Positions 1 through 64,000 of a DNA stretch of 64,000 nt are shown one piece after another. Made by a program: the position numbers and the translations under genes. The DNA comes from Caecibacter massiliensis. Its GTDB lineage: Bacteria; Bacillota; Negativicutes; Veillonellales; Megasphaeraceae. The stretch lies in the NCBI GenBank assembly GCA_900095875.1, contig LT608311.1, positions 62,001 to 126,000 of the forward strand. Reading direction: 5' to 3'. Numbering within the stretch: position 1 is the first letter of the stretch; each line of letters opens with the position of its first letter. Under the pieces are notes generated by a model, which saw only the letters and a list, made by a program, of their open reading frames with translations, was not told the DNA's origin and searched no databases.

Positions 1-1019
1 AGGTTGACCAGACGTCCTTCAGCCAGAAGGTTGATAACATGGCCATTGGGAAGTTCATATCCTTCAATATTGTGGCGGGCTTCAAAATGACGTACCGCTA
101 ACGCTTCCAGTTCCGGCTTGTTGATTTCTACATCAAAGTGACCGGCATTGGCCAGAACGACACCGTCTTTCATGTTCTTCATATGTTCTCCGCGGATGAC
201 ATCCTTATCACCCGTGAGGGTAACAAAAATATCCCCGACTTTTGCCGCTTCAGCCATAGGCATAACTTCAAACCCGTCAAAAACGGCTTCAATCGCTTTA
301 ATGGGATCGACTTCCGTAACAATGACATGGGCGCCCAGTCCCTTGGCACGCATGGCGCAGCCTTTGCCGCACCAGCCATAGCCGGCGACGACGACGCGCT
401 TGCCGACGACGGTCAGATTGGTCGTGCGCATGATGCCGTCCCACGTAGACTGACCTGTGCCATAACGGTTGTCAAACAAATATTTGCAGTACGAATCGTT
501 AGCCGCAATCATAGGGAATTTTAATGCCCCCGCTTTATCCAGACCGTGGAGGCGGTTGACCCCCGTCGTCGTTTCTTCCGTGCCGCCGAGAAGATGTTCC
601 ATCGCATCGGCCCGGGTCGTATGCAGGAGATGTACCTGATCGCCGCCATCATCGATGATGATGTCCGGATGGTGATCCAGAGATTTATTGAGGAAACCGA
701 AATATTCTTCATCTGTCGCACCGTACCAGGCATAGACGGTCAGCCCGTCTTCTACGAGCGCCGCCGCTACATCATCCTGTGTAGACAGGGGATTGCTGCC
801 CGTAACGATGACATTGGCTCCGGCCCGGTGCAATACTTCGGCCAGGTAAGCCGTCTTGGCTTCCAGATGGACACTGACGCATATTGTCTTCCCCTTAAAG
901 GTCTGGTCTTTCTTCAATTGATTGCCAATGGCATTTAATGCCGGCATATGCTGGTCTACCCAGCTGATTTTTTCATGACCACTTTTAGCAAGTGAGATGT
1001 CGCGAATAACAGATTCCAT
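1..1019 (-). CDS. ahcY: Adenosylhomocysteinase, C-terminus cut by window edge
   Basis: This cytosolic NAD-dependent enzyme reversibly splits S-adenosylhomocysteine into adenosine and homocysteine and so relieves product inhibition of SAM methyltransferases. About 339 codons are visible, from MESVIRDISLAKSGHEKI. Family marks include VHLEAKTAYLAEVL, the substrate-domain NDSYCKYLFDNRYGTGQS, the Rossmann stretch VVVAGYGWCGKGCA and LANAGHFDVEI. The frame is still open at base 1 (ending EGRLVNL), so the C-terminal part including the usual Lys-Tyr end is missing from the window. It starts 5 bases after the mtnA stop, so it is the last visible gene of hslO-mtnP-mtnA-ahcY. The family call is secure. 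Confidence 0.97.
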   Translation of the reverse strand, partial: MESVIRDISLAKSGHEKISWVDQHMPALNAIGNQLKKDQTFKGKTICVSVHLEAKTAYLAEVLHRAGANVIVTGSNPLSTQDDVAAALVEDGLTVYAWYGATDEEYFGFLNKSLDHHPDIIIDDGGDQVHLLHTTRADAMEHLLGGTEETTTGVNRLHGLDKAGALKFPMIAANDSYCKYLFDNRYGTGQSTWDGIMRTTNLTVVGKRVVVAGYGWCGKGCAMRAKGLGAHVIVTEVDPIKAIEAVFDGFEVMPMAEAAKVGDIFVTLTGDKDVIRGEHMKNMKDGVVLANAGHFDVEINKPELEALAVRHFEARHNIEGYELPNGHVINLLAEGRLVN

Positions 1020-1024
1020 AATCA

Positions 1025-2083
1025 TTAACCCTCTTTTCTAAAAAATGTCGCCAGGATAGCGCCATCCGGATGGTGGATGACGCCTTTTTCTGTGATAATA
1101 CCTGTAATATAGTCATGAGGCGTAACGTCAAAGGCGGGGTTGAACACGTCTACGTCAGGACGTGTCGTCACGATGCCGCCCAGGCGGCGCACTTCATCAT
1201 GATTCCGTTCTTCTATAGGGATAGCCGCCCCGTCGGGTATGGTCAGATCGAAAGTAGAAGCAGGCGCTGCTACATAAAAAGGAACATTGTGGGCACGGGC
1301 CAGGACAGCGACGCCATACGTGCCGATCTTATTGGCCGTATCGCCGTTGGCGGCAATGCGGTCCGCCCCGACGACGACGGCGTCGATTCCCTTTGTCTTC
1401 ATGACCCAGGCTGCCATGTTATCAGTAATCAGTGTAACCGGGATATGGTCGTCCATGAGTTCGGTCACAGTCAGGCGTGCTCCCTGCAATAATGGTCTCG
1501 TTTCATCGGCATAGACCTGGCGGACAAGCCCCTGACTGTGCAGAGTACGGATGACCCCCAGGGCCGTACCGATTCCGGCTGTAGCCAATGCCCCGGCATT
1601 GCAATGAGTCAGGATCGTCAATGGCTGCCGGGATTTTCCCAACTCGCCGGCACCGTAACGGCCTATACGACGGTCCATTTCCGCATCATCCCGTTCAATA
1701 GTACAAGCACCTTGTTCCAGTAACTCCACCGTTTCTGCCACCGTATGAGAGGACAAAGCCCTTCTCGCCAGATTCATCTGCTGTTGTACGGCCCAGTGGA
1801 GATTGACTGCCGTAGGCCTGGCCCCGTCCAGTCCCCTTCCGGCTTCAGCCAGCCGGATTTCAAATTGTGTTTTATCCGGCTCATCGGCTGCAATATCCCG
1901 GGCGGCCAGAACCATGGCATAAGCAGCTGCTACCCCGATAGCAGGAGCTCCCCGGACGGCCAGTATGCGGATGGCATCGCGTACTTCCTGCCAGCGGGTA
2001 CAGCAGAGATATCGTTCTTCTCCCGGCAGCCGCGTCTGATCAAGCAGCTGCAGGGCGTGATGTTCCCAGGCTAATGTTTTCAT
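1025..2083 (-). CDS. mtnA: S-methyl-5-thioribose-1-phosphate isomerase
   Basis: Converts methylthioribose-1-phosphate to methylthioribulose-1-phosphate in methionine salvage; cytosolic, of the eIF-2B alpha/beta/delta-like family. The 352-residue protein begins MKTLAWEHHALQLLDQT. It shows VRGAPAIGVAAAYAM, the catalytic-Cys region ILTHCNAGALATAGIGTALG, and VVVGADRIAANGDTANKIGT with the catalytic Asp. I place the start at 2083, not at the longer upstream possibility, because the family starts here and the ATG shares one base with the TGA of mtnP (TGATG), suggesting translational coupling. It follows mtnP, which makes its substrate. No mtnB/C/D genes are nearby, so the later fate of the product cannot be read from this window. 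Confidence 0.95.
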   Translation of the reverse strand: MKTLAWEHHALQLLDQTRLPGEERYLCCTRWQEVRDAIRILAVRGAPAIGVAAAYAMVLAARDIAADEPDKTQFEIRLAEAGRGLDGARPTAVNLHWAVQQQMNLARRALSSHTVAETVELLEQGACTIERDDAEMDRRIGRYGAGELGKSRQPLTILTHCNAGALATAGIGTALGVIRTLHSQGLVRQVYADETRPLLQGARLTVTELMDDHIPVTLITDNMAAWVMKTKGIDAVVVGADRIAANGDTANKIGTYGVAVLARAHNVPFYVAAPASTFDLTIPDGAAIPIEERNHDEVRRLGGIVTTRPDVDVFNPAFDVTPHDYITGIITEKGVIHHPDGAILATFFRKEG

Positions 2084-2877
2084 CAGACAGAAAAACCTCC
2101 ATAATCTTTCAGTGTATGACGGCATGAACAATCGCGGTCATCATACAAATCCACTGCATGCATGACCAGTCTGCGCAGGCGTTTTGAATTCTGCACCATT
2201 TTTTCGACCACCTCTGCATGGGTCAGCGGAACGGGTGAAATGCCGGCAGCGTAATTGGTGACCATCGAAATCGTCGCATAGCACATTTCTGCTTCCCGGG
2301 CCAGGCACACTTCCGGCACGTTGGTCATCCCCACGATATCGCCGCCCAGTTTATCAAACATCTTGATTTCTGCTGGCGTTTCAAACCGCGGTCCTTCCGT
2401 ACAGACATAGGTCCCTGATGCATGGAGCGGGTAAGACAGTTCCTGGGCTGCCTGTACTACTGTTTCTCTCAGGGACGGACAATACGGCTCGGTCATATCG
2501 ACGTGAACGACGCCGTTGCTGCCGCCATCAAAAAACGAACCGTGGCGGGAATGACTGGTAAAATCGATAAACTGGTCAGGAAGGACAAAATCATCTGGTT
2601 TATAGTCCCTGTTGATGGCCCCGACGGCAGTCGTGGATAAAATCGCCGTAACGCCCAGTTTCTTCAGCCCCAGGATATTGGCCCGGTAATTAATGAGATG
2701 GGGCGGGATGGAATGGTATTTGCCATGGCGTGCCAGAAAAATGATTTCTTTTCCTTTATACGCTCCCCGCGTGTAACGGATGGTCCCGTAATAATTTTCC
2801 ATCTGCCCCGACGTCACATGGTCCAGCATTGTCGGGTCACAAAGTCCCGTTCCTCCGATAATAGCAATATGTCCCAT
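2083..2877 (-). CDS. mtnP: S-methyl-5'-thioadenosine phosphorylase
   Basis: Phosphorolyses methylthioadenosine, a by-product of polyamine and SAM chemistry, to adenine and methylthioribose-1-phosphate. The 264-residue protein is of normal length for the MTAP/PNP family. It has the N-terminal phosphate-binding IIGGTGLCDP, FLARHGKYHSIPPHLINYRAN, TEGPRFETPAEI and MTNVPEVCLAREAEMCYA. The C-terminus contains CSC (near residue 252), as in some MTAPs. It starts 6 bases after hslO stops and overlaps mtnA by one base. The related 6-oxopurine nucleoside phosphorylases are an alternative substrate class, but the mtnA neighbour argues for MTA. Confidence 0.94.
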   Translation of the reverse strand: MGHIAIIGGTGLCDPTMLDHVTSGQMENYYGTIRYTRGAYKGKEIIFLARHGKYHSIPPHLINYRANILGLKKLGVTAILSTTAVGAINRDYKPDDFVLPDQFIDFTSHSRHGSFFDGGSNGVVHVDMTEPYCPSLRETVVQAAQELSYPLHASGTYVCTEGPRFETPAEIKMFDKLGGDIVGMTNVPEVCLAREAEMCYATISMVTNYAAGISPVPLTHAEVVEKMVQNSKRLRRLVMHAVDLYDDRDCSCRHTLKDYGGFSV

Positions 2878-2883
2878 ACAATA

Positions 2884-3765
2884 TCACGTCTCTTTCTGTT
2901 CAAACAGCGCCACCAGTTCATCGTGGCTGATGACATATCTGGCACCGCAGTACTGACAGGTCATCTCCACCTGCGGATCGTTCAATAACTCTTCCTTATC
3001 AGCCGGCCGCAATGACATGAGTACGTTTTTTATGCGGTCCCGTGAACACGTGCAACGCCAGGATAACGGCTGGCGATATAATTCCTTATAATGCATGCCA
3101 CTCAGGATGATACCGGCCAGCTCTTCTCCATCAGGATGGCCGCTGAGATACGATGTAATCGGGCCGATACAGGTAATATTCGCTTCTACCCGTGCCAAAT
3201 CCTCATCTCTGGCTCCCGGCAGAGCCTGAACCAGGAATCCACCCGATGCCGCAATGGAATAATCTCTGGCTACAAGTACGCCCAGGCTGATCGTCGAAGG
3301 GACCTGTTCCGATGTGAGGAGATAATAGGCCAGATCTTCGGCAATTTCCCCCGATACGAGTTCGGCCTGACTGGTATAAGTCATCTTTTCAGGCGTAAAG
3401 CGCGTCACCGAAAGCTGCCCATGCTGGCCCACGGCTCCGCTGACATCGAGTTTGCCATTCGCTTTAAGCGGGATATCCAGCTGCGGATGATCGACGTATC
3501 CTCTGACATAATGAGAATCAAAACAGTCGGCATGGACGGCTCCCAGAGGACCGTCACCATTGAATTTCAGTGATACACCTTCATGATTCTTATAATCTCC
3601 CGCAAGAAGGACCGCACCAGTCATAGCCCGCCCCAGGGCAGCAGATGCTACGGGGGACAGATTGTGGCAGGTCCGGGCTTTCTGGGTAATCGTGCGCGTC
3701 ACGGCGACAGAAACGCGAATCAGTTCGTCTGACGTATAATGTATAATTTTATCTTCCATTTGCAT
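2884..3765 (-). CDS. hslO: Hsp33 redox-regulated holdase chaperone
   Basis: Cytosolic chaperone that is inactive when reduced and zinc-bound and becomes a holdase when its cysteines are oxidised. The 293-residue protein has the N-terminal substrate domain (LGRAMTGAVLLAGDYK, VSLKFNGDGPLG). It ends with the zinc switch CTC at 238-240 and CQYC at 270-273, so all four family cysteines are present. The first ATG is taken because AAAGGA lies about 10 bases before it; a second ATG follows two codons on. It is the promoter-proximal gene of an apparent operon with mtnP, mtnA and ahcY. A TATAAT-like -10 lies at 3803-3808 on this strand, with no good -35. Confidence 0.95.
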   Translation of the reverse strand: MQMEDKIIHYTSDELIRVSVAVTRTITQKARTCHNLSPVASAALGRAMTGAVLLAGDYKNHEGVSLKFNGDGPLGAVHADCFDSHYVRGYVDHPQLDIPLKANGKLDVSGAVGQHGQLSVTRFTPEKMTYTSQAELVSGEIAEDLAYYLLTSEQVPSTISLGVLVARDYSIAASGGFLVQALPGARDEDLARVEANITCIGPITSYLSGHPDGEELAGIILSGMHYKELYRQPLSWRCTCSRDRIKNVLMSLRPADKEELLNDPQVEMTCQYCGARYVISHDELVALFEQKET

Positions 3766-3909
3766 AAGTAACGTATCCTTTCTCCGTAATAAGGTACTTT
3801 ATATTATACTATTCTGGTACGGAAATTACTAGTCATCTCGTGAAGCAGGAATCGGACCGTACGTTGTCGAATAAAATATATACAGGAGATGCAGAGAGGA
3901 GGACTTTAT

Positions 3910-4380
3910 ATGACAGAAGAAACGAAAACCGCTGCCAACCCGGTGGAAACCAATCCGGTCCTGAAGCAGACCACAAAAAAAGAAGACGAAGAGACAAAGC
4001 TGGTGCTGGTCAATCCTGCCGGGGCTTCTGATGAGGAAGAAGATCCGGAAACTCCTTATCTGGCTTCAGATATGTACAAACGGGTAGTGACGTTAATCAA
4101 TAAATTCGAGGAAGACCTGCCAGATGATCTGCAGGCTGGCGGCCGTCTCGTATCAGCCGGCAACATCACCTTTTCTATCCAGGATGTCGGCTATTGGGAC
4201 CCGAACATGATTGTGTTCTACGGAGAACTGGAAGACGGGTCCCGCGTTGAACTGGTCCAGCACTTGTCCCAGCTGAACCTGCTGCTCGTGGCCGTCAAGC
4301 GTACCAACCCGGAAGAACCGCGCCGGGTCATCGGTTTTACGACAAGTCCGGAGCCGGATATCGAAGAAGATGACCACTGA
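3910..4380 (+). CDS. Acidic protein of unknown function
   Basis: I do not recognise this 156-residue protein. The start is set at ATG 3910 because AGAGGAGG precedes it by about 9 bases; an in-frame ATG at 3889 lacks this. Residues 1-45 are polar and low in complexity, rich in Glu, Asp, Lys and Thr. The rest looks folded, with a helix (LASDMYKRVVTLINKFEEDL) followed by strand-like segments (ITFSIQDVGYW, MIVFYGEL). The end is acidic (DIEEDDH). There is no signal peptide or membrane segment. It stands alone on the plus strand between two minus-strand operons, and a two-way terminator follows. It is probably a real lineage-restricted gene. Confidence 0.8.
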   Translation: MTEETKTAANPVETNPVLKQTTKKEDEETKLVLVNPAGASDEEEDPETPYLASDMYKRVVTLINKFEEDLPDDLQAGGRLVSAGNITFSIQDVGYWDPNMIVFYGELEDGSRVELVQHLSQLNLLLVAVKRTNPEEPRRVIGFTTSPEPDIEEDDH

Positions 4381-4412
4381 GTCCGGCTGGCCAATCATTT
4401 CCATAAATAGTT

Positions 4413-4452
4413 AAAAACGCTGCACACGATGGATAGTCGTGTGCAGCGTTTT
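4413..4452. terminator. Two-way terminator between the acidic protein gene and ribH
   Basis: A 12-bp perfect stem (CGCTGCACACGA with TCGTGTGCAGCG) and a 7-base loop are flanked by A-run and T-run, so the hairpin can end transcription from both converging genes. Confidence 0.85.
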
Positions 4453-4456
4453 ACTC

Positions 4457-4921
4457 TTATAATTCTTTAATGAGATTGACCATTTCAATAGCGCTGGTTG
4501 CCACGTCAAAGCCTTTATTACCAGCTTTTGTACCGGCCCGTTCGATGGCCTGTTCGATATTTTCCGTCGTAATGACGCCGAACAGGACAGGGACGCCCGT
4601 CTTGAGGCTGGCCTGGGCAATCCCTTTGGCAGCTTCGTTGCATACCAGATCATAATGGCTGGTGGCTCCGCGGATAACGGCTCCCAGGCAGATGACGGCA
4701 TCGTATTTGCCCGATTCAGCCATTTTCTGGGCTATGAGGGGAATTTCAAAAGAACCGGGAACCCAGGCTGTCGTAATGTCATCATCGGATACACCATGAC
4801 GTTTCAGCGCATCATAGGCCCCGCCGAGAAGACGGCTGCAGATGAATTCATTAAAACGAGCGACGACAATACCCACTTTAATACCAGAACCGATTAATTT
4901 ACCTTCTTTTACTTGTACCAT
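4457..4921 (-). CDS. ribH: 6,7-dimethyl-8-ribityllumazine synthase
   Basis: Condenses the pyrimidinedione intermediate with 3,4-dihydroxy-2-butanone-4-phosphate to give lumazine, the penultimate step to riboflavin; forms icosahedral or pentameric shells in this family. It is 154 residues from ATG 4921, chosen because AGGAGA lies 9 bases upstream; the GTG nine bases earlier touches that site. Typical motifs are [23 protein letters not shown] and [17 protein letters not shown], the last with the catalytic His. It is the last gene of ribD-ribE-ribH, 45 bases after ribE and just before the terminator. The ribBA gene that usually sits between ribE and ribH is absent here. Confidence 0.97.
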
Positions 4922-4965
4922 TTGTACCACTCTCCTAATATGTATGTAATATTCTATTTAGCGGA

Positions 4966-5610
4966 TTAAAATCCATTTTCCAACAACATTTCCATCGTAA
5001 CGCCTTTCGGGCTTTCTACGGGGCCTGTTTCCATAAAGCGATGAATGTATTTGCCGACGATATCCGTTTCCAGATTGACAATAGCACCGGGATGTTTACC
5101 CATCAGTGTCGTATGACTCATTGTATGGGGAATGATGGATACGGAAAACTGGCTGCTTCCGGCAGAAACGACAGTCAGGCTGATTCCATCAATGGTAATG
5201 GAACCTTTTTCTACGATAAAGGGCGCCATGTCCTTGGGAATGGAAATGGTGATAACCCGGGCAATCCCGTCGTTTTCTATACGCGACACATGGCCCGTTC
5301 CATCGATATGGCCGCTGACGATATGACCTCCCAGGCGGCCGCCGACCTGCATCGCCCGTTCCAGATTGACAGGAGAACCGGTACGCAGTTCACAGAAGGA
5401 CGTCCGCCGCATCGTTTCGTGCATGACATCCGCCGTAAACGAAGTATCGTTCAGGGATGTCACAGTCAGGCAGACACCATTGACGGCAATGCTGTCGCCG
5501 ATGCGTGTACCTTCCAGAACCGTGTGGGCTTCTATCGTAAGGACGATGGAGTCAGTGCGGCGGTCCATGGCACGGATTATCCCCAATTCCTCAATGATGC
5601 CAGTGAACAT
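4966..5610 (-). CDS. ribE: Riboflavin synthase, alpha chain
   Basis: Dismutates two lumazine molecules to riboflavin and a pyrimidinedione. The 214-residue protein consists of two similar lumazine-binding barrels. The first begins MFTGIIEELG and carries SIAVNGVCLTVTSL; the second carries GSITIDGISLTVVS. The start at 5610 is chosen because AGGGAGG stands six bases before this ATG and MFTGIIEE is the universal family start; the preceding GTG is too close to it. It overlaps the end of ribD by 20 bases, suggesting coupled translation. Expression should follow the FMN riboswitch upstream of ribD. Confidence 0.97.
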   Translation of the reverse strand: MFTGIIEELGIIRAMDRRTDSIVLTIEAHTVLEGTRIGDSIAVNGVCLTVTSLNDTSFTADVMHETMRRTSFCELRTGSPVNLERAMQVGGRLGGHIVSGHIDGTGHVSRIENDGIARVITISIPKDMAPFIVEKGSITIDGISLTVVSAGSSQFSVSIIPHTMSHTTLMGKHPGAIVNLETDIVGKYIHRFMETGPVESPKGVTMEMLLENGF

Positions 5611-6727
5611 AGGCACCCTCCCTTTCTGTATTATAAGCTGTAATCAATATATTAGTATCTAACATTTTGACACTGTCATAGGAAAGAGGCATGCATTCAG
5701 CCAGATCGTCAACACCTTTCCCACCGACAGAGGGGAGCGACTGCGAACCGCCAATAACCTTATTTCCAACAAAAGCATATATCTTATCGACCAGTTTGTA
5801 ATCAAAAAAACTCCCCTGTACGGTGCTGCCGCCTTCTACGAGAATACTGCGTATGCCCTCTTTCCACAACAGATTCACTGCCTGTACCAGGTCAATATGT
5901 CCTTCTCCTGTCAGCGGGGCCAGAATAACGCGGACGCCCAGTTCTTTCAGGCGGCGCATCTTATCTGTATGACACAATGTCGTCGTGACAACGATCGTAT
6001 CGGTAGTCTTATCCGTTATGACCAGTGCCGTTTCCGGTATACGGCCGTGAGTATCCAGGACAATGCGCACGGGCTGGTGAGGCGCCTCCTGCTCTTTACG
6101 CTGTATGCGGCAGGTCAAAAGAGGATTGTCCGCCAGGATGGTATTAATGCCTACCAGGATTCCATCATAGATAGAGCGCAGATAATGGCCCTCCCGCCGC
6201 GCTTCTTCATTGGTAATCCACTGGGATTTACCTGTCCGCGAAGCAATACGGCCATCCAGGCTCTGGGCCAGTTTGGATGCGATAAATGGCTTTTCAACCA
6301 TCATATTCTTGATAAATACTTCATTGAGCTGGGCGGCTTCGCGGGAAAGAAGTCCTACCTCCACGGGAATACCGGCCTGCCGTAAAATCGCAGCACCTTT
6401 TCCGGCGACGAGCGGATTGGGATCCAGCATGGCCATGACGACCTTTCCCACCTTTCTTTCTACCAGCGTCCGGGCGCAGGGAGGCGTCCGTCCATTATGA
6501 GCACACGGTTCCAACGTGACGTACACCGTAGCTCCTTCAGCCTGATCTCCCGCTTCCCGCAGTGCCCATACTTCTGCGTGAGGTGTACCGGCCTTGTGGT
6601 GATAGCCCCGTCCTACGATTTTACCGTCTTTGACAATCACACAGCCTACAGCCGGGTTTGGGGATGTATACCCCAGTGCCAGTCTGGCCAGAGACAGGGC
6701 TTCCTGCATATATTCTATCGGTTCCAA
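5591..6727 (-). CDS. ribD: Bifunctional riboflavin deaminase/reductase, TTG start
   Basis: Carries out the deaminase and reductase steps of riboflavin synthesis. Its 378 residues hold an N-terminal cytidine-deaminase-like zinc domain (TSPNPAVGCVIVKDG, then HAEVWAL and EPCAHNGRTPPC, zinc ligands His, Cys, Cys) and a C-terminal DHFR-like reductase (FIASKLAQSLDGRIA, ILVEGGSTVQGSFF). I start it at TTG 6727: AAGGAAGGA sits 5 bases upstream, and the result (MEPIEYMQEALSLA) matches the family. The ATG at 6709 lacks such a site. The open frame extends into the riboswitch but that part is not coding. It is the first gene of the operon. Confidence 0.96.
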   Translation of the reverse strand: MEPIEYMQEALSLARLALGYTSPNPAVGCVIVKDGKIVGRGYHHKAGTPHAEVWALREAGDQAEGATVYVTLEPCAHNGRTPPCARTLVERKVGKVVMAMLDPNPLVAGKGAAILRQAGIPVEVGLLSREAAQLNEVFIKNMMVEKPFIASKLAQSLDGRIASRTGKSQWITNEEARREGHYLRSIYDGILVGINTILADNPLLTCRIQRKEQEAPHQPVRIVLDTHGRIPETALVITDKTTDTIVVTTTLCHTDKMRRLKELGVRVILAPLTGEGHIDLVQAVNLLWKEGIRSILVEGGSTVQGSFFDYKLVDKIYAFVGNKVIGGSQSLPSVGGKGVDDLAECMPLSYDSVKMLDTNILITAYNTEREGAYVHWHH

Positions 6728-6757
6728 GATTGTCCTTCCTTTCCTGTCACAGAAACA

Positions 6758-6799
6758 AAAAAGGCCATCGGTACACATACATACCAATAGCCTTTTTGA
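6758..6799 (-). terminator. Intrinsic terminator, expression platform of the FMN riboswitch
   Basis: On the minus strand GGCTATTGGTA pairs with TACCGATGGCC (two G-U pairs) around an 8-base loop, followed by a run of T. It lies between the aptamer and ribD, where a riboswitch-controlled terminator is expected. Confidence 0.88.
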
Positions 6800-6826
6800 G
6801 CACACTAAATAAACACGTCCGTGCTG

Positions 6827-6950
6827 TCTTTTCCCATCCAGACTATACTGTCGGTACCGAAATCCCATCGGTTCAGCTCCCATAAGGAGTTAGCGGACTC
6901 TACCGCCGGTCAGGAATTGAAAGCGTCGCTTTCTCACCTTGCCCCAAAGA
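6827..6950 (-). ncRNA. FMN riboswitch (RFN element)
   Basis: The minus strand carries the conserved RFN blocks in order: GGGGCAAGGTGAG, AATTCCTGACCGGCGGTAGAG, GATGGGATTTCGGTACCGACAGT and AGTCTGGATGGGA. The P1 stem closes with TCTTT at 6946-6950 and AAAGA at 6827-6831. FMN binding should favour the downstream terminator and lower ribD-ribE-ribH expression. The match is close enough to be certain of the class. Confidence 0.97.
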
Positions 6951-6982
6951 CTATTTCTATTCAGTTCTTTCATACAAAAGAC

Positions 6983-7011
6983 ATTTTACCATAATAAAAT
7001 GCGAAATACAA
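6983..7011 (-). promoter_or_regulatory. Promoter of the riboflavin operon
   Basis: On the minus strand TTGTAT (7006-7011) and TAAAAT (6983-6988) are 17 bases apart. This places a start near 6976, a little upstream of the RFN aptamer and just after the rpe stop. Confidence 0.7.
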
Positions 7012-7024
7012 GCACTGCCTGCGT

Positions 7025-7669
7025 TCAGCGCAGGGCCGCAATAGCTGCCATCCGGTCTTTGGCACCAAAGACAGCGCTGCCGGCTACGAGGAAATCAGCC
7101 CCCGCTTCCCTGACAGCCTGAACGGTCTTGCTATTGACACCACCATCGACTTCAATGACGGCTGTCGTATTGCCGCTCTTCGTCAGGAGCGATCGGGCCG
7201 CCCGGATTTTATCCAGCGTATACGGGATAAATTTCTGCCCGCCAAAACCGGGATTGACACTCATGATAAGGATCATATCGACCATTCCGGCCACGCATTC
7301 CAGAGAAGAGACGGGGGTCGCCGGATTGAGTGCTGCACCAGCCTTCATACCGGCTTCGTGAATCTGCTGGATGACCCGGTCCAGATGGATACAGGCTTCC
7401 TGATGGACCGTAACATACGTGACGCCCGCTTTCTTCAGGCCATCAATATACGTTTCCGGATGTTCTACCATGAGATGGGCATCAAAGGGCGTCGACGTAT
7501 ACTTGCGCAGGCTGGAAATCACGGGGACACCGAAGGTCAGGTTGGGCACAAAATGCCCATCCATCAAATCGAGATGAATATAATCGGCGCCGCCTTTTTC
7601 AACGTCTTTGACTTCATCGGCCAGGCGGGCAAAATCGGCAGATAAAATGGACGGACAAATAGCTACCAT
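7025..7669 (-). CDS. rpe: Ribulose-phosphate 3-epimerase
   Basis: Interconverts ribulose-5-phosphate and xylulose-5-phosphate in the pentose phosphate pathway. The 214-residue TIM barrel starts MVAICPSILSADFARL and has the metal and catalytic residues in HLDLMDGHFVPNLTFG, DAHLMVEHPE, MSVNPGFGGQKFIP and EVDGGVN, with a phosphate-binding AGSAVFGA end. The ATG at 7669 is chosen because the family starts here and AAAGGAA precedes it; it overlaps rsgA by 7 bases. It closes the priA-to-rpe run, an order common in Firmicutes. No hairpin separates it from the riboflavin promoter, so some read-through into the rib leader is possible. Confidence 0.97.
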   Translation of the reverse strand: MVAICPSILSADFARLADEVKDVEKGGADYIHLDLMDGHFVPNLTFGVPVISSLRKYTSTPFDAHLMVEHPETYIDGLKKAGVTYVTVHQEACIHLDRVIQQIHEAGMKAGAALNPATPVSSLECVAGMVDMILIMSVNPGFGGQKFIPYTLDKIRAARSLLTKSGNTTAVIEVDGGVNSKTVQAVREAGADFLVAGSAVFGAKDRMAAIAALR

Positions 7670-8529
7670 GCAAATCGTTTCCTTTCCAGAATGGACTCTA
7701 AAATCTTGCAATACGTTTCATATCGTTCTTTTCTTATCTTTCCCTCTGCTACGGCATGTTTGACGCAGCAATCCGGTTCATGATAATGGAGGCATGAATT
7801 GAACCGGCAGGTACCGGTGTATGGCATCATATCGGGGAACAGCTGTATCAGCTCCCGGGGTTCCAGATTTTCAAATTCCAGAGAACTGAATCCCGGCGTA
7901 TCGACGACATACGTATGGTCATCCATGCAGAGTATCTCTGAGTGACGTGTCGTATGGCGGCCCCGCTTGATCTTTTCACTTACCTGACCGACAGACAAAT
8001 CCCGTCCCAGGATCCGCGATAACAGGCTGGATTTCCCTACACCGGACGGGCCGCCAAAAGCCGTTATCTTCTGGGGCAGGAGCCGGAGAAGCGCGTCGAT
8101 GCCTTCCCCTGTCCGGGCCGATACGAGGTACACGTCGTACCCGCAGTCCTGATAAAAAGACTGATACTGTTCTGCCTTTTCCCGGTCCAAATCGCACTTA
8201 TTAAAGCAGAGCTTGGGATGGATGCCGGCGTACTCACACGTCATGAGCATCTTATCCACCAGGAACTGGTTCGGATCCGGTGACTGGGCTGCCATGATGA
8301 TAAACATCTGGTCTATATTGGCCACAGCCGGGCGCCGGAGCGCATTAGACCGCGGCAGGACGGCTTCGATGACCCCTTTGTGGTCATCGACCATAGTCAG
8401 AGACAGCCGGTCTCCTACGAGTATCTTCGCTTTCAGCTTCCCTCTGCGCCGGCATTCCACCAATTCCTGGTCTCCTGTATCGACGTAATAAAAACCATTG
8501 TAATTTTTGATGACCCGGCCTGTTGTCAT
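7663..8529 (-). CDS. rsgA: Ribosome small-subunit GTPase RsgA (YjeQ)
   Basis: Circularly permuted GTPase that checks late 30S subunit maturation. The 288-residue protein has an N-terminal OB fold, then G4 NKCD (110-113), the G1 P-loop GPSGVGKSS (160-168) and G3 DTPG (210-213). A C-terminal zinc knuckle follows (Cys241, Cys246, His248, Cys254). GAGGAGG precedes the ATG closely. It follows prkC by 24 bases and overlaps rpe by 7. The prkC-rsgA neighbourhood is common in Firmicutes, where PrkC phosphorylates RsgA in some species; that link is inferred here. Confidence 0.96.
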   Translation of the reverse strand: MTTGRVIKNYNGFYYVDTGDQELVECRRRGKLKAKILVGDRLSLTMVDDHKGVIEAVLPRSNALRRPAVANIDQMFIIMAAQSPDPNQFLVDKMLMTCEYAGIHPKLCFNKCDLDREKAEQYQSFYQDCGYDVYLVSARTGEGIDALLRLLPQKITAFGGPSGVGKSSLLSRILGRDLSVGQVSEKIKRGRHTTRHSEILCMDDHTYVVDTPGFSSLEFENLEPRELIQLFPDMMPYTGTCRFNSCLHYHEPDCCVKHAVAEGKIRKERYETYCKILESILERKRFAW

Positions 8530-8553
8530 AATCCTCCTCTGCCCTGTGGCGCT

Positions 8554-10476
8554 TTAAATGTACTGGTCCTGAACCAGTGAATTATTGATATATACCTTAA
8601 CTCTCGTCCGGCCTGTACCGCTGACGCTCTTACTGATGCTATCCCCGCCAGACTGGTTCCGGTCATAGACGACACGTGATCCGTTGTCATCACTGACGAC
8701 AATCTGGACATGCTGACTGGAAGCACCGGATGGAACGCTGATATTGACCATGCCCGTATGAGTCGTTCCGGCCTGTTCCTGATTGTTGGCATTGGGATCA
8801 GCTGCCGGTGCCGCCGACGGATATTCGACAGACAAATCGACAGAATCCCCCTGCTGGGACTGACTGGTGACTTTAGCCTGGCTCTGGTCTTTCGAGCTGT
8901 CGAGATTAGAAATATTACCTACATTATAACCGGCATCCTGCAAGGCTTTGATGGCCGCATCGAGACTCATGCCAGACGTATCGGGCAGTGCCTTGGACGG
9001 TTTTGTTTCATCACTGTTCTTGCGGCAGATCACGAGGTTGATTTTCGTTCCCTTTTCTACTTTATCAGGTGATTTGGGATTCTGGCTGATGATATGGCCG
9101 TTTTCGACAGAATCACTGGATTCATACTTGACCTTGCCGATGGAAAGACCGATTTCTTTCAGAATCTTTTCTGCCTCATCCATCGTCAGCCCTTTCAGGT
9201 CCGGAATCAGGACTTCTTCTCCCTTATTGCCCTTGCTGACCGTCAGATGGATTGTCCGCTGGGCTTTGACGACAGCACCGCCTGACGGCGTCTGGCTGAT
9301 GACCTCACCAATCGGCACATCTGAACTTTCGACTTCCTTGACAGACACATCGAGATTTTTCTTCTTCAATATATTCTTGGCAATTTCTACCTGTTTCCCT
9401 GTCACATCAGGAACGGTGATATTTTCTGTACTCCAGAAATTACCGAAGGAGAAAAAGGCCCAGGCGAAAGTCGCTACAAATACAATCATCATTCCAATGA
9501 CGATAGATTTTTTGGAATGATTGCTGATAGAATCGACGAACCGGGCAAAAAAGCCTTTTCTTTTGGGTTCCTGCCGGTCCTTCATCGGCTGTATTTTCTG
9601 CGTATTGAAATTGTTTTTAATAATAGGCGGTGCGCCTTTGGCTTTATTCGTATTGACAAATCCCTGGGCCATGCGCAGTTCCGACATCATTTCCGTTACG
9701 GACTGAAACCGGTCGTCAGGATTTTTGGCCATGGCCTTCAGAATGCATCGTTCTACCAGCTGGGGAATCCGGCGGTTGTATTTACTTGGCAGCGGGATAT
9801 CATCCTGCACATGCTGCAGAGCCACACTGATTGCCGTGTCTCCTTCAAAAGGAACGACACCGGTCATCATTTCATACATGACGACGCCAAGAGAATAAAT
9901 ATCCGTCCGTTCATCGATTTTTCCACCACTGGCCTGTTCAGGTGAAAAATAATGGACCGATCCCAGAACCGAGTTATCCCCTTTGTTGGTCGCACTGGAA
10001 TTAATCGCTCTGGCAATGCCAAAATCGGCCACTTTGATTCGTCCCGTTTCTGTCACCAGGATATTGTGCGGTTTGATATCACAGTGGACAATTCCGTTCG
10101 CATGGGCATGCTCCAATGCTTCACCAATGTCGAAGGTAATCTGGATTGACGTATTGATTGGCAGATGGCCGTGCTTTTCAATATATTCTTTCAGTGTTTC
10201 ACCGCGCACGTATTCCATGACAATATAATGCGCGTTTTCGTCGTAGCCGACGTCGTATATATTTACAATATTGGGATGGGATAATTTAGCTGCCGCCTGG
10301 GCTTCCTGACGGAAGCGCACGACGAAATCATGGTCGCTGGCATATTTGCTATGCAGGACTTTGACCGCAACAATCCGGTCCAGGAGAATATCCTGTGCCT
10401 TGTACACGCTGGCCATGCCGCCGCTACCCACTTTTTCCAATATCTTATATCGATTGTCTAAGATATGACCAATCAT
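8554..10476 (-). CDS. prkC: PASTA-domain Ser/Thr protein kinase (PrkC/PknB type)
   Basis: Membrane kinase thought to sense cell-wall fragments through outer PASTA domains. The 640-residue protein has a kinase domain at about 10-270 with G-loop VGSGGMASVY, Lys39, catalytic HCDIKPHN (Asp133) and DFG at 151-153. A basic juxtamembrane stretch and one membrane segment (about 330-350) come next, then three PASTA repeats (VPDVTGKQVEIAKNIL, IPDLKGLTMDEAEKIL, LPDTSGMSLDAAIKAL). A Ser/Gly-rich C-terminal domain ends it. The usual HRD motif is HCD here, a variant also seen in related Firmicute kinases. It follows the cognate phosphatase gene by 35 bases, the standard Stp-PrkC pair. Confidence 0.95.
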   Translation of the reverse strand: MIGHILDNRYKILEKVGSGGMASVYKAQDILLDRIVAVKVLHSKYASDHDFVVRFRQEAQAAAKLSHPNIVNIYDVGYDENAHYIVMEYVRGETLKEYIEKHGHLPINTSIQITFDIGEALEHAHANGIVHCDIKPHNILVTETGRIKVADFGIARAINSSATNKGDNSVLGSVHYFSPEQASGGKIDERTDIYSLGVVMYEMMTGVVPFEGDTAISVALQHVQDDIPLPSKYNRRIPQLVERCILKAMAKNPDDRFQSVTEMMSELRMAQGFVNTNKAKGAPPIIKNNFNTQKIQPMKDRQEPKRKGFFARFVDSISNHSKKSIVIGMMIVFVATFAWAFFSFGNFWSTENITVPDVTGKQVEIAKNILKKKNLDVSVKEVESSDVPIGEVISQTPSGGAVVKAQRTIHLTVSKGNKGEEVLIPDLKGLTMDEAEKILKEIGLSIGKVKYESSDSVENGHIISQNPKSPDKVEKGTKINLVICRKNSDETKPSKALPDTSGMSLDAAIKALQDAGYNVGNISNLDSSKDQSQAKVTSQSQQGDSVDLSVEYPSAAPAADPNANNQEQAGTTHTGMVNISVPSGASSQHVQIVVSDDNGSRVVYDRNQSGGDSISKSVSGTGRTRVKVYINNSLVQDQYI

Positions 10477-10511
10477 TTCTGATTTCCACCACTTTCATAG
10501 CAGGTATCTGT

Positions 10512-11222
10512 TCATTCAACGGTTTTAAGTACAGCTGTCACATTATCTTTTGCACCGTTTTCATAAACACGGTCAAATAACGTATTAATGATTTCCCGTT
10601 CACTGAGTGCTGTATTTCCCAGTGCCTCGCATAATTCTTCCTGACTGACAAAAGAGGTTAATCCGTCGGAACAAAGGAGCAGGCGGTCCCCATGATGTAT
10701 CTGGAAAATACCGCTGTCAACTAACAAATTACGGTCAACGCCGACGGCACGGGTAAGGACATGCCGTTTCGGATGATTTTCAGCTTCTTCTTCGGTAATC
10801 TTTCCTTTTTCCAACAAGACCTGTACAATCGTATGGTCTTTGGAAATCTGCTGTAATTTATGATCATGGTACAAATAAATCCGGCTGTCGCCGACATGTG
10901 CCCAGAAAGCCCGTTCACCCGATAAGGTCACTAACGATACGGTCGTCCCCATTCCTTTCAGCGACGGATCAATCATGGTCTTGCTAAGAATGCAGGAATT
11001 AGCATATTGAACGGCTTTTTCCAATTGTACGGGAGCTGTAAATGTGTAATTTTCAAAATAATAGGCAATCGCTTTAACAGCCGTTTTACTGGCTATCTCA
11101 CCACCTACGTACCCGCCCATGCCATCGGCAACGGCCAATACATCCTGATCAGCACTGATATAGTATGAATCTTCATTCACTTTGCGCACCAGGCCTATTT
11201 TAGATTCACCATATGTTCCCAA
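10512..11222 (-). CDS. stp: PP2C-family Ser/Thr phosphatase, partner of PrkC
   Basis: Metal-dependent cytosolic phosphatase that reverses PrkC phosphorylation. The 236-residue protein has the PP2C motifs in order: VRKVNEDSYY, AVADGMGGYVGGE, FWAHVGDSRIYLY, LLCSDGLTSFV and GAKDNVTAVL, so the metal-binding aspartates are all present. No membrane segment is visible. It lies between rlmN and prkC and is transcribed with them. The name prpC is equally used for this orthologue. Confidence 0.95.
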   Translation of the reverse strand: MGTYGESKIGLVRKVNEDSYYISADQDVLAVADGMGGYVGGEIASKTAVKAIAYYFENYTFTAPVQLEKAVQYANSCILSKTMIDPSLKGMGTTVSLVTLSGERAFWAHVGDSRIYLYHDHKLQQISKDHTIVQVLLEKGKITEEEAENHPKRHVLTRAVGVDRNLLVDSGIFQIHHGDRLLLCSDGLTSFVSQEELCEALGNTALSEREIINTLFDRVYENGAKDNVTAVLKTVE

Positions 11223-11303
11223 ACTCTCACGTCCTCTCGACGGTGCGTATAGACTATGCTCCTATAATACATAGCATATCTGAAGAATACTGTCAATCGC
11301 TTC

Positions 11304-12329
11304 TTACGTATTCAGATGTTTTATGCGCAGCTGCCCGCAGGCCGCCTGGATTTTACTGCCCATTTCATGGCGCAGCGTAACTGACAAGCCATGATGCTGC
11401 AGCGTTTCTACAAAATCCCGCATGGCCTTCTGACCCGGCCGGTATAATCCTACATCATAATTATCATTGATAGGGATTGCATTAATCAATATATTTTTCC
11501 CGCCCAGGAGCTCAATCAGTTTCCGGGCACAGTTTGGATTACAATTGACGTCTTTGATCAGGATATATTCAAAAGTAACCTTCCGTCCTGTTTCCTGGAA
11601 ATAATGATCTGCTGCCTCCAGTACCTGTTTCAAGGGGTATCTTTCTGCAATAGGCATGATTTTCCGGCGAAGTTCATCCGTCGGCGCATGGAGAGATACG
11701 GCCAGAGTAATCGGCATGTCTTCGGCTGCCAGGTCGTACATACGGGGAACGATGCCCGATGTCGAAAGAGTCATATTGCGGTATCCCAGATAGAACGTAT
11801 TTTTTTCATGAATGAGGCGCATGAATTTAATGACGGCATCATAGTTGAGAAGGGGCTCACCGGTTCCCATGAGTACGATGGAATGGAGATCTGACGTTAC
11901 ATATTTCCGGAATGCCAGGAGCTGGGATATCATTTCCCCAGTCGTCAGATTCCGGACAAATCCGTTTTTGGCCGAGGCACAGAAAGCACAGTTTACGGCA
12001 CACCCCACCTGGGATGACAGACAGATGGAATTCCCATAGGGATGACGCATGAGCACGGTTTCTACTGTATGGCCATCAAAAAGGCGCAGCAGCAGTTTGA
12101 CCGTTCCATCCGGTGCTTCCAGCCGGGATACGACTTCCGGAATATAGAGCGGTGCTTTCTCCTGAAGATAGTCCCGGTCTTTTTGCGGAAGCAGGCGCAT
12201 ATCCTGCCACTTCCATATATTTTCCTTATACAGATAATGAAAAATCTGGCTGGCCCGGAACGGCTTCATGCCATTATCTTCCAAAAAATGACGCAATTCT
12301 TGTTCAGTCATGCTCAAAATATCAGTCAC
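11304..12329 (-). CDS. rlmN: Dual-specificity RNA methyltransferase RlmN, GTG start
   Basis: Radical-SAM enzyme that methylates C2 of A2503 in 23S rRNA and A37 in some tRNAs. The 341-residue protein has the cluster motif CAVNCAFCASA, the SAM motif GTGEPLLN, and a C-terminal methyl-accepting Cys in AACGQL; the other reactive Cys region is FEYILIKDVN. The GTG at 12329 has GGAAGGA 4-5 bases upstream; an in-frame ATG 18 bases later is the alternative. It overlaps the rsmB end by 8 bases. Confidence 0.96.
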   Translation of the reverse strand: MTDILSMTEQELRHFLEDNGMKPFRASQIFHYLYKENIWKWQDMRLLPQKDRDYLQEKAPLYIPEVVSRLEAPDGTVKLLLRLFDGHTVETVLMRHPYGNSICLSSQVGCAVNCAFCASAKNGFVRNLTTGEMISQLLAFRKYVTSDLHSIVLMGTGEPLLNYDAVIKFMRLIHEKNTFYLGYRNMTLSTSGIVPRMYDLAAEDMPITLAVSLHAPTDELRRKIMPIAERYPLKQVLEAADHYFQETGRKVTFEYILIKDVNCNPNCARKLIELLGGKNILINAIPINDNYDVGLYRPGQKAMRDFVETLQHHGLSVTLRHEMGSKIQAACGQLRIKHLNT

Positions 12330-13659
12330 GATGTCCTTCCTTTCTCAGACGGGCAATAAAGAATCCATCGAGTTCATCCTTCTGTGGCAGGAGCTGGATA
12401 AAAGGGCCAGGCTGGCTGAGTCCGCAGAGGTTTCCCAAATTCTCGGCCTTAAACTCCTGATGAGCCTGCAGAAACTGCTGGATGACCTGACTGTTTTCCC
12501 CATCGTTCATCGTACAGGTACTGTATACGAGAACACCACCGGGGCGGACACAGGCAGCGGCACTTTCCAGAATGCGGCTCTGAAGTACAGGCAGTTTTTG
12601 TAAATCCTCTGCCCGTTTCCGCCAGCGCAAATCCAGCTTGCGGCGCAGGACACCCAGACCGGAACAGGGAGCATCTACCAGTACCCGGTCCGCTTTTTCC
12701 CTATACTTGTCTCCAATGGTACAGGCATCCTGCAGCAATGTCCGCACATTCGTAAGATGCAGTGCGCGTGCATTGCTTTCGATGAGTTTCAGCTTATGTT
12801 CGTAAATATCGCAGCCATAGACGGTCGTATCGGGGCCGGCAAGAGCTGCTATATGGGTCGTCTTGCCACCGGGCGCCGCACAGACATCAAAAATGACTTC
12901 ATGGGGCTGCGGATCCAGTGCGTGGGCGACGAGCTGGGACGGCTCGTCCTGTATCAAAGCCAGTCCATCGTGGATTTCCTGCAAAGACTGTATGCCCGGA
13001 TTATCCTTGAGATAAATGCCTTCCGGTGAAAACGAAGCCGCCACGGCCTGCAATCCCCGCTTCGAAAGCTGCTGCAGCAGTTCATCACGGCTGATACGCT
13101 GTGTATTCGTCCGCAGACACAGGTCAGGAATGGAATCGAAGTACTGACAAATACGTACCGTGTCATCTGTACCATAATCATGAATCCATTTCTTTACCAG
13201 CCATACGGGCTGATGATAGGTCAGAGACAGATGAAGCGGTGCATTTTCAGAAAGATCCGGAATCTGGAATTCTAAGCGGCGGCGTATGCTGTTCCGTAAC
13301 AGGGCATTGACAAAGCCGGCCATGCCGCGGTTGCCAAAGCGCCGTGCCATCTTGACGGCTTCGTTGCAGGCCGCCGATTCGGGAATCTTTGACATACGGA
13401 AAATCTGATACAACCCCATGCGCAGGATAACCAGGCAAACCGGGTCGAGCTTATTGATCGTACGGGAACTCAGTTTTCCAATGATCCAGTCCAGATAATT
13501 CAGACAGCGGACGGTCCCATAGACCAGTTCCGTATAAAAGCGGCGGTCCCTGTCATTCATATCTCCTTTCTGAATCGTGCGGGAGACGACGATATTACTA
13601 TATCCGTCATCTTTGCATATAGTGAGTAAACTGTGAAAAGCTGTTTCGCGTACGTTCAT
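12322..13659 (-). CDS. rsmB: 16S rRNA (cytosine-967-C5)-methyltransferase
   Basis: SAM-dependent methyltransferase of the NOL1/NOP2/Sun family. The 445-residue protein has an N-terminal NusB-like RNA-binding domain (about 1-140) and a Rossmann methyltransferase domain with FDVCAAPGGKTTHIA. The two active-site cysteines lie in VDAPCSGLGVLRR and VYSTCTMNDGEN. The start is supported by CAGGAGAG four bases before the ATG. This start lies 53 bases inside the end of the DUF116 gene, a longer overlap than usual but with both frames clearly coding. Confidence 0.96.
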   Translation of the reverse strand: MNVRETAFHSLLTICKDDGYSNIVVSRTIQKGDMNDRDRRFYTELVYGTVRCLNYLDWIIGKLSSRTINKLDPVCLVILRMGLYQIFRMSKIPESAACNEAVKMARRFGNRGMAGFVNALLRNSIRRRLEFQIPDLSENAPLHLSLTYHQPVWLVKKWIHDYGTDDTVRICQYFDSIPDLCLRTNTQRISRDELLQQLSKRGLQAVAASFSPEGIYLKDNPGIQSLQEIHDGLALIQDEPSQLVAHALDPQPHEVIFDVCAAPGGKTTHIAALAGPDTTVYGCDIYEHKLKLIESNARALHLTNVRTLLQDACTIGDKYREKADRVLVDAPCSGLGVLRRKLDLRWRKRAEDLQKLPVLQSRILESAAACVRPGGVLVYSTCTMNDGENSQVIQQFLQAHQEFKAENLGNLCGLSQPGPFIQLLPQKDELDGFFIARLRKEGHRD

Positions 13660-14413
13660 AATTCTCTCCTGTCAGTCGTTCTAAAAACCGGCACAATGCC
13701 GATACATCTACATGGGTATTAAAACATGGTCCATAAGGCCTTTCATTTAAGAGGCCTAAAACAGGTAAGGGAAGGACATCTTCCATACCGCTGATGAGGT
13801 CCCGTTCGCAGGCAATAGCCACGATGGCCTTTGGGCGCAGTGCACAGACGAGCTGTCTGGCCTGCGTACCGCCTGAGGCAACGGCCAGATGGGCGCCAGA
13901 TCTGCGGGAAAGGTCAAGCAGACTCCCAATCGTACAATGGCCGCATTGCCGGCAATTATCTACACGGCGCGTTATTTTGTGGGGACATTGATCCCATTGC
14001 AGACAATGAGGCGCCAGAACCAATATACGTTCTGCCGGGATATGCAGATTTTGTTTCAACACAAGTCCGTTCAGAAACTGTATATACGAGCGAGCCAGAA
14101 CATGTTTCCGCTGTTTCGTCCCGGCCAGATGGCGCATCATGGGATACAGAAATCTAATATATTGCATGACGGTCCGCCGAACCGGTGCCGGCTGTTTCCA
14201 CGACGTAAAGACCAGAAGCAGAAGCAGCGGGAACGGCAGTAAAAATCCCCATACGAGGAGTCCAAAGACGAGATTTACTGCTATGGCCGGCAAATAATAA
14301 GCCAGTCCAGGTCTCATCACCGTCCATAGCAGCCATAAACAGAGGGCTGTCGCGACGGCTGCCAATGCGGCATAGACTAGAAAAAAAGTCGTCCCCTTGT
14401 CCATATAACGCAT
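13607..14413 (-). CDS. DUF116 family membrane protein
   Basis: A 268-residue protein of the DUF116 family, often found beside fmt and rsmB in Firmicutes; its function is not established. Residues about 5-75 hold two membrane segments. The rest is a cytosolic domain with many cysteines: APHCLQW, CPHKI, a CRQCGHCTIGSLLDL cluster, and later ACERD and YGPCF. The spacing would suit a metal or Fe-S site, which is an inference. Two in-frame ATGs (14413 and 14404) share one AAGGAG, so the exact start is uncertain. It sits 6 bases after fmt and overlaps rsmB by 53 bases. Confidence 0.88.
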   Translation of the reverse strand: MRYMDKGTTFFLVYAALAAVATALCLWLLWTVMRPGLAYYLPAIAVNLVFGLLVWGFLLPFPLLLLLVFTSWKQPAPVRRTVMQYIRFLYPMMRHLAGTKQRKHVLARSYIQFLNGLVLKQNLHIPAERILVLAPHCLQWDQCPHKITRRVDNCRQCGHCTIGSLLDLSRRSGAHLAVASGGTQARQLVCALRPKAIVAIACERDLISGMEDVLPLPVLGLLNERPYGPCFNTHVDVSALCRFLERLTGENYERTRNSFSQFTHYMQR

Positions 14414-14419
14414 CTCTCC

Positions 14420-15352
14420 TTACAACATGGTGCCAGCAGTCAGATGGCAGCCTTGCAGGAACTGGGCCGTCGCCATCCGTTTACGGCTTTCCGGCTGCAC
14501 TTCCCGTATGCACAGGGCATCGCGTCCGGTCTGCACGGTAATAGATGTCTTTGTGACCTCAATGATCGTGCCCGGTTCCGCTTCCGTCCCCGGTACGACG
14601 TCGGCTGCCCATATTTTCAGGCGGTGTCCTTCGTGAAGGACATAGGCGCCAGGATGGGGATCCAGCGTCCGTATGAGCCGTTCAATGACGACGGCCGGCT
14701 GGGAAAAATCAATCTGAGTCATTTCTTTCGTAATCTTGGCGGTATAGGTCGCCTTAGATTCGTCCTGGCTCTGTGCCGCCGCTTCATAGGCGGGCAGGTC
14801 TTTTAGTACCGGAATCAGCGTTTCCGCACCGATAACAGACAGTTTATCAAACAGAGTACCGGTCGTTTCCTTGGCATCGAGGACTATTTCTGATTTTTTC
14901 AGCACCTTCCCCGTATCCATGCCTTCATCGAGCATCATGATCGTAACGCCGCTGGTCCGGACGCCATCTTTAATAGCATACTGGATAGGCGCTGCCCCTC
15001 TATATGCCGGCAGCAGAGAACCATGCACGTTCAGACAGCCATACCGGGGAATGTCGAGAATCGCCTTGGGAAGGATTTTGCCATACGCAATGACGACGAT
15101 GACATCGGGCTGAAAATCTGCCAGCGCCGCAATGACATCGGGATCCTTCAGGGACTGCGGCTGAAACACGGGAATCCCCAGTTTTTCAGCGCATTCTTTG
15201 ACAGGCGAAGACGATACTTTCTTACCACGTCCCCGCTGCTTGTCCGGCTGTGTGTAGACAGCCTGGATGGTAAACCCGGCAGCGTGAATCGCTTTCAGCG
15301 ACGGGACGGAAAAATCGGGTGTACCCATAAAAACAATACGTAATGATTCCAT
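14420..15352 (-). CDS. fmt: Methionyl-tRNA formyltransferase
   Basis: Formylates initiator Met-tRNA with 10-formyltetrahydrofolate. The 310-residue protein has the N-terminal IVFMGTPDFSVPSL, the catalytic region LNVHGSLLPAYRGAAPIQYAI (Asn-His) and GVTIMMLDEGMDTG with the catalytic Asp. A C-terminal OB-like tRNA-binding domain follows (about 205-310). Its ATG overlaps the stop of def. The def-fmt pair adds and later removes the formyl group of new proteins. Confidence 0.97.
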   Translation of the reverse strand: MESLRIVFMGTPDFSVPSLKAIHAAGFTIQAVYTQPDKQRGRGKKVSSSPVKECAEKLGIPVFQPQSLKDPDVIAALADFQPDVIVVIAYGKILPKAILDIPRYGCLNVHGSLLPAYRGAAPIQYAIKDGVRTSGVTIMMLDEGMDTGKVLKKSEIVLDAKETTGTLFDKLSVIGAETLIPVLKDLPAYEAAAQSQDESKATYTAKITKEMTQIDFSQPAVVIERLIRTLDPHPGAYVLHEGHRLKIWAADVVPGTEAEPGTIIEVTKTSITVQTGRDALCIREVQPESRKRMATAQFLQGCHLTAGTML

Positions 15353-15813
15353 TATTCTTCTACTTTCCGCAAATTCGTTGCTTTTTCAATAAACAGTGTT
15401 CCTACGAGATGATCCATTTCATGCTGGAAAATCCGGGCCAGGAATCCTTCCGGTTCATACACGATGACTTTGCCATGGCGATTCAGGGCCCTCACCTTGA
15501 TGCGCTGGCTACGCTTTACATCGCCATAATACCCGGGAACGCTGAGGCAGCCTTCGGGGCCATCCTGCAATTCTTCTGATGCTTCCAGTAATTCCGGGTT
15601 GATGAGTTCGATGAGGCCGTTCCCGTCGTCGAGAACAATCATCTGCAAAGACTTGCCAATCTGTGGAGTCGCCAGCCCTACGCCTTCTGCTTCATACATG
15701 GTTTCCGCCATGTCATTGAGTAACCGTTTTGTATTTTTAGTAATAGTCTTGACCGGAGATGCCGTTTCTTTTAAAATCGGAGCACCCGCTTTGACAATTT
15801 TTAATAGTGCCAT
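15352..15813 (-). CDS. def: Peptide deformylase
   Basis: Fe/Zn metalloenzyme that removes the N-formyl group from nascent proteins. From ATG 15813 it is 153 residues, MALLKIVKAGAPIL. The three family motifs are intact: GVGLATPQIG, EGCLSVP with the metal Cys, and QHEMDHLVG with two metal His and the catalytic Glu. GAGGTGG precedes this ATG. A longer frame back to 15867 would add a hydrophobic stretch foreign to the family, so I reject it. It follows priA with a gap of 97 bases. Confidence 0.97.
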   Translation of the reverse strand: MALLKIVKAGAPILKETASPVKTITKNTKRLLNDMAETMYEAEGVGLATPQIGKSLQMIVLDDGNGLIELINPELLEASEELQDGPEGCLSVPGYYGDVKRSQRIKVRALNRHGKVIVYEPEGFLARIFQHEMDHLVGTLFIEKATNLRKVEE

Positions 15814-15910
15814 AATACCCACCTCAATAGATAATAAAAATGCAAGTATGTTGCTGATAAAAAACATTCGTATTCATTATAACAGTTTTCTTTTGAAAGG
15901 AACAGGCTTT

Positions 15911-18271
15911 TCAGCCCATGCTGTCTACATCGAGAATGACTCCGGGACGCCAGAATTCCCGCTGCGCGCGGATAAAGTCTTTGACGGCCGTCAGATCCGG
16001 GCCTTTCAATAAAATAACAATGCGGTATTTATTCCGTACTTTCTTGATTATATCGACGAAGGGCCCGATGACGGCCGTATCACTGCCGCTTTCCGTATGC
16101 CAGTTCTGTAGCAAAAGAGCCAGCGTATTGCCTGTATCCCATAGGGCCTTTTCATTTTCATCAGTAATGACGATTTTCAATATCTGATGAAATGGCGGAT
16201 ACAACAGTTCCTTCCGGTATTGTATTTCCTGTGCATAAAAGGCTGCATAATCCTGCCGCTCTGCACATTGGATAACGTAATGTTCCGGTGCATAGGTCTG
16301 CATGACGACCCGTCCGGGAATCGTACCGCGCCCGGCACGGCCAGCAGCCTGGGTCAGCAGCTGGAATGTCCGTTCCCCAGCCCAGTAAGCCGGCAGGTTG
16401 AGCAGGCTGTCCGCAGCCAGTATCCCCACGGCGCTGACATCGGCAAAGTCATGCCCCTTGGCGACCATCTGGGTCCCCAGTAAAATATCGTATTCATGAC
16501 GGCGGAATGCCTCGATGATGTGATCACCACTGTTTTTGCGTGTCGTCGTATCCTGATCCAGGCGGACGATCCGGGCATGGGGAAATTGTTCACGAAGCTG
16601 TTCTTCTACTTTTTCCGTCCCCGTCCCAAAAAATTTGATATATTTGCTGCCACATTCCGGACACCGCAGAGGAACCGGCTTTTCCGCATCACAATAATGG
16701 CATCGCAGCTGATCTTGTTGTTTGTGATACACCATAGCGACATCACAGGTGTCACATTTGACAACATAGCCGCATTTACGGCACATGACGAAAGTAGAAA
16801 AGCCACGGCGGTTCAACAAGATGATCGCCTGCTGTTTCTGCTGTAGTGTTTCCTGCAAAAGATCTGTCATGGCATCTGATAGCACATGGCGGTTTCCACG
16901 GGCCAATTCTTCCCGCATATCGACGACCTGTACAGACGGCAGAGGCCGGTTAAGCACACGCTGCGTTAATTCCAGAAGGACGTACTGACCAGTCTGTGTC
17001 CGGTAATAATCGGCAATAGACGGCGTCGCGCTGCCTAAGAGGACAGGACAGCCGTAATAGGAAGCCCGTCTGCGTGCCACTTCTACGGCATGATAACGGG
17101 GAGCCTCTTCCTGTTTGTAAGAGCTGTCGTGCTCTTCATCGACGATGACCAGTCCCAGAGAACGGACTGCCGTAAAGACAGCCGAACGGGCGCCGATACA
17201 GATATGACTTTCCCCATTTGCCATACGCAGCCAGTTATTCCGCCGCTCTCCCTTGGACAGCTGACTGTGCATAACGACGACATCATTGCCGAAGCGGCGG
17301 ATGAAACGGCGTACAATCTGTCCGGTCAGGGCGATTTCCGGAACGAGGACGAGAACCTGTCCTCCTTTTTGCAGCACGTCTTCGGTCAGCTGCATGTACA
17401 CTTCCGTCTTACCACTGCCTGTAACGCCGTGAAGGACATAGGTGCGGCCGCCTGCATCATTCCGTACGGCATCAACGGCCCGCTGCTGTTCTTCTGTGAG
17501 CCTGAAAGGAACATCTCCTTCGAGTGGATGCGTCAGGTCCACCGTATGGCTCAGCTTTTCTTCCATCGTAGCACAACCGCTCTGACACAGATGCAGCAGA
17601 ACGTCCCGCGAATAGCCCTTCCCGATCCAGTACGAGAAAGGGGCAGACCGGATTTGTTTCAGCTGCGCCAGCAAAGCGGCCTGACGGGGACGCCGCTTCA
17701 GGATACCCGTCGTATCATCGGACTGGAAAACCAGCCATTTTTCCATTTTATCGGCAATCTGATTCTGGAGATAATCCTCCTGGTCCAGCTGATGCTGTCT
17801 GACCATCTCCTCGACGCAATCGGCGGAAAATTGACGGCACACCTGCTTTTTTTCCGCCTTTCCGCGTGCGTCCACATAGGCCGCTACGGCTCTTTCTTCT
17901 TCTGTTACAGGGAGCACAGGACCAGTTTTAAGGTATACGCGCCGGATAATTCCCTTTTTTTCTATCATGAAAAGCCGCAGCGCATCAGCCAGTCCACATA
18001 AGTAATACTGGCTGATCCATACGGCCGTCTGAATCATTTCTTCCTGGAACCCGGCCTGCGATGACAACAGGGCCAGGATGGGTTTCAGCTGATACTGCCG
18101 GTCACTGTCCCGTTCTTCCCGTACAGCCAGCACGATTCCCTCTTCCCGCCGTGGGCCGAACGGGACGAGGACACGGGAACCGATACGTACGGAAAGACCA
18201 TCGGGAATCGTATAGGAAAAAGTCTGTTGTACTTGTTTGGCCGTTATATTGATAATAATATCGGCTACCAT
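15911..18271 (-). CDS. priA: Primosomal replication restart helicase PriA
   Basis: 3'-5' DNA helicase that reloads the replisome at stalled forks. The 786-residue protein has an N-terminal DNA-binding domain, Walker A GVTGSGKTEVYMQ, DEEHDSSYKQEE for Walker B, and a zinc-binding domain with eight cysteines (CRKCGYVVKCDTC, then CHYC, CPEC). Helicase C-terminal motifs follow (LLGTQMVAKGHDF, QAAGRAGRG). ATG 18271 is chosen for its AAAGGAG and because MVADIIINITAKQVQ fits the family; the open frame runs to 18346 without such support. It follows hemW by 40 bases. Confidence 0.96.
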   Translation of the reverse strand: MVADIIINITAKQVQQTFSYTIPDGLSVRIGSRVLVPFGPRREEGIVLAVREERDSDRQYQLKPILALLSSQAGFQEEMIQTAVWISQYYLCGLADALRLFMIEKKGIIRRVYLKTGPVLPVTEEERAVAAYVDARGKAEKKQVCRQFSADCVEEMVRQHQLDQEDYLQNQIADKMEKWLVFQSDDTTGILKRRPRQAALLAQLKQIRSAPFSYWIGKGYSRDVLLHLCQSGCATMEEKLSHTVDLTHPLEGDVPFRLTEEQQRAVDAVRNDAGGRTYVLHGVTGSGKTEVYMQLTEDVLQKGGQVLVLVPEIALTGQIVRRFIRRFGNDVVVMHSQLSKGERRNNWLRMANGESHICIGARSAVFTAVRSLGLVIVDEEHDSSYKQEEAPRYHAVEVARRRASYYGCPVLLGSATPSIADYYRTQTGQYVLLELTQRVLNRPLPSVQVVDMREELARGNRHVLSDAMTDLLQETLQQKQQAIILLNRRGFSTFVMCRKCGYVVKCDTCDVAMVYHKQQDQLRCHYCDAEKPVPLRCPECGSKYIKFFGTGTEKVEEQLREQFPHARIVRLDQDTTTRKNSGDHIIEAFRRHEYDILLGTQMVAKGHDFADVSAVGILAADSLLNLPAYWAGERTFQLLTQAAGRAGRGTIPGRVVMQTYAPEHYVIQCAERQDYAAFYAQEIQYRKELLYPPFHQILKIVITDENEKALWDTGNTLALLLQNWHTESGSDTAVIGPFVDIIKKVRNKYRIVILLKGPDLTAVKDFIRAQREFWRPGVILDVDSMG

Positions 18272-18311
18272 ATGGGTACACTCCTTTCCATATCTGCCCA
18301 TCTTTCCAGAA

Positions 18312-19433
18312 TCAGCGGATAAACTGGCTGAACACATAATTTCCATAAGCCAGCCCCAGACTAGTGAGACGGCAGCCGCTTTCTTTCCGTTCCAACAATC
18401 CCTGTTTCACCAGTTTATCAACAACCTTGCCAAAGACGGATTCCATTGGGACACCAAACCGGCGGGCAAAGTCATCATATGCAATGCCATCGCGCATACG
18501 CAGTGCGAGGAAACAGTAGTCTTCCTGGGCCCGATTCACATCTATAACGACGGATTCCGCCAGGACAGACTGTCTTCCGGCATAGCGGATATACTGAGGA
18601 ATGTTGGATATATGGGCAGACCGCACATGTCCATCAAAGGAATGGGCCGAAACGCCGAATCCCAGGTACGGCACATACGTCCAGTACTTGACATTATGCC
18701 GGGACCGCCGTCCCGGACGGGCATAACTGGAAATCTCATAATGATCGAAGCCGTATCTTTTAAAAACCTGATGTACCACGGATGCCATTTTCTCCACCTG
18801 ATCATCCGGTGGTAATGATACCATACCGGTGGTTACATCATGATAGAGACACGTCCCGGGTTCCAGAATGAGACTGTATACGGAAGCATGGCATAGAGGA
18901 AGCCGTAAAAGCTGTGACAGGTCATCGGCTGCCATCTGCACAGTCTGTCCGGGAAGGCCATACATCAAATCGGCAGACAGATTATCAAATCCCGCCCAGG
19001 CCGCATTCTCCACCGCTTCGACGGCCTGGCGGGATGAGTGGATCCGTCCCAGAGAGCGCAAAAGCTGTGGCTGAAAACTCTGGACACCAATGCTCAGCCG
19101 GTTAATGCCCAACTCATGAAGGCTTTTCAAGTACTCCCTGCCGAGACTATCCGGATTGCCCTCCAAGGTGATCTCTGCATGGGAATCGACGGCAAAATGC
19201 TGTGTCACAGCCTGCAGAATTGATGCAATCTGGGGTATTGTCAAAAGTGACGGTGTGCCACCGCCAAAATAAACCGTATCGACAGCAAGGCCCTCCCGGG
19301 GGGAAGTGCTGATTTCCCGGCAGAGGGCCTCCGTATAAGACGGTATATACGATTCTACGCCGCCATAAGAAGGAAAATCGCAATACCGACACTTATGACG
19401 GCAGAACGGAATATGGATATACAGACCAATCAT
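18312..19433 (-). CDS. hemW: Radical-SAM heme chaperone HemW (former HemN-like)
   Basis: HemW-type radical-SAM protein of 373 residues. It shows YIHIPFCRHKCRYCDFPSY with the CxxxCxxC cluster, VYFGGGTPSLL and the GVQSF region, and ends in a small winged-helix-like domain. HemW proteins bind heme and help insert it into target proteins; they differ from true coproporphyrinogen oxidases by lacking an N-terminal extension, as here. Its ATG overlaps the lepA stop. The lepA-hemW order is widespread in Firmicutes. Confidence 0.93.
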   Translation of the reverse strand: MIGLYIHIPFCRHKCRYCDFPSYGGVESYIPSYTEALCREISTSPREGLAVDTVYFGGGTPSLLTIPQIASILQAVTQHFAVDSHAEITLEGNPDSLGREYLKSLHELGINRLSIGVQSFQPQLLRSLGRIHSSRQAVEAVENAAWAGFDNLSADLMYGLPGQTVQMAADDLSQLLRLPLCHASVYSLILEPGTCLYHDVTTGMVSLPPDDQVEKMASVVHQVFKRYGFDHYEISSYARPGRRSRHNVKYWTYVPYLGFGVSAHSFDGHVRSAHISNIPQYIRYAGRQSVLAESVVIDVNRAQEDYCFLALRMRDGIAYDDFARRFGVPMESVFGKVVDKLVKQGLLERKESGCRLTSLGLAYGNYVFSQFIR

Positions 19434-21241
19434 TATTTTTCATCTACCTGTAATACGGCCATAAAGGCTTCCTGAGGGATTTCTACACTGCCAACCTGCT
19501 TCATGCGCTTCTTCCCTTCTTTCTGTTTTTCCAGAAGTTTGCGCTTACGGGAAATGTCCCCGCCATAGCATTTGGCCAGTACGTCTTTGCGCAGAGCCGC
19601 CACGTTTTCCCGGGCAATGATCTTATTGCCGATAGCCGCCTGGATAGGAATCTGGAAGAGCTGCCGCGGTATGAGACTGCGAAGCTTTTCTACCAGAGCC
19701 CGGCCACGGCGGGCTGCAAATTCTTTATGCACGATGACACTCAGTGCATCGACTACTTCCCCGTTGATCAGGATATCCATTTTGACCATGGGCGATGCCT
19801 GATAGCCATTGAGTTCATAATCCAGCGAAGCATATCCCCGTGTCGAAGACTTCAGCGTGTCAAAATAGTCATACAATATTTCACACAACGGCAGATTGTA
19901 CACAACGGAAACCCGTGTTTCATCAAGATAATCCATGGTCAGATACTGACCCCGCCGGTTCTGGGAAATTTCCATGACCGTCCCTACCATATCTTTCGGG
20001 ATGATGATGGTCGTCTTGACAAAGGGTTCTTCAATATGATCGATTTTCGTCATATCCGGCATAAGGGACGGATTATCGACAGCGACCATCGTGCCATCTG
20101 TGCAGTACACATGATAGATAACAGACGGAGCTGTCGTAATCAGAGATAATCCGTATTCCCGTTCCAGCCGTTCCTTAACGACATCCATGTGGAGGAGTCC
20201 CAGGAAGCCACAGCGGAAGCCGAAGCCCAGAGCCGTCGATGTTTCCGGTTCAAATAACAGGGCCGCATCATTGAGGTGCAGCTTTTCCAATGCATCGCGC
20301 AGATTGTCATAATCATTGGTTTCCACCGGATAGAGGCCGCAATACACCATAGGTGTCGCCTTGCGGTATCCCGGCAGCGGTTCCGATGCCGGACAATCTG
20401 CCAGCGTGACCGTATCACCGACACGACAGTCGCGGACATTTTTCATGCTCGCCGCCAGATAACCGACGCTGCCACATTCAAGAGAGGCCACGGGGTGCAT
20501 CTGGGGAATGAAGACACCCGTTTCTGTCACTTCAAATTCCATGCCGCTGGACATCATGCGGATCCGGTCCCCAGTTTTGAGACTGCCTTCCATAATGCGG
20601 ATGTTGGCAATGGCTCCTTTATAGGAATCGAAATGAGAATCGAAAATCAGGGCCCGCAGCGGCTTATCCGGTGCATCTTCCGGTGCGGGAATCCGCTGTA
20701 CGATAGCTTCCAGCACCTTATCGACACCGAATCCAGTTTTGGCGCTGACTTCGATAGCATCACTGGCATCGAGGCCGATGACATCTTCTATTTCCTTTCG
20801 AACCCGTTCAGGATCTGCACTGGGAAGGTCGATTTTATTGATGATTGGGATGATTTCCAGGTCATGTTCCAGAGCCAGATACACGTTAGCCAGAGTCTGC
20901 GCTTCTACGCCCTGCGTCGCATCGACGATCAGGAGAGCCCCGTCGCACGCCGCCAGGCTGCGGGATACTTCATAATTGAAATCGACATGCCCCGGTGTGT
21001 CAATGAGATTCAGGGTATACTGATGGCCATCTTGGGCATCATAAATCAGCCGGGCCGACTGGGCCTTGATGGTTATGCCCCGTTCCCGTTCCAGGTCCAT
21101 CGTATCGAGGAGCTGGTCTTCCATTTCCCTTTTGGATACTGTACCGGTCATTTCCAGCAGCCGGTCTGCCAGCGTCGATTTACCATGGTCAATATGTGCA
21201 ATAATAGAAAAATTACGGATATATTTAGTTGCCACGTTCAT
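19433..21241 (-). CDS. lepA: Elongation factor 4 (LepA)
   Basis: Translational GTPase that acts on the ribosome, affecting back-translocation and 30S assembly. The 602-residue protein has AHIDHGKST (G1), RGITIKAQS (G2), DTPGHVDF (G3) and NKIDLP (G4), then domain II, an EF-G-like domain and the LepA-specific C-terminal domain ([38 protein letters not shown]). ATG 21241 is used since GAGGAG is just upstream; the frame continues to 21304 without support. It is 13 bases after mnmA. Confidence 0.97.
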
Positions 21242-21254
21242 TACTCCTCTAGCA

Positions 21255-22340
21255 TTAAATAATGACACCACCGCCAAGAACCCGTTCCCCCGATTCCCGG
21301 TCATACAATACTAGTGCCTGTCCAGCCGTTACAGCCCGCTGCGGCGTGTCAAATACGACGCGCATAGCATCCTTGCCGGGGTACACCATGCAAGGAGATT
21401 CCTTGGCCGCGTAACGTATCTTTCCTAATGCTGCAAACGGCCCTTCCGGCCGTCCTTCCACCCATGAGAGGTCCCGGGCCATCACTTCTGTACGGAATAA
21501 ATCTGCTTCCGAACCGACGATGACCTGATTGCGTTTCACATCGAGAGCGACGACATAGTACGGACCACCGGGACCGCCCAGATGAAGGCCACGGCGCTGG
21601 CCGATGGTATAACAGGGGATTCCCTGATGACGGCCGACCACATGACCGCGGATATCGACAAAATTTCCGGGTTTAAAACATTTTGGGACCCGTTTTTTTA
21701 AGAAACCTTTATAATCATTATCAGGGATAAAACATATATCCTGACTTTCCGGTTTATTAAAAACAGGCAGGCCAAATTTTTTTGCCAGTTCCCGCGTCTG
21801 TACTTTTTCCAGTTCCGCCATGGGAAATAAAATATGGGGCAGCAAATCCTGTGTCAGCTGATACAGGACGTATGACTGGTCTTTCCGCCGGTCCGTCCCC
21901 CGCAGCAGTTCATAGACGCCGCGTTGTTCATTATGCCTGATACGGGCATAATGGCCCGTCGCCAGATACTGGGCGCCAAATTGCTGAGCCTGCTGCCATA
22001 ACAGGCCAAATTTAATGAATTTATTACAGGCAATGCAGGGATTGGGAGTCTGCCCTTTTACATAGGACTGGACAAAATAATCAATGACATCGTCACGGAA
22101 TAACTTCCTGTAATCCAAGGTATAATGGGGAATGCCAATGACAGAAGCCACTGCTTTGGCATCATCAACGGCAGATAAAGAACAGCAGGAATGGACATTT
22201 TCGACTGCCGGACAGGACGGATCCTCTTCCCATAAACGCAGCGTAATGCCAATGACATCATAGCCCTGTTCCTTTAAGAGCGCTGCCGTTACAGAACTAT
22301 CTACTCCACCGCTCATAGCAACGGCGACACATTTCGTCAT
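21255..22340 (-). CDS. mnmA: tRNA-specific 2-thiouridylase
   Basis: Adds sulfur to U34 of tRNA-Lys, -Glu and -Gln. The 361-residue protein has the PP-loop [13 protein letters not shown], the first catalytic Cys in [14 protein letters not shown], the second in [15 protein letters not shown], and the C-terminal beta-barrel domain. It overlaps the cysteine desulfurase gene by 4 bases (ATGA), fitting direct supply of persulfide sulfur from that enzyme. A later gene of the same pathway (mnmM-like) is found at 50.3 kb. Confidence 0.97.
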
Positions 22341-23491
22341 AATCTTTCTCCTTTTCTAAGAGATCTGGTAATATCCTGAATCGCTTGTATCACCGTATAA
22401 ATCTCTTCTGTTGTATTTTCCGGACCAAAGGACATGCGGATACTGCTGCGGAGCCATTTCTCACCGACGCCCATAGCCATCAGTACATGGGAAGGTTCGA
22501 CTGCCCCGGCTTCACATGCTGATCCTGCTGACACAGCAATGCCCTGCCGGTCCAGGGCAATCAGAAGAACCGGGCTTTCCATGCCGTCTACACTAAAATC
22601 TATAATATTGGGCAAAGACTGGGACAAACTGCCATTCAGGTGCAACAAGTCATTGCCTTCGATAAGGCCGTGGTAAACCAGATCTTTCACTATACGGACT
22701 TTTTGAATCCGTTCCGGCCGTTCCTTTTCCAGAAGGGCTGCCGCCATGCCAAATCCGACGATTCCGGCTACATTTTCCGTTCCTGCACGCAGACGATGTT
22801 CCTGTGGTCCTCCATAAGCCTCAGAAGCCAGCTGCAGCCCTTTGCGGATATATAGAGCTCCTATGCCTTTAGGACCGTATATTTTGTGGCTGCAGACGGT
22901 TAGCAGATCTATGCCATCTTCTATAGGATGTACGGGAAGGTAACCAAAGGCCTGGACGGCATCGACATGAAATACGATTCCGCATTCTCTGGCTATAGCT
23001 CCCAGTTCCTGTACAGGCTGAATCGTGCCAGTCTCATTATTGGCATACATGATGGAAATGAGGACCGTATCGGGACGGATTGCCTGCCGTAACGCTTCAG
23101 GAGAGACACGGCCGTCGCAATCCACTGGAAGTATCGTCAGTGCATATCCTTCATGTTCCAGTGCCCTGAACGTATTCAAAACGGCCTGGTGCTCCACAGC
23201 TGACGTAATCAGGTGCCCGCCCTGGGGATAATTGGCCCGCAGATAGCCCCGTATGGCCAGATTATCCGCTTCCGTACCGCCACTAGTAAATACAACATCA
23301 CCGGAGGCCACTCCCAGACAATGGGCAAGCTGCTGCCGCGCCTGTTGTACAGCCGCACGGGCCTGCTGCCCAAAATAATGCAGACTGGACGGATTCCCAT
23401 ATTGGTTTGTCAGATACGGCATCATGGCCTCCAGCACCCTCCGATCCAGAGGGGTAGCCGCTGCATGATCCAGATAAATACGTTCCATCAT
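22337..23491 (-). CDS. Cysteine desulfurase (IscS/NifS family)
   Basis: PLP enzyme that takes sulfur from cysteine. The 384-residue protein begins MMERIYLDHAAATP and has TSGGTEADNLAIRG, HVDAVQAFG, the PLP lysine in CSHKIYGPKGIGALY and the active Cys in SAGSACEAGAV. GGAG lies 8 bases before the first ATG. No iscU, iscR or other Fe-S scaffold gene is adjacent; it overlaps mnmA by 4 bases. A role in tRNA thiolation is therefore more likely than general Fe-S assembly, as for the NifZ-type or IscS-like enzymes paired with mnmA in Firmicutes. Confidence 0.94.
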   Translation of the reverse strand: MMERIYLDHAAATPLDRRVLEAMMPYLTNQYGNPSSLHYFGQQARAAVQQARQQLAHCLGVASGDVVFTSGGTEADNLAIRGYLRANYPQGGHLITSAVEHQAVLNTFRALEHEGYALTILPVDCDGRVSPEALRQAIRPDTVLISIMYANNETGTIQPVQELGAIARECGIVFHVDAVQAFGYLPVHPIEDGIDLLTVCSHKIYGPKGIGALYIRKGLQLASEAYGGPQEHRLRAGTENVAGIVGFGMAAALLEKERPERIQKVRIVKDLVYHGLIEGNDLLHLNGSLSQSLPNIIDFSVDGMESPVLLIALDRQGIAVSAGSACEAGAVEPSHVLMAMGVGEKWLRSSIRMSFGPENTTEEIYTVIQAIQDITRSLRKGERL

Positions 23492-23634
23492 TGCGTCAAC
23501 TCCATTTTAAGCCTATTTTATATAATACCATATATAGATACGTGTTGCCAGTAAAAATATAGCAAGAACCTGCGTATCCGGTCTTGAAATAATTTTTAAT
23601 TCGTGATATTATATGAAAGTACGTTATATGACAT

Positions 23635-23709
23635 GCGCCTATAGCTCAGGGGATAGAGCACCGGTCTCCGGAACCGGGTGCGAAGGTTCGAATCCTTCTA
23701 GGCGCACCA
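23635..23709 (+). tRNA. tRNA-Arg (anticodon CCG)
   Basis: A 75-base cloverleaf with encoded CCA. The 7-bp acceptor stem is GCGCCTA with TAGGCGC. The D arm is GCTCAGGGGATAGAGC and the anticodon stem CCGGT with ACCGG. Loop CTCCGGA gives anticodon CCG, and the T arm has loop TTCGAAT. All stems pair. It is followed within a few bases by a strong hairpin. Confidence 0.97.
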
Positions 23710-23711
23710 CT

Positions 23712-23755
23712 AACAAGTAAGCGGTTTCTCAATGATGAGGAACCGCTTACTTGTT
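23712..23755 (+). terminator. Terminator-like hairpin after tRNA-Arg
   Basis: A 15-bp perfect stem (AACAAGTAAGCGGTT with AACCGCTTACTTGTT) around a 14-base loop lies directly after the tRNA. The T-rich tail is short (ACTTT), so it may also be a processing or bidirectional barrier. Confidence 0.75.
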
Positions 23756-23842
23756 ACTTTGCCGCTTATTATTTTCCATAATATATACTGTGAGTCTAAA
23801 AGTAACTCCGTCCTGCCCGGCATACACCTATACCGGGCGCAC

Positions 23843-23880
23843 AAAAAAACCGCTGTCCCGTCAGGCAACAGCGGTTTTTT
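23843..23880. terminator. Two-way terminator downstream of the small peptide genes
   Basis: AAAAAACCGCTGT pairs with ACAGCGGTTTTTT, an exact stem with A and T runs on both sides. It sits 11 bases after the stop of the first small peptide gene on the minus strand and is the natural end of that transcript. Confidence 0.85.
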
Positions 23881-23891
23881 ACTTTATACAA

Positions 23892-23966
23892 TCAGATCAG
23901 ATTGGCAATGAAGCTGAAAGACATCAATGCAGCTACGGCAATCAGCAGTTTTACGTTCGTATTCAT
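23892..23966 (-). CDS. 24-residue hydrophobic peptide, copy A
   Basis: A very short gene starting MNTNVKLLIAV and ending FIANLI. After a polar start and one Lys, about 18 residues are hydrophobic or small, enough for one membrane helix. It has 19 of 24 residues in common with copy B, 45 bases upstream on the same strand, while ten shared residues use different codons. Such synonymous change with conserved protein is strong evidence of translation. Its ribosome site is weaker than that of copy B (GGTG about 8 bases before ATG). I know no named family. A membrane peptide such as a toxin, holin-like or regulator peptide is possible but unproven. Confidence 0.72.
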   Translation of the reverse strand: MNTNVKLLIAVAALMSFSFIANLI

Positions 23967-24011
23967 CTGTTTCACCATCCTAAAGAACACGACAATCAAG
24001 GCAATTATATA

Positions 24012-24086
24012 TTAAAGAAGATTAGCAACAAAACTAAAAGACATCAGTGCTCCAACAGCAATCAGCAATTTTACATTTGCACTCAT
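24012..24086 (-). CDS. 24-residue hydrophobic peptide, copy B
   Basis: Paralogue of copy A, starting MSANVKLLIAV with core ALMSFSF and ending FVANLL. A perfect AGGAGG stands nine bases before the ATG, an in-frame ATG in between being too close to it. The predicted product is one short membrane-spanning helix with a basic residue near the N-terminus. Both copies should be on one minus-strand transcript ending at the 23843-23880 terminator. Upstream DNA is A+T-rich with no clear promoter. Function unknown. Confidence 0.78.
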   Translation of the reverse strand: MSANVKLLIAVGALMSFSFVANLL

Positions 24087-24112
24087 GATGGTCATCCTCC
24101 TGAATAATCTTG

Positions 24113-24396
24113 AATAAATTATCATCATATATAAATAATAACATATCTCGATAAGGTGTTCCATTCCCTATCTGCCATTATAATACTGCTTTCATTTTTT
24201 AAAATCAAGAGGGAAATACCGGTCTTACAGCTTCTCTTTTCTAGTAGAAATTTACCATAAATCGCCTTATTTATCTGCTTTATCACCTATTTTTACTTTT
24301 CCTTTATTTTTTTAAGTATAAGCCTAATCCGTGAACATAACCGTAATTTTATAAAATAAGTATAAACTTATAAATATAACCTAACAGGATTTCCCA
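24113..24396. other. A+T-rich intergenic stretch between divergent units
   Basis: This stretch separates the minus-strand peptide genes from the plus-strand repeat-protein gene and must hold promoters for both. It is very A+T-rich, so many -10-like hexamers occur and none can be singled out. No open frame with a ribosome site was seen. Confidence 0.6.
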
Positions 24397-24503
24397 ACGA
24401 TAAACAGAACACGTTGCTGAAACGTAAAGAGATTTAGCAGTTGTAAAACAGCCGCAAAAAACGTAAAATAAAAGATGTAGAAAAACGTTTATCGTAAAGG
24501 AGG
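24397..24503 (+). promoter_or_regulatory. Long-range inverted repeat ending at a ribosome-binding site
   Basis: ACGATAAAC (24397-24405) is exactly complementary to GTTTATCGT (24487-24495), closing an 81-base loop. The second arm touches the AAAGGAGG site at 24496-24503 of the repeat-protein gene. Inside, GCTGAAA and TTTAGC can form a smaller hairpin, and AACGTAAA occurs twice. This may be a structured leader that affects ribosome access. It is an observation only. Confidence 0.45.
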
Positions 24504-24514
24504 TGCCTGAAGCC

Positions 24515-25363
24515 GTGTACAATACTAACGTATCGGTTCCACCGCCAAATACAAAAAGTGCAGAAGACTACATGCGAATGATCAAGATCAATCCATTTTC
24601 CCTGCAGCACATTCCCAATCCTACAGAAGAAATGAAATTGACCGCTCTGCGCGAAAACGGACTGGTTCTGGAGTTTATTGACAATCCGACAAAAGAAATG
24701 AAACTGACTGCTTTAAAAAATACAGCAAAAGCCATCCAGTTCATTCCCAATGCCCCTAAAGAATTATTGAAACAAGCCGTGCACAAAAGCTGGACAAACC
24801 TGGCATACATCAAACATCCGCCGGAATGGCTCATCATGGAAGCCATCCAGCAGTCAGGATGGGCTATCCAGTATGCAGAAAACCCCAGTGAAGAATTGCA
24901 GCTCGCTGCCATACGGCAAAATTACGATGCCATCCGCTACATCAAACATCCGACGCCTCACGTCCAGGCAGCGGCGGCCGCCATTAACTACACCGCCCTG
25001 CGTTATATAGACAAACCTTCCTTCGAAGCGCAGTGCATTGCCATTGCCAATAATGAACAGGCAATCCGTTTATTTGTCGATACGGATAAAGAAACACTGC
25101 TTACATTTTTAAAAATCAATATTCTGGTCATCCGCTATCTGCCCCGCAACCGGCTCATCAGCAATGACGACCTGAAAAGTGTCCTGAAAGAAACATTATC
25201 CCAGGAAGATGTGCCGGAAAAATATGTACGGGATTTCATTGGCTGCCGGCGCATCGAAACAGACTATGGCTGGAGTCCGATCGATAAATTATTATTCGTC
25301 TACCAATATGGGAGCCGGAAAGCCAAACAGGTTACGGTCGATGAAAAATTAAAGATTCAATAA
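24515..25363 (+). CDS. Protein of tandem 22-residue helical repeats
   Basis: An unnamed protein of about 282 residues. Eight exact 22-residue units span bases 24611-25138, preceded by a degenerate ninth. The pattern is I-x-N/H-P-S/T-x-E-x-x-x-x-A-I/L, a gap of five, then A-I-R/Q-Y/F, for example IDNPTKEMKLTALKN and AENPSEELQLAAIRQN. It recalls DUF4116-type repeats and should form a helical solenoid, so a binding scaffold is likely. A different 74-residue domain with a basic end follows (FIGCRRIETDYGWSP). GTG 24515 is chosen 11 bases after AGGAGG; GTG 24503 lies within that site. It precedes the MoxR and VWA genes by 168 bases. Confidence 0.85.
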   Translation: MYNTNVSVPPPNTKSAEDYMRMIKINPFSLQHIPNPTEEMKLTALRENGLVLEFIDNPTKEMKLTALKNTAKAIQFIPNAPKELLKQAVHKSWTNLAYIKHPPEWLIMEAIQQSGWAIQYAENPSEELQLAAIRQNYDAIRYIKHPTPHVQAAAAAINYTALRYIDKPSFEAQCIAIANNEQAIRLFVDTDKETLLTFLKINILVIRYLPRNRLISNDDLKSVLKETLSQEDVPEKYVRDFIGCRRIETDYGWSPIDKLLFVYQYGSRKAKQVTVDEKLKIQ

Positions 25364-25531
25364 AAGATTCCCCACGTGCCACAGGAAAATCAGCTATTTC
25401 TTCTTTACCATTTGCTGGTCATCATTTATTATTGTATTATTAGATAGTAGTATTAAGATATAATTTTTATATCATATAATATTGTTTTATTAGATTTTTA
25501 TTAGATTTTACAGAGATAGGATGGAATATTC

Positions 25532-26608
25532 ATGAATTATAATGACACACTGCAAAGTGTAAAACTCGTTTTAGCCGCTCAGGCGGTTCCACTTCTCATC
25601 GGGGAAACAGGGATTGGCAAGACAGCCCTGGCTACGGATCTGGCGGCAGAAAACGGATGGACACTCATCGATATTGATGGCAATATTTTAAAGGAAGGCG
25701 AAATCGGCGGCCTGCCTACCGTCGAAAACCGTACGACCGTCTATGCCATTCATCACAAACTGAAAGAAATCGATGAAGCTCTGGCTGAAGGAAAAACAGT
25801 TCTCCTCTTCATCGACGAAATCAACCGCTGCGAACACGCCGTACAACAGGAACTGATGAACCTCATACTCAATCATGAAATCAATGGATACCACCTTGAC
25901 GAAAGCGTACGTATCATCGCCGCCATGAACCCCACGGATACCTATGATTATCAGACTGTAGAAATGGATGATGCCCAGAAAAACCGTTTTGTCTGGCTGT
26001 ATATGGAACCGGATTACATGCAGTGGCTGGACTGGGCTGCCACTAAGGGAATCGAACCGCGGGTCATGGAATTTATTTCCACCTTCCCCGACTATCTGTC
26101 ACAGCGCAATGAAGACGATATCAATGCGACACCGCGCAGTTACGAACGGATTTCCGATATTTACCGTATTTATGCCAAACATCCTGAATCCTATACAAGG
26201 AACGTATTTTTCAATGTAATCCGCGGTAATGTAGGAAAGGTCATTGCCGAAGAATTCGTCAACTTCATCGAATCCGACGCCCAGCCGCTCGTGTCATACG
26301 CCGATGTGTTTTCCAGTCCGTCCATGACCGCAGAAACAATCAAAAAGATCGAGAACGAATCCCACACCCGGCTGTATCTGGCAGCCAAAAATATCCTGCG
26401 CCAGCTTGACAGCAAGCTCATAGAAGGTGCCATCGATCCCAATCAGGCAATCGAACGGCTGGTGACATTCCTGCACTATTATCCGGTCGATCTCATGATA
26501 GGCGTAATGAAAGATATCCGCAATAACACGAAAGAAGTCGGAAAATACGCCCTGAAGAATGACCATTTTATTGATGCTTATTTTAAAACCTATGAAGCAA
26601 TCGGGTGA
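25532..26608 (+). CDS. MoxR-type AAA+ ATPase
   Basis: A 358-residue cytosolic ATPase. Walker A is GETGIGKT (24-31), Walker B LLFIDEINR (91-99), sensor 1 lies in IIAAMNPTD (Asn133) and a possible arginine finger in QKNRFVW. A helical lid follows. MoxR ATPases act as chaperones that remodel or load metal into partners and are usually paired with a VWA-domain protein, as here: the next gene overlaps by 4 bases (GTGA). The spaced leader 25364-25531 is A+T-rich and may hold an additional promoter. RavA is a relative, but this protein is shorter and lacks its C-terminal arm. Confidence 0.92.
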   Translation: MNYNDTLQSVKLVLAAQAVPLLIGETGIGKTALATDLAAENGWTLIDIDGNILKEGEIGGLPTVENRTTVYAIHHKLKEIDEALAEGKTVLLFIDEINRCEHAVQQELMNLILNHEINGYHLDESVRIIAAMNPTDTYDYQTVEMDDAQKNRFVWLYMEPDYMQWLDWAATKGIEPRVMEFISTFPDYLSQRNEDDINATPRSYERISDIYRIYAKHPESYTRNVFFNVIRGNVGKVIAEEFVNFIESDAQPLVSYADVFSSPSMTAETIKKIENESHTRLYLAAKNILRQLDSKLIEGAIDPNQAIERLVTFLHYYPVDLMIGVMKDIRNNTKEVGKYALKNDHFIDAYFKTYEAIG

Positions 26609-28023
26609 TTGTATTGGATAAACAACTCCGTACCGAGGCCATACTCCTCGACCAAAAACTGAACCAATGGGCCGATAATGAAATGCGCCTTTCCGATAAG
26701 GCCTGCCGGGCAAAAGACTTACCGGCAGACTTTGTGCGGGAATTCTTCGAATTTGTCAGCAAAATCAGTTTGAAACTGCTCGATGACAAAGATAATTTCT
26801 ATGGATACTTCTTTTTCCAGATGGGAAAAGAAATCCGCCTCAATATCGGTTCGGCCACGGCGACGAATTTCAAGGGAGCTAAATACGTCATGTATTTCAA
26901 TCCCTTCATCTTCCTGCCTTTGACCATCGAACAGATGGGGAACTGTATACGCCACGAAATCCTGCACATTGTGTTCCAGCATCTGCAGCGGGCCAAAGAC
27001 CTTCAGGATCATTACAGCAAGCTGGCCCTGAACCTGGCCATGGATATCGTCGTCAACACTTACCTGCGTCCCCTTCCCGATGATGCGGCAACGCTCGACT
27101 GGGTCAATCTGCAGTACCACCTCTATCTTACGCCGTTCGGAACTCTGGAAGATTATGTACAGGAAATACAGGAAGCCATTGATAAACGGGAAAAGACGAC
27201 GACTATCACCAATGAGGATAATACGGCTGATACAGATATCCTGACCAAATTCGACCCTCTGCGCACTCATGATGTCTGGAATGAATCAGACACAATCGAT
27301 GCCCAGCTTCTGGGACGATTCACAGAAAAATATGTCGATGCCGCAAGCCGGGGCAAATTGTCGGATCATATTGCCAATGCCATAGCCCAGATCAAGGACA
27401 GCAATCATACTCTTCCCTGGCACTTCTATTTAAAGAAACTCGCCGGTACGGTAGCCAGCGGCAATAAAAAAACGACGGCCCGCCGCAACCGCCGTCAGCC
27501 GGAACGACTGGACCTGCGGGGCCAGCTGCGCAACTATAAGGCAAAGATATATATTGCCCTCGATATCAGCGGCAGTATCAGTGATGATGAATTCAAACAG
27601 GCAATGGAAGAAGTCTTCCAGATTGTACGGGAATATAAAACGGAAATCACTATCATACAATGTGACGACCACATCCGCAAAGTATATACCGTCCGGACAA
27701 TCAAAGACCTGCAGGCCCGTCCTGCCGGGCGGGGTGGCACCTGTTATGCACCGGTCATCGAATACGCTAATAAACATAAAATAGACCTTCTTCTCTATTT
27801 CACCGATGGAAAAGGAGAAGACAAGCTGCGTACCATTCCATCAGGCTACAAGATACTCTGGCTCATTGGCGGCAACGGGGATGAATTGTCTCTCGACAAC
27901 CCCTATGGCATTGTCAAACGGCTTCATCCGCTGGAAGAAGAAAACTCGGCTGCAGAATTTTTCTTCGTCGAAAAAGGCGGATATTCCATGAATAATCAGG
28001 AAGGAATCAGCCTGAATTTCTAA
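26605..28023 (+). CDS. Zincin-like plus VWA domain protein (DUF2201 type)
   Basis: The 472-residue protein has two parts. The N-terminal half has a metallopeptidase-like motif, RHEILHIVFQH (HEILH at 117-121), then ALNLAMDIVVN, an arrangement of DUF2201-type domains. The C-terminal half, from about 312, is a VWA fold with MIDAS DISGSIS (320-326), Thr379 in GGTCY and Asp401 in FTDGKG. A basic linker (about 288-302) joins them. It starts with GTG overlapping the MoxR stop, so the two are translationally coupled. The metal site looks complete, so protease activity is possible but not shown. The third partner is probably the upstream repeat protein. Confidence 0.9.
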   Translation: MIVLDKQLRTEAILLDQKLNQWADNEMRLSDKACRAKDLPADFVREFFEFVSKISLKLLDDKDNFYGYFFFQMGKEIRLNIGSATATNFKGAKYVMYFNPFIFLPLTIEQMGNCIRHEILHIVFQHLQRAKDLQDHYSKLALNLAMDIVVNTYLRPLPDDAATLDWVNLQYHLYLTPFGTLEDYVQEIQEAIDKREKTTTITNEDNTADTDILTKFDPLRTHDVWNESDTIDAQLLGRFTEKYVDAASRGKLSDHIANAIAQIKDSNHTLPWHFYLKKLAGTVASGNKKTTARRNRRQPERLDLRGQLRNYKAKIYIALDISGSISDDEFKQAMEEVFQIVREYKTEITIIQCDDHIRKVYTVRTIKDLQARPAGRGGTCYAPVIEYANKHKIDLLLYFTDGKGEDKLRTIPSGYKILWLIGGNGDELSLDNPYGIVKRLHPLEEENSAAEFFFVEKGGYSMNNQEGISLNF

Positions 28024-28407
28024 ATGCAGACCTTTGCAGGGTTTGTGAAATTTATCTCAATTAGTACATATTGACATATATCGTTTATTATACAATGTAT
28101 TCTCGAACGCGTTCGTAAATACATATTTTAAATGTGATAGGTAATTGTGTATTCTGTTTAGGAAATATTGGAGAATAAATATGAGTATTTGGTATAGAAT
28201 TCCTTCAATTTTTACTTGCAAATCCATGTGAAAAAATGTACTATATACACATAGAGATTGTGAAATTTAGAACTCAGCTTTTTCATTCAGAAAGAGAGCT
28301 CCATCACAATCCCCAAGCACCAGGATATAAATAGTGTCTATGTGGCAGATATTACATCTACTAACAGATATACTATTTTATTTGTACTCAGAAAGGGTGG
28401 TTTTTCA
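28024..28407 (+). promoter_or_regulatory. Long regulatory leader of thlA
   Basis: The best promoter is TTGCAA (28216-28221) and TACTAT (28239-28244) with a 17-base spacer, giving a leader of about 155 bases. The 12-mer TTGTGAAATTTA occurs at 28043-28054 and again at 28258-28269. The first is part of TTGTGA-N6-TCTCAA (28043-28060), close to the operator of the redox repressor Rex. The transcript can form a hairpin from GATTGTGA (28256-28263) and TCACAATC (28304-28311), with an inner stem at 28276-28283 and 28293-28300. Rex control is an inference. Confidence 0.55.
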
Positions 28408-29601
28408 ATGAAAAATGTAGTCATCGTAAGTGCAGCTCGTACTCCTATCGGCAGCTTCAACGGCCAGTTCAAAGACGTAACAGCTGTCCAGCTCGGTATC
28501 GTTGCTGTTAAAGCTGCTATCGAACGTGCTAAAGTTCCTGTAGATCAGATTGATGAAGTTATCATGGGTCATGTTCTGACAGCTGGCTGCGGCGAAAACA
28601 CAGCCCGCCAGGTAGCTCTCCATTCCGGTATTCCTCAGGAAGTTCCTGCATTTACTATCAATAAACTGTGCGGGTCCGGCCTTCGTGCTGTATCCCTCGG
28701 CGCTCAGCAGATTGAACTCGGCGACGCTGACTGCGTAATCGTCGGCGGTATGGAATCCATGTCCAACGCTCCGTATGTTATCGCAAAAGCACGCCGTGGC
28801 TATCGTATGGGCAATGGTGTCCTCGAAGATACGATGCTCCGTGATGGCCTGGTTTGCACAGAAAATGGCTACCACATGGGCGTAACGGCAGAAAACATCG
28901 CATCCCGCTTTGGCGTAACCCGTCAGCAGCAGGATGAATGCGCTTACAATTCCCAGATGCGTGCTGCCAAAGCCCAGGCTGAAGGCAAATTCGATGCTCA
29001 GATCGCTCCTGTAACGATCCACAACCGCAAAAAAGGCGATATCGTCATTACGAAGGATGAACATATCCGTCCGGAAACCACACTGGAAGGCCTCGCTAAA
29101 TTAAAACCGGCTTTCACAAAAGACGGCACAGTTACAGCTGGTAACGCTTCCGGTATCAACGATGCTGCTTGCGCACTGGTTCTCATGAGCAAGAAAAAAG
29201 CCGAAGAACTCGGTATCAAACCGATTGCTGAAATCCTCGACTGGGCTTCAGCAGGTGTTGAACCGGCTATCATGGGTACTGGTCCTATCCCGGCCTGCCA
29301 TAAACTGTTCAAGAAAACCGGCCTCAAAATGGAAGACTTCGAACTGGTTGAATTGAACGAAGCTTTCGCAGCTCAGGCTGTATATTGCTGCCAGCAGCTC
29401 GGCGCTGACATGAGCAAAACAAACATCTATGGTTCCGGTATCTCCCTCGGTCACCCCGTAGGCTGCTCCGGTGCCCGTATCCTCACGACTCTGCTCTATG
29501 CATTGGCAGAACCGGGCCGCAATGGTTCCCGTTATGGCCTCGCTTCCCTGTGCATCGGCGGTGGCCAGGGTACAGCCGTAGCAATTAAAATGTGCGACTA
29601 A
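28408..29601 (+). CDS. thlA: Acetyl-CoA acetyltransferase (thiolase)
   Basis: Condenses two acetyl-CoA to acetoacetyl-CoA, the entry to butyrate and longer fatty-acid formation in fermentative anaerobes; cytosolic tetramer. The 397-residue protein has the acylated Cys88 in NKLCGSG, His349 in GHPVGCSG and Cys382 in CIGGGQG. ATG 28408 is used with AAAGGGTGG upstream; a longer in-frame extension into the leader is not family-like. Codons are strikingly biased to a few forms (GCT, GTT, CGT, GGC), as in a highly expressed gene. It has its own promoter and terminator, so it appears monocistronic. Confidence 0.97.
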   Translation: MKNVVIVSAARTPIGSFNGQFKDVTAVQLGIVAVKAAIERAKVPVDQIDEVIMGHVLTAGCGENTARQVALHSGIPQEVPAFTINKLCGSGLRAVSLGAQQIELGDADCVIVGGMESMSNAPYVIAKARRGYRMGNGVLEDTMLRDGLVCTENGYHMGVTAENIASRFGVTRQQQDECAYNSQMRAAKAQAEGKFDAQIAPVTIHNRKKGDIVITKDEHIRPETTLEGLAKLKPAFTKDGTVTAGNASGINDAACALVLMSKKKAEELGIKPIAEILDWASAGVEPAIMGTGPIPACHKLFKKTGLKMEDFELVELNEAFAAQAVYCCQQLGADMSKTNIYGSGISLGHPVGCSGARILTTLLYALAEPGRNGSRYGLASLCIGGGQGTAVAIKMCD

Positions 29602-29619
29602 TTCCGACTAGATGGTCTT

Positions 29620-29657
29620 AAAAAAGACAGTCACTTTATAGTGGCTGTCTTTTTTTT
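29620..29657 (+). terminator. Terminator of thlA
   Basis: AAAAAAGACAGTCAC pairs with GTGGCTGTCTTTTTT around a 6-base loop and ends in eight T, a textbook intrinsic terminator. Confidence 0.92.
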
Positions 29658-29745
29658 GAAATTTTTTCAATAACACTGCCAAAAATACCCAGGCTATCGA
29701 TTTTAAAAAATTATCATACTATTTTATTTTTTTATCGAAAAACCA

Positions 29746-29847
29746 TTTAATTTTCATAGTAAACATGCTACAATGTACTAGCTATAAAAACGGGCTATAT
29801 TTTTACCATACTATGACAAAGGAGACGGCCTGATACGACACGTCTCC
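29746..29847 (+). promoter_or_regulatory. potE promoter region and leader hairpin
   Basis: TACAAT at 29769-29774 with a poor TTTAAT 17 bases upstream is the likely promoter. The leader then has GGAGACG (29821-29827) complementary to CGTCTCC (29841-29847) with a 13-base loop, 24 bases before the potE ATG. No T-run follows, so it is not a terminator. Confidence 0.45.
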
Positions 29848-29871
29848 GGCCCTAAGAAAGAAGGACTGATA

Positions 29872-31209
29872 ATGAAAACTTCACGTCGTAAAATGTCTTT
29901 GGTTCAGCTGACCTTTGTAGCAGCGGCCAACATGCTCGGTGCCGGCATCATCATGCTGCCGACGAAACTTGCCGAAGTAGGCACGATTTCGATTATTTCC
30001 TGGATTATTACTTCTCTCGGCTCTTTAGCCCTGGCACTGACGTTCGCCCGATGTGGTATGTTCTCTACCAAGCCGGGTGGCATGGGAGGTTATGCTGAGT
30101 ATCGGTTCGGATGTCTTGGACATTTCATGACAAGTTATTCCTATTCCGTCTCTATTGTCATTGCAAACGTAGCTATTGCTATTTCAGCCGTCGGTTATGG
30201 TGCTGGCTTCTTTGGCACTGAACTGACGCCGTTACAGACATGTCTATATACTATAGCACTTCTTTGGATTGCTGCTGCACTTAACTTCAGCGGTTCACGT
30301 TACTCCGGCAAACTAAGCACGATAACTATCTGGGGAGCCATTATCCCTGTTCTGGGTATTTCCCTCATCGGCTGGTACTGGTTCGATCCCCAGCTGTGGG
30401 TCAGCTCATGGAATCCGAACCATTTTGGTCTTGGGGACGCTATTGGCAATTCTATCGCCCTCACGCTCTGGTCCTTCCTGGGATTTGAATCGGCAGCTGT
30501 CAATATGGATGCCGTAGAAAACCCGCAGCGTGCCGTCCCCATTGCGACCTTCGTCAGCACCGTTGCCGTTGCCATCATCTACGTAGCATCGACCAACGTC
30601 ATTGCCGGTGTCGTTCCCAACAACGATATCCTCAATTCAAGTGCTCCGTTCGGCCTGGCTTTCGCCACCATGCTCGGTTCTACAGCAGGCAAAGCGGTCA
30701 TGGGACTCATGGTCTTCTCCTGTGCCGGCTCTCTTCTTTCCTGGCAGTTTACGCTGGCCCGGGTCTTTAAAACAAGTGCTCAGCGCGGTCTGTTCCCGAA
30801 GGTATTTGCCAAAGTTACCGATGCCGATGTTCCTCTTAAAGGCATGATGCTCATCCTGGTCATGCAGAGCTTCTTATCCCTTATGACCATCAGCCCGACT
30901 CTGGCCGAACAATTTGAAAACCTCGCAAACCTGGCTGTCGTTACTAACGTAATTCCTTATATTCTCTGTTCAGCAGCCCTCAAATCCATTCTGGACACAG
31001 AAGGGATCTCCAATGCCCAGTGCAACCGGAATACGGCTTATTTCTTTGCCGGTGTTTCCATCATCTATTGTTTCTATGCTATGACGACACTGGATCTGCC
31101 CACCTTCCTCGGTGGCTGTACCGCTGTCTTCATTGGCTGGATGACTTATGTAGTGCGTTTCGTCATCATGAAACAGCCATTTATGCAGGAACAGCGTGCA
31201 AAAAGCTGA
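29872..31209 (+). CDS. potE: Putrescine:ornithine antiporter, PotE type
   Basis: Inner-membrane APC-superfamily exchanger of 445 residues with about 12 membrane helices. Long stretches match what I know of E. coli PotE: MLGAGIIMLPTKLAEVGTIS, the CGMFS-GGMGGYAEY region, ANVAIAISAVGYG, STNVIAGVVPN and LAVVTNIIPYI-like LAVVTNVIPYI. It probably exchanges putrescine for ornithine, or a related diamine/amino-acid pair such as cadaverine/lysine. No ornithine or lysine decarboxylase gene is adjacent, so the substrate cannot be fixed by context. AAAGGA precedes the ATG. Confidence 0.9.
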   Translation: MKTSRRKMSLVQLTFVAAANMLGAGIIMLPTKLAEVGTISIISWIITSLGSLALALTFARCGMFSTKPGGMGGYAEYRFGCLGHFMTSYSYSVSIVIANVAIAISAVGYGAGFFGTELTPLQTCLYTIALLWIAAALNFSGSRYSGKLSTITIWGAIIPVLGISLIGWYWFDPQLWVSSWNPNHFGLGDAIGNSIALTLWSFLGFESAAVNMDAVENPQRAVPIATFVSTVAVAIIYVASTNVIAGVVPNNDILNSSAPFGLAFATMLGSTAGKAVMGLMVFSCAGSLLSWQFTLARVFKTSAQRGLFPKVFAKVTDADVPLKGMMLILVMQSFLSLMTISPTLAEQFENLANLAVVTNVIPYILCSAALKSILDTEGISNAQCNRNTAYFFAGVSIIYCFYAMTTLDLPTFLGGCTAVFIGWMTYVVRFVIMKQPFMQEQRAKS

Positions 31210-31222
31210 ATATCTGTATGTA

Positions 31223-31257
31223 CAAAAAAAGCTGTCCTGCAAAGGACAGCTTTTTTG
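31223..31257. terminator. Two-way terminator between potE and the membrane protein genes
   Basis: AAAAAAGCTGTCCT and AGGACAGCTTTTTT form a perfect stem with a 4-base loop, ending converging transcripts from both sides. Confidence 0.92.
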
Positions 31258-31296
31258 TATCTGTCTGTAATATATGATTGGCAATGAAATCAGTCC

Positions 31297-32157
31297 CTAT
31301 GCCTGACTCCGGTGCAGCCTGTTCCAGATAAGTGGAATGAGATTGCTGCCAGCTACGGCAGCTATGATAGAAATAGTCTCTCCAGCAAGAGGAACAAGCA
31401 GCGTCAGAATACTATTTTCCGATAGCGGCGTATGACCTACGACGAACCGGATATACGGAGATGCCGGCATATTGAGGGCCAGCCAGGCCAGACTCATGCA
31501 AAGAATCCGTATGAGCTGAACGATACGGTCGCCCGTTTGGGGAAACCGTTCTTTTGCAGGGTAAAAGTATAGCGCGAACGAAGCCAGAACAAAAGCGATG
31601 AGCAGAAAAACGCAAAGCCCCAGGAGAATAAAGACGCCAATGAGCGGCCCATCCAGACCCGTCGTGTCCAGTACGGGAAAGAAGCACATCGTCATAAACG
31701 AAAGGGGGATAGGCAACGCATACAGCACCGGGTCGAAAAATTCCGACCAGGCATATTTCCTGCGCCGTTTTTTCCAGAAATCAAAGCCCCAGGCCAGCAG
31801 ATTTTGTACAAGGATCGTTACGATCATCCAGCACGCATACAGAATGACCCGGCTATAATAATTCTGCCATAGACGCGTACCTATCAGGCTGTCAAAAAAG
31901 CCCGTCACCAGCATAAGACCAGTCAAGGCGCCATAGAAATACATTCCCGGTGAAGCATACAAGGTATATCCCTGATTTCTCACCTGCCGATGACGCTGCA
32001 GCAATGGCACCGTCAAAGAACCCAGGGAAAATACAAGAAAAGACAAAACGGTAAGAAATCCTTTATCAGAAACAAACGCCCCAAAAGGAACAGGGACCAG
32101 CCAGACGCACTGCCAGGCCAGATGAAGCCCATAGGGACGCCACGATGGGTTATTCAT
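31297..32157 (-). CDS. Multi-spanning membrane protein of unknown function
   Basis: I do not recognise this 286-residue protein. It has about seven hydrophobic segments (for example FLTVLSFLVFSLGSLTVPLL, VILYACWMIVTILVQNLL, IGVFILLGLCVFLLIAFVLA) and short basic loops such as KKRRRK. Its start (AWQCVWLVPVPFGAF) resembles that of the gene just upstream (RQCVFMSFFIIPIPIGSY), so the two could be diverged duplicates. Its ATG follows the upstream stop directly (TAAATG), so the pair is one operon. Confidence 0.8.
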   Translation of the reverse strand: MNNPSWRPYGLHLAWQCVWLVPVPFGAFVSDKGFLTVLSFLVFSLGSLTVPLLQRHRQVRNQGYTLYASPGMYFYGALTGLMLVTGFFDSLIGTRLWQNYYSRVILYACWMIVTILVQNLLAWGFDFWKKRRRKYAWSEFFDPVLYALPIPLSFMTMCFFPVLDTTGLDGPLIGVFILLGLCVFLLIAFVLASFALYFYPAKERFPQTGDRIVQLIRILCMSLAWLALNMPASPYIRFVVGHTPLSENSILTLLVPLAGETISIIAAVAGSNLIPLIWNRLHRSQA

Positions 32158-32583
32158 TTACACACGCTCTTTTCTGCAGGTATCATGAAACCGGCTCAGG
32201 ACATAGGCTCCCAACATAGTCGCACATAGTTCGCCATACATAATACCGATAAAAACAATATCACGACCGATGGTAGGCCATTCCCAGAAGGAAGATGTCT
32301 TCCATATCTGCCCCATAAAGGCGCTGAATGCACCGCCAATAGCTGCCAGTACCAGCCAGGCAATGACAAAGCTTATACGGCTGATACGGGCATGTTTCGG
32401 GCCAAACGCCGCTTCCTTCGTGCCCACATAGGCCAGAGGGATCAGAAAAGACAGAGCCAGATGGGATATGAGCGCCACAGCCGCACTGGAACCGCTGTGA
32501 ATCGTATAGGATCCAATGGGAATGGGAATAATGAAAAAGCTCATAAATACGCATTGACGGAAAATATCACGCCACCAGCTCAT
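32158..32583 (-). CDS. Small membrane protein of unknown function
   Basis: A 141-residue protein with about four membrane helices (SFFIIPIPIGSYTI, ALISHLALSFLIPLAYVG, FVIAWLVLAAIGGAFSAF, IVFIGIMYGELCATMLGAYV). The N-terminal 60 residues share pattern and spacing with those of the next gene. A CAGGAGG stands 9 bases before its ATG. An extended -10 (TGGTATACT) lies upstream at about 32610-32620 on this strand. No family recognised. Confidence 0.78.
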   Translation of the reverse strand: MSWWRDIFRQCVFMSFFIIPIPIGSYTIHSGSSAAVALISHLALSFLIPLAYVGTKEAAFGPKHARISRISFVIAWLVLAAIGGAFSAFMGQIWKTSSFWEWPTIGRDIVFIGIMYGELCATMLGAYVLSRFHDTCRKERV

Positions 32584-32662
32584 GCTATCTGCCTCCTGAA
32601 AGAAAAGTCATTTACAGTTTAGTATACCAAATTTCAAAAAGAATGCCTAGAGTTGAATCTTA

Positions 32663-32671
32663 TGGTATAAT
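32663..32671 (+). promoter_or_regulatory. Extended -10 promoter of the DEAD-box helicase gene
   Basis: TGGTATAAT is a full extended -10 element, about 60 bases before the helicase ATG. The matching -35 is poor, which extended -10 promoters tolerate. Confidence 0.6.
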
Positions 32672-32730
32672 AAATAAACACAGGTAAAAGAGACATATAT
32701 TATTTTTTTTGAATAGAGAAAGGTATACCC

Positions 32731-33996
32731 ATGAAAACATTCCAGACACTCGGCGTTACGCCGGAATTAACCAATCTATTGCATACACAGGGCATCAATG
32801 AACCGACTGCCGTTCAGGCCCAGTCTATTCCCGCCATATTCAAAGGACGGGATGTCCTGGCCCAGGCACAGACCGGTACAGGCAAAACGCTGGCTTTTCT
32901 ACTGCCAGCCCTGCAGCAGATCCGTACCGATTTATCGCGTGAACAGGTCCTGATCGTTGCTCCGACCCGCGAACTGGCCAAACAGATTGCCGACGTGGCA
33001 TTGACTCTGGCGCCATCGCTTTCTGTCGATGTGCTCAGCCTGATTGGCGGCAAAACCATCGAAAATCAGCTCCAGAAGCTCCATCGCCACCCCCACGTCA
33101 TCATTGGTACCCCCGGCCGGCTTCTCGACCACTGTGGCCGTAATTCCCTCGATTTATCCCATGTACGGCGGATCATCGTCGATGAAGCCGACCAGATGCT
33201 GCAGTCGGGATTCCTGGAAGACATTGACACACTCATTGCCATGACGCCGTCCAACAGACAGCTGCTTTTCTTCTCTGCCACCATCCCCGATAAAATCCGC
33301 AGTCTGGCTAAAAAGCATATGACTCATCCGTTAGTCCTCAATATCCTTGAAGGCGATACCATTGCTCTGGATACGATTGAACAGCGGATTTACATGGTCC
33401 AGGAAGAAAAAAAACTGGATCTTCTCTGCCAGATGCTGGCCGATATGAATCCCTATCTGGCTATTGTGTTCTGCAACACGAAAGAGCGCACGTCCTGGCT
33501 GGCGGGAGAACTCATTGCCCGCGGGTTCAACATCGGTGAACTCCACGGCGATATGAGTCAGGGTCGCCGCAGCCAGGTATTGCGTGATTTTTCCAGAGCC
33601 CGTACCCAGATTCTGGTCGCAACCGATATTGCAGCCCGGGGCATCGATATCGAAGGCATTACTCACGTTTTCAGCTATGATGTCCCCCACGACGTCGATT
33701 ACTATATCCATCGCATAGGCCGCACGGGCCGTGCCGGCAGTGAAGGACTGGCCATCATGTTTGCTACCGCTGCCGATGAAAACTGGGTACGCCGTATCGA
33801 ACACACGATTGAAGCAACAATTACCAAATATGCCGCCAATGGTCAGATACGGGTCAAAGCAAAAAACGCGGCACCAAAGAAAAAGAAAGTATACAAAGAC
33901 AAGCTTCCGGCCAGCACCTATCAGACCACGAAAGAAAAACGCCATAAAACATTGCATAAAGGCGGAGATAACCGGCGCCGTCGGAAGAAACAATAA
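32731..33996 (+). CDS. DEAD-box ATP-dependent RNA helicase
   Basis: A 421-residue RNA helicase. The Q motif is INEPTAVQAQSIP, motif I AQTGTGKT, Ia APTRELAKQ, Ib GTPGRL, II VDEAD, III FFSAT, and the C-terminal RecA fold has ARGIDIEGI and HRIGRTGRAG. The final 60 residues are strongly basic (KAKNAAPKKKKVYKD, HKGGDNRRRRKKQ), as in CshA-like helicases that act in rRNA assembly and mRNA decay. It is monocistronic, with its own extended -10 and a strong terminator. Which of several paralogues it is cannot be told here. Confidence 0.94.
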   Translation: MKTFQTLGVTPELTNLLHTQGINEPTAVQAQSIPAIFKGRDVLAQAQTGTGKTLAFLLPALQQIRTDLSREQVLIVAPTRELAKQIADVALTLAPSLSVDVLSLIGGKTIENQLQKLHRHPHVIIGTPGRLLDHCGRNSLDLSHVRRIIVDEADQMLQSGFLEDIDTLIAMTPSNRQLLFFSATIPDKIRSLAKKHMTHPLVLNILEGDTIALDTIEQRIYMVQEEKKLDLLCQMLADMNPYLAIVFCNTKERTSWLAGELIARGFNIGELHGDMSQGRRSQVLRDFSRARTQILVATDIAARGIDIEGITHVFSYDVPHDVDYYIHRIGRTGRAGSEGLAIMFATAADENWVRRIEHTIEATITKYAANGQIRVKAKNAAPKKKKVYKDKLPASTYQTTKEKRHKTLHKGGDNRRRRKKQ

Positions 33997-34006
33997 GAAA
34001 AACAGT

Positions 34007-34059
34007 AAAAGGGAAGCATTTCTGCATCATATCAAACCTGCAGAAATGCTTCCCTTTTT
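34007..34059. terminator. Two-way terminator between helicase gene and bioB
   Basis: A 20-bp perfect stem (AAAAGGGAAGCATTTCTGCA and its complement) with a 12-base loop and a T-run serves both converging genes. Confidence 0.92.
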
Positions 34060-34087
34060 GCAATCCTCTTCTTTGTAAATGCCCTGT

Positions 34088-35101
34088 TTAATGATGACAG
34101 CCGGCGGCACAATTTGTTCCACACGTTCTGGCACTCTCATCATTCGTGAGCCCCAGTCGTCTGAGCATAACCATATCCTCGGCAATCGTCGTTCCCGATG
34201 TGGTAAGCATATTTCCCGTAATCGATGCAGAAGCGCCACTCAAAAGAGCCGTTGCTCCATTTTCAGGCAGCAACTTTCTGCCAGCTGCCAGACGGATATT
34301 CGCTTCCGGATTGATAAACCGGAAAAATGCAATCGTGCGCAGCACATCTTTCCCATCCAACTGGGGACGGTTTTCCAGTGGCGTTCCCGGAATCGGCATT
34401 AATGCATTAATAGGAATAGACTGGATACCTAATTCAGCCAGACTGATGGCCATATCAAGACGGTCTTCCCACGTTTCTCCCATACCGATGATTCCGCCGG
34501 AACAGACGCATAAGCCTTCCTTCTGGGCCAGGCGGATTGTCCGGATACGGTCATCATACGTATGGGTCGTGCAAATCTGAGGGAAAAACCGCCGTGACGT
34601 CTCGATATTATGGTGATAACTGGTAACACCAGTTTCATGAAGCCGGTGCAGCTGCTTAGCCGAAAGCAGGCCATGAGACGCGCACAAACCGATATGAAGA
34701 GTGCTATGCATCGTACGGTATACATCGAGAGCCCGTTCGAAATCTTCCCCTGCCAGTGCTCGTCCTGATGTCACAATAGCAAACCGGTTAGCACCGGCAT
34801 CCTGATTGGCTTTGGCATTCGCAATGATTTCTTCTTTAGGCAGAAACCCATATTCCTCACAATCGGTATGATGACAAGCCGACTGGGCACAATACTTGCA
34901 ATCTTCTCCACAACGGCCGCTGCGGCCGTTGATAATCGTACAGAAATCGATATGATTCCCACAAAAATACTTCTGCAATACACCGGCCCCGTGCTGCAAT
35001 TCTTCAAGAGGTGCCTGAAGAAATACTTGTAAATCATCGCCCCGCTTGAACCGATAACCAGCTAATACCTTTTCTGTTATCTCTGCAATACTATACTCCA
35101 T
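34088..35101 (-). CDS. bioB: Biotin synthase with Cys-rich C-terminal tail
   Basis: Radical-SAM enzyme that inserts sulfur into dethiobiotin. The 337-residue protein has the cluster motif CGEDCKYCAQS, HHNIETS and CSGGIIGMGETWEDR; NIRLAAGRK keeps the Arg region that touches the second cluster in E. coli BioB. The C-terminus ends TCGTNCAAGCHH, three Cys and two His in the last 12 residues, absent from classical BioB. A subset of BioB from obligate anaerobes is reported to carry an auxiliary [4Fe-4S] cluster; this tail would fit, but that is inference. No other bio gene is near, so precursor may be imported or made elsewhere. Confidence 0.94.
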   Translation of the reverse strand: MEYSIAEITEKVLAGYRFKRGDDLQVFLQAPLEELQHGAGVLQKYFCGNHIDFCTIINGRSGRCGEDCKYCAQSACHHTDCEEYGFLPKEEIIANAKANQDAGANRFAIVTSGRALAGEDFERALDVYRTMHSTLHIGLCASHGLLSAKQLHRLHETGVTSYHHNIETSRRFFPQICTTHTYDDRIRTIRLAQKEGLCVCSGGIIGMGETWEDRLDMAISLAELGIQSIPINALMPIPGTPLENRPQLDGKDVLRTIAFFRFINPEANIRLAAGRKLLPENGATALLSGASASITGNMLTTSGTTIAEDMVMLRRLGLTNDESARTCGTNCAAGCHH

Positions 35102-35147
35102 TGTCTGCCTTTCCTCCCATTATTATCATACTGATATGACAGCTTTT

Positions 35148-35204
35148 ATTATACCCCCTTGAGTCCCATACGTCAACTTTAATACGTCTTTTTATAGTTG
35201 ACAA
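35148..35204 (-). promoter_or_regulatory. bioB promoter overlapped by an operator-like inverted repeat
   Basis: On the minus strand TTGACG (35171-35176) and TATAAT (35148-35153) are 17 bases apart, a strong promoter. TTGTCAAC (35197-35204) and GTTGACG (35171-35177) form an inverted repeat with 19 bases between the matching 6-mers. It covers the -35. The shape recalls BirA operators (TTGTTAAC...GTTAACAA), though the spacing is slightly long. Confidence 0.6.
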
Positions 35205-35406
35205 TATAGCTTCCCGCCACTTCTCGTTATCCAATCTCATTTATACGGAAAGTCGTCCTTTTCTACAACCAAACATCAACCATTGCTGCAACCTGTAATG
35301 ATACATGCAACAAAGCTCCATCCAATATGATAGATACACTTACATTGGATGGAGCTTTGCTAATGACAAATGAACACATAGGAGAGGAGACTGCCAAGCT
35401 GCCTTT
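35205..35406. terminator. Intergenic stretch with a long hairpin after the sulfatase-fold gene
   Basis: CAAAGCTCCATCCAAT (35311-35326) and its exact complement (35344-35359) make a 16-bp stem with a 17-base loop. It lies 48 bases beyond the stop of the minus-strand gene at 35407. The T-run after it is weak (TTTGTTGC). Nothing else was seen here. Confidence 0.6.
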
Positions 35407-37449
35407 CTATTGCTGAAGAATGTCTTCTTTTTTCTGCAACAGTTCCGGATGGCGTACCATATATCCTGTCAAATTTTTCCACGCCATACATTCATCTACA
35501 TAGGGAATCGGTCCTTCACAGAGTTCATCTTCTTTATGATGCTTCCCCAATGGCTGATAAAATTCATTTTCAAAAGTTCCATATGCATCCGGTCTGAGCC
35601 AATGATATGGCGTAACTAAATGGTCGATAGGTTCAGTAAGCGAAGAAAATAAAGAATAATATGTAAAGCCTTTTGGTGCAATCAGTTCAATAACCGTAGG
35701 CATGATATTCATATGACCACCAATAGTGTTTCCGGCAAAAATATGCTGATCCAAGTCTTTATGATACACCATGAAAACCGGACAATGCTGCTCCCGTATG
35801 GAACAATCCCGATTCATAATAGAGGTATGTTGCAGCGGCGTCATATTAATAGCATGATCAGCGGTAACAATAAAAAGACTATCCGGATAGGCAGCACGCA
35901 TACGATCAATAAAAGTACCGATGGCCTGATCAGAAAGCCAGAACGTACCTAAATTTTCCTGCAAACTCTTATTATGTTTGATATCGTCAGGAGCATCAGG
36001 CATAACACTTTCTGTATTATATCCATACTTTTTCAGATTGATTTTAAATGGTCCATGATACGATGTCGTATATACAAAATGAAATTCAGGCTTCCCGGAA
36101 TTGGTCTGCTGAATCAGTTCAGCTGCTTTATCTAAAAATACATTATCATAGACTCCTACCCACGTTTTAGGAGCCTTCGGGCCACAAAAATCAGTAGCTG
36201 TCATTACCCTGTCAAAACCACAAGCTGGTGCAAACTGATTAAAATTACCATACGTCACATTTCCACCATACCAATAGGTAGAAGTATACCCTAATTTCTT
36301 TAACTGCAAAGGAAATGCTGTAGGAACTGTTCCCTTCCAAAATGTTTCTTTTTCGTTGAGTTCCAAACCTGCGTCAAAAATCCCCGACATAAGACTTACA
36401 ATAGAAGGTCTGGAAATAATCCCTGATGAAAGAGAATTAGACAAAACAGCCGTATGGACATCATTCATTAATCTTTTGCCGCCTGATGTCAGGTTCAAAG
36501 AATCATATGCCGGATCAAATAACTGTTGTAAATAACTTTCGCCAACGATTAAAAAAATATGGGATGGTTTTTTAATTCTCGGGCCCTTTGCAATATGTCT
36601 GAATGCATACACAGGATTAGGATATGAGGCAATATCATTTGCTTCTACAGGCAATACAGCTTTTAATGATTCTAAATCTTCTTCATCACTATGGGTATAT
36701 GCATCATTCAGTTTTTGTTTCTTGACTTGTTCCAAAGCAACTAAATCATCGACAGTTGCTTTAGCAAAAAAAATATCTTTTTTTACAATACTCGGTATAG
36801 TATCCCATTCTGGCTTGTTATCATGCCAAAACGTACCGCCATATCGAAACCAGTAAAATCCAAGGATAATACCCACACATATCAGTATATTAAATATATA
36901 CATACCTATAGAAGATGTAAAAGCAGGATATGGAATACTTGGCAAGGCTAAAAAACTCATTATCCAGTACTTAACAATCCACCCGTACGGAATCCCTGCC
37001 AGTATAAACAGGAGTCCATGATCCTGATGAAAGAAAACATCCACAAGATTATGCTTTTCCGCTTTAGCACCTAAACGGACTATCTGATTATATGTATCAT
37101 GAAAATGATTATAAAATATCATTTTCCCCACAAAGGCAGCATACAATACCAGTGCATACACTAATCCTGCATATAATAAGATATCATTCTCTAACGCATG
37201 GTAAGAAGTGATGAACAATCCTGGAATAGAAACCAGAACCAGGGGCAGCAAAAAAACGTAGGCATTAAAATCCATACCCCACCAGAATCCATACCGGAAA
37301 CAATGCCATACTACCTTCCAACGACCTTTTAAGCTGGGATAGGGAGAATATACCTTTATAAAAATGGCTCGGAATATGGCACATAAAATAGGAAAAACTA
37401 AAAATAATTTGATATCCTGTTGCATCGATAGAAAGAATTGTTCAAACAC
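35407..37449 (-). CDS. Sulfatase-fold membrane phospho-group transferase (LTA synthase/EptA-like)
   Basis: A 680-residue membrane enzyme of the alkaline phosphatase superfamily. About five membrane helices lie in residues 1-205, the catalytic domain from about 290. Metal and nucleophile features are Glu304 in IVGESYLQQ, a Ser in GIISRPS near 346-349 where relatives have Thr, and TADH near the C-terminal metal site. Relatives move phosphoglycerol or phosphoethanolamine onto surface glycans or lipid A. In an LPS-type cluster, decoration of the core or lipid A fits best. It is the last gene of the minus-strand cluster, 63 bases after the epimerase gene. Confidence 0.82.
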   Translation of the reverse strand: MFEQFFLSMQQDIKLFLVFPILCAIFRAIFIKVYSPYPSLKGRWKVVWHCFRYGFWWGMDFNAYVFLLPLVLVSIPGLFITSYHALENDILLYAGLVYALVLYAAFVGKMIFYNHFHDTYNQIVRLGAKAEKHNLVDVFFHQDHGLLFILAGIPYGWIVKYWIMSFLALPSIPYPAFTSSIGMYIFNILICVGIILGFYWFRYGGTFWHDNKPEWDTIPSIVKKDIFFAKATVDDLVALEQVKKQKLNDAYTHSDEEDLESLKAVLPVEANDIASYPNPVYAFRHIAKGPRIKKPSHIFLIVGESYLQQLFDPAYDSLNLTSGGKRLMNDVHTAVLSNSLSSGIISRPSIVSLMSGIFDAGLELNEKETFWKGTVPTAFPLQLKKLGYTSTYWYGGNVTYGNFNQFAPACGFDRVMTATDFCGPKAPKTWVGVYDNVFLDKAAELIQQTNSGKPEFHFVYTTSYHGPFKINLKKYGYNTESVMPDAPDDIKHNKSLQENLGTFWLSDQAIGTFIDRMRAAYPDSLFIVTADHAINMTPLQHTSIMNRDCSIREQHCPVFMVYHKDLDQHIFAGNTIGGHMNIMPTVIELIAPKGFTYYSLFSSLTEPIDHLVTPYHWLRPDAYGTFENEFYQPLGKHHKEDELCEGPIPYVDECMAWKNLTGYMVRHPELLQKKEDILQQ

Positions 37450-37512
37450 AATGACACCTCATATATTGTGAAACATAGAGTTAGTGTATACAAAAAAGAT
37501 AAATTTTATTTA

Positions 37513-38520
37513 TCAGTTTATATCATAATACTTTTTATACCAAACAGCAAATTTTCCCAATCCTTCTTCAATTGTCGTTTCTGGTTTAAAATCAAAGTCT
37601 TTCTGCAAATCCGTGACATCTGCATAGGTCTGGTATACATCTCCCGGCTGCATGGGCAGGTATTCTTTTTCTGCTTTCTGTCCCAGTGCTTGTTCCAGTA
37701 CTTCGATAAAATGCATAAGTTGTTCCGGTTTATGGTTGCCAATATTATATACTTTGTACAAGTCTCCCAATTCATTCGCCTTAGGTGGATTACAAAGCAT
37801 GTGCTCAATACCTGTTACGATATCATCGACATAGGTGAAATCCCGGTACATATCGCCATGATTGTAAATCTGGATAGGTTCACCCTTCCGGATCTTATTA
37901 GCAAATTTGAAATAAGCCATGTCCGGCCGTCCATAGGGACCATACACAGTAAAAAAGCGGAGTCCCGTCGCCGGAATACCGTAGAGGTGACTGTACGTAT
38001 AGGCCATGAGCTCATCCGATTTCTTAGTTGCCGCATAGAGACTGATAGGATGATCCACATTATCACTTGTAGAAAAAGGCGTTTTCTGCTGATTACCATA
38101 TACAGAAGAACTGGAGGCAAACAGCAAATGCTCAACCGGATGATGACGACAGGCTTCAAGAATATTAAAAAATCCAATGATATTGGAATCAATATAGGAC
38201 CGGGGATGGTCGATACTGTAGCGTACTCCCGCCTGGGCAGCCAGATTGACAACAATATCCGGCTGGAACATTTTAAACTGTTTATTCACCGTATCCGCAT
38301 CAGCCAGGTCCCCTTTGACAAAGGTAAAACATGGATAGTCTTTTAATATACGCAGACGGCTTTCCTTCAGACTGACATCGTAATAATCATTGAGATTATC
38401 TAATCCCAATACAGTCGTCCCCAAATCGAGCAGGCGCTTTGCCAGATGAAATCCGATAAAACCGGCGGCACCTGTAATCAATATCTTCTTTGATGTATCA
38501 AATGGTTTATATGTTGCCAT
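37513..38520 (-). CDS. UDP-glucuronate 4-epimerase-like SDR
   Basis: NAD-dependent extended short-chain dehydrogenase of 335 residues. It has ILITGAAGFIGFHLAKRL, LLFASSSSVYGNQQ and the YAATKKS catalytic Tyr/Lys. The closest relatives I know are UDP-glucuronate 4-epimerases (CapI/LspL type), which make UDP-galacturonate; VRYSIDHPRSYIDSN is typical of them. ATG 38520 has AAGGAG nine bases upstream and replaces a longer frame from 38556. It directly follows ugd, the enzyme that makes UDP-glucuronate, which supports the substrate call. Confidence 0.9.
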   Translation of the reverse strand: MATYKPFDTSKKILITGAAGFIGFHLAKRLLDLGTTVLGLDNLNDYYDVSLKESRLRILKDYPCFTFVKGDLADADTVNKQFKMFQPDIVVNLAAQAGVRYSIDHPRSYIDSNIIGFFNILEACRHHPVEHLLFASSSSVYGNQQKTPFSTSDNVDHPISLYAATKKSDELMAYTYSHLYGIPATGLRFFTVYGPYGRPDMAYFKFANKIRKGEPIQIYNHGDMYRDFTYVDDIVTGIEHMLCNPPKANELGDLYKVYNIGNHKPEQLMHFIEVLEQALGQKAEKEYLPMQPGDVYQTYADVTDLQKDFDFKPETTIEEGLGKFAVWYKKYYDIN

Positions 38521-38542
38521 GGTAATAAACTCCTTGACTAAA

Positions 38543-39709
38543 TTAATCCCGGGCAAATAAATCTCTTGTATATACTTTATCTTTTACATCATCCAATTCA
38601 TCCGACCAGCGGTTTGTAAGGATGATGTCACTTACCTTCTTGAATTCATTCAAATCGCGGATAACACGGGAATGGAAAAATTCATCGTCTTTTAACGTCG
38701 GTTCATAGACGACGACCTCGATGCCTTTCGCCTTGATACGTTTCATGACACCCTGTATAGCGGAAGCGCGGAAATTATCGGAATAGCTCTTCATGGTCAG
38801 CCGATAGACGCCGACGATGCGGGGATTTTTGGCAATAATCATATCGGCAATATGGTCTTTCCGCGTCCTATTTGCCGCAACAATAGCCGAAATCAGATTC
38901 TGCGGTACATCCTGATAGTTGGCCAGAAGCTGCTTTGTATCTTTTGGCAGGCAGTATCCACCATAACCGAAAGACGGATTATTATAAAAATCCCCAATGC
39001 GCGGATCAAGGCACACTCCATCAATGATATCTTTTGTACTGAGTCCCCTCATTTCGGCATAGGAATCGAGTTCATTGAAATAAGCCACACGTAATGCCAG
39101 ATAGGTATTGGCAAAGAGCTTGATAGCTTCAGCTTCGGTCGATCCGGTAAACAACATAGGAATATCCTGTTTTACTGCTCCGTCAGCCAGCAAATTTGCA
39201 AAAACATGAGCTCGTTCCGACCGTTCGCCGACGACGATACGAGATGGATGGAGATTATCATACAGGGCCTTGCCTTCCCGCAGAAATTCCGGAGAAAACA
39301 TGATATTGTCCGTATGGTAAACTTCCTTGATGTGCTGCGTATATCCGACAGGAACTGTCGATTTAATGACCATGACCGCTTCCGGATTAATCTCCAGTAC
39401 TTCTTCAATGACGGCTTCAACCGATGAAGTATCAAAGAAATTTTTATCCGGATCATAGTTGGTTGGCGTCGAAATAATGACAAAACTAGCTCCGGAAAAA
39501 GCCTCTTCAGGGCGTAGTGTCGCCTTGAAATGAATATCACTGCGCTGTAAAAACCTGGAAATATCATCATCGATGATAGGCGATATTCCCTGGTTCAACA
39601 TATCTACTTTTTCAGGAACAATATCCAGTGCTACTACCTCATTATGCTGTGCCAAAAGCATACTATTGGAAAGCCCCACATATCCCGTCCCGGCAATCGC
39701 TATTTTCAT
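38543..39709 (-). CDS. ugd: UDP-glucose 6-dehydrogenase
   Basis: Oxidises UDP-glucose twice to UDP-glucuronate for surface polysaccharide. The 388-residue protein has the NAD motif [45 protein letters not shown] and the catalytic Cys in [18 protein letters not shown] 39709 with AGGGAG upstream is preferred over 39730. A TATAAT at 39763-39768 on this strand may be its promoter, so ugd and the epimerase may form their own unit with the sulfatase-fold gene. The length is typical of the short bacterial Ugd group. Confidence 0.95.
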
Positions 39710-39795
39710 TAGTCTCCCTGCTCTCTTCATTGCAACACCTTCAGTCGCATAATATTAAGCATATTATACAGTTTAAAAAACAATTGACATATTCA

Positions 39796-40800
39796 CTATT
39801 GGATTCCAATTTTATAACGAATTCTTAGCCACGAATACCAGAACATTCCCTTGATATATCCCGATATATTACCACGAGCTTTCTGATACCTGCCCCATTG
39901 CTGGAAATCATGATAATTCTCAGGCTTTTTGACAGGCAATATATTAGTAATCGTTTTCCAAGGGGATAGTGCATTATATGTACGCCACTGAGCATCGAAA
40001 TCCGTCAATACCATCTGCCATGGTTTCCGGCGCCCCGTCCAATGAATAATCACACTATTACCTTCATCATATGCACCACCATCGTATACATTATAGCAGG
40101 CAGGTAATTGATAATTTTTACCATCAAAAACGAGATTTAAAACATCCTGGCTTTGCCCTAAAAAACGTTCACGTGGTTCTTTCTGATATGAAAAAGCCTT
40201 TTCTGTTATAGAAGCATTTTCCCATGAATTTACGTCTATAAGCATAACACCATCATTAAAATACTTTTCACTTTTTAATTTTAAAAAATCAGCCCGATAT
40301 TTAATTGCCGAAGCTCGTTCTGATACTGCCCCCATTGGCGCCCCATTCATATTTAATGAAGATAAAGCTCGGATAGATTTAATGCACATCGTATCTGCAT
40401 CAAGATAAATATACCGCTTTACTTTTTTCTTTAATACTTTGGGCATATACAGGCGTGCATACGTAATTCTTGAAAAGCGAGAAACCTTAATATGAAAATC
40501 TTGAAATGGTTTCATGTTCAAAATATATATAATACATCTACATTTCCATTTTTGAGCTAAAATTTTAACCTTATTGCGATTTTCCTCATCACAACCATCA
40601 GTAAAAATATGGAATGTAAAATGCATCTCTTTATTGTTCTCTAAGACAGACACAATAGAAACACCCATAATATGTATATATTGATTATTAACATTATAAC
40701 AAATATGGTAACTTGGCTGAGAGTTTTCCAAATAATTGTAATCGTATTGAGTAACGAGAAAATTTTCTTTATTGAAAAATTCATCGATAAAAGTTTTCAC
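39796..40800 (-). CDS. Family 8 glycosyltransferase (LPS RfaJ-like)
   Basis: A 334-residue GT8 enzyme. Residues about 30-270 form the GT-A fold with YLDADTM (DxD), FNDGVMLIDVNSW and IIHWTGRRKPWQ. The last part resembles the C-terminal region of LPS alpha-glucosyl and galactosyl transferases (RfaJ/RfaI), which extend the outer core using UDP-sugars. It starts directly after the stop of the GT9 gene, with no gap. Base composition is clearly A+T-richer than in the housekeeping genes. Acceptor and sugar cannot be read from sequence. Confidence 0.86.
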   Translation of the reverse strand: MKTFIDEFFNKENFLVTQYDYNYLENSQPSYHICYNVNNQYIHIMGVSIVSVLENNKEMHFTFHIFTDGCDEENRNKVKILAQKWKCRCIIYILNMKPFQDFHIKVSRFSRITYARLYMPKVLKKKVKRYIYLDADTMCIKSIRALSSLNMNGAPMGAVSERASAIKYRADFLKLKSEKYFNDGVMLIDVNSWENASITEKAFSYQKEPRERFLGQSQDVLNLVFDGKNYQLPACYNVYDGGAYDEGNSVIIHWTGRRKPWQMVLTDFDAQWRTYNALSPWKTITNILPVKKPENYHDFQQWGRYQKARGNISGYIKGMFWYSWLRIRYKIGIQ

Positions 40801-41865
40801 TCATACCATCTCCATTATACGAGATATTTCTTTTTGAACCATAGACACAGATACCGCTTCTACACAATCATTTTTTTTACATTTGCCTGGGCCAATACAT
40901 ATATGTTTTCCAGAACATGGCAGATTGGCACTGACAGCTCCCGTATATTTACCAGCTGCTCTGTATATTTCCGGAGTATTATGGGTAAAAATAGTAACAA
41001 CGGGACAACCGGCTGCACCCGCAATATGAGAAGTTCCTGTATCTAAAGTCAGAACTAAATCAACATGGCGAAACAGAGCAATTAGCTCTGAAAAAGACGT
41101 TTTTCCTACAGCATCAATACATGAATCTTTATGAACCATACGAGTAATAACCTCAGATACTTTTTTAGAATGCTTCGGAACTCCTGTCATGATAATAACA
41201 CTATTATATTTTTCTATTAACCAATCGGCAATAATAGAAAATCGATCTGCTGGCCAATCTTTAAATTCATCGGTTGTTGATACACAAAAAGCGATTTTTT
41301 TCTTGCCTATACCAGCTGGTTTTAATAATTCAATTGCTTTTTTTATATCGGAATCATCGGAAGGGCAAAAAGCAGGGGGAATAAACTTTATTTCCGAGTC
41401 ATTCATATATAAACGCATCAAATGTTGAAAACTTTCAGACATTCTATGTTCTCGATAATTCCAACCATCTGAGAATGATAAATCATAAGTATAAAACCAT
41501 TTTTCCCAGCCAAGCTTCCAACCTAAAGCTTGCTCCATACTAATCCGGATGGGGATATGCGCAAACCATTTCATTAAGGTAACTCTTTCACGGGGATCTA
41601 GAGAAATCCCTATATCGAAATTATATTTACGAAGCATTTTACCCATACGGTATACATCCATATACCCACCTTTGCTTTGATAAGTATAGGGAATCACCTG
41701 ATCTATTCCTTTAAAAAAAGAGACTACATAAGCTAAATTAGCTGTCGCCAAATATACAATTTCCGAATCTGGATATGCTTTTTTTAATACAGGTATAACA
41801 GAAGAAGACATAATCATATCTCCTAAATGCATAATACCGTCAATAAATATTTTTTTATGTGACAT
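40801..41865 (-). CDS. Family 9 glycosyltransferase (heptosyltransferase-like)
   Basis: A 354-residue GT-B enzyme of family 9. It shows the N-terminal GIMHLGDMIMSSSVIPVLKK, FCVSTTDEFKDWPADRF and the donor-site region DLVLTLDTGTSHIAGAAGCP, which is the family hallmark. A Cys-rich end (CSGKHICIGPGKCKKNDC) is an unusual addition. GT9 enzymes add heptose to the LPS inner core (WaaC, WaaF, WaaQ). The start codon follows a 170-base spacer after the O-antigen-ligase-like gene. Confidence 0.88.
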   Translation of the reverse strand: MSHKKIFIDGIMHLGDMIMSSSVIPVLKKAYPDSEIVYLATANLAYVVSFFKGIDQVIPYTYQSKGGYMDVYRMGKMLRKYNFDIGISLDPRERVTLMKWFAHIPIRISMEQALGWKLGWEKWFYTYDLSFSDGWNYREHRMSESFQHLMRLYMNDSEIKFIPPAFCPSDDSDIKKAIELLKPAGIGKKKIAFCVSTTDEFKDWPADRFSIIADWLIEKYNSVIIMTGVPKHSKKVSEVITRMVHKDSCIDAVGKTSFSELIALFRHVDLVLTLDTGTSHIAGAAGCPVVTIFTHNTPEIYRAAGKYTGAVSANLPCSGKHICIGPGKCKKNDCVEAVSVSMVQKEISRIMEMV

Positions 41866-42035
41866 AGCAATAGCCCCTCAGTCTATCTCTTCAAGCAGTT
41901 AAACTCATTAAGATGATATTCTACTCCCAATTGTAGTAAACACCACATTTAAAATAATTTCATTTATGCAAAAATAAATAAGCAGAATAATAAATACCTC
42001 ATCAAACATTTTATAGGAGATACATTGACAACGCA

Positions 42036-43256
42036 TCAGGCATCATCATGTAGACGCAAACTGCAACCTGTAACAAACCAAAGAGTTTTTACTGCTGCGG
42101 ACATTCCCCATGTATAATCAAAAAAACCTACAATAATAAAACCAATCCAGGCACAAAATCCTATTAAGATATACGGGTAATTCCACCTCCTAAACATCCA
42201 TAGTGAATAAACTATGAATGTCATTAAACCAATAAAACCCAAAAGGCCGCTGTCTACAGCCGTCTGGACATAGATATTATGGAAATGCCCGAGCCCCTGC
42301 GTATCCGCTGCAGTTCGATAGTTCTGGAGATAGACCTTTCCGCCTTGTAATATTCCATAACCGATAACAGGTTTATCCTGTACCATGACTGCCGCGCTCT
42401 TCCAAGCCTCAACACGGTCGCCATTTGATCGGTCTGTTGTTATATTCACTATGGAAGCTGCACGTTGGTGCAATGGAGGAGTCATTACTATTACACCAGC
42501 AATACAAATAAGAATCGCCAGTAAGGCAAAACATTTTTTAGGGTTCCATTTCGCACCTTGATAGAGCACAAAAGGCATGACAGATAAAATTCCCACCCAG
42601 GAACTTCTCGTCCCACTGGCAATTGCCCCTAGGACAATACAGACAGAACAAAGTAACATCCAGTTTTTAGACAGGAAATATTTTCTCTGTGAAATCCATA
42701 AAATAATACTAGCTGGGAAAATGGTGGCAACTATGCTGGCATGGCGAAGCCAACCATCTCCAAGTCCTTGTGCCCGGGGCGCCTGTGTAATGAACCGTTC
42801 AGCAAGCGTTACAAGCCCATCAATAGCCATAAAAGCAATAAAGAAAAACAATGCCTTCTTGATAGCCTCGTTATCAATTTTCAAAAAGATTAACATGATT
42901 AATACAATGAACCGTAGCACAAAATAATCAATATATTTAAAAAATGAATATCCAGAATTTAAGCTAAAAATTGCTGATGGCAATATCATCAGTGCGAAAA
43001 ATATATAAACTAAAAAATATCTTTTAATCTGTTTCGATAAAACCAAATGTTCACCAGAACGATATCTCCGATAAGTGTCAATAGTAAAAAATATGATAGC
43101 AAATGCATAAAACATATTTCCAACAGCAATAGTAAGACGCTGTACGCATATTGCCAATGTCAACATGATAAGGCATAAGTGGTTGAATTTTATTTTATTT
43201 ATAGGGCCGACTACCTTCTTCATCCAAATTACAAATGCTAAATTATTTAATTCCAT
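42036..43256 (-). CDS. O-antigen ligase/polymerase-like membrane protein (WaaL/Wzy_C)
   Basis: A 406-residue inner-membrane protein with about 11 helices. The long periplasmic loop with GDRVEAWKSAAVMVQDKP, then GYG and HFHNIYVQTAVDSGLLG, matches the Wzy_C region of WaaL-type ligases, including the conserved His. GTRSSW in an earlier loop is also typical. Such enzymes join polymer or sugar units from undecaprenyl diphosphate to the lipid A core, or polymerise them. The ribosome site is weak (AGAGTGAAG). It starts 14 bases after the stop of the next GT8 gene. Confidence 0.85.
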   Translation of the reverse strand: MELNNLAFVIWMKKVVGPINKIKFNHLCLIMLTLAICVQRLTIAVGNMFYAFAIIFFTIDTYRRYRSGEHLVLSKQIKRYFLVYIFFALMILPSAIFSLNSGYSFFKYIDYFVLRFIVLIMLIFLKIDNEAIKKALFFFIAFMAIDGLVTLAERFITQAPRAQGLGDGWLRHASIVATIFPASIILWISQRKYFLSKNWMLLCSVCIVLGAIASGTRSSWVGILSVMPFVLYQGAKWNPKKCFALLAILICIAGVIVMTPPLHQRAASIVNITTDRSNGDRVEAWKSAAVMVQDKPVIGYGILQGGKVYLQNYRTAADTQGLGHFHNIYVQTAVDSGLLGFIGLMTFIVYSLWMFRRWNYPYILIGFCAWIGFIIVGFFDYTWGMSAAVKTLWFVTGCSLRLHDDA

Positions 43257-43270
43257 TAATCTTCACTCTT

Positions 43271-44203
43271 TCACCCTAATATATTTTGCCAAAAAGCCGC
43301 CCATTCCATGCGCAAATTCTGTCTCATAATGGACTTTCCTTGCATATCTGCACTTGGCTTTGGCATTGGACTATTTTTAAAAGAGGTCCAATGCAAATAA
43401 TCATAATAGAGCTGATTAAAAGGTCCATTCAAAGAAAATTCCCAAGGTTTATATCTTCCAGCCCAGTGAAAAACAGCCGGACTCTTTATTGCCTCCAAAG
43501 CCTTTATTCTTAATGAGGTGCGACATAATACTTTTAAAGACATCATAAATACAGGTGGAATAACGTTCCATCTAAGTGGAATATTTTTCCAATTGTTCAT
43601 AAACACTTTATTCAATCCATCTTGATCGTGATGACGAAAAGCATGCTTAGTTACATTATCAATAACTAAATTCCCATATTTTTTTTGCCGCCACTGATGC
43701 AAATCCATGACAAGAACCCCCGAATTAAAATAAGGGGTTCCTTCTGGCAATCCTAAAGACTCAAATTTTTGTTGTCTCATCCGTTTAGATTTCATAATAC
43801 CAAAATCACAGGCTGCACCAAGTGGTTTTCCATCTAAGGATAGATTCCATAGCTTTTCCACATCATCCAGAACAACTAAATCTGTATCAAAATAAATAAC
43901 TTTTGTGATCGTTTCCGGAAGCACTTGATCAATAGTAAGCCGCAAATATGCAGCTTTACTAATATGATCACTCGTAAAGCCTTTAATATCATCACTATTT
44001 ACAGAGATAAACTGTACTCCTCCCTTTAAATCATGAACAGTCTGTACAATTCTATTTTGATTTTCCGGGAAAATATTATCGCTCAAAATATAAAAACAGA
44101 TTTTTTCTGGATGTGCTGCATTTTTTAAAATTGATGCACAGGCTACCGCCAAATGTTGTGCATAATTATCATCTGATGCAAATACAATAGAAATTCTATT
44201 CAT
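43271..44203 (-). CDS. Family 8 glycosyltransferase
   Basis: A 310-residue GT8 enzyme and paralogue of the one at 39.8 kb. It starts MNRISIVFASDDNYAQHL and has VIYFDTDLVVLDD (DxD), YFNSGVLVMDLHQW and VFHWAGRYKPW, the family metal and donor residues. It would transfer hexose from UDP-sugar to a growing surface oligosaccharide. It overlaps the GT2 gene by 4 bases. A+T-rich like its neighbours. Confidence 0.88.
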   Translation of the reverse strand: MNRISIVFASDDNYAQHLAVACASILKNAAHPEKICFYILSDNIFPENQNRIVQTVHDLKGGVQFISVNSDDIKGFTSDHISKAAYLRLTIDQVLPETITKVIYFDTDLVVLDDVEKLWNLSLDGKPLGAACDFGIMKSKRMRQQKFESLGLPEGTPYFNSGVLVMDLHQWRQKKYGNLVIDNVTKHAFRHHDQDGLNKVFMNNWKNIPLRWNVIPPVFMMSLKVLCRTSLRIKALEAIKSPAVFHWAGRYKPWEFSLNGPFNQLYYDYLHWTSFKNSPMPKPSADMQGKSIMRQNLRMEWAAFWQNILG

Positions 44204-44967
44204 TTTTTCTTTCCTTTATTTTGCATTTGTAATTCGTATAATTTGACGTATTTCAGCATAGTATAAAATCCATGTTGTACACATGAAATAATCCCCATCC
44301 AGCCATCTAAAAAAGCACATTTGATAAGTAAAGCACGCAAAGTCCCTAAACTTGCATGTAAAAAAGCAGTTCCCAAAGTCACTCTCTTTCCTTGTTTATA
44401 CTTTTCTTCAGCCCAAATGGTTGTATAATAATCGGCCTTCATTAACCATTGATGCCAACTATTATATGTATAATGTTCAATATTTCCCTGTAAAGTTTTT
44501 CTACTTAACGAGCATTCGGGATGTTCATGTACTTTACTTATCCATTTTACCTTAGTACGTGGAAACATTCGATATACAGTATCCGGTGCAAAAATACCAT
44601 GATGAAAATGGTATCCATTAAATACCATATTTCTCTTTATTCCGAATTGTGCCCCCATATCACTATCCTCCAGGACCTGATGGATAGCGGCAATGAGGTC
44701 ATTGTTAAGCCGTTCGTCCGCATCCAGGTAGAGAACCCAGTCCGCTGTTGTCTGTTCCAAGGAGAAATTGCGCTGTGCTGCAAAATCGTCGTCCCAGGCA
44801 CGGAAGGCGACATGTGCTCCTTCTGCTTTAGCAAGTTCTACCGTACGGTCCGTACTGCCTGAATCAATGACGACCACCTCGTCTGTACACTTTTTAGCAT
44901 TGCGGACGACATCGACAATATTTATTTCTTCGTTTTTAGTCAGGATTAATATAGCTAATGAATTCAC
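44200..44967 (-). CDS. Family 2 glycosyltransferase (WaaE/KdtX-like), GTG start
   Basis: A 255-residue GT2 enzyme that starts MNSLAILILTKNEEINI from GTG 44967, which has AAAGGAA six bases upstream; the open frame extends to 45045 without support. It shows VVVIDSGSTDRTVELAK and LYLDADERL with the DxD. Relatives (WaaE/KdtX) add a glucose to the LPS inner core. Two hydrophobic stretches near the end may anchor it to the membrane. It is the first gene of the glycosyltransferase run; an extended -10 (TGGTACAAT) lies near 45020 on this strand. Confidence 0.85.
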   Translation of the reverse strand: MNSLAILILTKNEEINIVDVVRNAKKCTDEVVVIDSGSTDRTVELAKAEGAHVAFRAWDDDFAAQRNFSLEQTTADWVLYLDADERLNNDLIAAIHQVLEDSDMGAQFGIKRNMVFNGYHFHHGIFAPDTVYRMFPRTKVKWISKVHEHPECSLSRKTLQGNIEHYTYNSWHQWLMKADYYTTIWAEEKYKQGKRVTLGTAFLHASLGTLRALLIKCAFLDGWMGIISCVQHGFYTMLKYVKLYELQMQNKGKKK

Positions 44968-45054
44968 AATGAATTCCTTTCTGCAACATGTATAAACGGG
45001 CATATAATCACATAATATTGTACCATATTGCGCTCTTAAAGTCATGGCCTGACA

Positions 45055-45147
45055 GAAAAAAGAGAGACTGCCATGGATGTACTGATCCCCAATCGTTAGA
45101 TGTTAGGTCTAACAATTGGTGGTCAGCTCAAGAGACAGTCTCTCTTT
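45055..45147 (-). terminator. Composite terminator of the dap operon
   Basis: On the minus strand AGAGAGACTG and CAGTCTCTCT close an outer stem followed by six T. Inside lies an imperfect 18-bp inverted repeat around CCAAT and GTTAG with one G-U and two mismatches. The whole element is about 90 bases, much longer than the other terminators here. Confidence 0.8.
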
Positions 45148-45162
45148 CATTTGTATGGAAGT

Positions 45163-46050
45163 TTACATTTTACCAATGTCTTTCAACAGTTGTTCGCATT
45201 TTGCCCGTACTTCCGGTGTGGCATCGACGAGGGGCAGACGGAACGGACCGGCCGGATAGCCGAGCATGTTCATCATCGTCTTGATGGGAACGGGGCTTAC
45301 GGTGCAGAAAATCCCTTTCATGAACGGCAGGTATTTCTGATGCAGTTTGGCTGCTTTCTGAACATCACCATCTTTATGGGCCTGAATCATTTCATCCATT
45401 TCCTTGCCGATGACATGGGCGGCGACGGATACGACGCCTTCGCCGCCTACAGCAACGATAGGCAGTGTCAGGTTGTCATCGCCGCTATAGAGATGGAACC
45501 CTTCCGGTGCATTGGCTGCTACATACCCGGCATAATCAAGGTCACCGCTGGCATCTTTCAGACCAATGATATTGGGGAAATCGTGGGCCAGTTTGCACAC
45601 TGTCGGCGGTTCGATTTTGCCACCCGTACGGCCAGGTACGTTGTAGATGAAAATAGGCAGCTTTGTCGCTTTAGCAATGGCCGCAAAATGGGCATAACAG
45701 CCTTCCTGATTTGGCTTGTTATAATATGGTACGATACAGAGAATGGCATCAACGCCCGTTTCTTCTGCTTTTTTAGCAAGAGCAATAGACTGGGCCGTAT
45801 TATTCGTTCCTACATTGCCCATGACCAGTGTCTTGTCTTTCAGGGCATCAGCCGTCATTTTGAAGAGTTTCAGTTTTTCGTCTTCTGTCATGACGGCCCC
45901 TTCGCCAGTTGTCGCAGCTACGAGGATACCGGCGCCTTCATCAGCATATTTTTTTGCCAGATTGACAAAGGCTTCATAATTGACAGAACCATCTTCATGA
46001 AATGGCGTAATCATCGCCGTTATAATATTAGGAAAAGTTAACATATACAT
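45163..46050 (-). CDS. dapA: 4-hydroxy-tetrahydrodipicolinate synthase
   Basis: Condenses aspartate semialdehyde and pyruvate in the first committed step to diaminopimelate and lysine. The 295-residue TIM barrel has ATTGEGAVM (pyruvate pocket), the Tyr of YNVPGRTGG and the Schiff-base Lys in IIGLKDASGDL. Two ATGs two codons apart share one GGGAG, so the start is 46050 or 46044. It is third in dapB-asd-dapA and is followed by the composite terminator. Confidence 0.97.
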   Translation of the reverse strand: MYMLTFPNIITAMITPFHEDGSVNYEAFVNLAKKYADEGAGILVAATTGEGAVMTEDEKLKLFKMTADALKDKTLVMGNVGTNNTAQSIALAKKAEETGVDAILCIVPYYNKPNQEGCYAHFAAIAKATKLPIFIYNVPGRTGGKIEPPTVCKLAHDFPNIIGLKDASGDLDYAGYVAANAPEGFHLYSGDDNLTLPIVAVGGEGVVSVAAHVIGKEMDEMIQAHKDGDVQKAAKLHQKYLPFMKGIFCTVSPVPIKTMMNMLGYPAGPFRLPLVDATPEVRAKCEQLLKDIGKM

Positions 46051-46070
46051 TCATCTCCCAGTTCATTGAT

Positions 46071-47108
46071 TTACTTAATCATATCATGGGCCAGCATGTA
46101 TTCGGCAATTTGTAAGGCATTGAGTGCGGCCCCTTTACGGATCTGGTCACCGGAAACCCAGAGATTGATTGCTTTCGGATTGTACAGGTCTTTGCGGATA
46201 CGACCGACATAGCAGTCATATTTTTCCGACGTATAGAGAGGCATGGGATATTCCATTTCCGCCGGATTATCCTGTACCTGTGCACCGGGGAAAGCGTCGA
46301 TGGCTTTACGCACAGCTTCTACATCCAGTTCGTCTGCCGTTTCGACCATAATGGATTCGGCATGGCTGCGGAATACCGGTACGCGGACGGTCGTCGCCGT
46401 AATGGCAATGCTGTCATCGTGGAGCATCTTGTGGGTTTCATTGACCATTTTCATTTCTTCTTTGGTGTAATCGTTGTCCATGAATTTGTCAATCTGCGGA
46501 ATCAGATTGAAGGCGATAGGATAGTGCTTGGGTAGGCTCTTGCTCGGCAGAATCTTCGGCTGCATTTCTTCCCCTTTAAGATATGCTTCCGTTTCTTCTT
46601 TGAGTTCATCAATGCCTTCCTTGCCAGCCCCGGAAACAGCCTGATAGGTGCTGACCACGATTTTTTTAATGGGTGACAAGTCATGAATCGGTTTCAGCGC
46701 CATGAGCATGATAATCGTCGAGCAGTTCGGGTTGGCAATAATGTTTTTATGCCAGGCAATGTCTTCCGGATTGACTTCCGGCACGACAAGAGGTACTTCG
46801 GGATCCATACGGAAGGTGCTGGAGTTGTCAATAACGACACATCCCCGTTTTGCCGCTTCCGGTCCCAGTTCTTTACTAATGGAACCACCAGCAAACAAGC
46901 CGATATCAACACCGTCAAAAGATTCCGGCCTGGCTTCTTCTATCGTATATTCCTGACCATTTACGGTCATTTTTTTACCTGCTGAACGGTACGAAGCCAG
47001 CAATTTCAGCTGACTGTATGGAAAGTTCCGTTCTTCAATGAGACGGATAAATTCCTGTCCTACGGCACCTGTGGCACCCAAAATAGCTACTACCGGTTTC
47101 TTTGTCAT
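46071..47108 (-). CDS. asd: Aspartate-semialdehyde dehydrogenase
   Basis: Reduces aspartyl phosphate to the semialdehyde with NADPH, feeding lysine, threonine and methionine synthesis. The 345-residue protein has VAILGATGAVGQEF, the catalytic Cys in IIANPNCSTIIMLMALKP, TYQAVSGAGKEG and the catalytic His in PVFRSHAESI. It lies between dapB and dapA and supplies dapA's substrate, so the operon holds consecutive enzymes. Confidence 0.97.
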   Translation of the reverse strand: MTKKPVVAILGATGAVGQEFIRLIEERNFPYSQLKLLASYRSAGKKMTVNGQEYTIEEARPESFDGVDIGLFAGGSISKELGPEAAKRGCVVIDNSSTFRMDPEVPLVVPEVNPEDIAWHKNIIANPNCSTIIMLMALKPIHDLSPIKKIVVSTYQAVSGAGKEGIDELKEETEAYLKGEEMQPKILPSKSLPKHYPIAFNLIPQIDKFMDNDYTKEEMKMVNETHKMLHDDSIAITATTVRVPVFRSHAESIMVETADELDVEAVRKAIDAFPGAQVQDNPAEMEYPMPLYTSEKYDCYVGRIRKDLYNPKAINLWVSGDQIRKGAALNALQIAEYMLAHDMIK

Positions 47109-47144
47109 TCTGAATTCCCCCTATTATGCCGGTTCCCGCATGTT

Positions 47145-47942
47145 TTATAAGAAATTTTCCAGACCGAATGTCAGGCCCGGATGAGAACCGACTTTCTTTA
47201 CAGCCAGGATAACGCCCGGCATAAACGATTTGCGGTCGATTGAGTCATGACGAATGGTCAGATATTCACCATATCCGCCAAAGAGTACCTGCTGATGAGC
47301 CACATATCCGGGCAGGCGTACGCTGTGGATGGGAATGCCATCTACTTTAGTACCGCGGGCCCCTTCGAGGCTTTCGTGGGTCTTGTCCGGTGCCGGTTCG
47401 ATGCCGGCTTCTTTACGGGCAGCGGCAATCATATTGGCCGTCATGATAGACGTGCCCGATGGTGCATCCAGCTTATTGTTATGGTGCATTTCAATGATTT
47501 CTACGTCAGGCAGATATTTGGCGACTTCCGTAGAAATCTTCATCATGAGAACGGCACCGAGGCCAAAATTAGGGGCAATAAAAATGCATGTCCCTTCAGC
47601 CAGGGCCATTTTTCCCAGTTCGTCCCGCTGTTCAGCCGTAAGACCGGTCGTTCCGACAACCATATTAACACCATGTTCAATGACCGTTTTAGCATTATCA
47701 AATATAGCCCGCGGCGATGTAAAATCAACGACAACATCGGGCTTTACGTCATCAATCGTCTTTCCCAGATTGTCACGGACAGGCATATGCAGCGTGCCAA
47801 TGCCAGCAATCTCACCCAGGTCTTCCCCGATATGTGTAATGCTGACACCGCCTGCCAGTTCCAGATCTTTATCTTCATACACGGCTTTTACTACCTGGCT
47901 ACCCATGCGGCCATCTGCACCGTTTACGAGTACCTTCAGCAT
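47145..47942 (-). CDS. dapB: 4-hydroxy-tetrahydrodipicolinate reductase
   Basis: Reduces the DapA product with NAD(P)H. The 265-residue protein begins MLKVLVNGADGRMGSQV, has GTTGLTAEQRDEL, APNFGLGAVLMM and the catalytic EMHHNNKLDAPSGT with the His-His-Lys. It is first in the operon behind a strong promoter. The leader of about 60 bases is too short for a lysine riboswitch. Confidence 0.96.
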   Translation of the reverse strand: MLKVLVNGADGRMGSQVVKAVYEDKDLELAGGVSITHIGEDLGEIAGIGTLHMPVRDNLGKTIDDVKPDVVVDFTSPRAIFDNAKTVIEHGVNMVVGTTGLTAEQRDELGKMALAEGTCIFIAPNFGLGAVLMMKISTEVAKYLPDVEIIEMHHNNKLDAPSGTSIMTANMIAAARKEAGIEPAPDKTHESLEGARGTKVDGIPIHSVRLPGYVAHQQVLFGGYGEYLTIRHDSIDRKSFMPGVILAVKKVGSHPGLTFGLENFL

Positions 47943-48010
47943 ACTATCACACTCCCTACTGCAGTTCCGGCAAGAAATTGTTTACTCCCTCACCCTGCTA
48001 ATATATAAAA

Positions 48011-48039
48011 ATAATATACCTTATATTCTTCTTAGTCAA
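48011..48039 (-). promoter_or_regulatory. Promoter of dapB-asd-dapA
   Basis: TTGACT (48034-48039) and TATTAT (48011-48016) on the minus strand are exactly 17 bases apart and lie about 70 bases before dapB. Confidence 0.8.
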
Positions 48040-48119
48040 GGCAAACGCCTGTATACATAACATCTTATTTATACGTAAATCATCCCATTTGCCATAGCAT
48101 GAACCTATATCCAAAAGGG

Positions 48120-49823
48120 TTACTTCTTACAATCCGATATGTTTCCCCGTACCTGGCAGATGAGCTGCCGGGCCGCCGTGATACTGGCAGGACTCGTATC
48201 GTCACCGGCAAACATGCGGGCGATTTCCCGGATATGGTCTTCTTCACTCAGTTTCCGTACCTGGGTAACGGTCCGCCCATCTTTTTCTTTTTTGTAGATG
48301 AAGTAATGGTGGTCTGCACTGGCCGCCGTCTGTGGCAGATGAGTAATACAGAGTACCTGCCCCCGGCGGCTGAGTTTGTGTATTTCTGCTGCTACCTGAA
48401 GGCCTGTCTGCCCGCTGATTCCGACGTCGATTTCATCAAAAATCATCGTCCGTCCTTCGACAGAATCAGGGCCATTGGCTTTTAATGCCAGAGCAATACG
48501 GGATACTTCCCCACCAGAGGCAATTTTGGCCAGCGGCTGCATGGCTTCTCCTTTATTGGCAGAAAAATACAGCTCAATTGCGGCTGCCCCTTCCTCTGTA
48601 ATATCCTGCATAGGTTCCAGATGAAAGGCAATACGGCTGTTGATGAGGCCCAGGCGGAACAAGGTGTCTTCCATTTTCTTCCGGAATATCGTATCGGCCG
48701 CCGTACGGAGTTCCATGAGTTGTCCTGCTTTCTGACGGAGAGCACGGCTTTCCTGCTGTATCTGCTTTTCCAGTTCAGCCAGCGTACTTTCTGACTGGTC
48801 CAGACGGCTGAAATCGGCTTTGGCTTTTTTCAGGAATTCCATGATGTCGGATATAGTAAACCCATACTTGCGTTTCAATTTTTCAATAGAAGCCAGACGG
48901 GACTGCATCCGGTCCAGTGCATTTTCATCAAAGGTGAAACTATCGGCATAACGGACTACACTATCATGGATATCTTCCAGTTCATACGAAAGTGTCTCGA
49001 CACGCGCAGCCAGTCCGGCAAAGGACGGTTCATACGCAGAAGCCTTTTCCAGACTCCGGTGGACTTCATCGAGTTGTTCTGTCATGCCTTTCTGCCGCTC
49101 TCCGCCCTCAAAGGCATAGAGAGCCGTCCGGAGAGTTTCCTTGATATGCTCCGAATGCGAGGCTTTGTTGATAGCTTCTTCCAGCTCTTCATCTTCCTTT
49201 TCCTTGAGCTGGGCCCCTTCGATTTCCTTAATCTGGAAATCGAGGATACTCAGGAGACGTGCTTTTTCCCCCTCGTCTTTCTGCAGCTTCTGCGCTTCCC
49301 GGCACAAATCGCGCCAGTTTGAATACATATTGTCATATTCCCGGCGCACTTTTTTCAATTCCGGTGTCAAAGAATCGAGAATCGTCACATGATAGGCCGG
49401 ATCAAAAATGAGCTGATTGTCAAACTGGCCGTGGATATCGAGGAGAAAAGCCGAAATCGCCCGTACGACACTGGTAGGCGCCAGTGTGCCATTGACCAGG
49501 ATAGACCCGCGGCCGCTTTTGTGGAATTTACGGGAAATAATGAGCTGCCCGTCTTCCCATTCAATATGATTCGCCTCTAACACCTTACCCAGGGCACCTG
49601 TTTTATCTAAAAAAAAGAACGCACCCTCTACGAGGAATGCGTCTGTCCCCTGGCGGACAAAGGACGCAGAAGCCCGTTTGCCACAGAGCATGCCGATGGC
49701 ATCGAGAAGAATAGACTTCCCGGCCCCTGTCTCCCCTGTCAGGATGGTCACACCATCGGCAAAACTGATGTGCAGGTCTTCAATCAAGGCGAAATTATGG
49801 ATATGCAGTGATTGGAGCATCAT
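48120..49823 (-). CDS. recN: DNA repair protein RecN
   Basis: SMC-like ATPase for double-strand break repair. The 567-residue protein has Walker A LTGETGAGKSILLDA near the N-terminus, a long coiled-coil middle (about 150-370), the signature ASGGEVSRIALALK and Walker B MIFDEIDVGISG. Length is normal. It follows argR with a gap of 3 bases, the standard Firmicute argR-recN order. Either of two adjacent ATGs could be used. Confidence 0.96.
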   Translation of the reverse strand: MMLQSLHIHNFALIEDLHISFADGVTILTGETGAGKSILLDAIGMLCGKRASASFVRQGTDAFLVEGAFFFLDKTGALGKVLEANHIEWEDGQLIISRKFHKSGRGSILVNGTLAPTSVVRAISAFLLDIHGQFDNQLIFDPAYHVTILDSLTPELKKVRREYDNMYSNWRDLCREAQKLQKDEGEKARLLSILDFQIKEIEGAQLKEKEDEELEEAINKASHSEHIKETLRTALYAFEGGERQKGMTEQLDEVHRSLEKASAYEPSFAGLAARVETLSYELEDIHDSVVRYADSFTFDENALDRMQSRLASIEKLKRKYGFTISDIMEFLKKAKADFSRLDQSESTLAELEKQIQQESRALRQKAGQLMELRTAADTIFRKKMEDTLFRLGLINSRIAFHLEPMQDITEEGAAAIELYFSANKGEAMQPLAKIASGGEVSRIALALKANGPDSVEGRTMIFDEIDVGISGQTGLQVAAEIHKLSRRGQVLCITHLPQTAASADHHYFIYKKEKDGRTVTQVRKLSEEDHIREIARMFAGDDTSPASITAARQLICQVRGNISDCKK

Positions 49824-49826
49824 CCA

Positions 49827-50282
49827 TCATTCCTTCATAAGCGTCACGATGACTTTCGTAATCTTGGGAACGCTTTCTGTACTATTGGTTATAATCAATA
49901 TGGTATCGTCGCCAGCAATCGTGCCGATGACATTTTCCCACTTTGCCAGGTCAATGGCTGCTGCTACCATATTAGCCGAACCCGGCATGGTATGGATGAC
50001 AATCTGGTTCAGTGCCGAATCGACACGGACGATAGAATCCTGAAACAGGCGGGCCATGCGGTTTTTGGACATGAGCATGTTCTGTTCCTGGCTCAGGGCA
50101 TAGCGGTAATGGCCGTCACTGGTCGGAACCTTGATGAGCATCAGCTCTTTAATATCCCGGGATACCGTGGCCTGCGTTACTTCAATGCCTTCTTCCTGAA
50201 GGGCTTTGGCCAGTTCCTCCTGTGTTTCAATCGGACGGGACTGCACAATTTCTTTTATCTTCGTATAACGGAATCTCTTCAT
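49827..50282 (-). CDS. argR: Arginine repressor
   Basis: Hexameric regulator of arginine metabolism. The 151-residue protein has an N-terminal winged helix (IETQEELAKALQEEG, TQATVSRDIKELMLIKV) and a C-terminal arginine-binding domain with GTIAGDDTILIITNS. ATG 50282 has GAGGG upstream and matches the family start MKRFRYTKIKEIV; the longer frame to 50348 does not. It is 3 bases after mnmM. Confidence 0.95.
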   Translation of the reverse strand: MKRFRYTKIKEIVQSRPIETQEELAKALQEEGIEVTQATVSRDIKELMLIKVPTSDGHYRYALSQEQNMLMSKNRMARLFQDSIVRVDSALNQIVIHTMPGSANMVAAAIDLAKWENVIGTIAGDDTILIITNSTESVPKITKVIVTLMKE

Positions 50283-50284
50283 AA

Positions 50285-50869
50285 TTACCCTCTTTTCTGT
50301 ACAATATATAGTTGCGGTGGACAATGTATCTGGTTCAGCGGCTGCCACATAGAGACATCATAGTCTTTCTGGGGCACCGTCTGCAAATAGGCGCGGACGG
50401 CATTTGCTTCTACGGCTCCCGCATCAGTTCCGGGATACGCTGCTAACATAATTATCCCATTTTTCGCAATTTTATGCAAGCCTATTTTTATAGCTTTTAC
50501 AGTTATTTCACTGGTCGTATGAAGAGAATGGTCACCAGAAGGCAGATAACCTAAATTAAACACAATCAGATCCACTACACCTGGTATCTGTTCCAGGAGC
50601 TGGTCATGCGATCCCTGCAGCAAATGTACCCGGTCTGAAAAAAGCCGTTCATCACAGAGACGCTTCCGTGTCGATGCAATGGCCTTATCCTGGATGTCAA
50701 ATGCATATAGAGATGCATCCTGGGCCATACGGGCTGCCAGAAACGCCGTATCGTGCCCGTTGCCACAGGTCATATCGACGAGTACTCTGGCTCGTGGTAT
50801 AAACGGATCCAGCAACATATGCGACACATTGACAGCGTTTTTTAACAGATACTCTTCCATTTCAATCAT
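50285..50869 (-). CDS. tRNA methyltransferase, YtqB/MnmM-like
   Basis: A 194-residue SAM methyltransferase of the rRNA_methylase family, similar to B. subtilis YtqB, described as MnmM, the enzyme that methylates nm5s2U34 in tRNA. It shows VLVDMTCGNGHDTAFLA (SAM motif I), YAFDIQDKAI and LIVFNLGYLPSGDHSLHT, the last a family signature. It overlaps nadK by 8 bases. Two ATGs (50869, 50860) are possible starts. MnmA at 21.3 kb makes the s2U part of the same modified base. Confidence 0.86.
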   Translation of the reverse strand: MIEMEEYLLKNAVNVSHMLLDPFIPRARVLVDMTCGNGHDTAFLAARMAQDASLYAFDIQDKAIASTRKRLCDERLFSDRVHLLQGSHDQLLEQIPGVVDLIVFNLGYLPSGDHSLHTTSEITVKAIKIGLHKIAKNGIIMLAAYPGTDAGAVEANAVRAYLQTVPQKDYDVSMWQPLNQIHCPPQLYIVQKRG

Positions 50870-51734
50870 TTCCCATCATTTTTGTAAACAGATTTTTATA
50901 AAAATAGTTTTTGCTGAATCGCACCATCTTCAGCGTTTTATCCGATTCGTAAATCTGCAGGGTCATATGCCTGGTGAATTCCTGGTCCATCATGCCATCG
51001 ACGGATATGCGGATGCCGTTGCGGCTATTGGCAACAGACAGGGAAATCCGGTCCTCATGATGCAGCACCAGCGGTACTTTGAGGAGCAGATGCGGGCATA
51101 TAGGCGTCACCATGAGGCAGCGTACTTCCGGCGATACGATAGGGCCGCCGGCTGAAAATGTATACCCCGTCGATCCCGTCGGTGTCGATACGATGAGTCC
51201 GTCACCGGGGAACTGCTGTACGAAATGGTCGTTGATGCTCATATCGACGCGGATGAGCTTTCCTACATTGCCATGGCCGATGACGATATCGTTGAGGGCA
51301 TCGGGCAATACCTGGACCGTCCCGTCTTCATAATCCAGTTCGGAATGGAGCATCATCCGTTCTTCCAGAAAATAATGTCCTTCCAGTATGTCATGGAAGC
51401 GCTGTTCCAGATTCCGCGTTTCTACTTCATAGAGAAACCCCAGCGACCCCAGATTGACACCACAGATAGGGATTCCCCTGTCTGCAAATTGATTGGCCAG
51501 TTTGAGAATCGTGCCATCGCCGCCCAGCACCATAGCGATGTCAATATTATCAAAGAGGGTCATACGGGGGCGCAAGTGGCCGGCATCGATATGATGATAA
51601 AAATCCTGTGTACTCTGTGCTACATAAGCCGGCAGAAAATAGGGCAGTTCATGATGTTCACATAATCCGATGAGTTTGCGCACCACATGGGTGCTCTCTT
51701 TTTTGACCAGATTCGGAAAAATACCGATGCGCAT
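50862..51734 (-). CDS. nadK: NAD kinase
   Basis: Phosphorylates NAD to NADP. The 290-residue protein has the GGDG motif in MVLGGDGTILKLAN, the NE/D-type ND-IGHG region and STPTGSTGYTFSAGGPIV. It follows tlyA by 8 bases in the conserved tlyA-nadK-argR-recN order. The start MRIGIFPNLVKKES is family-like. Confidence 0.96.
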   Translation of the reverse strand: MRIGIFPNLVKKESTHVVRKLIGLCEHHELPYFLPAYVAQSTQDFYHHIDAGHLRPRMTLFDNIDIAMVLGGDGTILKLANQFADRGIPICGVNLGSLGFLYEVETRNLEQRFHDILEGHYFLEERMMLHSELDYEDGTVQVLPDALNDIVIGHGNVGKLIRVDMSINDHFVQQFPGDGLIVSTPTGSTGYTFSAGGPIVSPEVRCLMVTPICPHLLLKVPLVLHHEDRISLSVANSRNGIRISVDGMMDQEFTRHMTLQIYESDKTLKMVRFSKNYFYKNLFTKMMGND

Positions 51735-51742
51735 AGTATCAC

Positions 51743-52546
51743 CTACATTTCATGAGACTGGCGGACCACATCATCAATGATGTCGTCCGTAATATCATCG
51801 TGGCATGGTTCGTCTTTACGGCTGTATAACAAGTATTCAATATTACCGTCGGCACCCTTGATAGGAGAAAAAGTCAGCATGAGCGGCGATATGCCAAAAC
51901 CGGCAATGCCACTGATGACCTGGCGGAGCACCGCGCGATGCACGGCGACGTCGCGGACGATTCCACCTTTTCCGACATGCTCCCGTCCGGCTTCAAACTG
52001 CGGTTTGATCAGTGTAACCATGCTGCCGCCCATACGCAGCAGCTGAGAAGCCGCCGGCATGATTTTAAGCAGGGAAATGAATGATACATCGACAGAAATA
52101 AAATCGACGGGAGCTCCGATATCGGCAACGGTCACATTGCGGATATTGGTCCGTTCCATATTGATGACCCGGTCATCGGTACGCAGCTTCCATGCCAGCT
52201 GACCATAGCCCACATCGACGGCGTAGACGCGAGCAGCGCCATTCTGGAGAGCACAATCGGTAAAACCGCCTGTCGAGGCACCGATATCCATCATCGTCAC
52301 GCCGGCAAGATCAATCGGGAACACAGCCATGGCTTTTTCCAATTTCAATCCGCCCCGGCCGACATAGGGGATGGGATTTCCTTTGACCACTATGTCTACA
52401 TCGGGAGACAGTTTGGTCCCGGCCTTATCCAGACGCTGACCATCGACGAATACCAGGCCGGCCATTATGGTCGCTTTCGCTTTTTCTCTGCTTTCCGACA
52501 AGCCCCGTTCTACGAGCAGGACATCCAGTCGTTCCTTATGCTGCAT
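51743..52546 (-). CDS. tlyA: TlyA-family rRNA methyltransferase
   Basis: A 267-residue protein with an N-terminal S4 RNA-binding domain (RLDVLLVERGLSESREKAKA) and an FtsJ-like methyltransferase domain with MMDIGASTGGFTDCALQNGA, VDVGYGQL and FISVDVSFISL. TlyA methylates ribose 2'-OH of cytidines in rRNA in mycobacteria; the exact target here is unknown. In many Firmicutes dxs sits between ispA and tlyA, but here only 12 bases separate them. Confidence 0.94.
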   Translation of the reverse strand: MQHKERLDVLLVERGLSESREKAKATIMAGLVFVDGQRLDKAGTKLSPDVDIVVKGNPIPYVGRGGLKLEKAMAVFPIDLAGVTMMDIGASTGGFTDCALQNGAARVYAVDVGYGQLAWKLRTDDRVINMERTNIRNVTVADIGAPVDFISVDVSFISLLKIMPAASQLLRMGGSMVTLIKPQFEAGREHVGKGGIVRDVAVHRAVLRQVISGIAGFGISPLMLTFSPIKGADGNIEYLLYSRKDEPCHDDITDDIIDDVVRQSHEM

Positions 52547-52558
52547 GCTCCCGCCTCC

Positions 52559-53443
52559 TCAGCTGACCCGTGTCAGCATATACGTTACCAGATCGCGCAG
52601 GAACCAGGCGCCATCCCCCAGCGGCTGTATGGCTCCGACGGCTTTGGCAGCAGCCTGTTCTGCCATGCGCCGGGCTTCCGGCAGAGAGAAAATCGTAACA
52701 TACGTTGCCTTATTGTTTCTGGCATCACTGCCGACCGGCTTGCCCAGTGTTTTTTCATCACCTGTGAAATCCAGTATATCATCGGTAATCTGGAATGTCA
52801 GTCCCATATGAAGGGCATAGGCATCGAAAATGCGCCGCTGTTCTTCCGTCGCGTCACCCAGAATGGCCGCCAGACCAATGGCGGCTTCAAAAATAACGCC
52901 CGTTTTCATCCGGTGCAGAAGCTGCAGTCCTTTAAGGCCAATAGACTTATTTCCTTCGCTTTCCAGGTCAAAGGCCTGACCGCCGACCATCCCGGCCGGT
53001 CCGGCTGCTCTGGCAAAGACAGCAATGCACTGGCGCAGCTTATCTGCATCAAGCCGGGTCTGGCGTGCCATGAGTTCAAAGGCAAAAGTCAGAAGCCCGT
53101 CCCCGGCCAGAGTTGCCAGGCCCGCCCCATATACGACGTGATTCGTCGGTTTGCCCCGTCGCAGGTCGTCATTATCCATGCAGGGCAGGTCGTCGTGGAT
53201 TAGAGAATACGTATGGACGCATTCGAGAGCACAGGCCACATCGAGATACTCTGCCGGATTCTTTCCCAATGCTTCCAGCGTCGCCAGGAATAAAACGGGA
53301 CGCAGCCGTTTGCCCCCGGCAAGGAGGCTGTAATTCATGGATTCATATAAACGGGAAAACTGGGGTACATCCGTCTGAAGCAGTGTTGCCAGACGCTGAT
53401 CGACCATTTGTTTTTTATCCTGTAAATACTCCTGTATCGTCAT
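52559..53443 (-). CDS. ispA: Polyprenyl (farnesyl) diphosphate synthase
   Basis: Chain-elongating prenyltransferase of 294 residues. The first Asp-rich motif is IHDDLPCMDNDDLRRG, the second QITDDILD, with GGKRLRPVL for substrate binding. The DDxxxxD type of first motif and small residues around it fit a farnesyl or geranylgeranyl synthase of the IspA group, providing precursors for undecaprenyl phosphate and quinones. It overlaps xseB by 4 bases. Confidence 0.93.
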   Translation of the reverse strand: MTIQEYLQDKKQMVDQRLATLLQTDVPQFSRLYESMNYSLLAGGKRLRPVLFLATLEALGKNPAEYLDVACALECVHTYSLIHDDLPCMDNDDLRRGKPTNHVVYGAGLATLAGDGLLTFAFELMARQTRLDADKLRQCIAVFARAAGPAGMVGGQAFDLESEGNKSIGLKGLQLLHRMKTGVIFEAAIGLAAILGDATEEQRRIFDAYALHMGLTFQITDDILDFTGDEKTLGKPVGSDARNNKATYVTIFSLPEARRMAEQAAAKAVGAIQPLGDGAWFLRDLVTYMLTRVS

Positions 53444-53691
53444 AAATCGAGCGTTCCCTCCTCTGTCAGCGTATCTGTATCCGGCCCTTTCTGCATATCT
53501 GCCAGGACTTGGGCCCGCTGCCGGGCATATTCCAGCGCGCTTTCGCAGGACTGGGATACTTTGATAGCTTTTTCAAACAAGTCCAGTGACTGGGCCAGCG
53601 TCAGATCCGGTGATTCCAAATCCTGCACCAGTTTTTCCAGTGTCGCATAATTCGTTTCAAAGTTTTTTAGTTTTGCGTTTGTCGCTGCCAT
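53440..53691 (-). CDS. xseB: Exodeoxyribonuclease VII small subunit
   Basis: An 83-residue subunit of the single-strand-specific exonuclease. It has the family core FETNYATLEKLVQDLESPDLTL split by helix turns and SLDLFEKAIKVSQSCE. It overlaps xseA by 35 bases and ispA by 4. Length is normal. Confidence 0.95.
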   Translation of the reverse strand: MAATNAKLKNFETNYATLEKLVQDLESPDLTLAQSLDLFEKAIKVSQSCESALEYARQRAQVLADMQKGPDTDTLTEEGTLDL

Positions 53692-54883
53692 GGATTGTTA
53701 CCTCTTTTATTTCCGTTAAAATTGTTCCTTCCAGGAGTTGTATCGTCAAGAGCTGATTCTGCTCAAGTGAGCGGATATCCTTGAGGACATGACCGCCCTG
53801 CTCCAGCTGCCCATACCCTTTTCGTACCAGAAGGGCCGGATTCATAGCGCTGAGCGATGCTTTCAGAGCCTGCAGGCGCCCCGCTTCCCGTGTCAGTTTC
53901 AGGTCCAGATGCTGCCGGGCCAGACGGACCAGCTGGGATACAGATTCATCCTTCATAGAAAGGAATGCATCATAGCGGCGGGTCTGCAGCGCTGCTACGG
54001 TCCGCCCCAATTCCCGTTCCAGACGATCGAGGCGCAGAATGACAGACTGATACGCCTGGTCTGCCATAGCTGCCAGGTCCATCTGGATTTCTTCAAAGTC
54101 GGGAAATGCCAGTTCGGCCGCATGGGTCGGTGTCGCAGCCCGCACATCCGCAGCGTAGTCGGCCAGTGTCGTATCGGTCTCATGACCGATAGCCGTAATG
54201 ACCGGTACCTGAGCGTCATAGATGGCCTGTACGACCTGCGGACTATTAAAGCACCACAAGTCTTCCATGGAACCGCCGCCGCGGGCCAGAATGAGCACGT
54301 CGAGGTTCCGATCCTTACCGGCCTTTTCCAGAGTCCTGGCAATGACCGTTTCAGCACCTGCCCCCTGCACGGGAACAGGAAACAAGCGGATCTCCACGTA
54401 GGGATTGCGTTCAGCTGCTATTTTATGGATATCGTGCAGGACGGCCCCCGTCGCCGACGTAAGGACACCGACAGTCCAGGGAAACCGGGGGATATTTTTT
54501 TTGTGCTCTGGTGCAAAATATCCTTTCTCATATAACTCTTTCTTGATCTTTTCATATTGTTGTTGCAGCGTACCTACGCCACGGGCAAAGAGTTTTTCAA
54601 TAATAAAGGACACAGTGCCGCCTTTTTCATAGACATTGATAGCCCCTATAACTACGACCTGGTCCCCTTCACGCACGCCATCCATAGAATGGCCTACGCG
54701 ACTGCGGAACAAAATGGCCCGGATAGAACACGTTTCGTCATGGAGATTCATATAATAATGGCCGTTCGACGCCCGCTTCAGGCCGATGATACTGCCTTCC
54801 ATGGCAATGCTCTGCAGGCGGTAATCGCTCTGCAGATCATCTTTAATGCGCCGTACGACCTCTGTTACCGATGCATATTTCAT
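53657..54883 (-). CDS. xseA: Exodeoxyribonuclease VII large subunit
   Basis: A 408-residue catalytic subunit. It has an N-terminal OB fold (IGLKRASNGHYYMNLHD), then FPWTVGVLTSATGAVLHDI, LILARGGGSMEDLWCFN and ITAIGHETDTTLADYAADVR, the catalytic core, and a coiled-coil C-terminal part. It starts at ATG 54883, overlapping the TsaD-like gene by 4 bases. Confidence 0.96.
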   Translation of the reverse strand: MKYASVTEVVRRIKDDLQSDYRLQSIAMEGSIIGLKRASNGHYYMNLHDETCSIRAILFRSRVGHSMDGVREGDQVVVIGAINVYEKGGTVSFIIEKLFARGVGTLQQQYEKIKKELYEKGYFAPEHKKNIPRFPWTVGVLTSATGAVLHDIHKIAAERNPYVEIRLFPVPVQGAGAETVIARTLEKAGKDRNLDVLILARGGGSMEDLWCFNSPQVVQAIYDAQVPVITAIGHETDTTLADYAADVRAATPTHAAELAFPDFEEIQMDLAAMADQAYQSVILRLDRLERELGRTVAALQTRRYDAFLSMKDESVSQLVRLARQHLDLKLTREAGRLQALKASLSAMNPALLVRKGYGQLEQGGHVLKDIRSLEQNQLLTIQLLEGTILTEIKEVTIHGSDKRKTKKL

Positions 54884-55833
54884 AAATGGCCCCTTTCCTT
54901 CCAGAATGCCCAGAATGCGGCGCCAGAGGCATTGTCGGCGCTGTATCCGTCGGGGGCCAGGATGACCCGGACATGGTGCCGGCCGGCATAACGCAGCAGC
55001 TGGCTGCGGAGGAATCCGTTGCTCATGACGCCGCCTACGGCAACCAGTTTATCCATGCCACCGGCAAGTCCTGCATCGAGCAGTTCCTGAAGGCCGTTCC
55101 AAACGGTCTTCAGCGTCCAGCAGCTCATGGCACAGCTATCGGCCGTGCCACCGGCTATCTGGCGCTGGGCCTGCGATTCCGGGCCGGAATAGCTGATTTT
55201 CCCATCGCGGCAAAAGACGCGGCTCCCTTTGATGTCCATATCTCCCTTCCGGGCCATGGCATCGAGATGCACGCCTGCGGGGAAAGGAAATCCCAGGGCG
55301 ACACCAACGCGGTCGATAAACTGTCCGGCACTGATGTCGCTGGTCCCGCCAATGCGGGAAATGGACAGTCCCTCCTCATCAGCAACGGCATACAGAAGGT
55401 CCGTCGTCCCGCCAGATAAATGAAGACCCGTAAACGGATCCGCCGGTACCGTTCCCAATGGCCTCAGGGCTGCCAGGAGATGATTTTCCTGATGACTGAT
55501 GCAGTATAACGGCACCTGAAGCATAGCCGCCAGACTGCGTGCACAACCCCATCCGGCCAGAAAAGCCGGCATATAACTATCTTCCCTGCGCCGTGGCTGA
55601 TGAGTCACCCCGATGGCCCCGATCCGGCTGCCTTCCAGCGCCGGGCGGAGCCGTTCTATGAGTCCCGGCAGATTCCGCGTATGCTGATAGACCATTTGAG
55701 ACTGGGAGATTCCACGGCCACCGCTGGGTACAGTCAGGATACGCCGTTCATCCCGTACGACACGTCCATCTTCTCCGAGAAGACATACTGATGTAGTATA
55801 GCAGCTTGTGTCGATTCCCAGATAGAGATTCAT
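54880..55833 (-). CDS. TsaD/Kae1-family paralogue (peptidase M22-like)
   Basis: A 317-residue ASKHA-fold protein. It has LGIDTSCYTTSVCLL at the start, a metal-binding HQENH (HxxxH as in TsaD), LSGGTTDLLY and VGGVMSNGFLR. True TsaD, with TsaB and TsaE, makes t6A37 of tRNA. This copy is shorter and more diverged, and lies between nusB and xseA, the usual place of a Firmicute paralogue. No tsaB or tsaE is near. I take it as a paralogue; its substrate is unknown. Confidence 0.85.
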   Translation of the reverse strand: MNLYLGIDTSCYTTSVCLLGEDGRVVRDERRILTVPSGGRGISQSQMVYQHTRNLPGLIERLRPALEGSRIGAIGVTHQPRRREDSYMPAFLAGWGCARSLAAMLQVPLYCISHQENHLLAALRPLGTVPADPFTGLHLSGGTTDLLYAVADEEGLSISRIGGTSDISAGQFIDRVGVALGFPFPAGVHLDAMARKGDMDIKGSRVFCRDGKISYSGPESQAQRQIAGGTADSCAMSCWTLKTVWNGLQELLDAGLAGGMDKLVAVGGVMSNGFLRSQLLRYAGRHHVRVILAPDGYSADNASGAAFWAFWKERGHL

Positions 55834-55839
55834 ATCCTC

Positions 55840-56274
55840 TTACTTCCTTTGACGAACGTACGTCCCTAAAATGCCATTGACGAACCGGGACGACTTATGG
55901 CCACTGAATTCTTTGGCCAGCTCAATGGCTTCGTTGAGGATGACCGCATCGGCCATATCCACATCTTTCGGGTATAGGAGTTCACATAACGCCATACGCA
56001 TGACGTTCTTATCCGCCCGGTTCATCTGGGATACATCCCACCCTTTTGCCAGAGACTGGATAATCTGGTCAAATTCATTCATATGCTCTGTCGTCGTCGT
56101 AACCAGGTAATCACAATAATTTTCTTCATCCTGTACGACCGGCGTATCTTCATCATCTGTTCCATTTACAGAATTCAGGATTTCATCTTCTTGATACTGA
56201 ATGTCATCTTTTCCATGGAATTCTCTGGAAAATAATATTTCTAACGCCTTCTGGCGTGCTCTATGTCTGCTCAC
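55840..56274 (-). CDS. nusB: Transcription antitermination factor NusB
   Basis: Binds boxA RNA with NusE for rRNA antitermination. The 144-residue helical protein begins MSRHRARQKALEILFSREF and ends with LNEAIELAKEFSGHKSSRFVNG in family form. A 35-residue acidic insert (DEDTPVVQDEENY region) follows the first helix. It is 12 bases from the small Asp23-like gene upstream. Confidence 0.95.
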   Translation of the reverse strand: MSRHRARQKALEILFSREFHGKDDIQYQEDEILNSVNGTDDEDTPVVQDEENYCDYLVTTTTEHMNEFDQIIQSLAKGWDVSQMNRADKNVMRMALCELLYPKDVDMADAVILNEAIELAKEFSGHKSSRFVNGILGTYVRQRK

Positions 56275-56286
56275 GCGGACCTCCTA

Positions 56287-56592
56287 TCAGGATTGTTCCT
56301 TCAATACAACATCATCGACTGTCACATGGACTTCCAGAGTCTGCGGGTCTGCCATTTCCTGCAGCGCTGCCGCCACATGCTCCTGGACAGTCCTGGCCAG
56401 TACACACAAATTATCGCCGTAGTATCCATAGATGTGGATATCAGCAGTCAGCGTTCCTTCCTGCTGGTGCACATTCACATTTCGGCCTTTGGCAGGAATC
56501 AGGTCAGAAAATTCTTGCAGTGCCAATGACACGACCTGGACATATACGGAATCGTTGACGAAAAATTCAATGTCTTTTGTTTCGCCAGTCAT
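56287..56592 (-). CDS. Short Asp23/Gls24-like protein
   Basis: A 101-residue protein. Its second half (GTLTADIHIYGYYGDNLCVLA, then a helix, then LEVHVTVDDVVLKE) has the Asp23/Gls24 pattern, but the N-terminal G-x-I-x-I-S segment is absent. It overlaps the full-length Asp23 gene by 4 bases, so the two are coupled and may form one complex at the membrane. Function in envelope stress is suggested for the family and is not specific. Confidence 0.75.
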   Translation of the reverse strand: MTGETKDIEFFVNDSVYVQVVSLALQEFSDLIPAKGRNVNVHQQEGTLTADIHIYGYYGDNLCVLARTVQEHVAAALQEMADPQTLEVHVTVDDVVLKEQS

Positions 56593-56960
56593 TGCCCTGC
56601 CTCCTTATCTTCCGGGAAGACGATACCTGCAACCAGAATATGGACGGCGTCGACCTGGCAGCCCGTATCGCGTTCTACCGCATCTTTGACCGCTTTTTGC
56701 ACCTTGAGGGCTATATCGGGGATACGGTATCCGCTTTCCACGATCAGCCGCAGTGTGATTTCTGCCGCATTGCCGCTGATACGGGTTACGGCTCCCTGGG
56801 ACAGACTGCCCCTCCCAAGGCGGCGGGCCGCCGATTCAGCCAGCGTCGCATCCAGGGCATGGACGTGGGGCACGAGGGCCGCCGTCCTGGCAGCAATGGA
56901 TGAGATAGCTTTATCACTGATATGAATACTGCCCAGGTCATTTTGATTCGTCGTTTCCAT
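56589..56960 (-). CDS. Asp23/Gls24 family envelope stress protein
   Basis: A 123-residue Asp23 protein starting METTNQNDLGSIHISDKAI from ATG 56960, with CAGGTGA upstream. IVESGYRIPDIALKVQKAVKDAV and the final VDAVHILVAGIVF fit the family. Asp23 proteins gather at the membrane and affect the cell-wall stress response. The usual position of asp23 between efp and nusB is kept. A hairpin terminator lies between it and efp, so part of the transcripts must end before it. Confidence 0.88.
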   Translation of the reverse strand: METTNQNDLGSIHISDKAISSIAARTAALVPHVHALDATLAESAARRLGRGSLSQGAVTRISGNAAEITLRLIVESGYRIPDIALKVQKAVKDAVERDTGCQVDAVHILVAGIVFPEDKEAGQ

Positions 56961-56977
56961 ACGCGTCACCTGACTAC

Positions 56978-57024
56978 AAAAAAGAGGCTGGCGCAAGAAG
57001 CCTTTCACTTCTCACGACAGCCCC
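56978..57024 (-). terminator. Terminator after efp
   Basis: On the minus strand GGCTGTCGTGAGAAG pairs with CTTCTTGCGCCAGCC (two mismatched spots), then TCTTTTTT. It lies 14 bases after the efp stop and partly in front of the Asp23 gene. Confidence 0.8.
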
Positions 57025-57037
57025 TTGCCATGACAAC

Positions 57038-57595
57038 TTATGCTCTGCCGATATAGTTTCCTGTACGGGTATCGATCTGGAGAACTTCGCCTTCGTTGAT
57101 GAAGAGAGGTACTTTGACGACATAGCCGGTTTCAAGGGTAGCCGGTTTGCTGCCACCTGTAGCTGTATCACCACGCAGGCCCGGATCTGTCTGGATGACC
57201 TTCAGTTCGACGGCAGCCGGAAGATCAATACCAATGACTTTTCCTTTGAACATCATGACAGAAACGTTCATTTCTTCTTTCAGGAAATTAACAGCATCAC
57301 CGAGGCTATCTTTATTCAGTTCAAGCTGTTCGTATGTTTCATTATCCATGAAACAGTACATGCCTTCATTTTCATAAAGGTACTGCATCTGACGGCGGTC
57401 TACATGGCCTTCCTGTACTTTTTCACCGGCATTCCACGTACGTTCAACGACAGAACCGGTTTCCAGGTTTTTGATTTTAGCACGGACAAAAGCAGCGCCC
57501 TTGCCGGGTTTTACATGCTGGAATTCAACAACCTGCCATACCTGACCATCAATTTCAATCGTTACACCTGGTCTGAAATCATTACTTGTAATCAT
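57038..57595 (-). CDS. efp: Elongation factor P
   Basis: Helps ribosomes through polyproline. The 185-residue, three-domain protein starts [17 protein letters not shown]. Domain I has the loop [11 protein letters not shown] with Lys32, the modifiable position in other species. Domain II follows [11 protein letters not shown], and domain III ends [15 protein letters not shown]. It is 16 bases after the Xaa-Pro peptidase gene, a frequent pair. Confidence 0.97.
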
Positions 57596-57611
57596 CTGTT
57601 AACTCCTCCTA

Positions 57612-58676
57612 CTATAACTCCATCAAATCTTTTGGCGTTTTGGTTAAGATTTCACAGCCATTGGCTGTCACGGCAACGGAATCTTCAATGCGGACCCCGT
57701 ATTTGCCTTCTATGTACAGCCCCGGTTCTACCGTGACTATCATATTTTCTTTCAGGACACCCGTACTGCGCGGTGACAAGACCGGTTCTTCATGAATTTC
57801 CAGCCCTGTCCCATGCCCCAGGGAGTGGGTGAAATACTGTGATACATGACGGGCAGCAAAATAATTGCGGACGATGAAATCGACATCTTTCCGGCTGACA
57901 CCGGCCCGGACAGCGGCAACGCCTTCTTTCTGTGCTTCCAGGATCATATTGTAGAAATCACGCTGTTCCCGGCTTGCGTTACCGACAACGACGGTCCTCG
58001 TAATATCGGAATGATACCCTTCCCAGACTGCTCCAAAGTCGAAAGTGACAAAATCTCCTTTTTCGATGACCTTGGGACTAGCCGTGCCATGGGGCATAGA
58101 CGAGCGGACACCGGATGCGACTATGGTCGTAAACGATTTTTCTTCTGACCCGGAAAGGAGCATATTGCTTTCCAGCCGGGCTGCCAGTTCTTTTTCTGTC
58201 ACTCCCGGTTTGATGTACGGCAGAAGATCGGCAAACGCCTGATCGGCAATGGCACTGGCTTTCCGCGTAGCCGTCAGTTCGAACGGTTCCTTGACAGCGC
58301 GCAGGACGTTGAGGTTATACCCCTCAAAACCACATTCTGTCTGACCTGCAATCTGTTCAAACATCATATGAGTCAGGAAATTGCTTTCATATACAACAGC
58401 CTGGGCACCGCCTTCGCGCAGGCTCCGGGCTATGCATTCTGCCAGCCGGCCCTGATGGTTGCCAATGGTATACCAGGTACCAGACTGACCAGCAGCCTGT
58501 TCCGTATAACGCGAGTCAGTCCAGAGAACGGCTGTCGCGCCAGTCACGACAAGTGCTCCCTCCCCGCCGGTAAAGCCGCTGAAGTAGCGAAGATTTTCTG
58601 GCTGCATAATGATGACGCCGTCTGCCACGTGTTCACGGAGGAACTGGCGCAGCCGGTCTATTCTTTCTCCAATCAT
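57612..58676 (-). CDS. M24 family Xaa-Pro peptidase
   Basis: A 354-residue metallopeptidase. The N-terminal domain has MQPENLRYFSGFTGGEGAL. The pita-bread domain has the five metal ligands: DFGAVWEGYHSDITR (two Asp), HSLGHGTGLEIHE (His), VEPGLYIE (Glu) and RIEDSVAV (Glu). It should remove N-terminal residues before proline, or act as an Xaa-Pro dipeptidase. ATG 58676 with AGGTGA upstream is used; the frame runs back to 58811 over the neighbour's end. Confidence 0.93.
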   Translation of the reverse strand: MIGERIDRLRQFLREHVADGVIIMQPENLRYFSGFTGGEGALVVTGATAVLWTDSRYTEQAAGQSGTWYTIGNHQGRLAECIARSLREGGAQAVVYESNFLTHMMFEQIAGQTECGFEGYNLNVLRAVKEPFELTATRKASAIADQAFADLLPYIKPGVTEKELAARLESNMLLSGSEEKSFTTIVASGVRSSMPHGTASPKVIEKGDFVTFDFGAVWEGYHSDITRTVVVGNASREQRDFYNMILEAQKEGVAAVRAGVSRKDVDFIVRNYFAARHVSQYFTHSLGHGTGLEIHEEPVLSPRSTGVLKENMIVTVEPGLYIEGKYGVRIEDSVAVTANGCEILTKTPKDLMEL

Positions 58677-58750
58677 GCTATCACCTGATTTTTTCAGTCT
58701 ACACCTTATCATATCATATAACAGAGACGTTGAAAAGGAAAAATTCTCAC

Positions 58751-59476
58751 TCAATCCGTTCCGGACGATGCGAATACAGCTTCCCGCTCTGTTTCCGTTA
58801 GAGGACGCCATGCACCGGGCGTCAATGCCCTGTCGAGAATGACTTTACCGATGCACATACGATGCAATGCTTCTACTGTAAGTCCTACAGCAGCACACAT
58901 ACGTTTGACCTGATGGAATTTTCCCTCCTGCACAGTGATGGTCAACTCCTGTTCTCCCGACCGGACCGCTTTTGCCGGCAGACAGACTAATCCATCGTCC
59001 AGGACCAGTCCTGCGGCGAAGCGTTCCCCTATATCTTCAGGGATACATCCGGCTACGCGGGTTATATATACTTTGGGAACATGCTTTTTGGGAGATGTGA
59101 TGCGATGAGCCCACTGTCCATCATTGGTGAGAAGCAGCAACCCCGTCGTGTCTTTGTCCAGACGCCCGACGGGAAACAGGCCGGCACCAGAAAACTGCTG
59201 GGGCAGCAGGTCGATGACCGTCTGTGCACGGGGATCTTCTGTCGCCGACAGGACACCTTCTGGCTTATAGAGCATGAGATAGTAAAATTCTTCGTAAGAT
59301 ACAGCCTGTCCCTTGACCGTTACCGCATCACGGCCCGGCTGGACCTTCTGGCTGCTGTCTCTGCAGGACATGCCATTTACGGCTACGGCGCCAGACCGGC
59401 ACAGTTCCTTTATTTCTTTTCTGGTTCCCCATCCCGTATGGCCCAGTAATTTATCAAGACGTATCGTATTTGCCAT
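58751..59476 (-). CDS. Pseudouridine synthase, RsuA family
   Basis: A 241-residue enzyme with an N-terminal S4 domain (RLDKLLGHTGWGTRKEIKELC) and a catalytic domain with GRLDKDTTGLLLLTNDG, where the Asp is the nucleophile. EGKFHQVKRMCAAVG is the family end motif. RsuA modifies U516 of 16S rRNA in E. coli, RluB/E/F act on 23S; which applies here is open, with the S4 plus this spacing favouring RsuA. It follows the phosphatase gene by 9 bases. Confidence 0.92.
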   Translation of the reverse strand: MANTIRLDKLLGHTGWGTRKEIKELCRSGAVAVNGMSCRDSSQKVQPGRDAVTVKGQAVSYEEFYYLMLYKPEGVLSATEDPRAQTVIDLLPQQFSGAGLFPVGRLDKDTTGLLLLTNDGQWAHRITSPKKHVPKVYITRVAGCIPEDIGERFAAGLVLDDGLVCLPAKAVRSGEQELTITVQEGKFHQVKRMCAAVGLTVEALHRMCIGKVILDRALTPGAWRPLTETEREAVFASSGTD

Positions 59477-59485
59477 GACCTTCTC

Positions 59486-60151
59486 CTACATGACATTATG
59501 CTGCCGCCCATACCATTGTGGTTCATACCCTTTCATCCCTTCCAGATGCTGGGTACAATTCATGAGAGTCATGACACTGCGGCTGCCATAATATTCAATA
59601 ATCGTAAAAGCCGTATTATACTGCTGAAAACACCAGAGCTTGCGGAAATCCAGTTCCAGCAGGCCAAACAACAAACAGCGGATAGCTGCACCATGTGAGA
59701 CGATCATAACGGAATCCCCGTCTGCATGGTGACTAAGTAACTCTTTCGTCTTGGCCGTAATACGGTCCCGCACTTCGAGGAACGATTCACCGCCCCGGGC
59801 CCGCATTTTACCTTCAGATGCATAAAAAGCTTCAATTTCTCCCGGCCATTGTTTGGTGATTTCATCATAGGTATGGCGTTCCCATACACCAAAACTGATT
59901 TCCCTCAGTTCCGGATATTGCTGTACCGGCAGCTGGTGTGGCTCTGCAATGATTTGGGCTGTCGTATAAGCCCGCGACAGCGTGCTGGTATAGATGGCAT
60001 CAAAATGAATATCCTTCATAAAGCGGCTCAGGCGCCGGGCCTGTTCTATCCCTGTGGCATTGAGCGGTACGTCTGATGCGCCCTGGAACCACTGTTGGGA
60101 ATTACCATCGGTTTCACCATGACGAACGAGATAAAGCTTGATCATGTACAT
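59486..60151 (-). CDS. cobC: Histidine phosphatase, probable alpha-ribazole phosphatase
   Basis: A 221-residue member of the phosphoglycerate mutase-like family. The catalytic LVRHGETDGN is near the N-terminus, with STLSRAYTTAQIIAE and VSHGAAIRCLL supplying the second His. Its place after cobU and cobS suggests it removes the phosphate from alpha-ribazole phosphate or adenosylcobalamin phosphate in the nucleotide-loop pathway. Sequence alone would allow other phosphatases. AAAGGA precedes two possible starts (60151, 60145). Confidence 0.8.
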   Translation of the reverse strand: MYMIKLYLVRHGETDGNSQQWFQGASDVPLNATGIEQARRLSRFMKDIHFDAIYTSTLSRAYTTAQIIAEPHQLPVQQYPELREISFGVWERHTYDEITKQWPGEIEAFYASEGKMRARGGESFLEVRDRITAKTKELLSHHADGDSVMIVSHGAAIRCLLFGLLELDFRKLWCFQQYNTAFTIIEYYGSRSVMTLMNCTQHLEGMKGYEPQWYGRQHNVM

Positions 60152-60221
60152 TCGGTCCTTTCCTGTAATCTATGATGAATCCTTTCCTGCTGATAGAAGC
60201 GGGAGATTCTGGAGAAAATGG

Positions 60222-60953
60222 TTAATATATAGCGGCACAGAGGCCAAGTAACAACAATTCGCTGCTTTCGGTAACGGCGCCATACGTATCTCCCGTGACG
60301 CCGCCGAGATGCTTTACAATATAGGTATTGAGTATCAGGCTGGCCGCTATAGCTGTCCCTAGGAGAGTCAGGTACAAAAAACCTCCTATGAGAACAGGCG
60401 GCAGGGCTGCCAGAAATCCCAAAGCCAGGGTACGCGGCGGTGCATAGGCGGCAAAGGCCTTTCCCAACCCCTCCGGACGGGCATAGGGGAATTCCAGCAC
60501 GCTCACGAGCGTGCCATAGCGTGCTGCCACTGGAATACCGAGGAGGGCCGCATAGACTGCCGGTCCTTCAATGTTTGCCAGAAAGCAAATTTTCAGCAAT
60601 GCCAGAAAAAAGAAAGCCATGACCCCATTGGATCCGACCCGGCTGTCTTTCAGGATTTCCAGCATCCGTTCCCGGCTTCGTCCGGAAAACAGACCGTCAG
60701 CCGTGTCCATGAATCCGTCGGCGTGAAGGCCTCCCGTAATCAGGAACCAGGCAATAATGACACACACGGCCCGGTAAAACCCAGTCAGGGCCAGACCTGC
60801 AGCAAACCAGCACAGGCACAGGAACAGGCCGATACAGCCTCCCACCAGCGGAAAGTATCGCAGTGACGCGCCAAAGGCCTCATTCGTCCAGGTCAGATGC
60901 CGGGCCAACTGTATCCGCGTCAGGAACTGGAGGGCAATGAGAAAACTCGTCAT
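60222..60953 (-). CDS. cobS: Adenosylcobinamide-GDP ribazoletransferase
   Basis: Inner-membrane enzyme of 243 residues joining adenosylcobinamide-GDP and alpha-ribazole, the last big step of cobalamin synthesis. The family signature GGLHADGFMDTADGLFSG and R-MLEILKDSRVGSNG are present, with about six membrane helices. Its ATG overlaps the cobU stop by 4 bases. Confidence 0.95.
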   Translation of the reverse strand: MTSFLIALQFLTRIQLARHLTWTNEAFGASLRYFPLVGGCIGLFLCLCWFAAGLALTGFYRAVCVIIAWFLITGGLHADGFMDTADGLFSGRSRERMLEILKDSRVGSNGVMAFFFLALLKICFLANIEGPAVYAALLGIPVAARYGTLVSVLEFPYARPEGLGKAFAAYAPPRTLALGFLAALPPVLIGGFLYLTLLGTAIAASLILNTYIVKHLGGVTGDTYGAVTESSELLLLGLCAAIY

Positions 60954-61528
60954 GGCCGTTCCTCCCGCAATGGAAGATGGACCTGCCGGCTTTTAATTTC
61001 CATAGTAATGCCACATACACTCAGATACACCTCATCTGCTTCCGCAGCGGTATGCTGATTCAGGAAACCGATGAGATCACGGTACTGGCGGCTCACTTTT
61101 GCCATGGGGACGATGCCCGATCCCAGTTCATTGGTAACAACGACGAAGACACCATCCCTGCTCTGACGCACGGCCCGCAGCACCCCGTCCCATTCGTTCT
61201 CTGCTTCTTTCAGGATATGGGAGAAATCATCTCCGTCACGCTGCAGCAGGAAATTAGAAAAATACAGGGTCAGACAATCAAGCAGGATGTTATCAGTCTG
61301 CTGTAAAATATGGTCAATCTGATTTCCCAGTCCAGACGGTACTTCAAAGGTCTGCCACGACGCCGGACGACGGCTGCGGTGACGGGCCACCCGGTCTGCC
61401 ATTTCATCATCCAGGACCCGGGCCGTTGCAATATACCCATGCCGTCCGGGACACGCCTCCAGATATTGCTCGGCAAACTGACTCTTGCCACTGCGGGCGC
61501 CTCCTGTAACCAATACAATGCGGGCCAT
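60950..61528 (-). CDS. cobU: Adenosylcobinamide kinase/guanylyltransferase
   Basis: A 192-residue bifunctional enzyme that phosphorylates adenosylcobinamide and attaches GMP. It has the P-loop VTGGARSGKSQFAE, the guanylylated His region VARHRSRRPASW and VTNELGSGIVP. AGGGGGAGG is close before the ATG. First gene of cobU-cobS-cobC. The leader of about 25 bases has no cobalamin riboswitch, and cobT is not in this window. Confidence 0.95.
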   Translation of the reverse strand: MARIVLVTGGARSGKSQFAEQYLEACPGRHGYIATARVLDDEMADRVARHRSRRPASWQTFEVPSGLGNQIDHILQQTDNILLDCLTLYFSNFLLQRDGDDFSHILKEAENEWDGVLRAVRQSRDGVFVVVTNELGSGIVPMAKVSRQYRDLIGFLNQHTAAEADEVYLSVCGITMEIKSRQVHLPLREERP

Positions 61529-61559
61529 TTTTCCTCCCCCTTTCCAGCACGATAGACAT

Positions 61560-61589
61560 ATTATACTACTGATAGGATACCTCTGCCAA
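61560..61589 (-). promoter_or_regulatory. Promoter of cobU-cobS-cobC
   Basis: On the minus strand TTGGCA (61584-61589) and TATAAT (61560-61565) are 18 bases apart, about 30 bases before the cobU ATG. Confidence 0.72.
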
Positions 61590-61638
61590 CACGTTTTCTC
61601 GCTGCCATAGCTGCAGGATTTGCCATGTACAGACTGTA

Positions 61639-61680
61639 AGTATCTTTGAAAAAAAATTTTATTTTTTCTTCAAAGATACT
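61639..61680. repeat. 12-bp perfect inverted repeat before the tRNA-Val promoter
   Basis: AGTATCTTTGAA (61639-61650) and TTCAAAGATACT (61669-61680) are exact complements with an 18-base A/T loop. The last base is the first of the tRNA -35 box. No T-run follows, so it is not a standard terminator for the plus strand. Confidence 0.7.
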
Positions 61681-61708
61681 TGACAATACGTGTGAAATTG
61701 AGTATACT
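61680..61708 (+). promoter_or_regulatory. Strong promoter of tRNA-Val
   Basis: TTGACA (61680-61685) and TATACT (61703-61708) with a 17-base spacer, 13 bases before the tRNA. Confidence 0.9.
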
Positions 61709-61721
61709 AAACAAGTCGCAT

Positions 61722-61798
61722 GGGGGTATAGCTCAGTTGGTTAGAGCGTCACGTTGACATCGTGAAGGTCGTTGATTCGAATTCAACTATTCCCACCA
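61722..61798 (+). tRNA. tRNA-Val (anticodon GAC)
   Basis: A 77-base cloverleaf with encoded CCA. The acceptor stem GGGGGTA with TATTCCC has two G-U pairs. The D arm contains GCTCAGTTGGTTAGAGC, the anticodon stem is TCACG with CGTGA, loop TTGACAT gives GAC, and the T arm is GTTGA-TTCGAAT-TCAAC. Confidence 0.96.
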
Positions 61799-61809
61799 AT
61801 GAAACTAAG

Positions 61810-61834
61810 GCCGCCGGATTCCGGCGGCTTTTTT
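61810..61834 (+). terminator. Terminator after tRNA-Val
   Basis: GCCGCCGG and CCGGCGGC pair over a 3-base loop, then six T. It precedes the yigZ-like gene by 34 bases, so that gene may depend on partial read-through. Confidence 0.9.
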
Positions 61835-61867
61835 ATACACATTTATAATTTGCGAGGAAATCCGATT

Positions 61868-62506
61868 ATGACCAGTCCGCATATTACGTCCGTTTATGGC
61901 AGTGCCGAAACAGAATATACCATAAAAAAATCCCGTTTTCTCATCCATCTCAGAGAAGTGACCTGCGAAGAGGAAGCATCTGCTTTCATCGAAGCCCGGC
62001 GCAAGGAATTCTGGGATGCCCGGCACAATTGTTATGCTTATCAGATTGGTCCTGACGGCGCCATCCAGAAATCCAATGACGACGGAGAACCGTCGGGAAC
62101 AGCTGGCCGCCCGATGCTGGAAGTACTGAAAAAAAACAGCATCACCAACACCGTTGTTGTCGTCACCCGCTATTTCGGCGGCATCAAGCTCGGTGCCAGC
62201 GGCCTCATACGGGTTTATAGCCATTGTGTAACCCTCGGTCTGGAAGCAGCGGAAATTGCCGACTATCTCCCTTATCAGGTCGTAAACGTTTCCTTCCCCT
62301 ATTCCTTTGTGAGCGTCATAGAACGTCTGGTCCCATCGTATGCCGTGCGCATCGCAGACCGTTCCTTTGCCTCTGACGTCACATTTACTCTGGAAATTCC
62401 GGAAGAGCAGGCCGGTCCGGCAATCCAGGCCATTACAAATGCGACTAATGGCAACGCTATCTGCAAGACCGAAAAAACGAAAGTCATCCCCATCGTACGA
62501 ACTTAA
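61868..62506 (+). CDS. YigZ/IMPACT family protein
   Basis: A 212-residue protein. The N-terminal UPF0029 domain (KKSRFLIHLREVTCEEEASA, ARHNCYAYQIG, NDDGEPSGTAGRPML, VVVVTRYFGGIKLGASGLIR) is well kept, and the C-terminal domain resembles EF-G domain-like folds. The eukaryotic relative IMPACT regulates GCN2; the bacterial function is not settled. ATG 61868 has GAGGAAA upstream; the frame extends into the tRNA but that is not coding. It ends at a strong hairpin. Confidence 0.92.
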   Translation: MTSPHITSVYGSAETEYTIKKSRFLIHLREVTCEEEASAFIEARRKEFWDARHNCYAYQIGPDGAIQKSNDDGEPSGTAGRPMLEVLKKNSITNTVVVVTRYFGGIKLGASGLIRVYSHCVTLGLEAAEIADYLPYQVVNVSFPYSFVSVIERLVPSYAVRIADRSFASDVTFTLEIPEEQAGPAIQAITNATNGNAICKTEKTKVIPIVRT

Positions 62507-62511
62507 CAAAG

Positions 62512-62573
62512 CCAGCAAAAAGCCCATAGATATGTACACCTTTCATCGTACACATCCATGGGCTTTTTGCTGG
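62512..62573. terminator. Two-way terminator after the YigZ gene
   Basis: CCAGCAAAAAGCCCAT and ATGGGCTTTTTGCTGG form a 16-bp stem, continued by weaker pairing inside. It lies between converging genes. Confidence 0.88.
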
Positions 62574-62638
62574 TTCATATTGTCCCTTCTGCACCCGTTT
62601 TTCCAAAAACTACAATCTGTAAACTACCTTCTTCTGTC

Positions 62639-64000
62639 CTAGTCTTTGGGAACCCAGGTCCGGTTTTTCTGGGCCTGTTCTTCTTCCCGGGCCAGCTGTT
62701 GGGATTGCAACTCTGCTTCGTACTGTTCCCGCGCAGCCTGTTCAGCCTGTTCCAGTTCTTCTTTTACTTTCGGATCTATCTTGGCATTTTTATCTTTAAC
62801 CGTTTTCTGTTTTTCTGCTTCCAGAGCCTTGCGGGCTGCTTCCTGCTGGGCCGCCAGACGGTCCAGTTCTTTCTGGCGCAGTCCCTGCCGGACATCACTT
62901 TCCAGACTTACATCCGGCTGAGAATGAACATCGACGTAGACTTCAAACAGCCGGTTCCACGGGAATGTGACATTGACAGTACGGGGATCGATGCCCAGAT
63001 ATGTCTGGGCATACCGCTGGAGCTGTTCTTTCGTACGGCTCTGCATTTCGCTCATCACCGTCGGATAATACTTCTGCTCTGTATTGGCCTCTACCTTCTG
63101 CTGTATCCGGTAAATATAATCCCGGACATTGGCCTGATACGCCCAGTTGTCCAGATACTGGGTCGTCAGCATGCGCTGATGGGCATCGGGAGACATATAC
63201 CGGGCCAGAATCCCCTGAGATATACCATATCCGACAGAATTGCTGGCTGTATTCCATCCATTATATGCCGCCAGCTGATACATCATCTTATCCTTATATA
63301 AACCATATATCAGCGTATTATCTGACCCGTTGGAAAAGGCCATATCGACGAGGCTGACTGGTATATTCTGGGCCATAGCCTTTTCTATCTGTGTGAGGAA
63401 TGTCCGCGTCGAGTCCAGCATGATGGGGAAATTTTCAAAATTCCCCGATTCACGCGTCGATGTCGTAAGAGGCGTATTGACGGCCAGCAGCAGGTCCGGC
63501 TTTTCCTTGTCCGTTATCGTACCGCCGATAGCTTCAATATGTTCGGCAATCGTCTTCCCTATAGCTTGTCCGTCGTAACTCGGCACAGTCTTTTCTCCCC
63601 CGCCGAGAGGATAGATGACCGTTACTTTAGGATGATAATTATTAAAATCATTATTAGCCCGCGTAATGAGCAGCAACCCCAGCTGATCAGCTCCCGGGAA
63701 CGACCCGAAACTGGTCTTCGGGATATCGGCTCCTGCTTGTTCAAGATATTTCGATTCCAGTGACGACTGGGTACGGACAGAATTATCATCATGACCGAGA
63801 CTGTAATAGGTAAAGATGCCTTTTCGGGCATCACTAATGAGGCGATAGTTAATGGCCATATTCTTCTTACGGCGGCTGAACCAGTCCTGCAGATATTCGG
63901 CCGGGACGCGGCGCATGATGCTGAACCAGTCATTCCGTTCCTGCGGAGTCAATCCTTCTTCATCCATCTTTGCCTGGAGTGATGCCAGCTCATAAATGTC
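62639..64000 (-). CDS. DUF4127 family protein, N-terminus beyond the window
   Basis: The visible 453 codons belong to the DUF4127 family, of unknown function; I see motifs such as PGADQLGLLLITRANND, YPLGGGEKTVPSYDGQ and LVDMAFSNGSDNTL. The frame is open to base 64000 (DIYELASLQAKMDEE), so the ATG at 63967 is internal and the true start lies outside. The last 75 residues are a charged, Glu/Lys/Gln-rich coiled coil that looks like an added tail. DUF4127 proteins of this group often have a signal peptide, which cannot be checked here. Confidence 0.85.
   Translation of the reverse strand, partial: DIYELASLQAKMDEEGLTPQERNDWFSIMRRVPAEYLQDWFSRRKKNMAINYRLISDARKGIFTYYSLGHDDNSVRTQSSLESKYLEQAGADIPKTSFGSFPGADQLGLLLITRANNDFNNYHPKVTVIYPLGGGEKTVPSYDGQAIGKTIAEHIEAIGGTITDKEKPDLLLAVNTPLTTSTRESGNFENFPIMLDSTRTFLTQIEKAMAQNIPVSLVDMAFSNGSDNTLIYGLYKDKMMYQLAAYNGWNTASNSVGYGISQGILARYMSPDAHQRMLTTQYLDNWAYQANVRDYIYRIQQKVEANTEQKYYPTVMSEMQSRTKEQLQRYAQTYLGIDPRTVNVTFPWNRLFEVYVDVHSQPDVSLESDVRQGLRQKELDRLAAQQEAARKALEAEKQKTVKDKNAKIDPKVKEELEQAEQAAREQYEAELQSQQLAREEEQAQKNRTWVPKD

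Follow-up and report, generated by a model that had tools for sequence, protein, structure and literature searches.

Here we describe a three-gene unit of Caecibacter massiliensis, located in a 64,000-nucleotide window (contig LT608311.1, positions 62,001 to 126,000), which encodes an alpha-solenoid repeat protein (REP), a MoxR-type AAA+ ATPase (AAA) and a protein that joins a zincin-like metallopeptidase domain to a VWA domain (VWA). These genes make up a genuine functional unit: the trio recurs in fixed order at more than 100 loci, far beyond chance, and accidental linkage is untenable because several families and changing neighbourhoods carry it. It is apparently a genuine, widespread three-part MoxR machine that was previously undescribed. 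In the open-licence literature we found no description of a DUF4116-MoxR-DUF2201 trio and no paper joining DUF4116 with a MoxR-VWA pair, in line with the earlier note on this DNA, which knew of none. We lean slightly towards a dedicated ATP-driven protein-remodelling machine, with a MoxR ring, a VWA coupler and REP as a client adaptor attached through a short tail.

The genes lie in the order REP, AAA, VWA as plus-strand open reading frames at 24515-28023 (Table 1). The GTG at 24515, which follows a AAAGGAGG ribosome-binding site by about 10 bases, makes the better start for REP, and the 4-base overlap reported earlier between the last two genes (GTGA) was confirmed. The earlier description of three plus-strand genes stands, and that of nearly all-minus surroundings is corrected: the trio opens a plus-strand run that continues with the thiolase (28342-29601) and permease (29872-31209) genes. 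In the window, 168 bp lie between REP and AAA, compared with about 10 bp in most relatives; this unusually long, AT-rich gap (25364-25531) contains TATTAGAT direct repeats as well as a promoter-like site (TTAAGA-16-TATAAT, 25453-25480). A perfect 9-nt inverted repeat, ACGATAAAC/GTTTATCGT (24397-24405 and 24487-24495), flanks the region upstream of REP and may be an operator or chance. No CIRCE or CtsR heat-shock operator was found upstream of the trio, and Rfam gave no match to an RNA leader or riboswitch there; elsewhere in the window an FMN riboswitch occupies 6822-6955 on the minus strand.

Table 1. Features of the REP-AAA-VWA trio in the window, and loci carrying the shared promoter element.
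Feature	Position	Strand	Remarks
REP, DUF4116 alpha-solenoid protein	24515..25363	+	282 aa from GTG at 24515; ORF opens at 24503
REP, nine 22-residue helix-pair repeats	24560..25138	+	AlphaFold2 helix boundaries; DUF4116 matches
REP, C-terminal helical cap	25139..25360	+	conserved in trio clade (R243, G270, L283)
AAA, MoxR-type AAA+ ATPase, motor	25532..26608	+	358 aa
VWA, zincin-like metallopeptidase domain and VWA domain (DUF2201_N and DUF2201)	26605..28023	+	472 aa
VWA, zinc-site motif HExxHxxxxH of zincin-like domain	26953..26982	+	H117, E118, H121, H126
VWA, arginine-rich segment directly before VWA core, candidate pore finger	27412..27531	+	RRNRRQPER; position analogous to NorD finger (PMC13036017)
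VWA, VWA core with full MIDAS	27544..27936	+	D320, S322, S324, T379, D401; fold match to VWA/I domains
VWA, C-terminal tail motif, candidate docking peptide	27976..28002	+	GGYSMNNQE; conserved, predicted disordered
TTTATAGACCCTTTTTTTATNCAGTGGTATAAT-type element upstream of REP	loci L112, L114, L119, L122-L124, L132, L136, L137, L145, L154, L174		

The identities proposed earlier for the three proteins hold. In Pfam, at E values up to 1, REP matches only DUF4116 (E = 7.7e-16, above the cut-off). Its AlphaFold2 model (mean pLDDT 93) is composed of nine helix pairs and a C-terminal helical cap; the pairs begin at residues 20, 42, 64, 86, 108, 130, 152, 174 and 196, so that the 22-residue period is exact across all nine. 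AAA matches AAA_5 above the Pfam cut-off (E = 1.3e-9) and AAA_3 below it, and VWA matches both DUF2201 (E = 6.3e-18) and the DUF2201_N metallopeptidase domain (E = 1.6e-6) above their cut-offs. Solved structures include none closely related in sequence to VWA or REP. The VWA core superposes on VWA/I domains (Z up to 12.9, 136 aligned residues, rmsd 3.2), and structural searches with REP, including Foldseek, returned generic solenoids only (best Z 7.0, with an rmsd of 11).

The motor and its partner are strictly conserved. Walker A and B, sensor 1, the arginine finger and sensor 2 of AAA are intact in all 102 homologues (K30, D95, E96, N133, R152 and R202 in 102/102; T31 is replaced by Ser in two), and in VWA both the MIDAS and the arginine-rich residues R293, R296, R297, Q298 and R301 are complete in 103/103, the region proposed as a finger being of low confidence in the predicted model. 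Domain architecture is uniform across about 103 VWA and 102 REP sequences.

The check across genomes bore out the association. REP and VWA are present in 17/17 genomes of the window's family; throughout Veillonellales, 39 genomes have both, 22 have neither and none has one alone, counts that come from related genomes and are not independent events. In all 38 other Veillonellales genomes, for which the loci were fetched, REP, AAA and VWA are adjacent, with identical order and strand. A scan of named Bacillota genomes used VWA peptides only, and REP was therefore not selected for; 78 of its 80 loci (from Megasphaera, Pelosinus, Desulfosporosinus, Romboutsia, C. difficile, Clostridium, Lachnospiraceae and others) carry the ordered trio, the other two being cut by contig ends. 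Full-length REP was found in 21/46 genomes of another family. Of 398 genomes sampled from the phylum, 15 have full-length REP, and these are precisely the 15 that have full-length VWA. The earlier idea that REP is tied to the pair thus survives for the full-length protein, never seen without VWA in those 398 genomes, and not for isolated DUF4116 repeats, which occur alone in phages and Bacteroides plasmids. The trio itself was not found on plasmids, its conserved peptides gave no relatives among viral contigs, and no fourth gene is conserved beyond it across genera. Apparent REP-AAA fusions in whole-genome matches (open frames of 645-660 aa) proved to be separate genes with a stop between them. 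In a Peptostreptococcaceae bacterium, an insert of about 2.5 kb with a group-II-intron-like reverse transcriptase/maturase lies inside the AAA gene (L126:4359-6893).

Trees of the trio proteins group mostly by taxonomic family. Nevertheless, past transfer between bacterial classes is likely from the sequence comparisons, because the trios of Pelosinus (Negativicutes) and Desulfosporosinus (Clostridia) are 83, 79 and 85% identical for AAA, VWA and REP, respectively, and have in common an extended -10 promoter element, about TTTATAGACCCTTTTTTTATNCAGTGGTATAAT, that is conserved across these classes. Elements of this type were single-copy in each of seven genomes tested.

The VWA tail and REP go together. 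Almost all of the 103 REP-linked VWAs end in a tail of consensus (G/D)G(Y/F)SMNNQE (S461 in 102, M462 in 100 and Q465 in 97 of 103), which is predicted to be disordered (pLDDT 31-44). The tail is absent from the VWAs of phages AR9 and LIT1, whose genomes gave no DUF4116 match, and from about 20 distant REP-less bacterial DUF2201 VWAs checked. A second locus in the same genome (C2:1313176-1315400; L066:5177-7401) carries REP2 and a tail-bearing VWA2, the two genes adjoining with a one-base overlap of stop and start (TAATG). Because this locus has no ATPase gene, and the genome carries a single AAA of the trio family, the pattern is most simply read as REP being the partner of VWA, with a single motor serving both REP-VWA pairs. 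REP probably docks on VWA through the C-terminal GGYSMNNQE tail, as judged from this co-distribution; the link is suggestive rather than proof, because tail and REP were both gained in one clade and are not statistically independent. By analogy, the tail might instead bind AAA, since the C-terminus of NorD binds its ATPase.

More distant MoxR-DUF2201 pairs have other neighbours. A BspA-type LRR_5 gene lies beside the pair in seven genomes (L220, L221, L230, L231, L232, L237 and L238, with L231 assigned by similarity to the other LRR_5 loci only), a pentapeptide-repeat gene is found 13 bp before the ATPase gene in L216, and VWA adjoins a TPR/DUF5107 gene in L222, a similar gene being present in L233. 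LRR matches among 2292 background ORFs fell only in these distant loci, with none in the flanks of trio loci. The Bacillota LRR_5- and pentapeptide-linked loci are thus like the trio in combining MoxR, a DUF2201 VWA and an adjoining repeat gene, but the repeat class differs, the tail is missing and the LRR-linked VWAs show no HExxH. The expectation of a fixed neighbour therefore held within the trio clade, where it is always REP, and failed beyond it, a result that refines the idea of a third part rather than refuting it. Since different repeat proteins often adjoin the distant pairs, the repeat adaptors of MoxR-DUF2201 pairs may be interchangeable; about half of the distant loci show no recognised repeat gene, so the neighbouring repeat genes are a lead and not a rule. 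Tentatively, and with somewhat more doubt than belief, we suggest that MoxR and zincin-VWA proteins form a wide class of remodelling machines in which the third subunit, a repeat protein that selects the client, can be exchanged (DUF4116, BspA-type LRR, pentapeptide or perhaps TPR), the VWA tail docking the DUF4116 branch.

In the remodelling machine that we favour, the MoxR ATPase would form the motor ring and VWA would be the coupling subunit, its arginine-rich segment inserting as a finger into the ring pore and its MIDAS contacting a partner or the client. The REP solenoid would serve as the adaptor for the client and be fixed to VWA, probably by the tail. Powered by ATP turnover, the machine would pull or twist the client brought by REP, and wherever the zinc site is intact it may clip this client too. 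This picture is modelled on NorQ-NorD, in which a finger of the VWA protein occupies the pore of the ring and the C-terminus of that protein touches the ring (PMC13036017). The analysis establishes the gene unit, its obligate co-occurrence, the conservation of key residues in motor, MIDAS and finger segment, a solenoid fold by prediction and a tail that accompanies REP; ring assembly, insertion of the finger, docking of the tail on REP and the existence of a client are inferred, and the evidence is all genomic or predicted. Of the earlier suggestion that the solenoid is a sensor or substrate-binding third part, its place as the obligate third part of a genuine three-part MoxR-VWA system is upheld, and an adaptor or substrate-binding role is the best inference. 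No client candidate was found for the machine. That every genome of some families has the trio speaks for cellular maintenance over defence, whereas its sparseness at the phylum level is not what a pure housekeeping role would predict.

A rather unlikely alternative is a regulated protease: REP would choose a client for unfolding by the AAA ring and cutting by the VWA zincin domain, and remodelling would be secondary. DUF2201_N carries a metallopeptidase annotation, HExxHxxxxH is intact in the window and in 87/103 VWAs overall, including all 65 named sequences (mostly Clostridia and Sporomusaceae), and the related jumbo-phage pairs have been proposed to serve virion assembly with peptidolytic processing (PMC7824862). 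However, 13 Veillonella-type (f4) VWAs read REHH, with Arg for the first His, and single sequences read HDHH, HQHH and QQHH, all with the whole trio kept; HExxH is likewise not seen in the LRR-linked subfamily. Cleavage is thus not an essential step everywhere, because the 13 sequences lose the first zinc-ligand His while the trio persists, and peptidase chemistry is probably not universal in the clade, as far as the motif tells. Some Veillonella-type VWA genes appeared broken by in-frame stops, but intact ORFs of 545-574 aa are present. Still less probable is a conflict or phage-defence system, in which REP would sense an invader and the MoxR-VWA pair would release or activate an effector. 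Its presence in only 15/398 genomes, the apparent transfer between classes and the proposed conflict role of related MoxR-VWA sets (PMC7159879) are what such a system might show, yet the trio is present in every genome of the window's family, REP is uniform, there is no effector domain, variable component or recurrent defence neighbour, and PADLOC gave no convincing match. In the four vWA-MoxR ternary systems published so far, the third part is VMAP, inactive STAND, FtsH or a beta-propeller protein (PMC7159879). They resemble the trio in their MoxR and VWA core with a conserved third protein and differ in that the third part here is a DUF4116 solenoid and the VWA has a zincin-like domain. None of their third components was found at the trio by Pfam or as a conserved fourth gene, and the VWA and REP sequences carry no variable effector domains. 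The conflict reading is therefore weak, and the membership raised in the earlier note is not supported: the third part is uniform and of no published type, and in some families the trio belongs to the core.

We regard as quite improbable a metal-insertion or cofactor chaperone of the NorQD/CbbQO kind, serving one metalloenzyme with REP as the enzyme-docking part. The trio is restricted to mainly anaerobic Bacillota and follows the motor-plus-VWA logic of NorQ-NorD; a finger segment and a C-terminal contact are possibly common to both, the likeness of the finger being that of a conserved segment in matching position only (PMC13036017). Unlike NorQ-NorD and CbbQ-CbbO, the trio has no nearby client enzyme genes, and it has an extra solenoid subunit and a zincin-like domain. 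Known metal-insertion sets usually adjoin their client genes. With no gene conserved beyond the trio, this role, which the earlier note had ranked as an equal alternative, has no neighbourhood support.

Phages carry homologous pairs of MoxR and zincin-VWA proteins with a conserved MIDAS (N4 gp24/gp25 type, Bacillus phages AR9/PBS1 and jumbo phages). AR9 AAA shows about 31% identity to trio AAA over 93%, and AR9 VWA 28% to trio VWA; the phage AAA gene lies beside VWA, with one gene between them in LIT1. The AR9 and LIT1 pairs differ from the trio in lacking both a DUF4116 match and the tail. Gp24 and gp25 are core genes of the N4 phage group (PMC4193335), and a role in virion assembly was proposed for the jumbo-phage pair (PMC7824862). 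Public records of PHROG 1314 proteins (for example, NC_013692 gp35) label the zincin-VWA protein an HNH endonuclease; the label is doubtful because the protein is homologous to a metallopeptidase-VWA protein, and this homology suggests that it is wrong.

The trio spans gut and soil Firmicutes, from gut Veillonella and Megasphaera to C. difficile relatives, Clostridium, Lachnospiraceae and sulfate reducers. It gives DUF4116 its first functional context and DUF2201 a partner, and its short tail motif makes the docking idea testable. Most likely, the trio grabs and reshapes one particular cell protein; if related pairs do swap repeat adaptors, it would represent a general class of client-selective MoxR machines.
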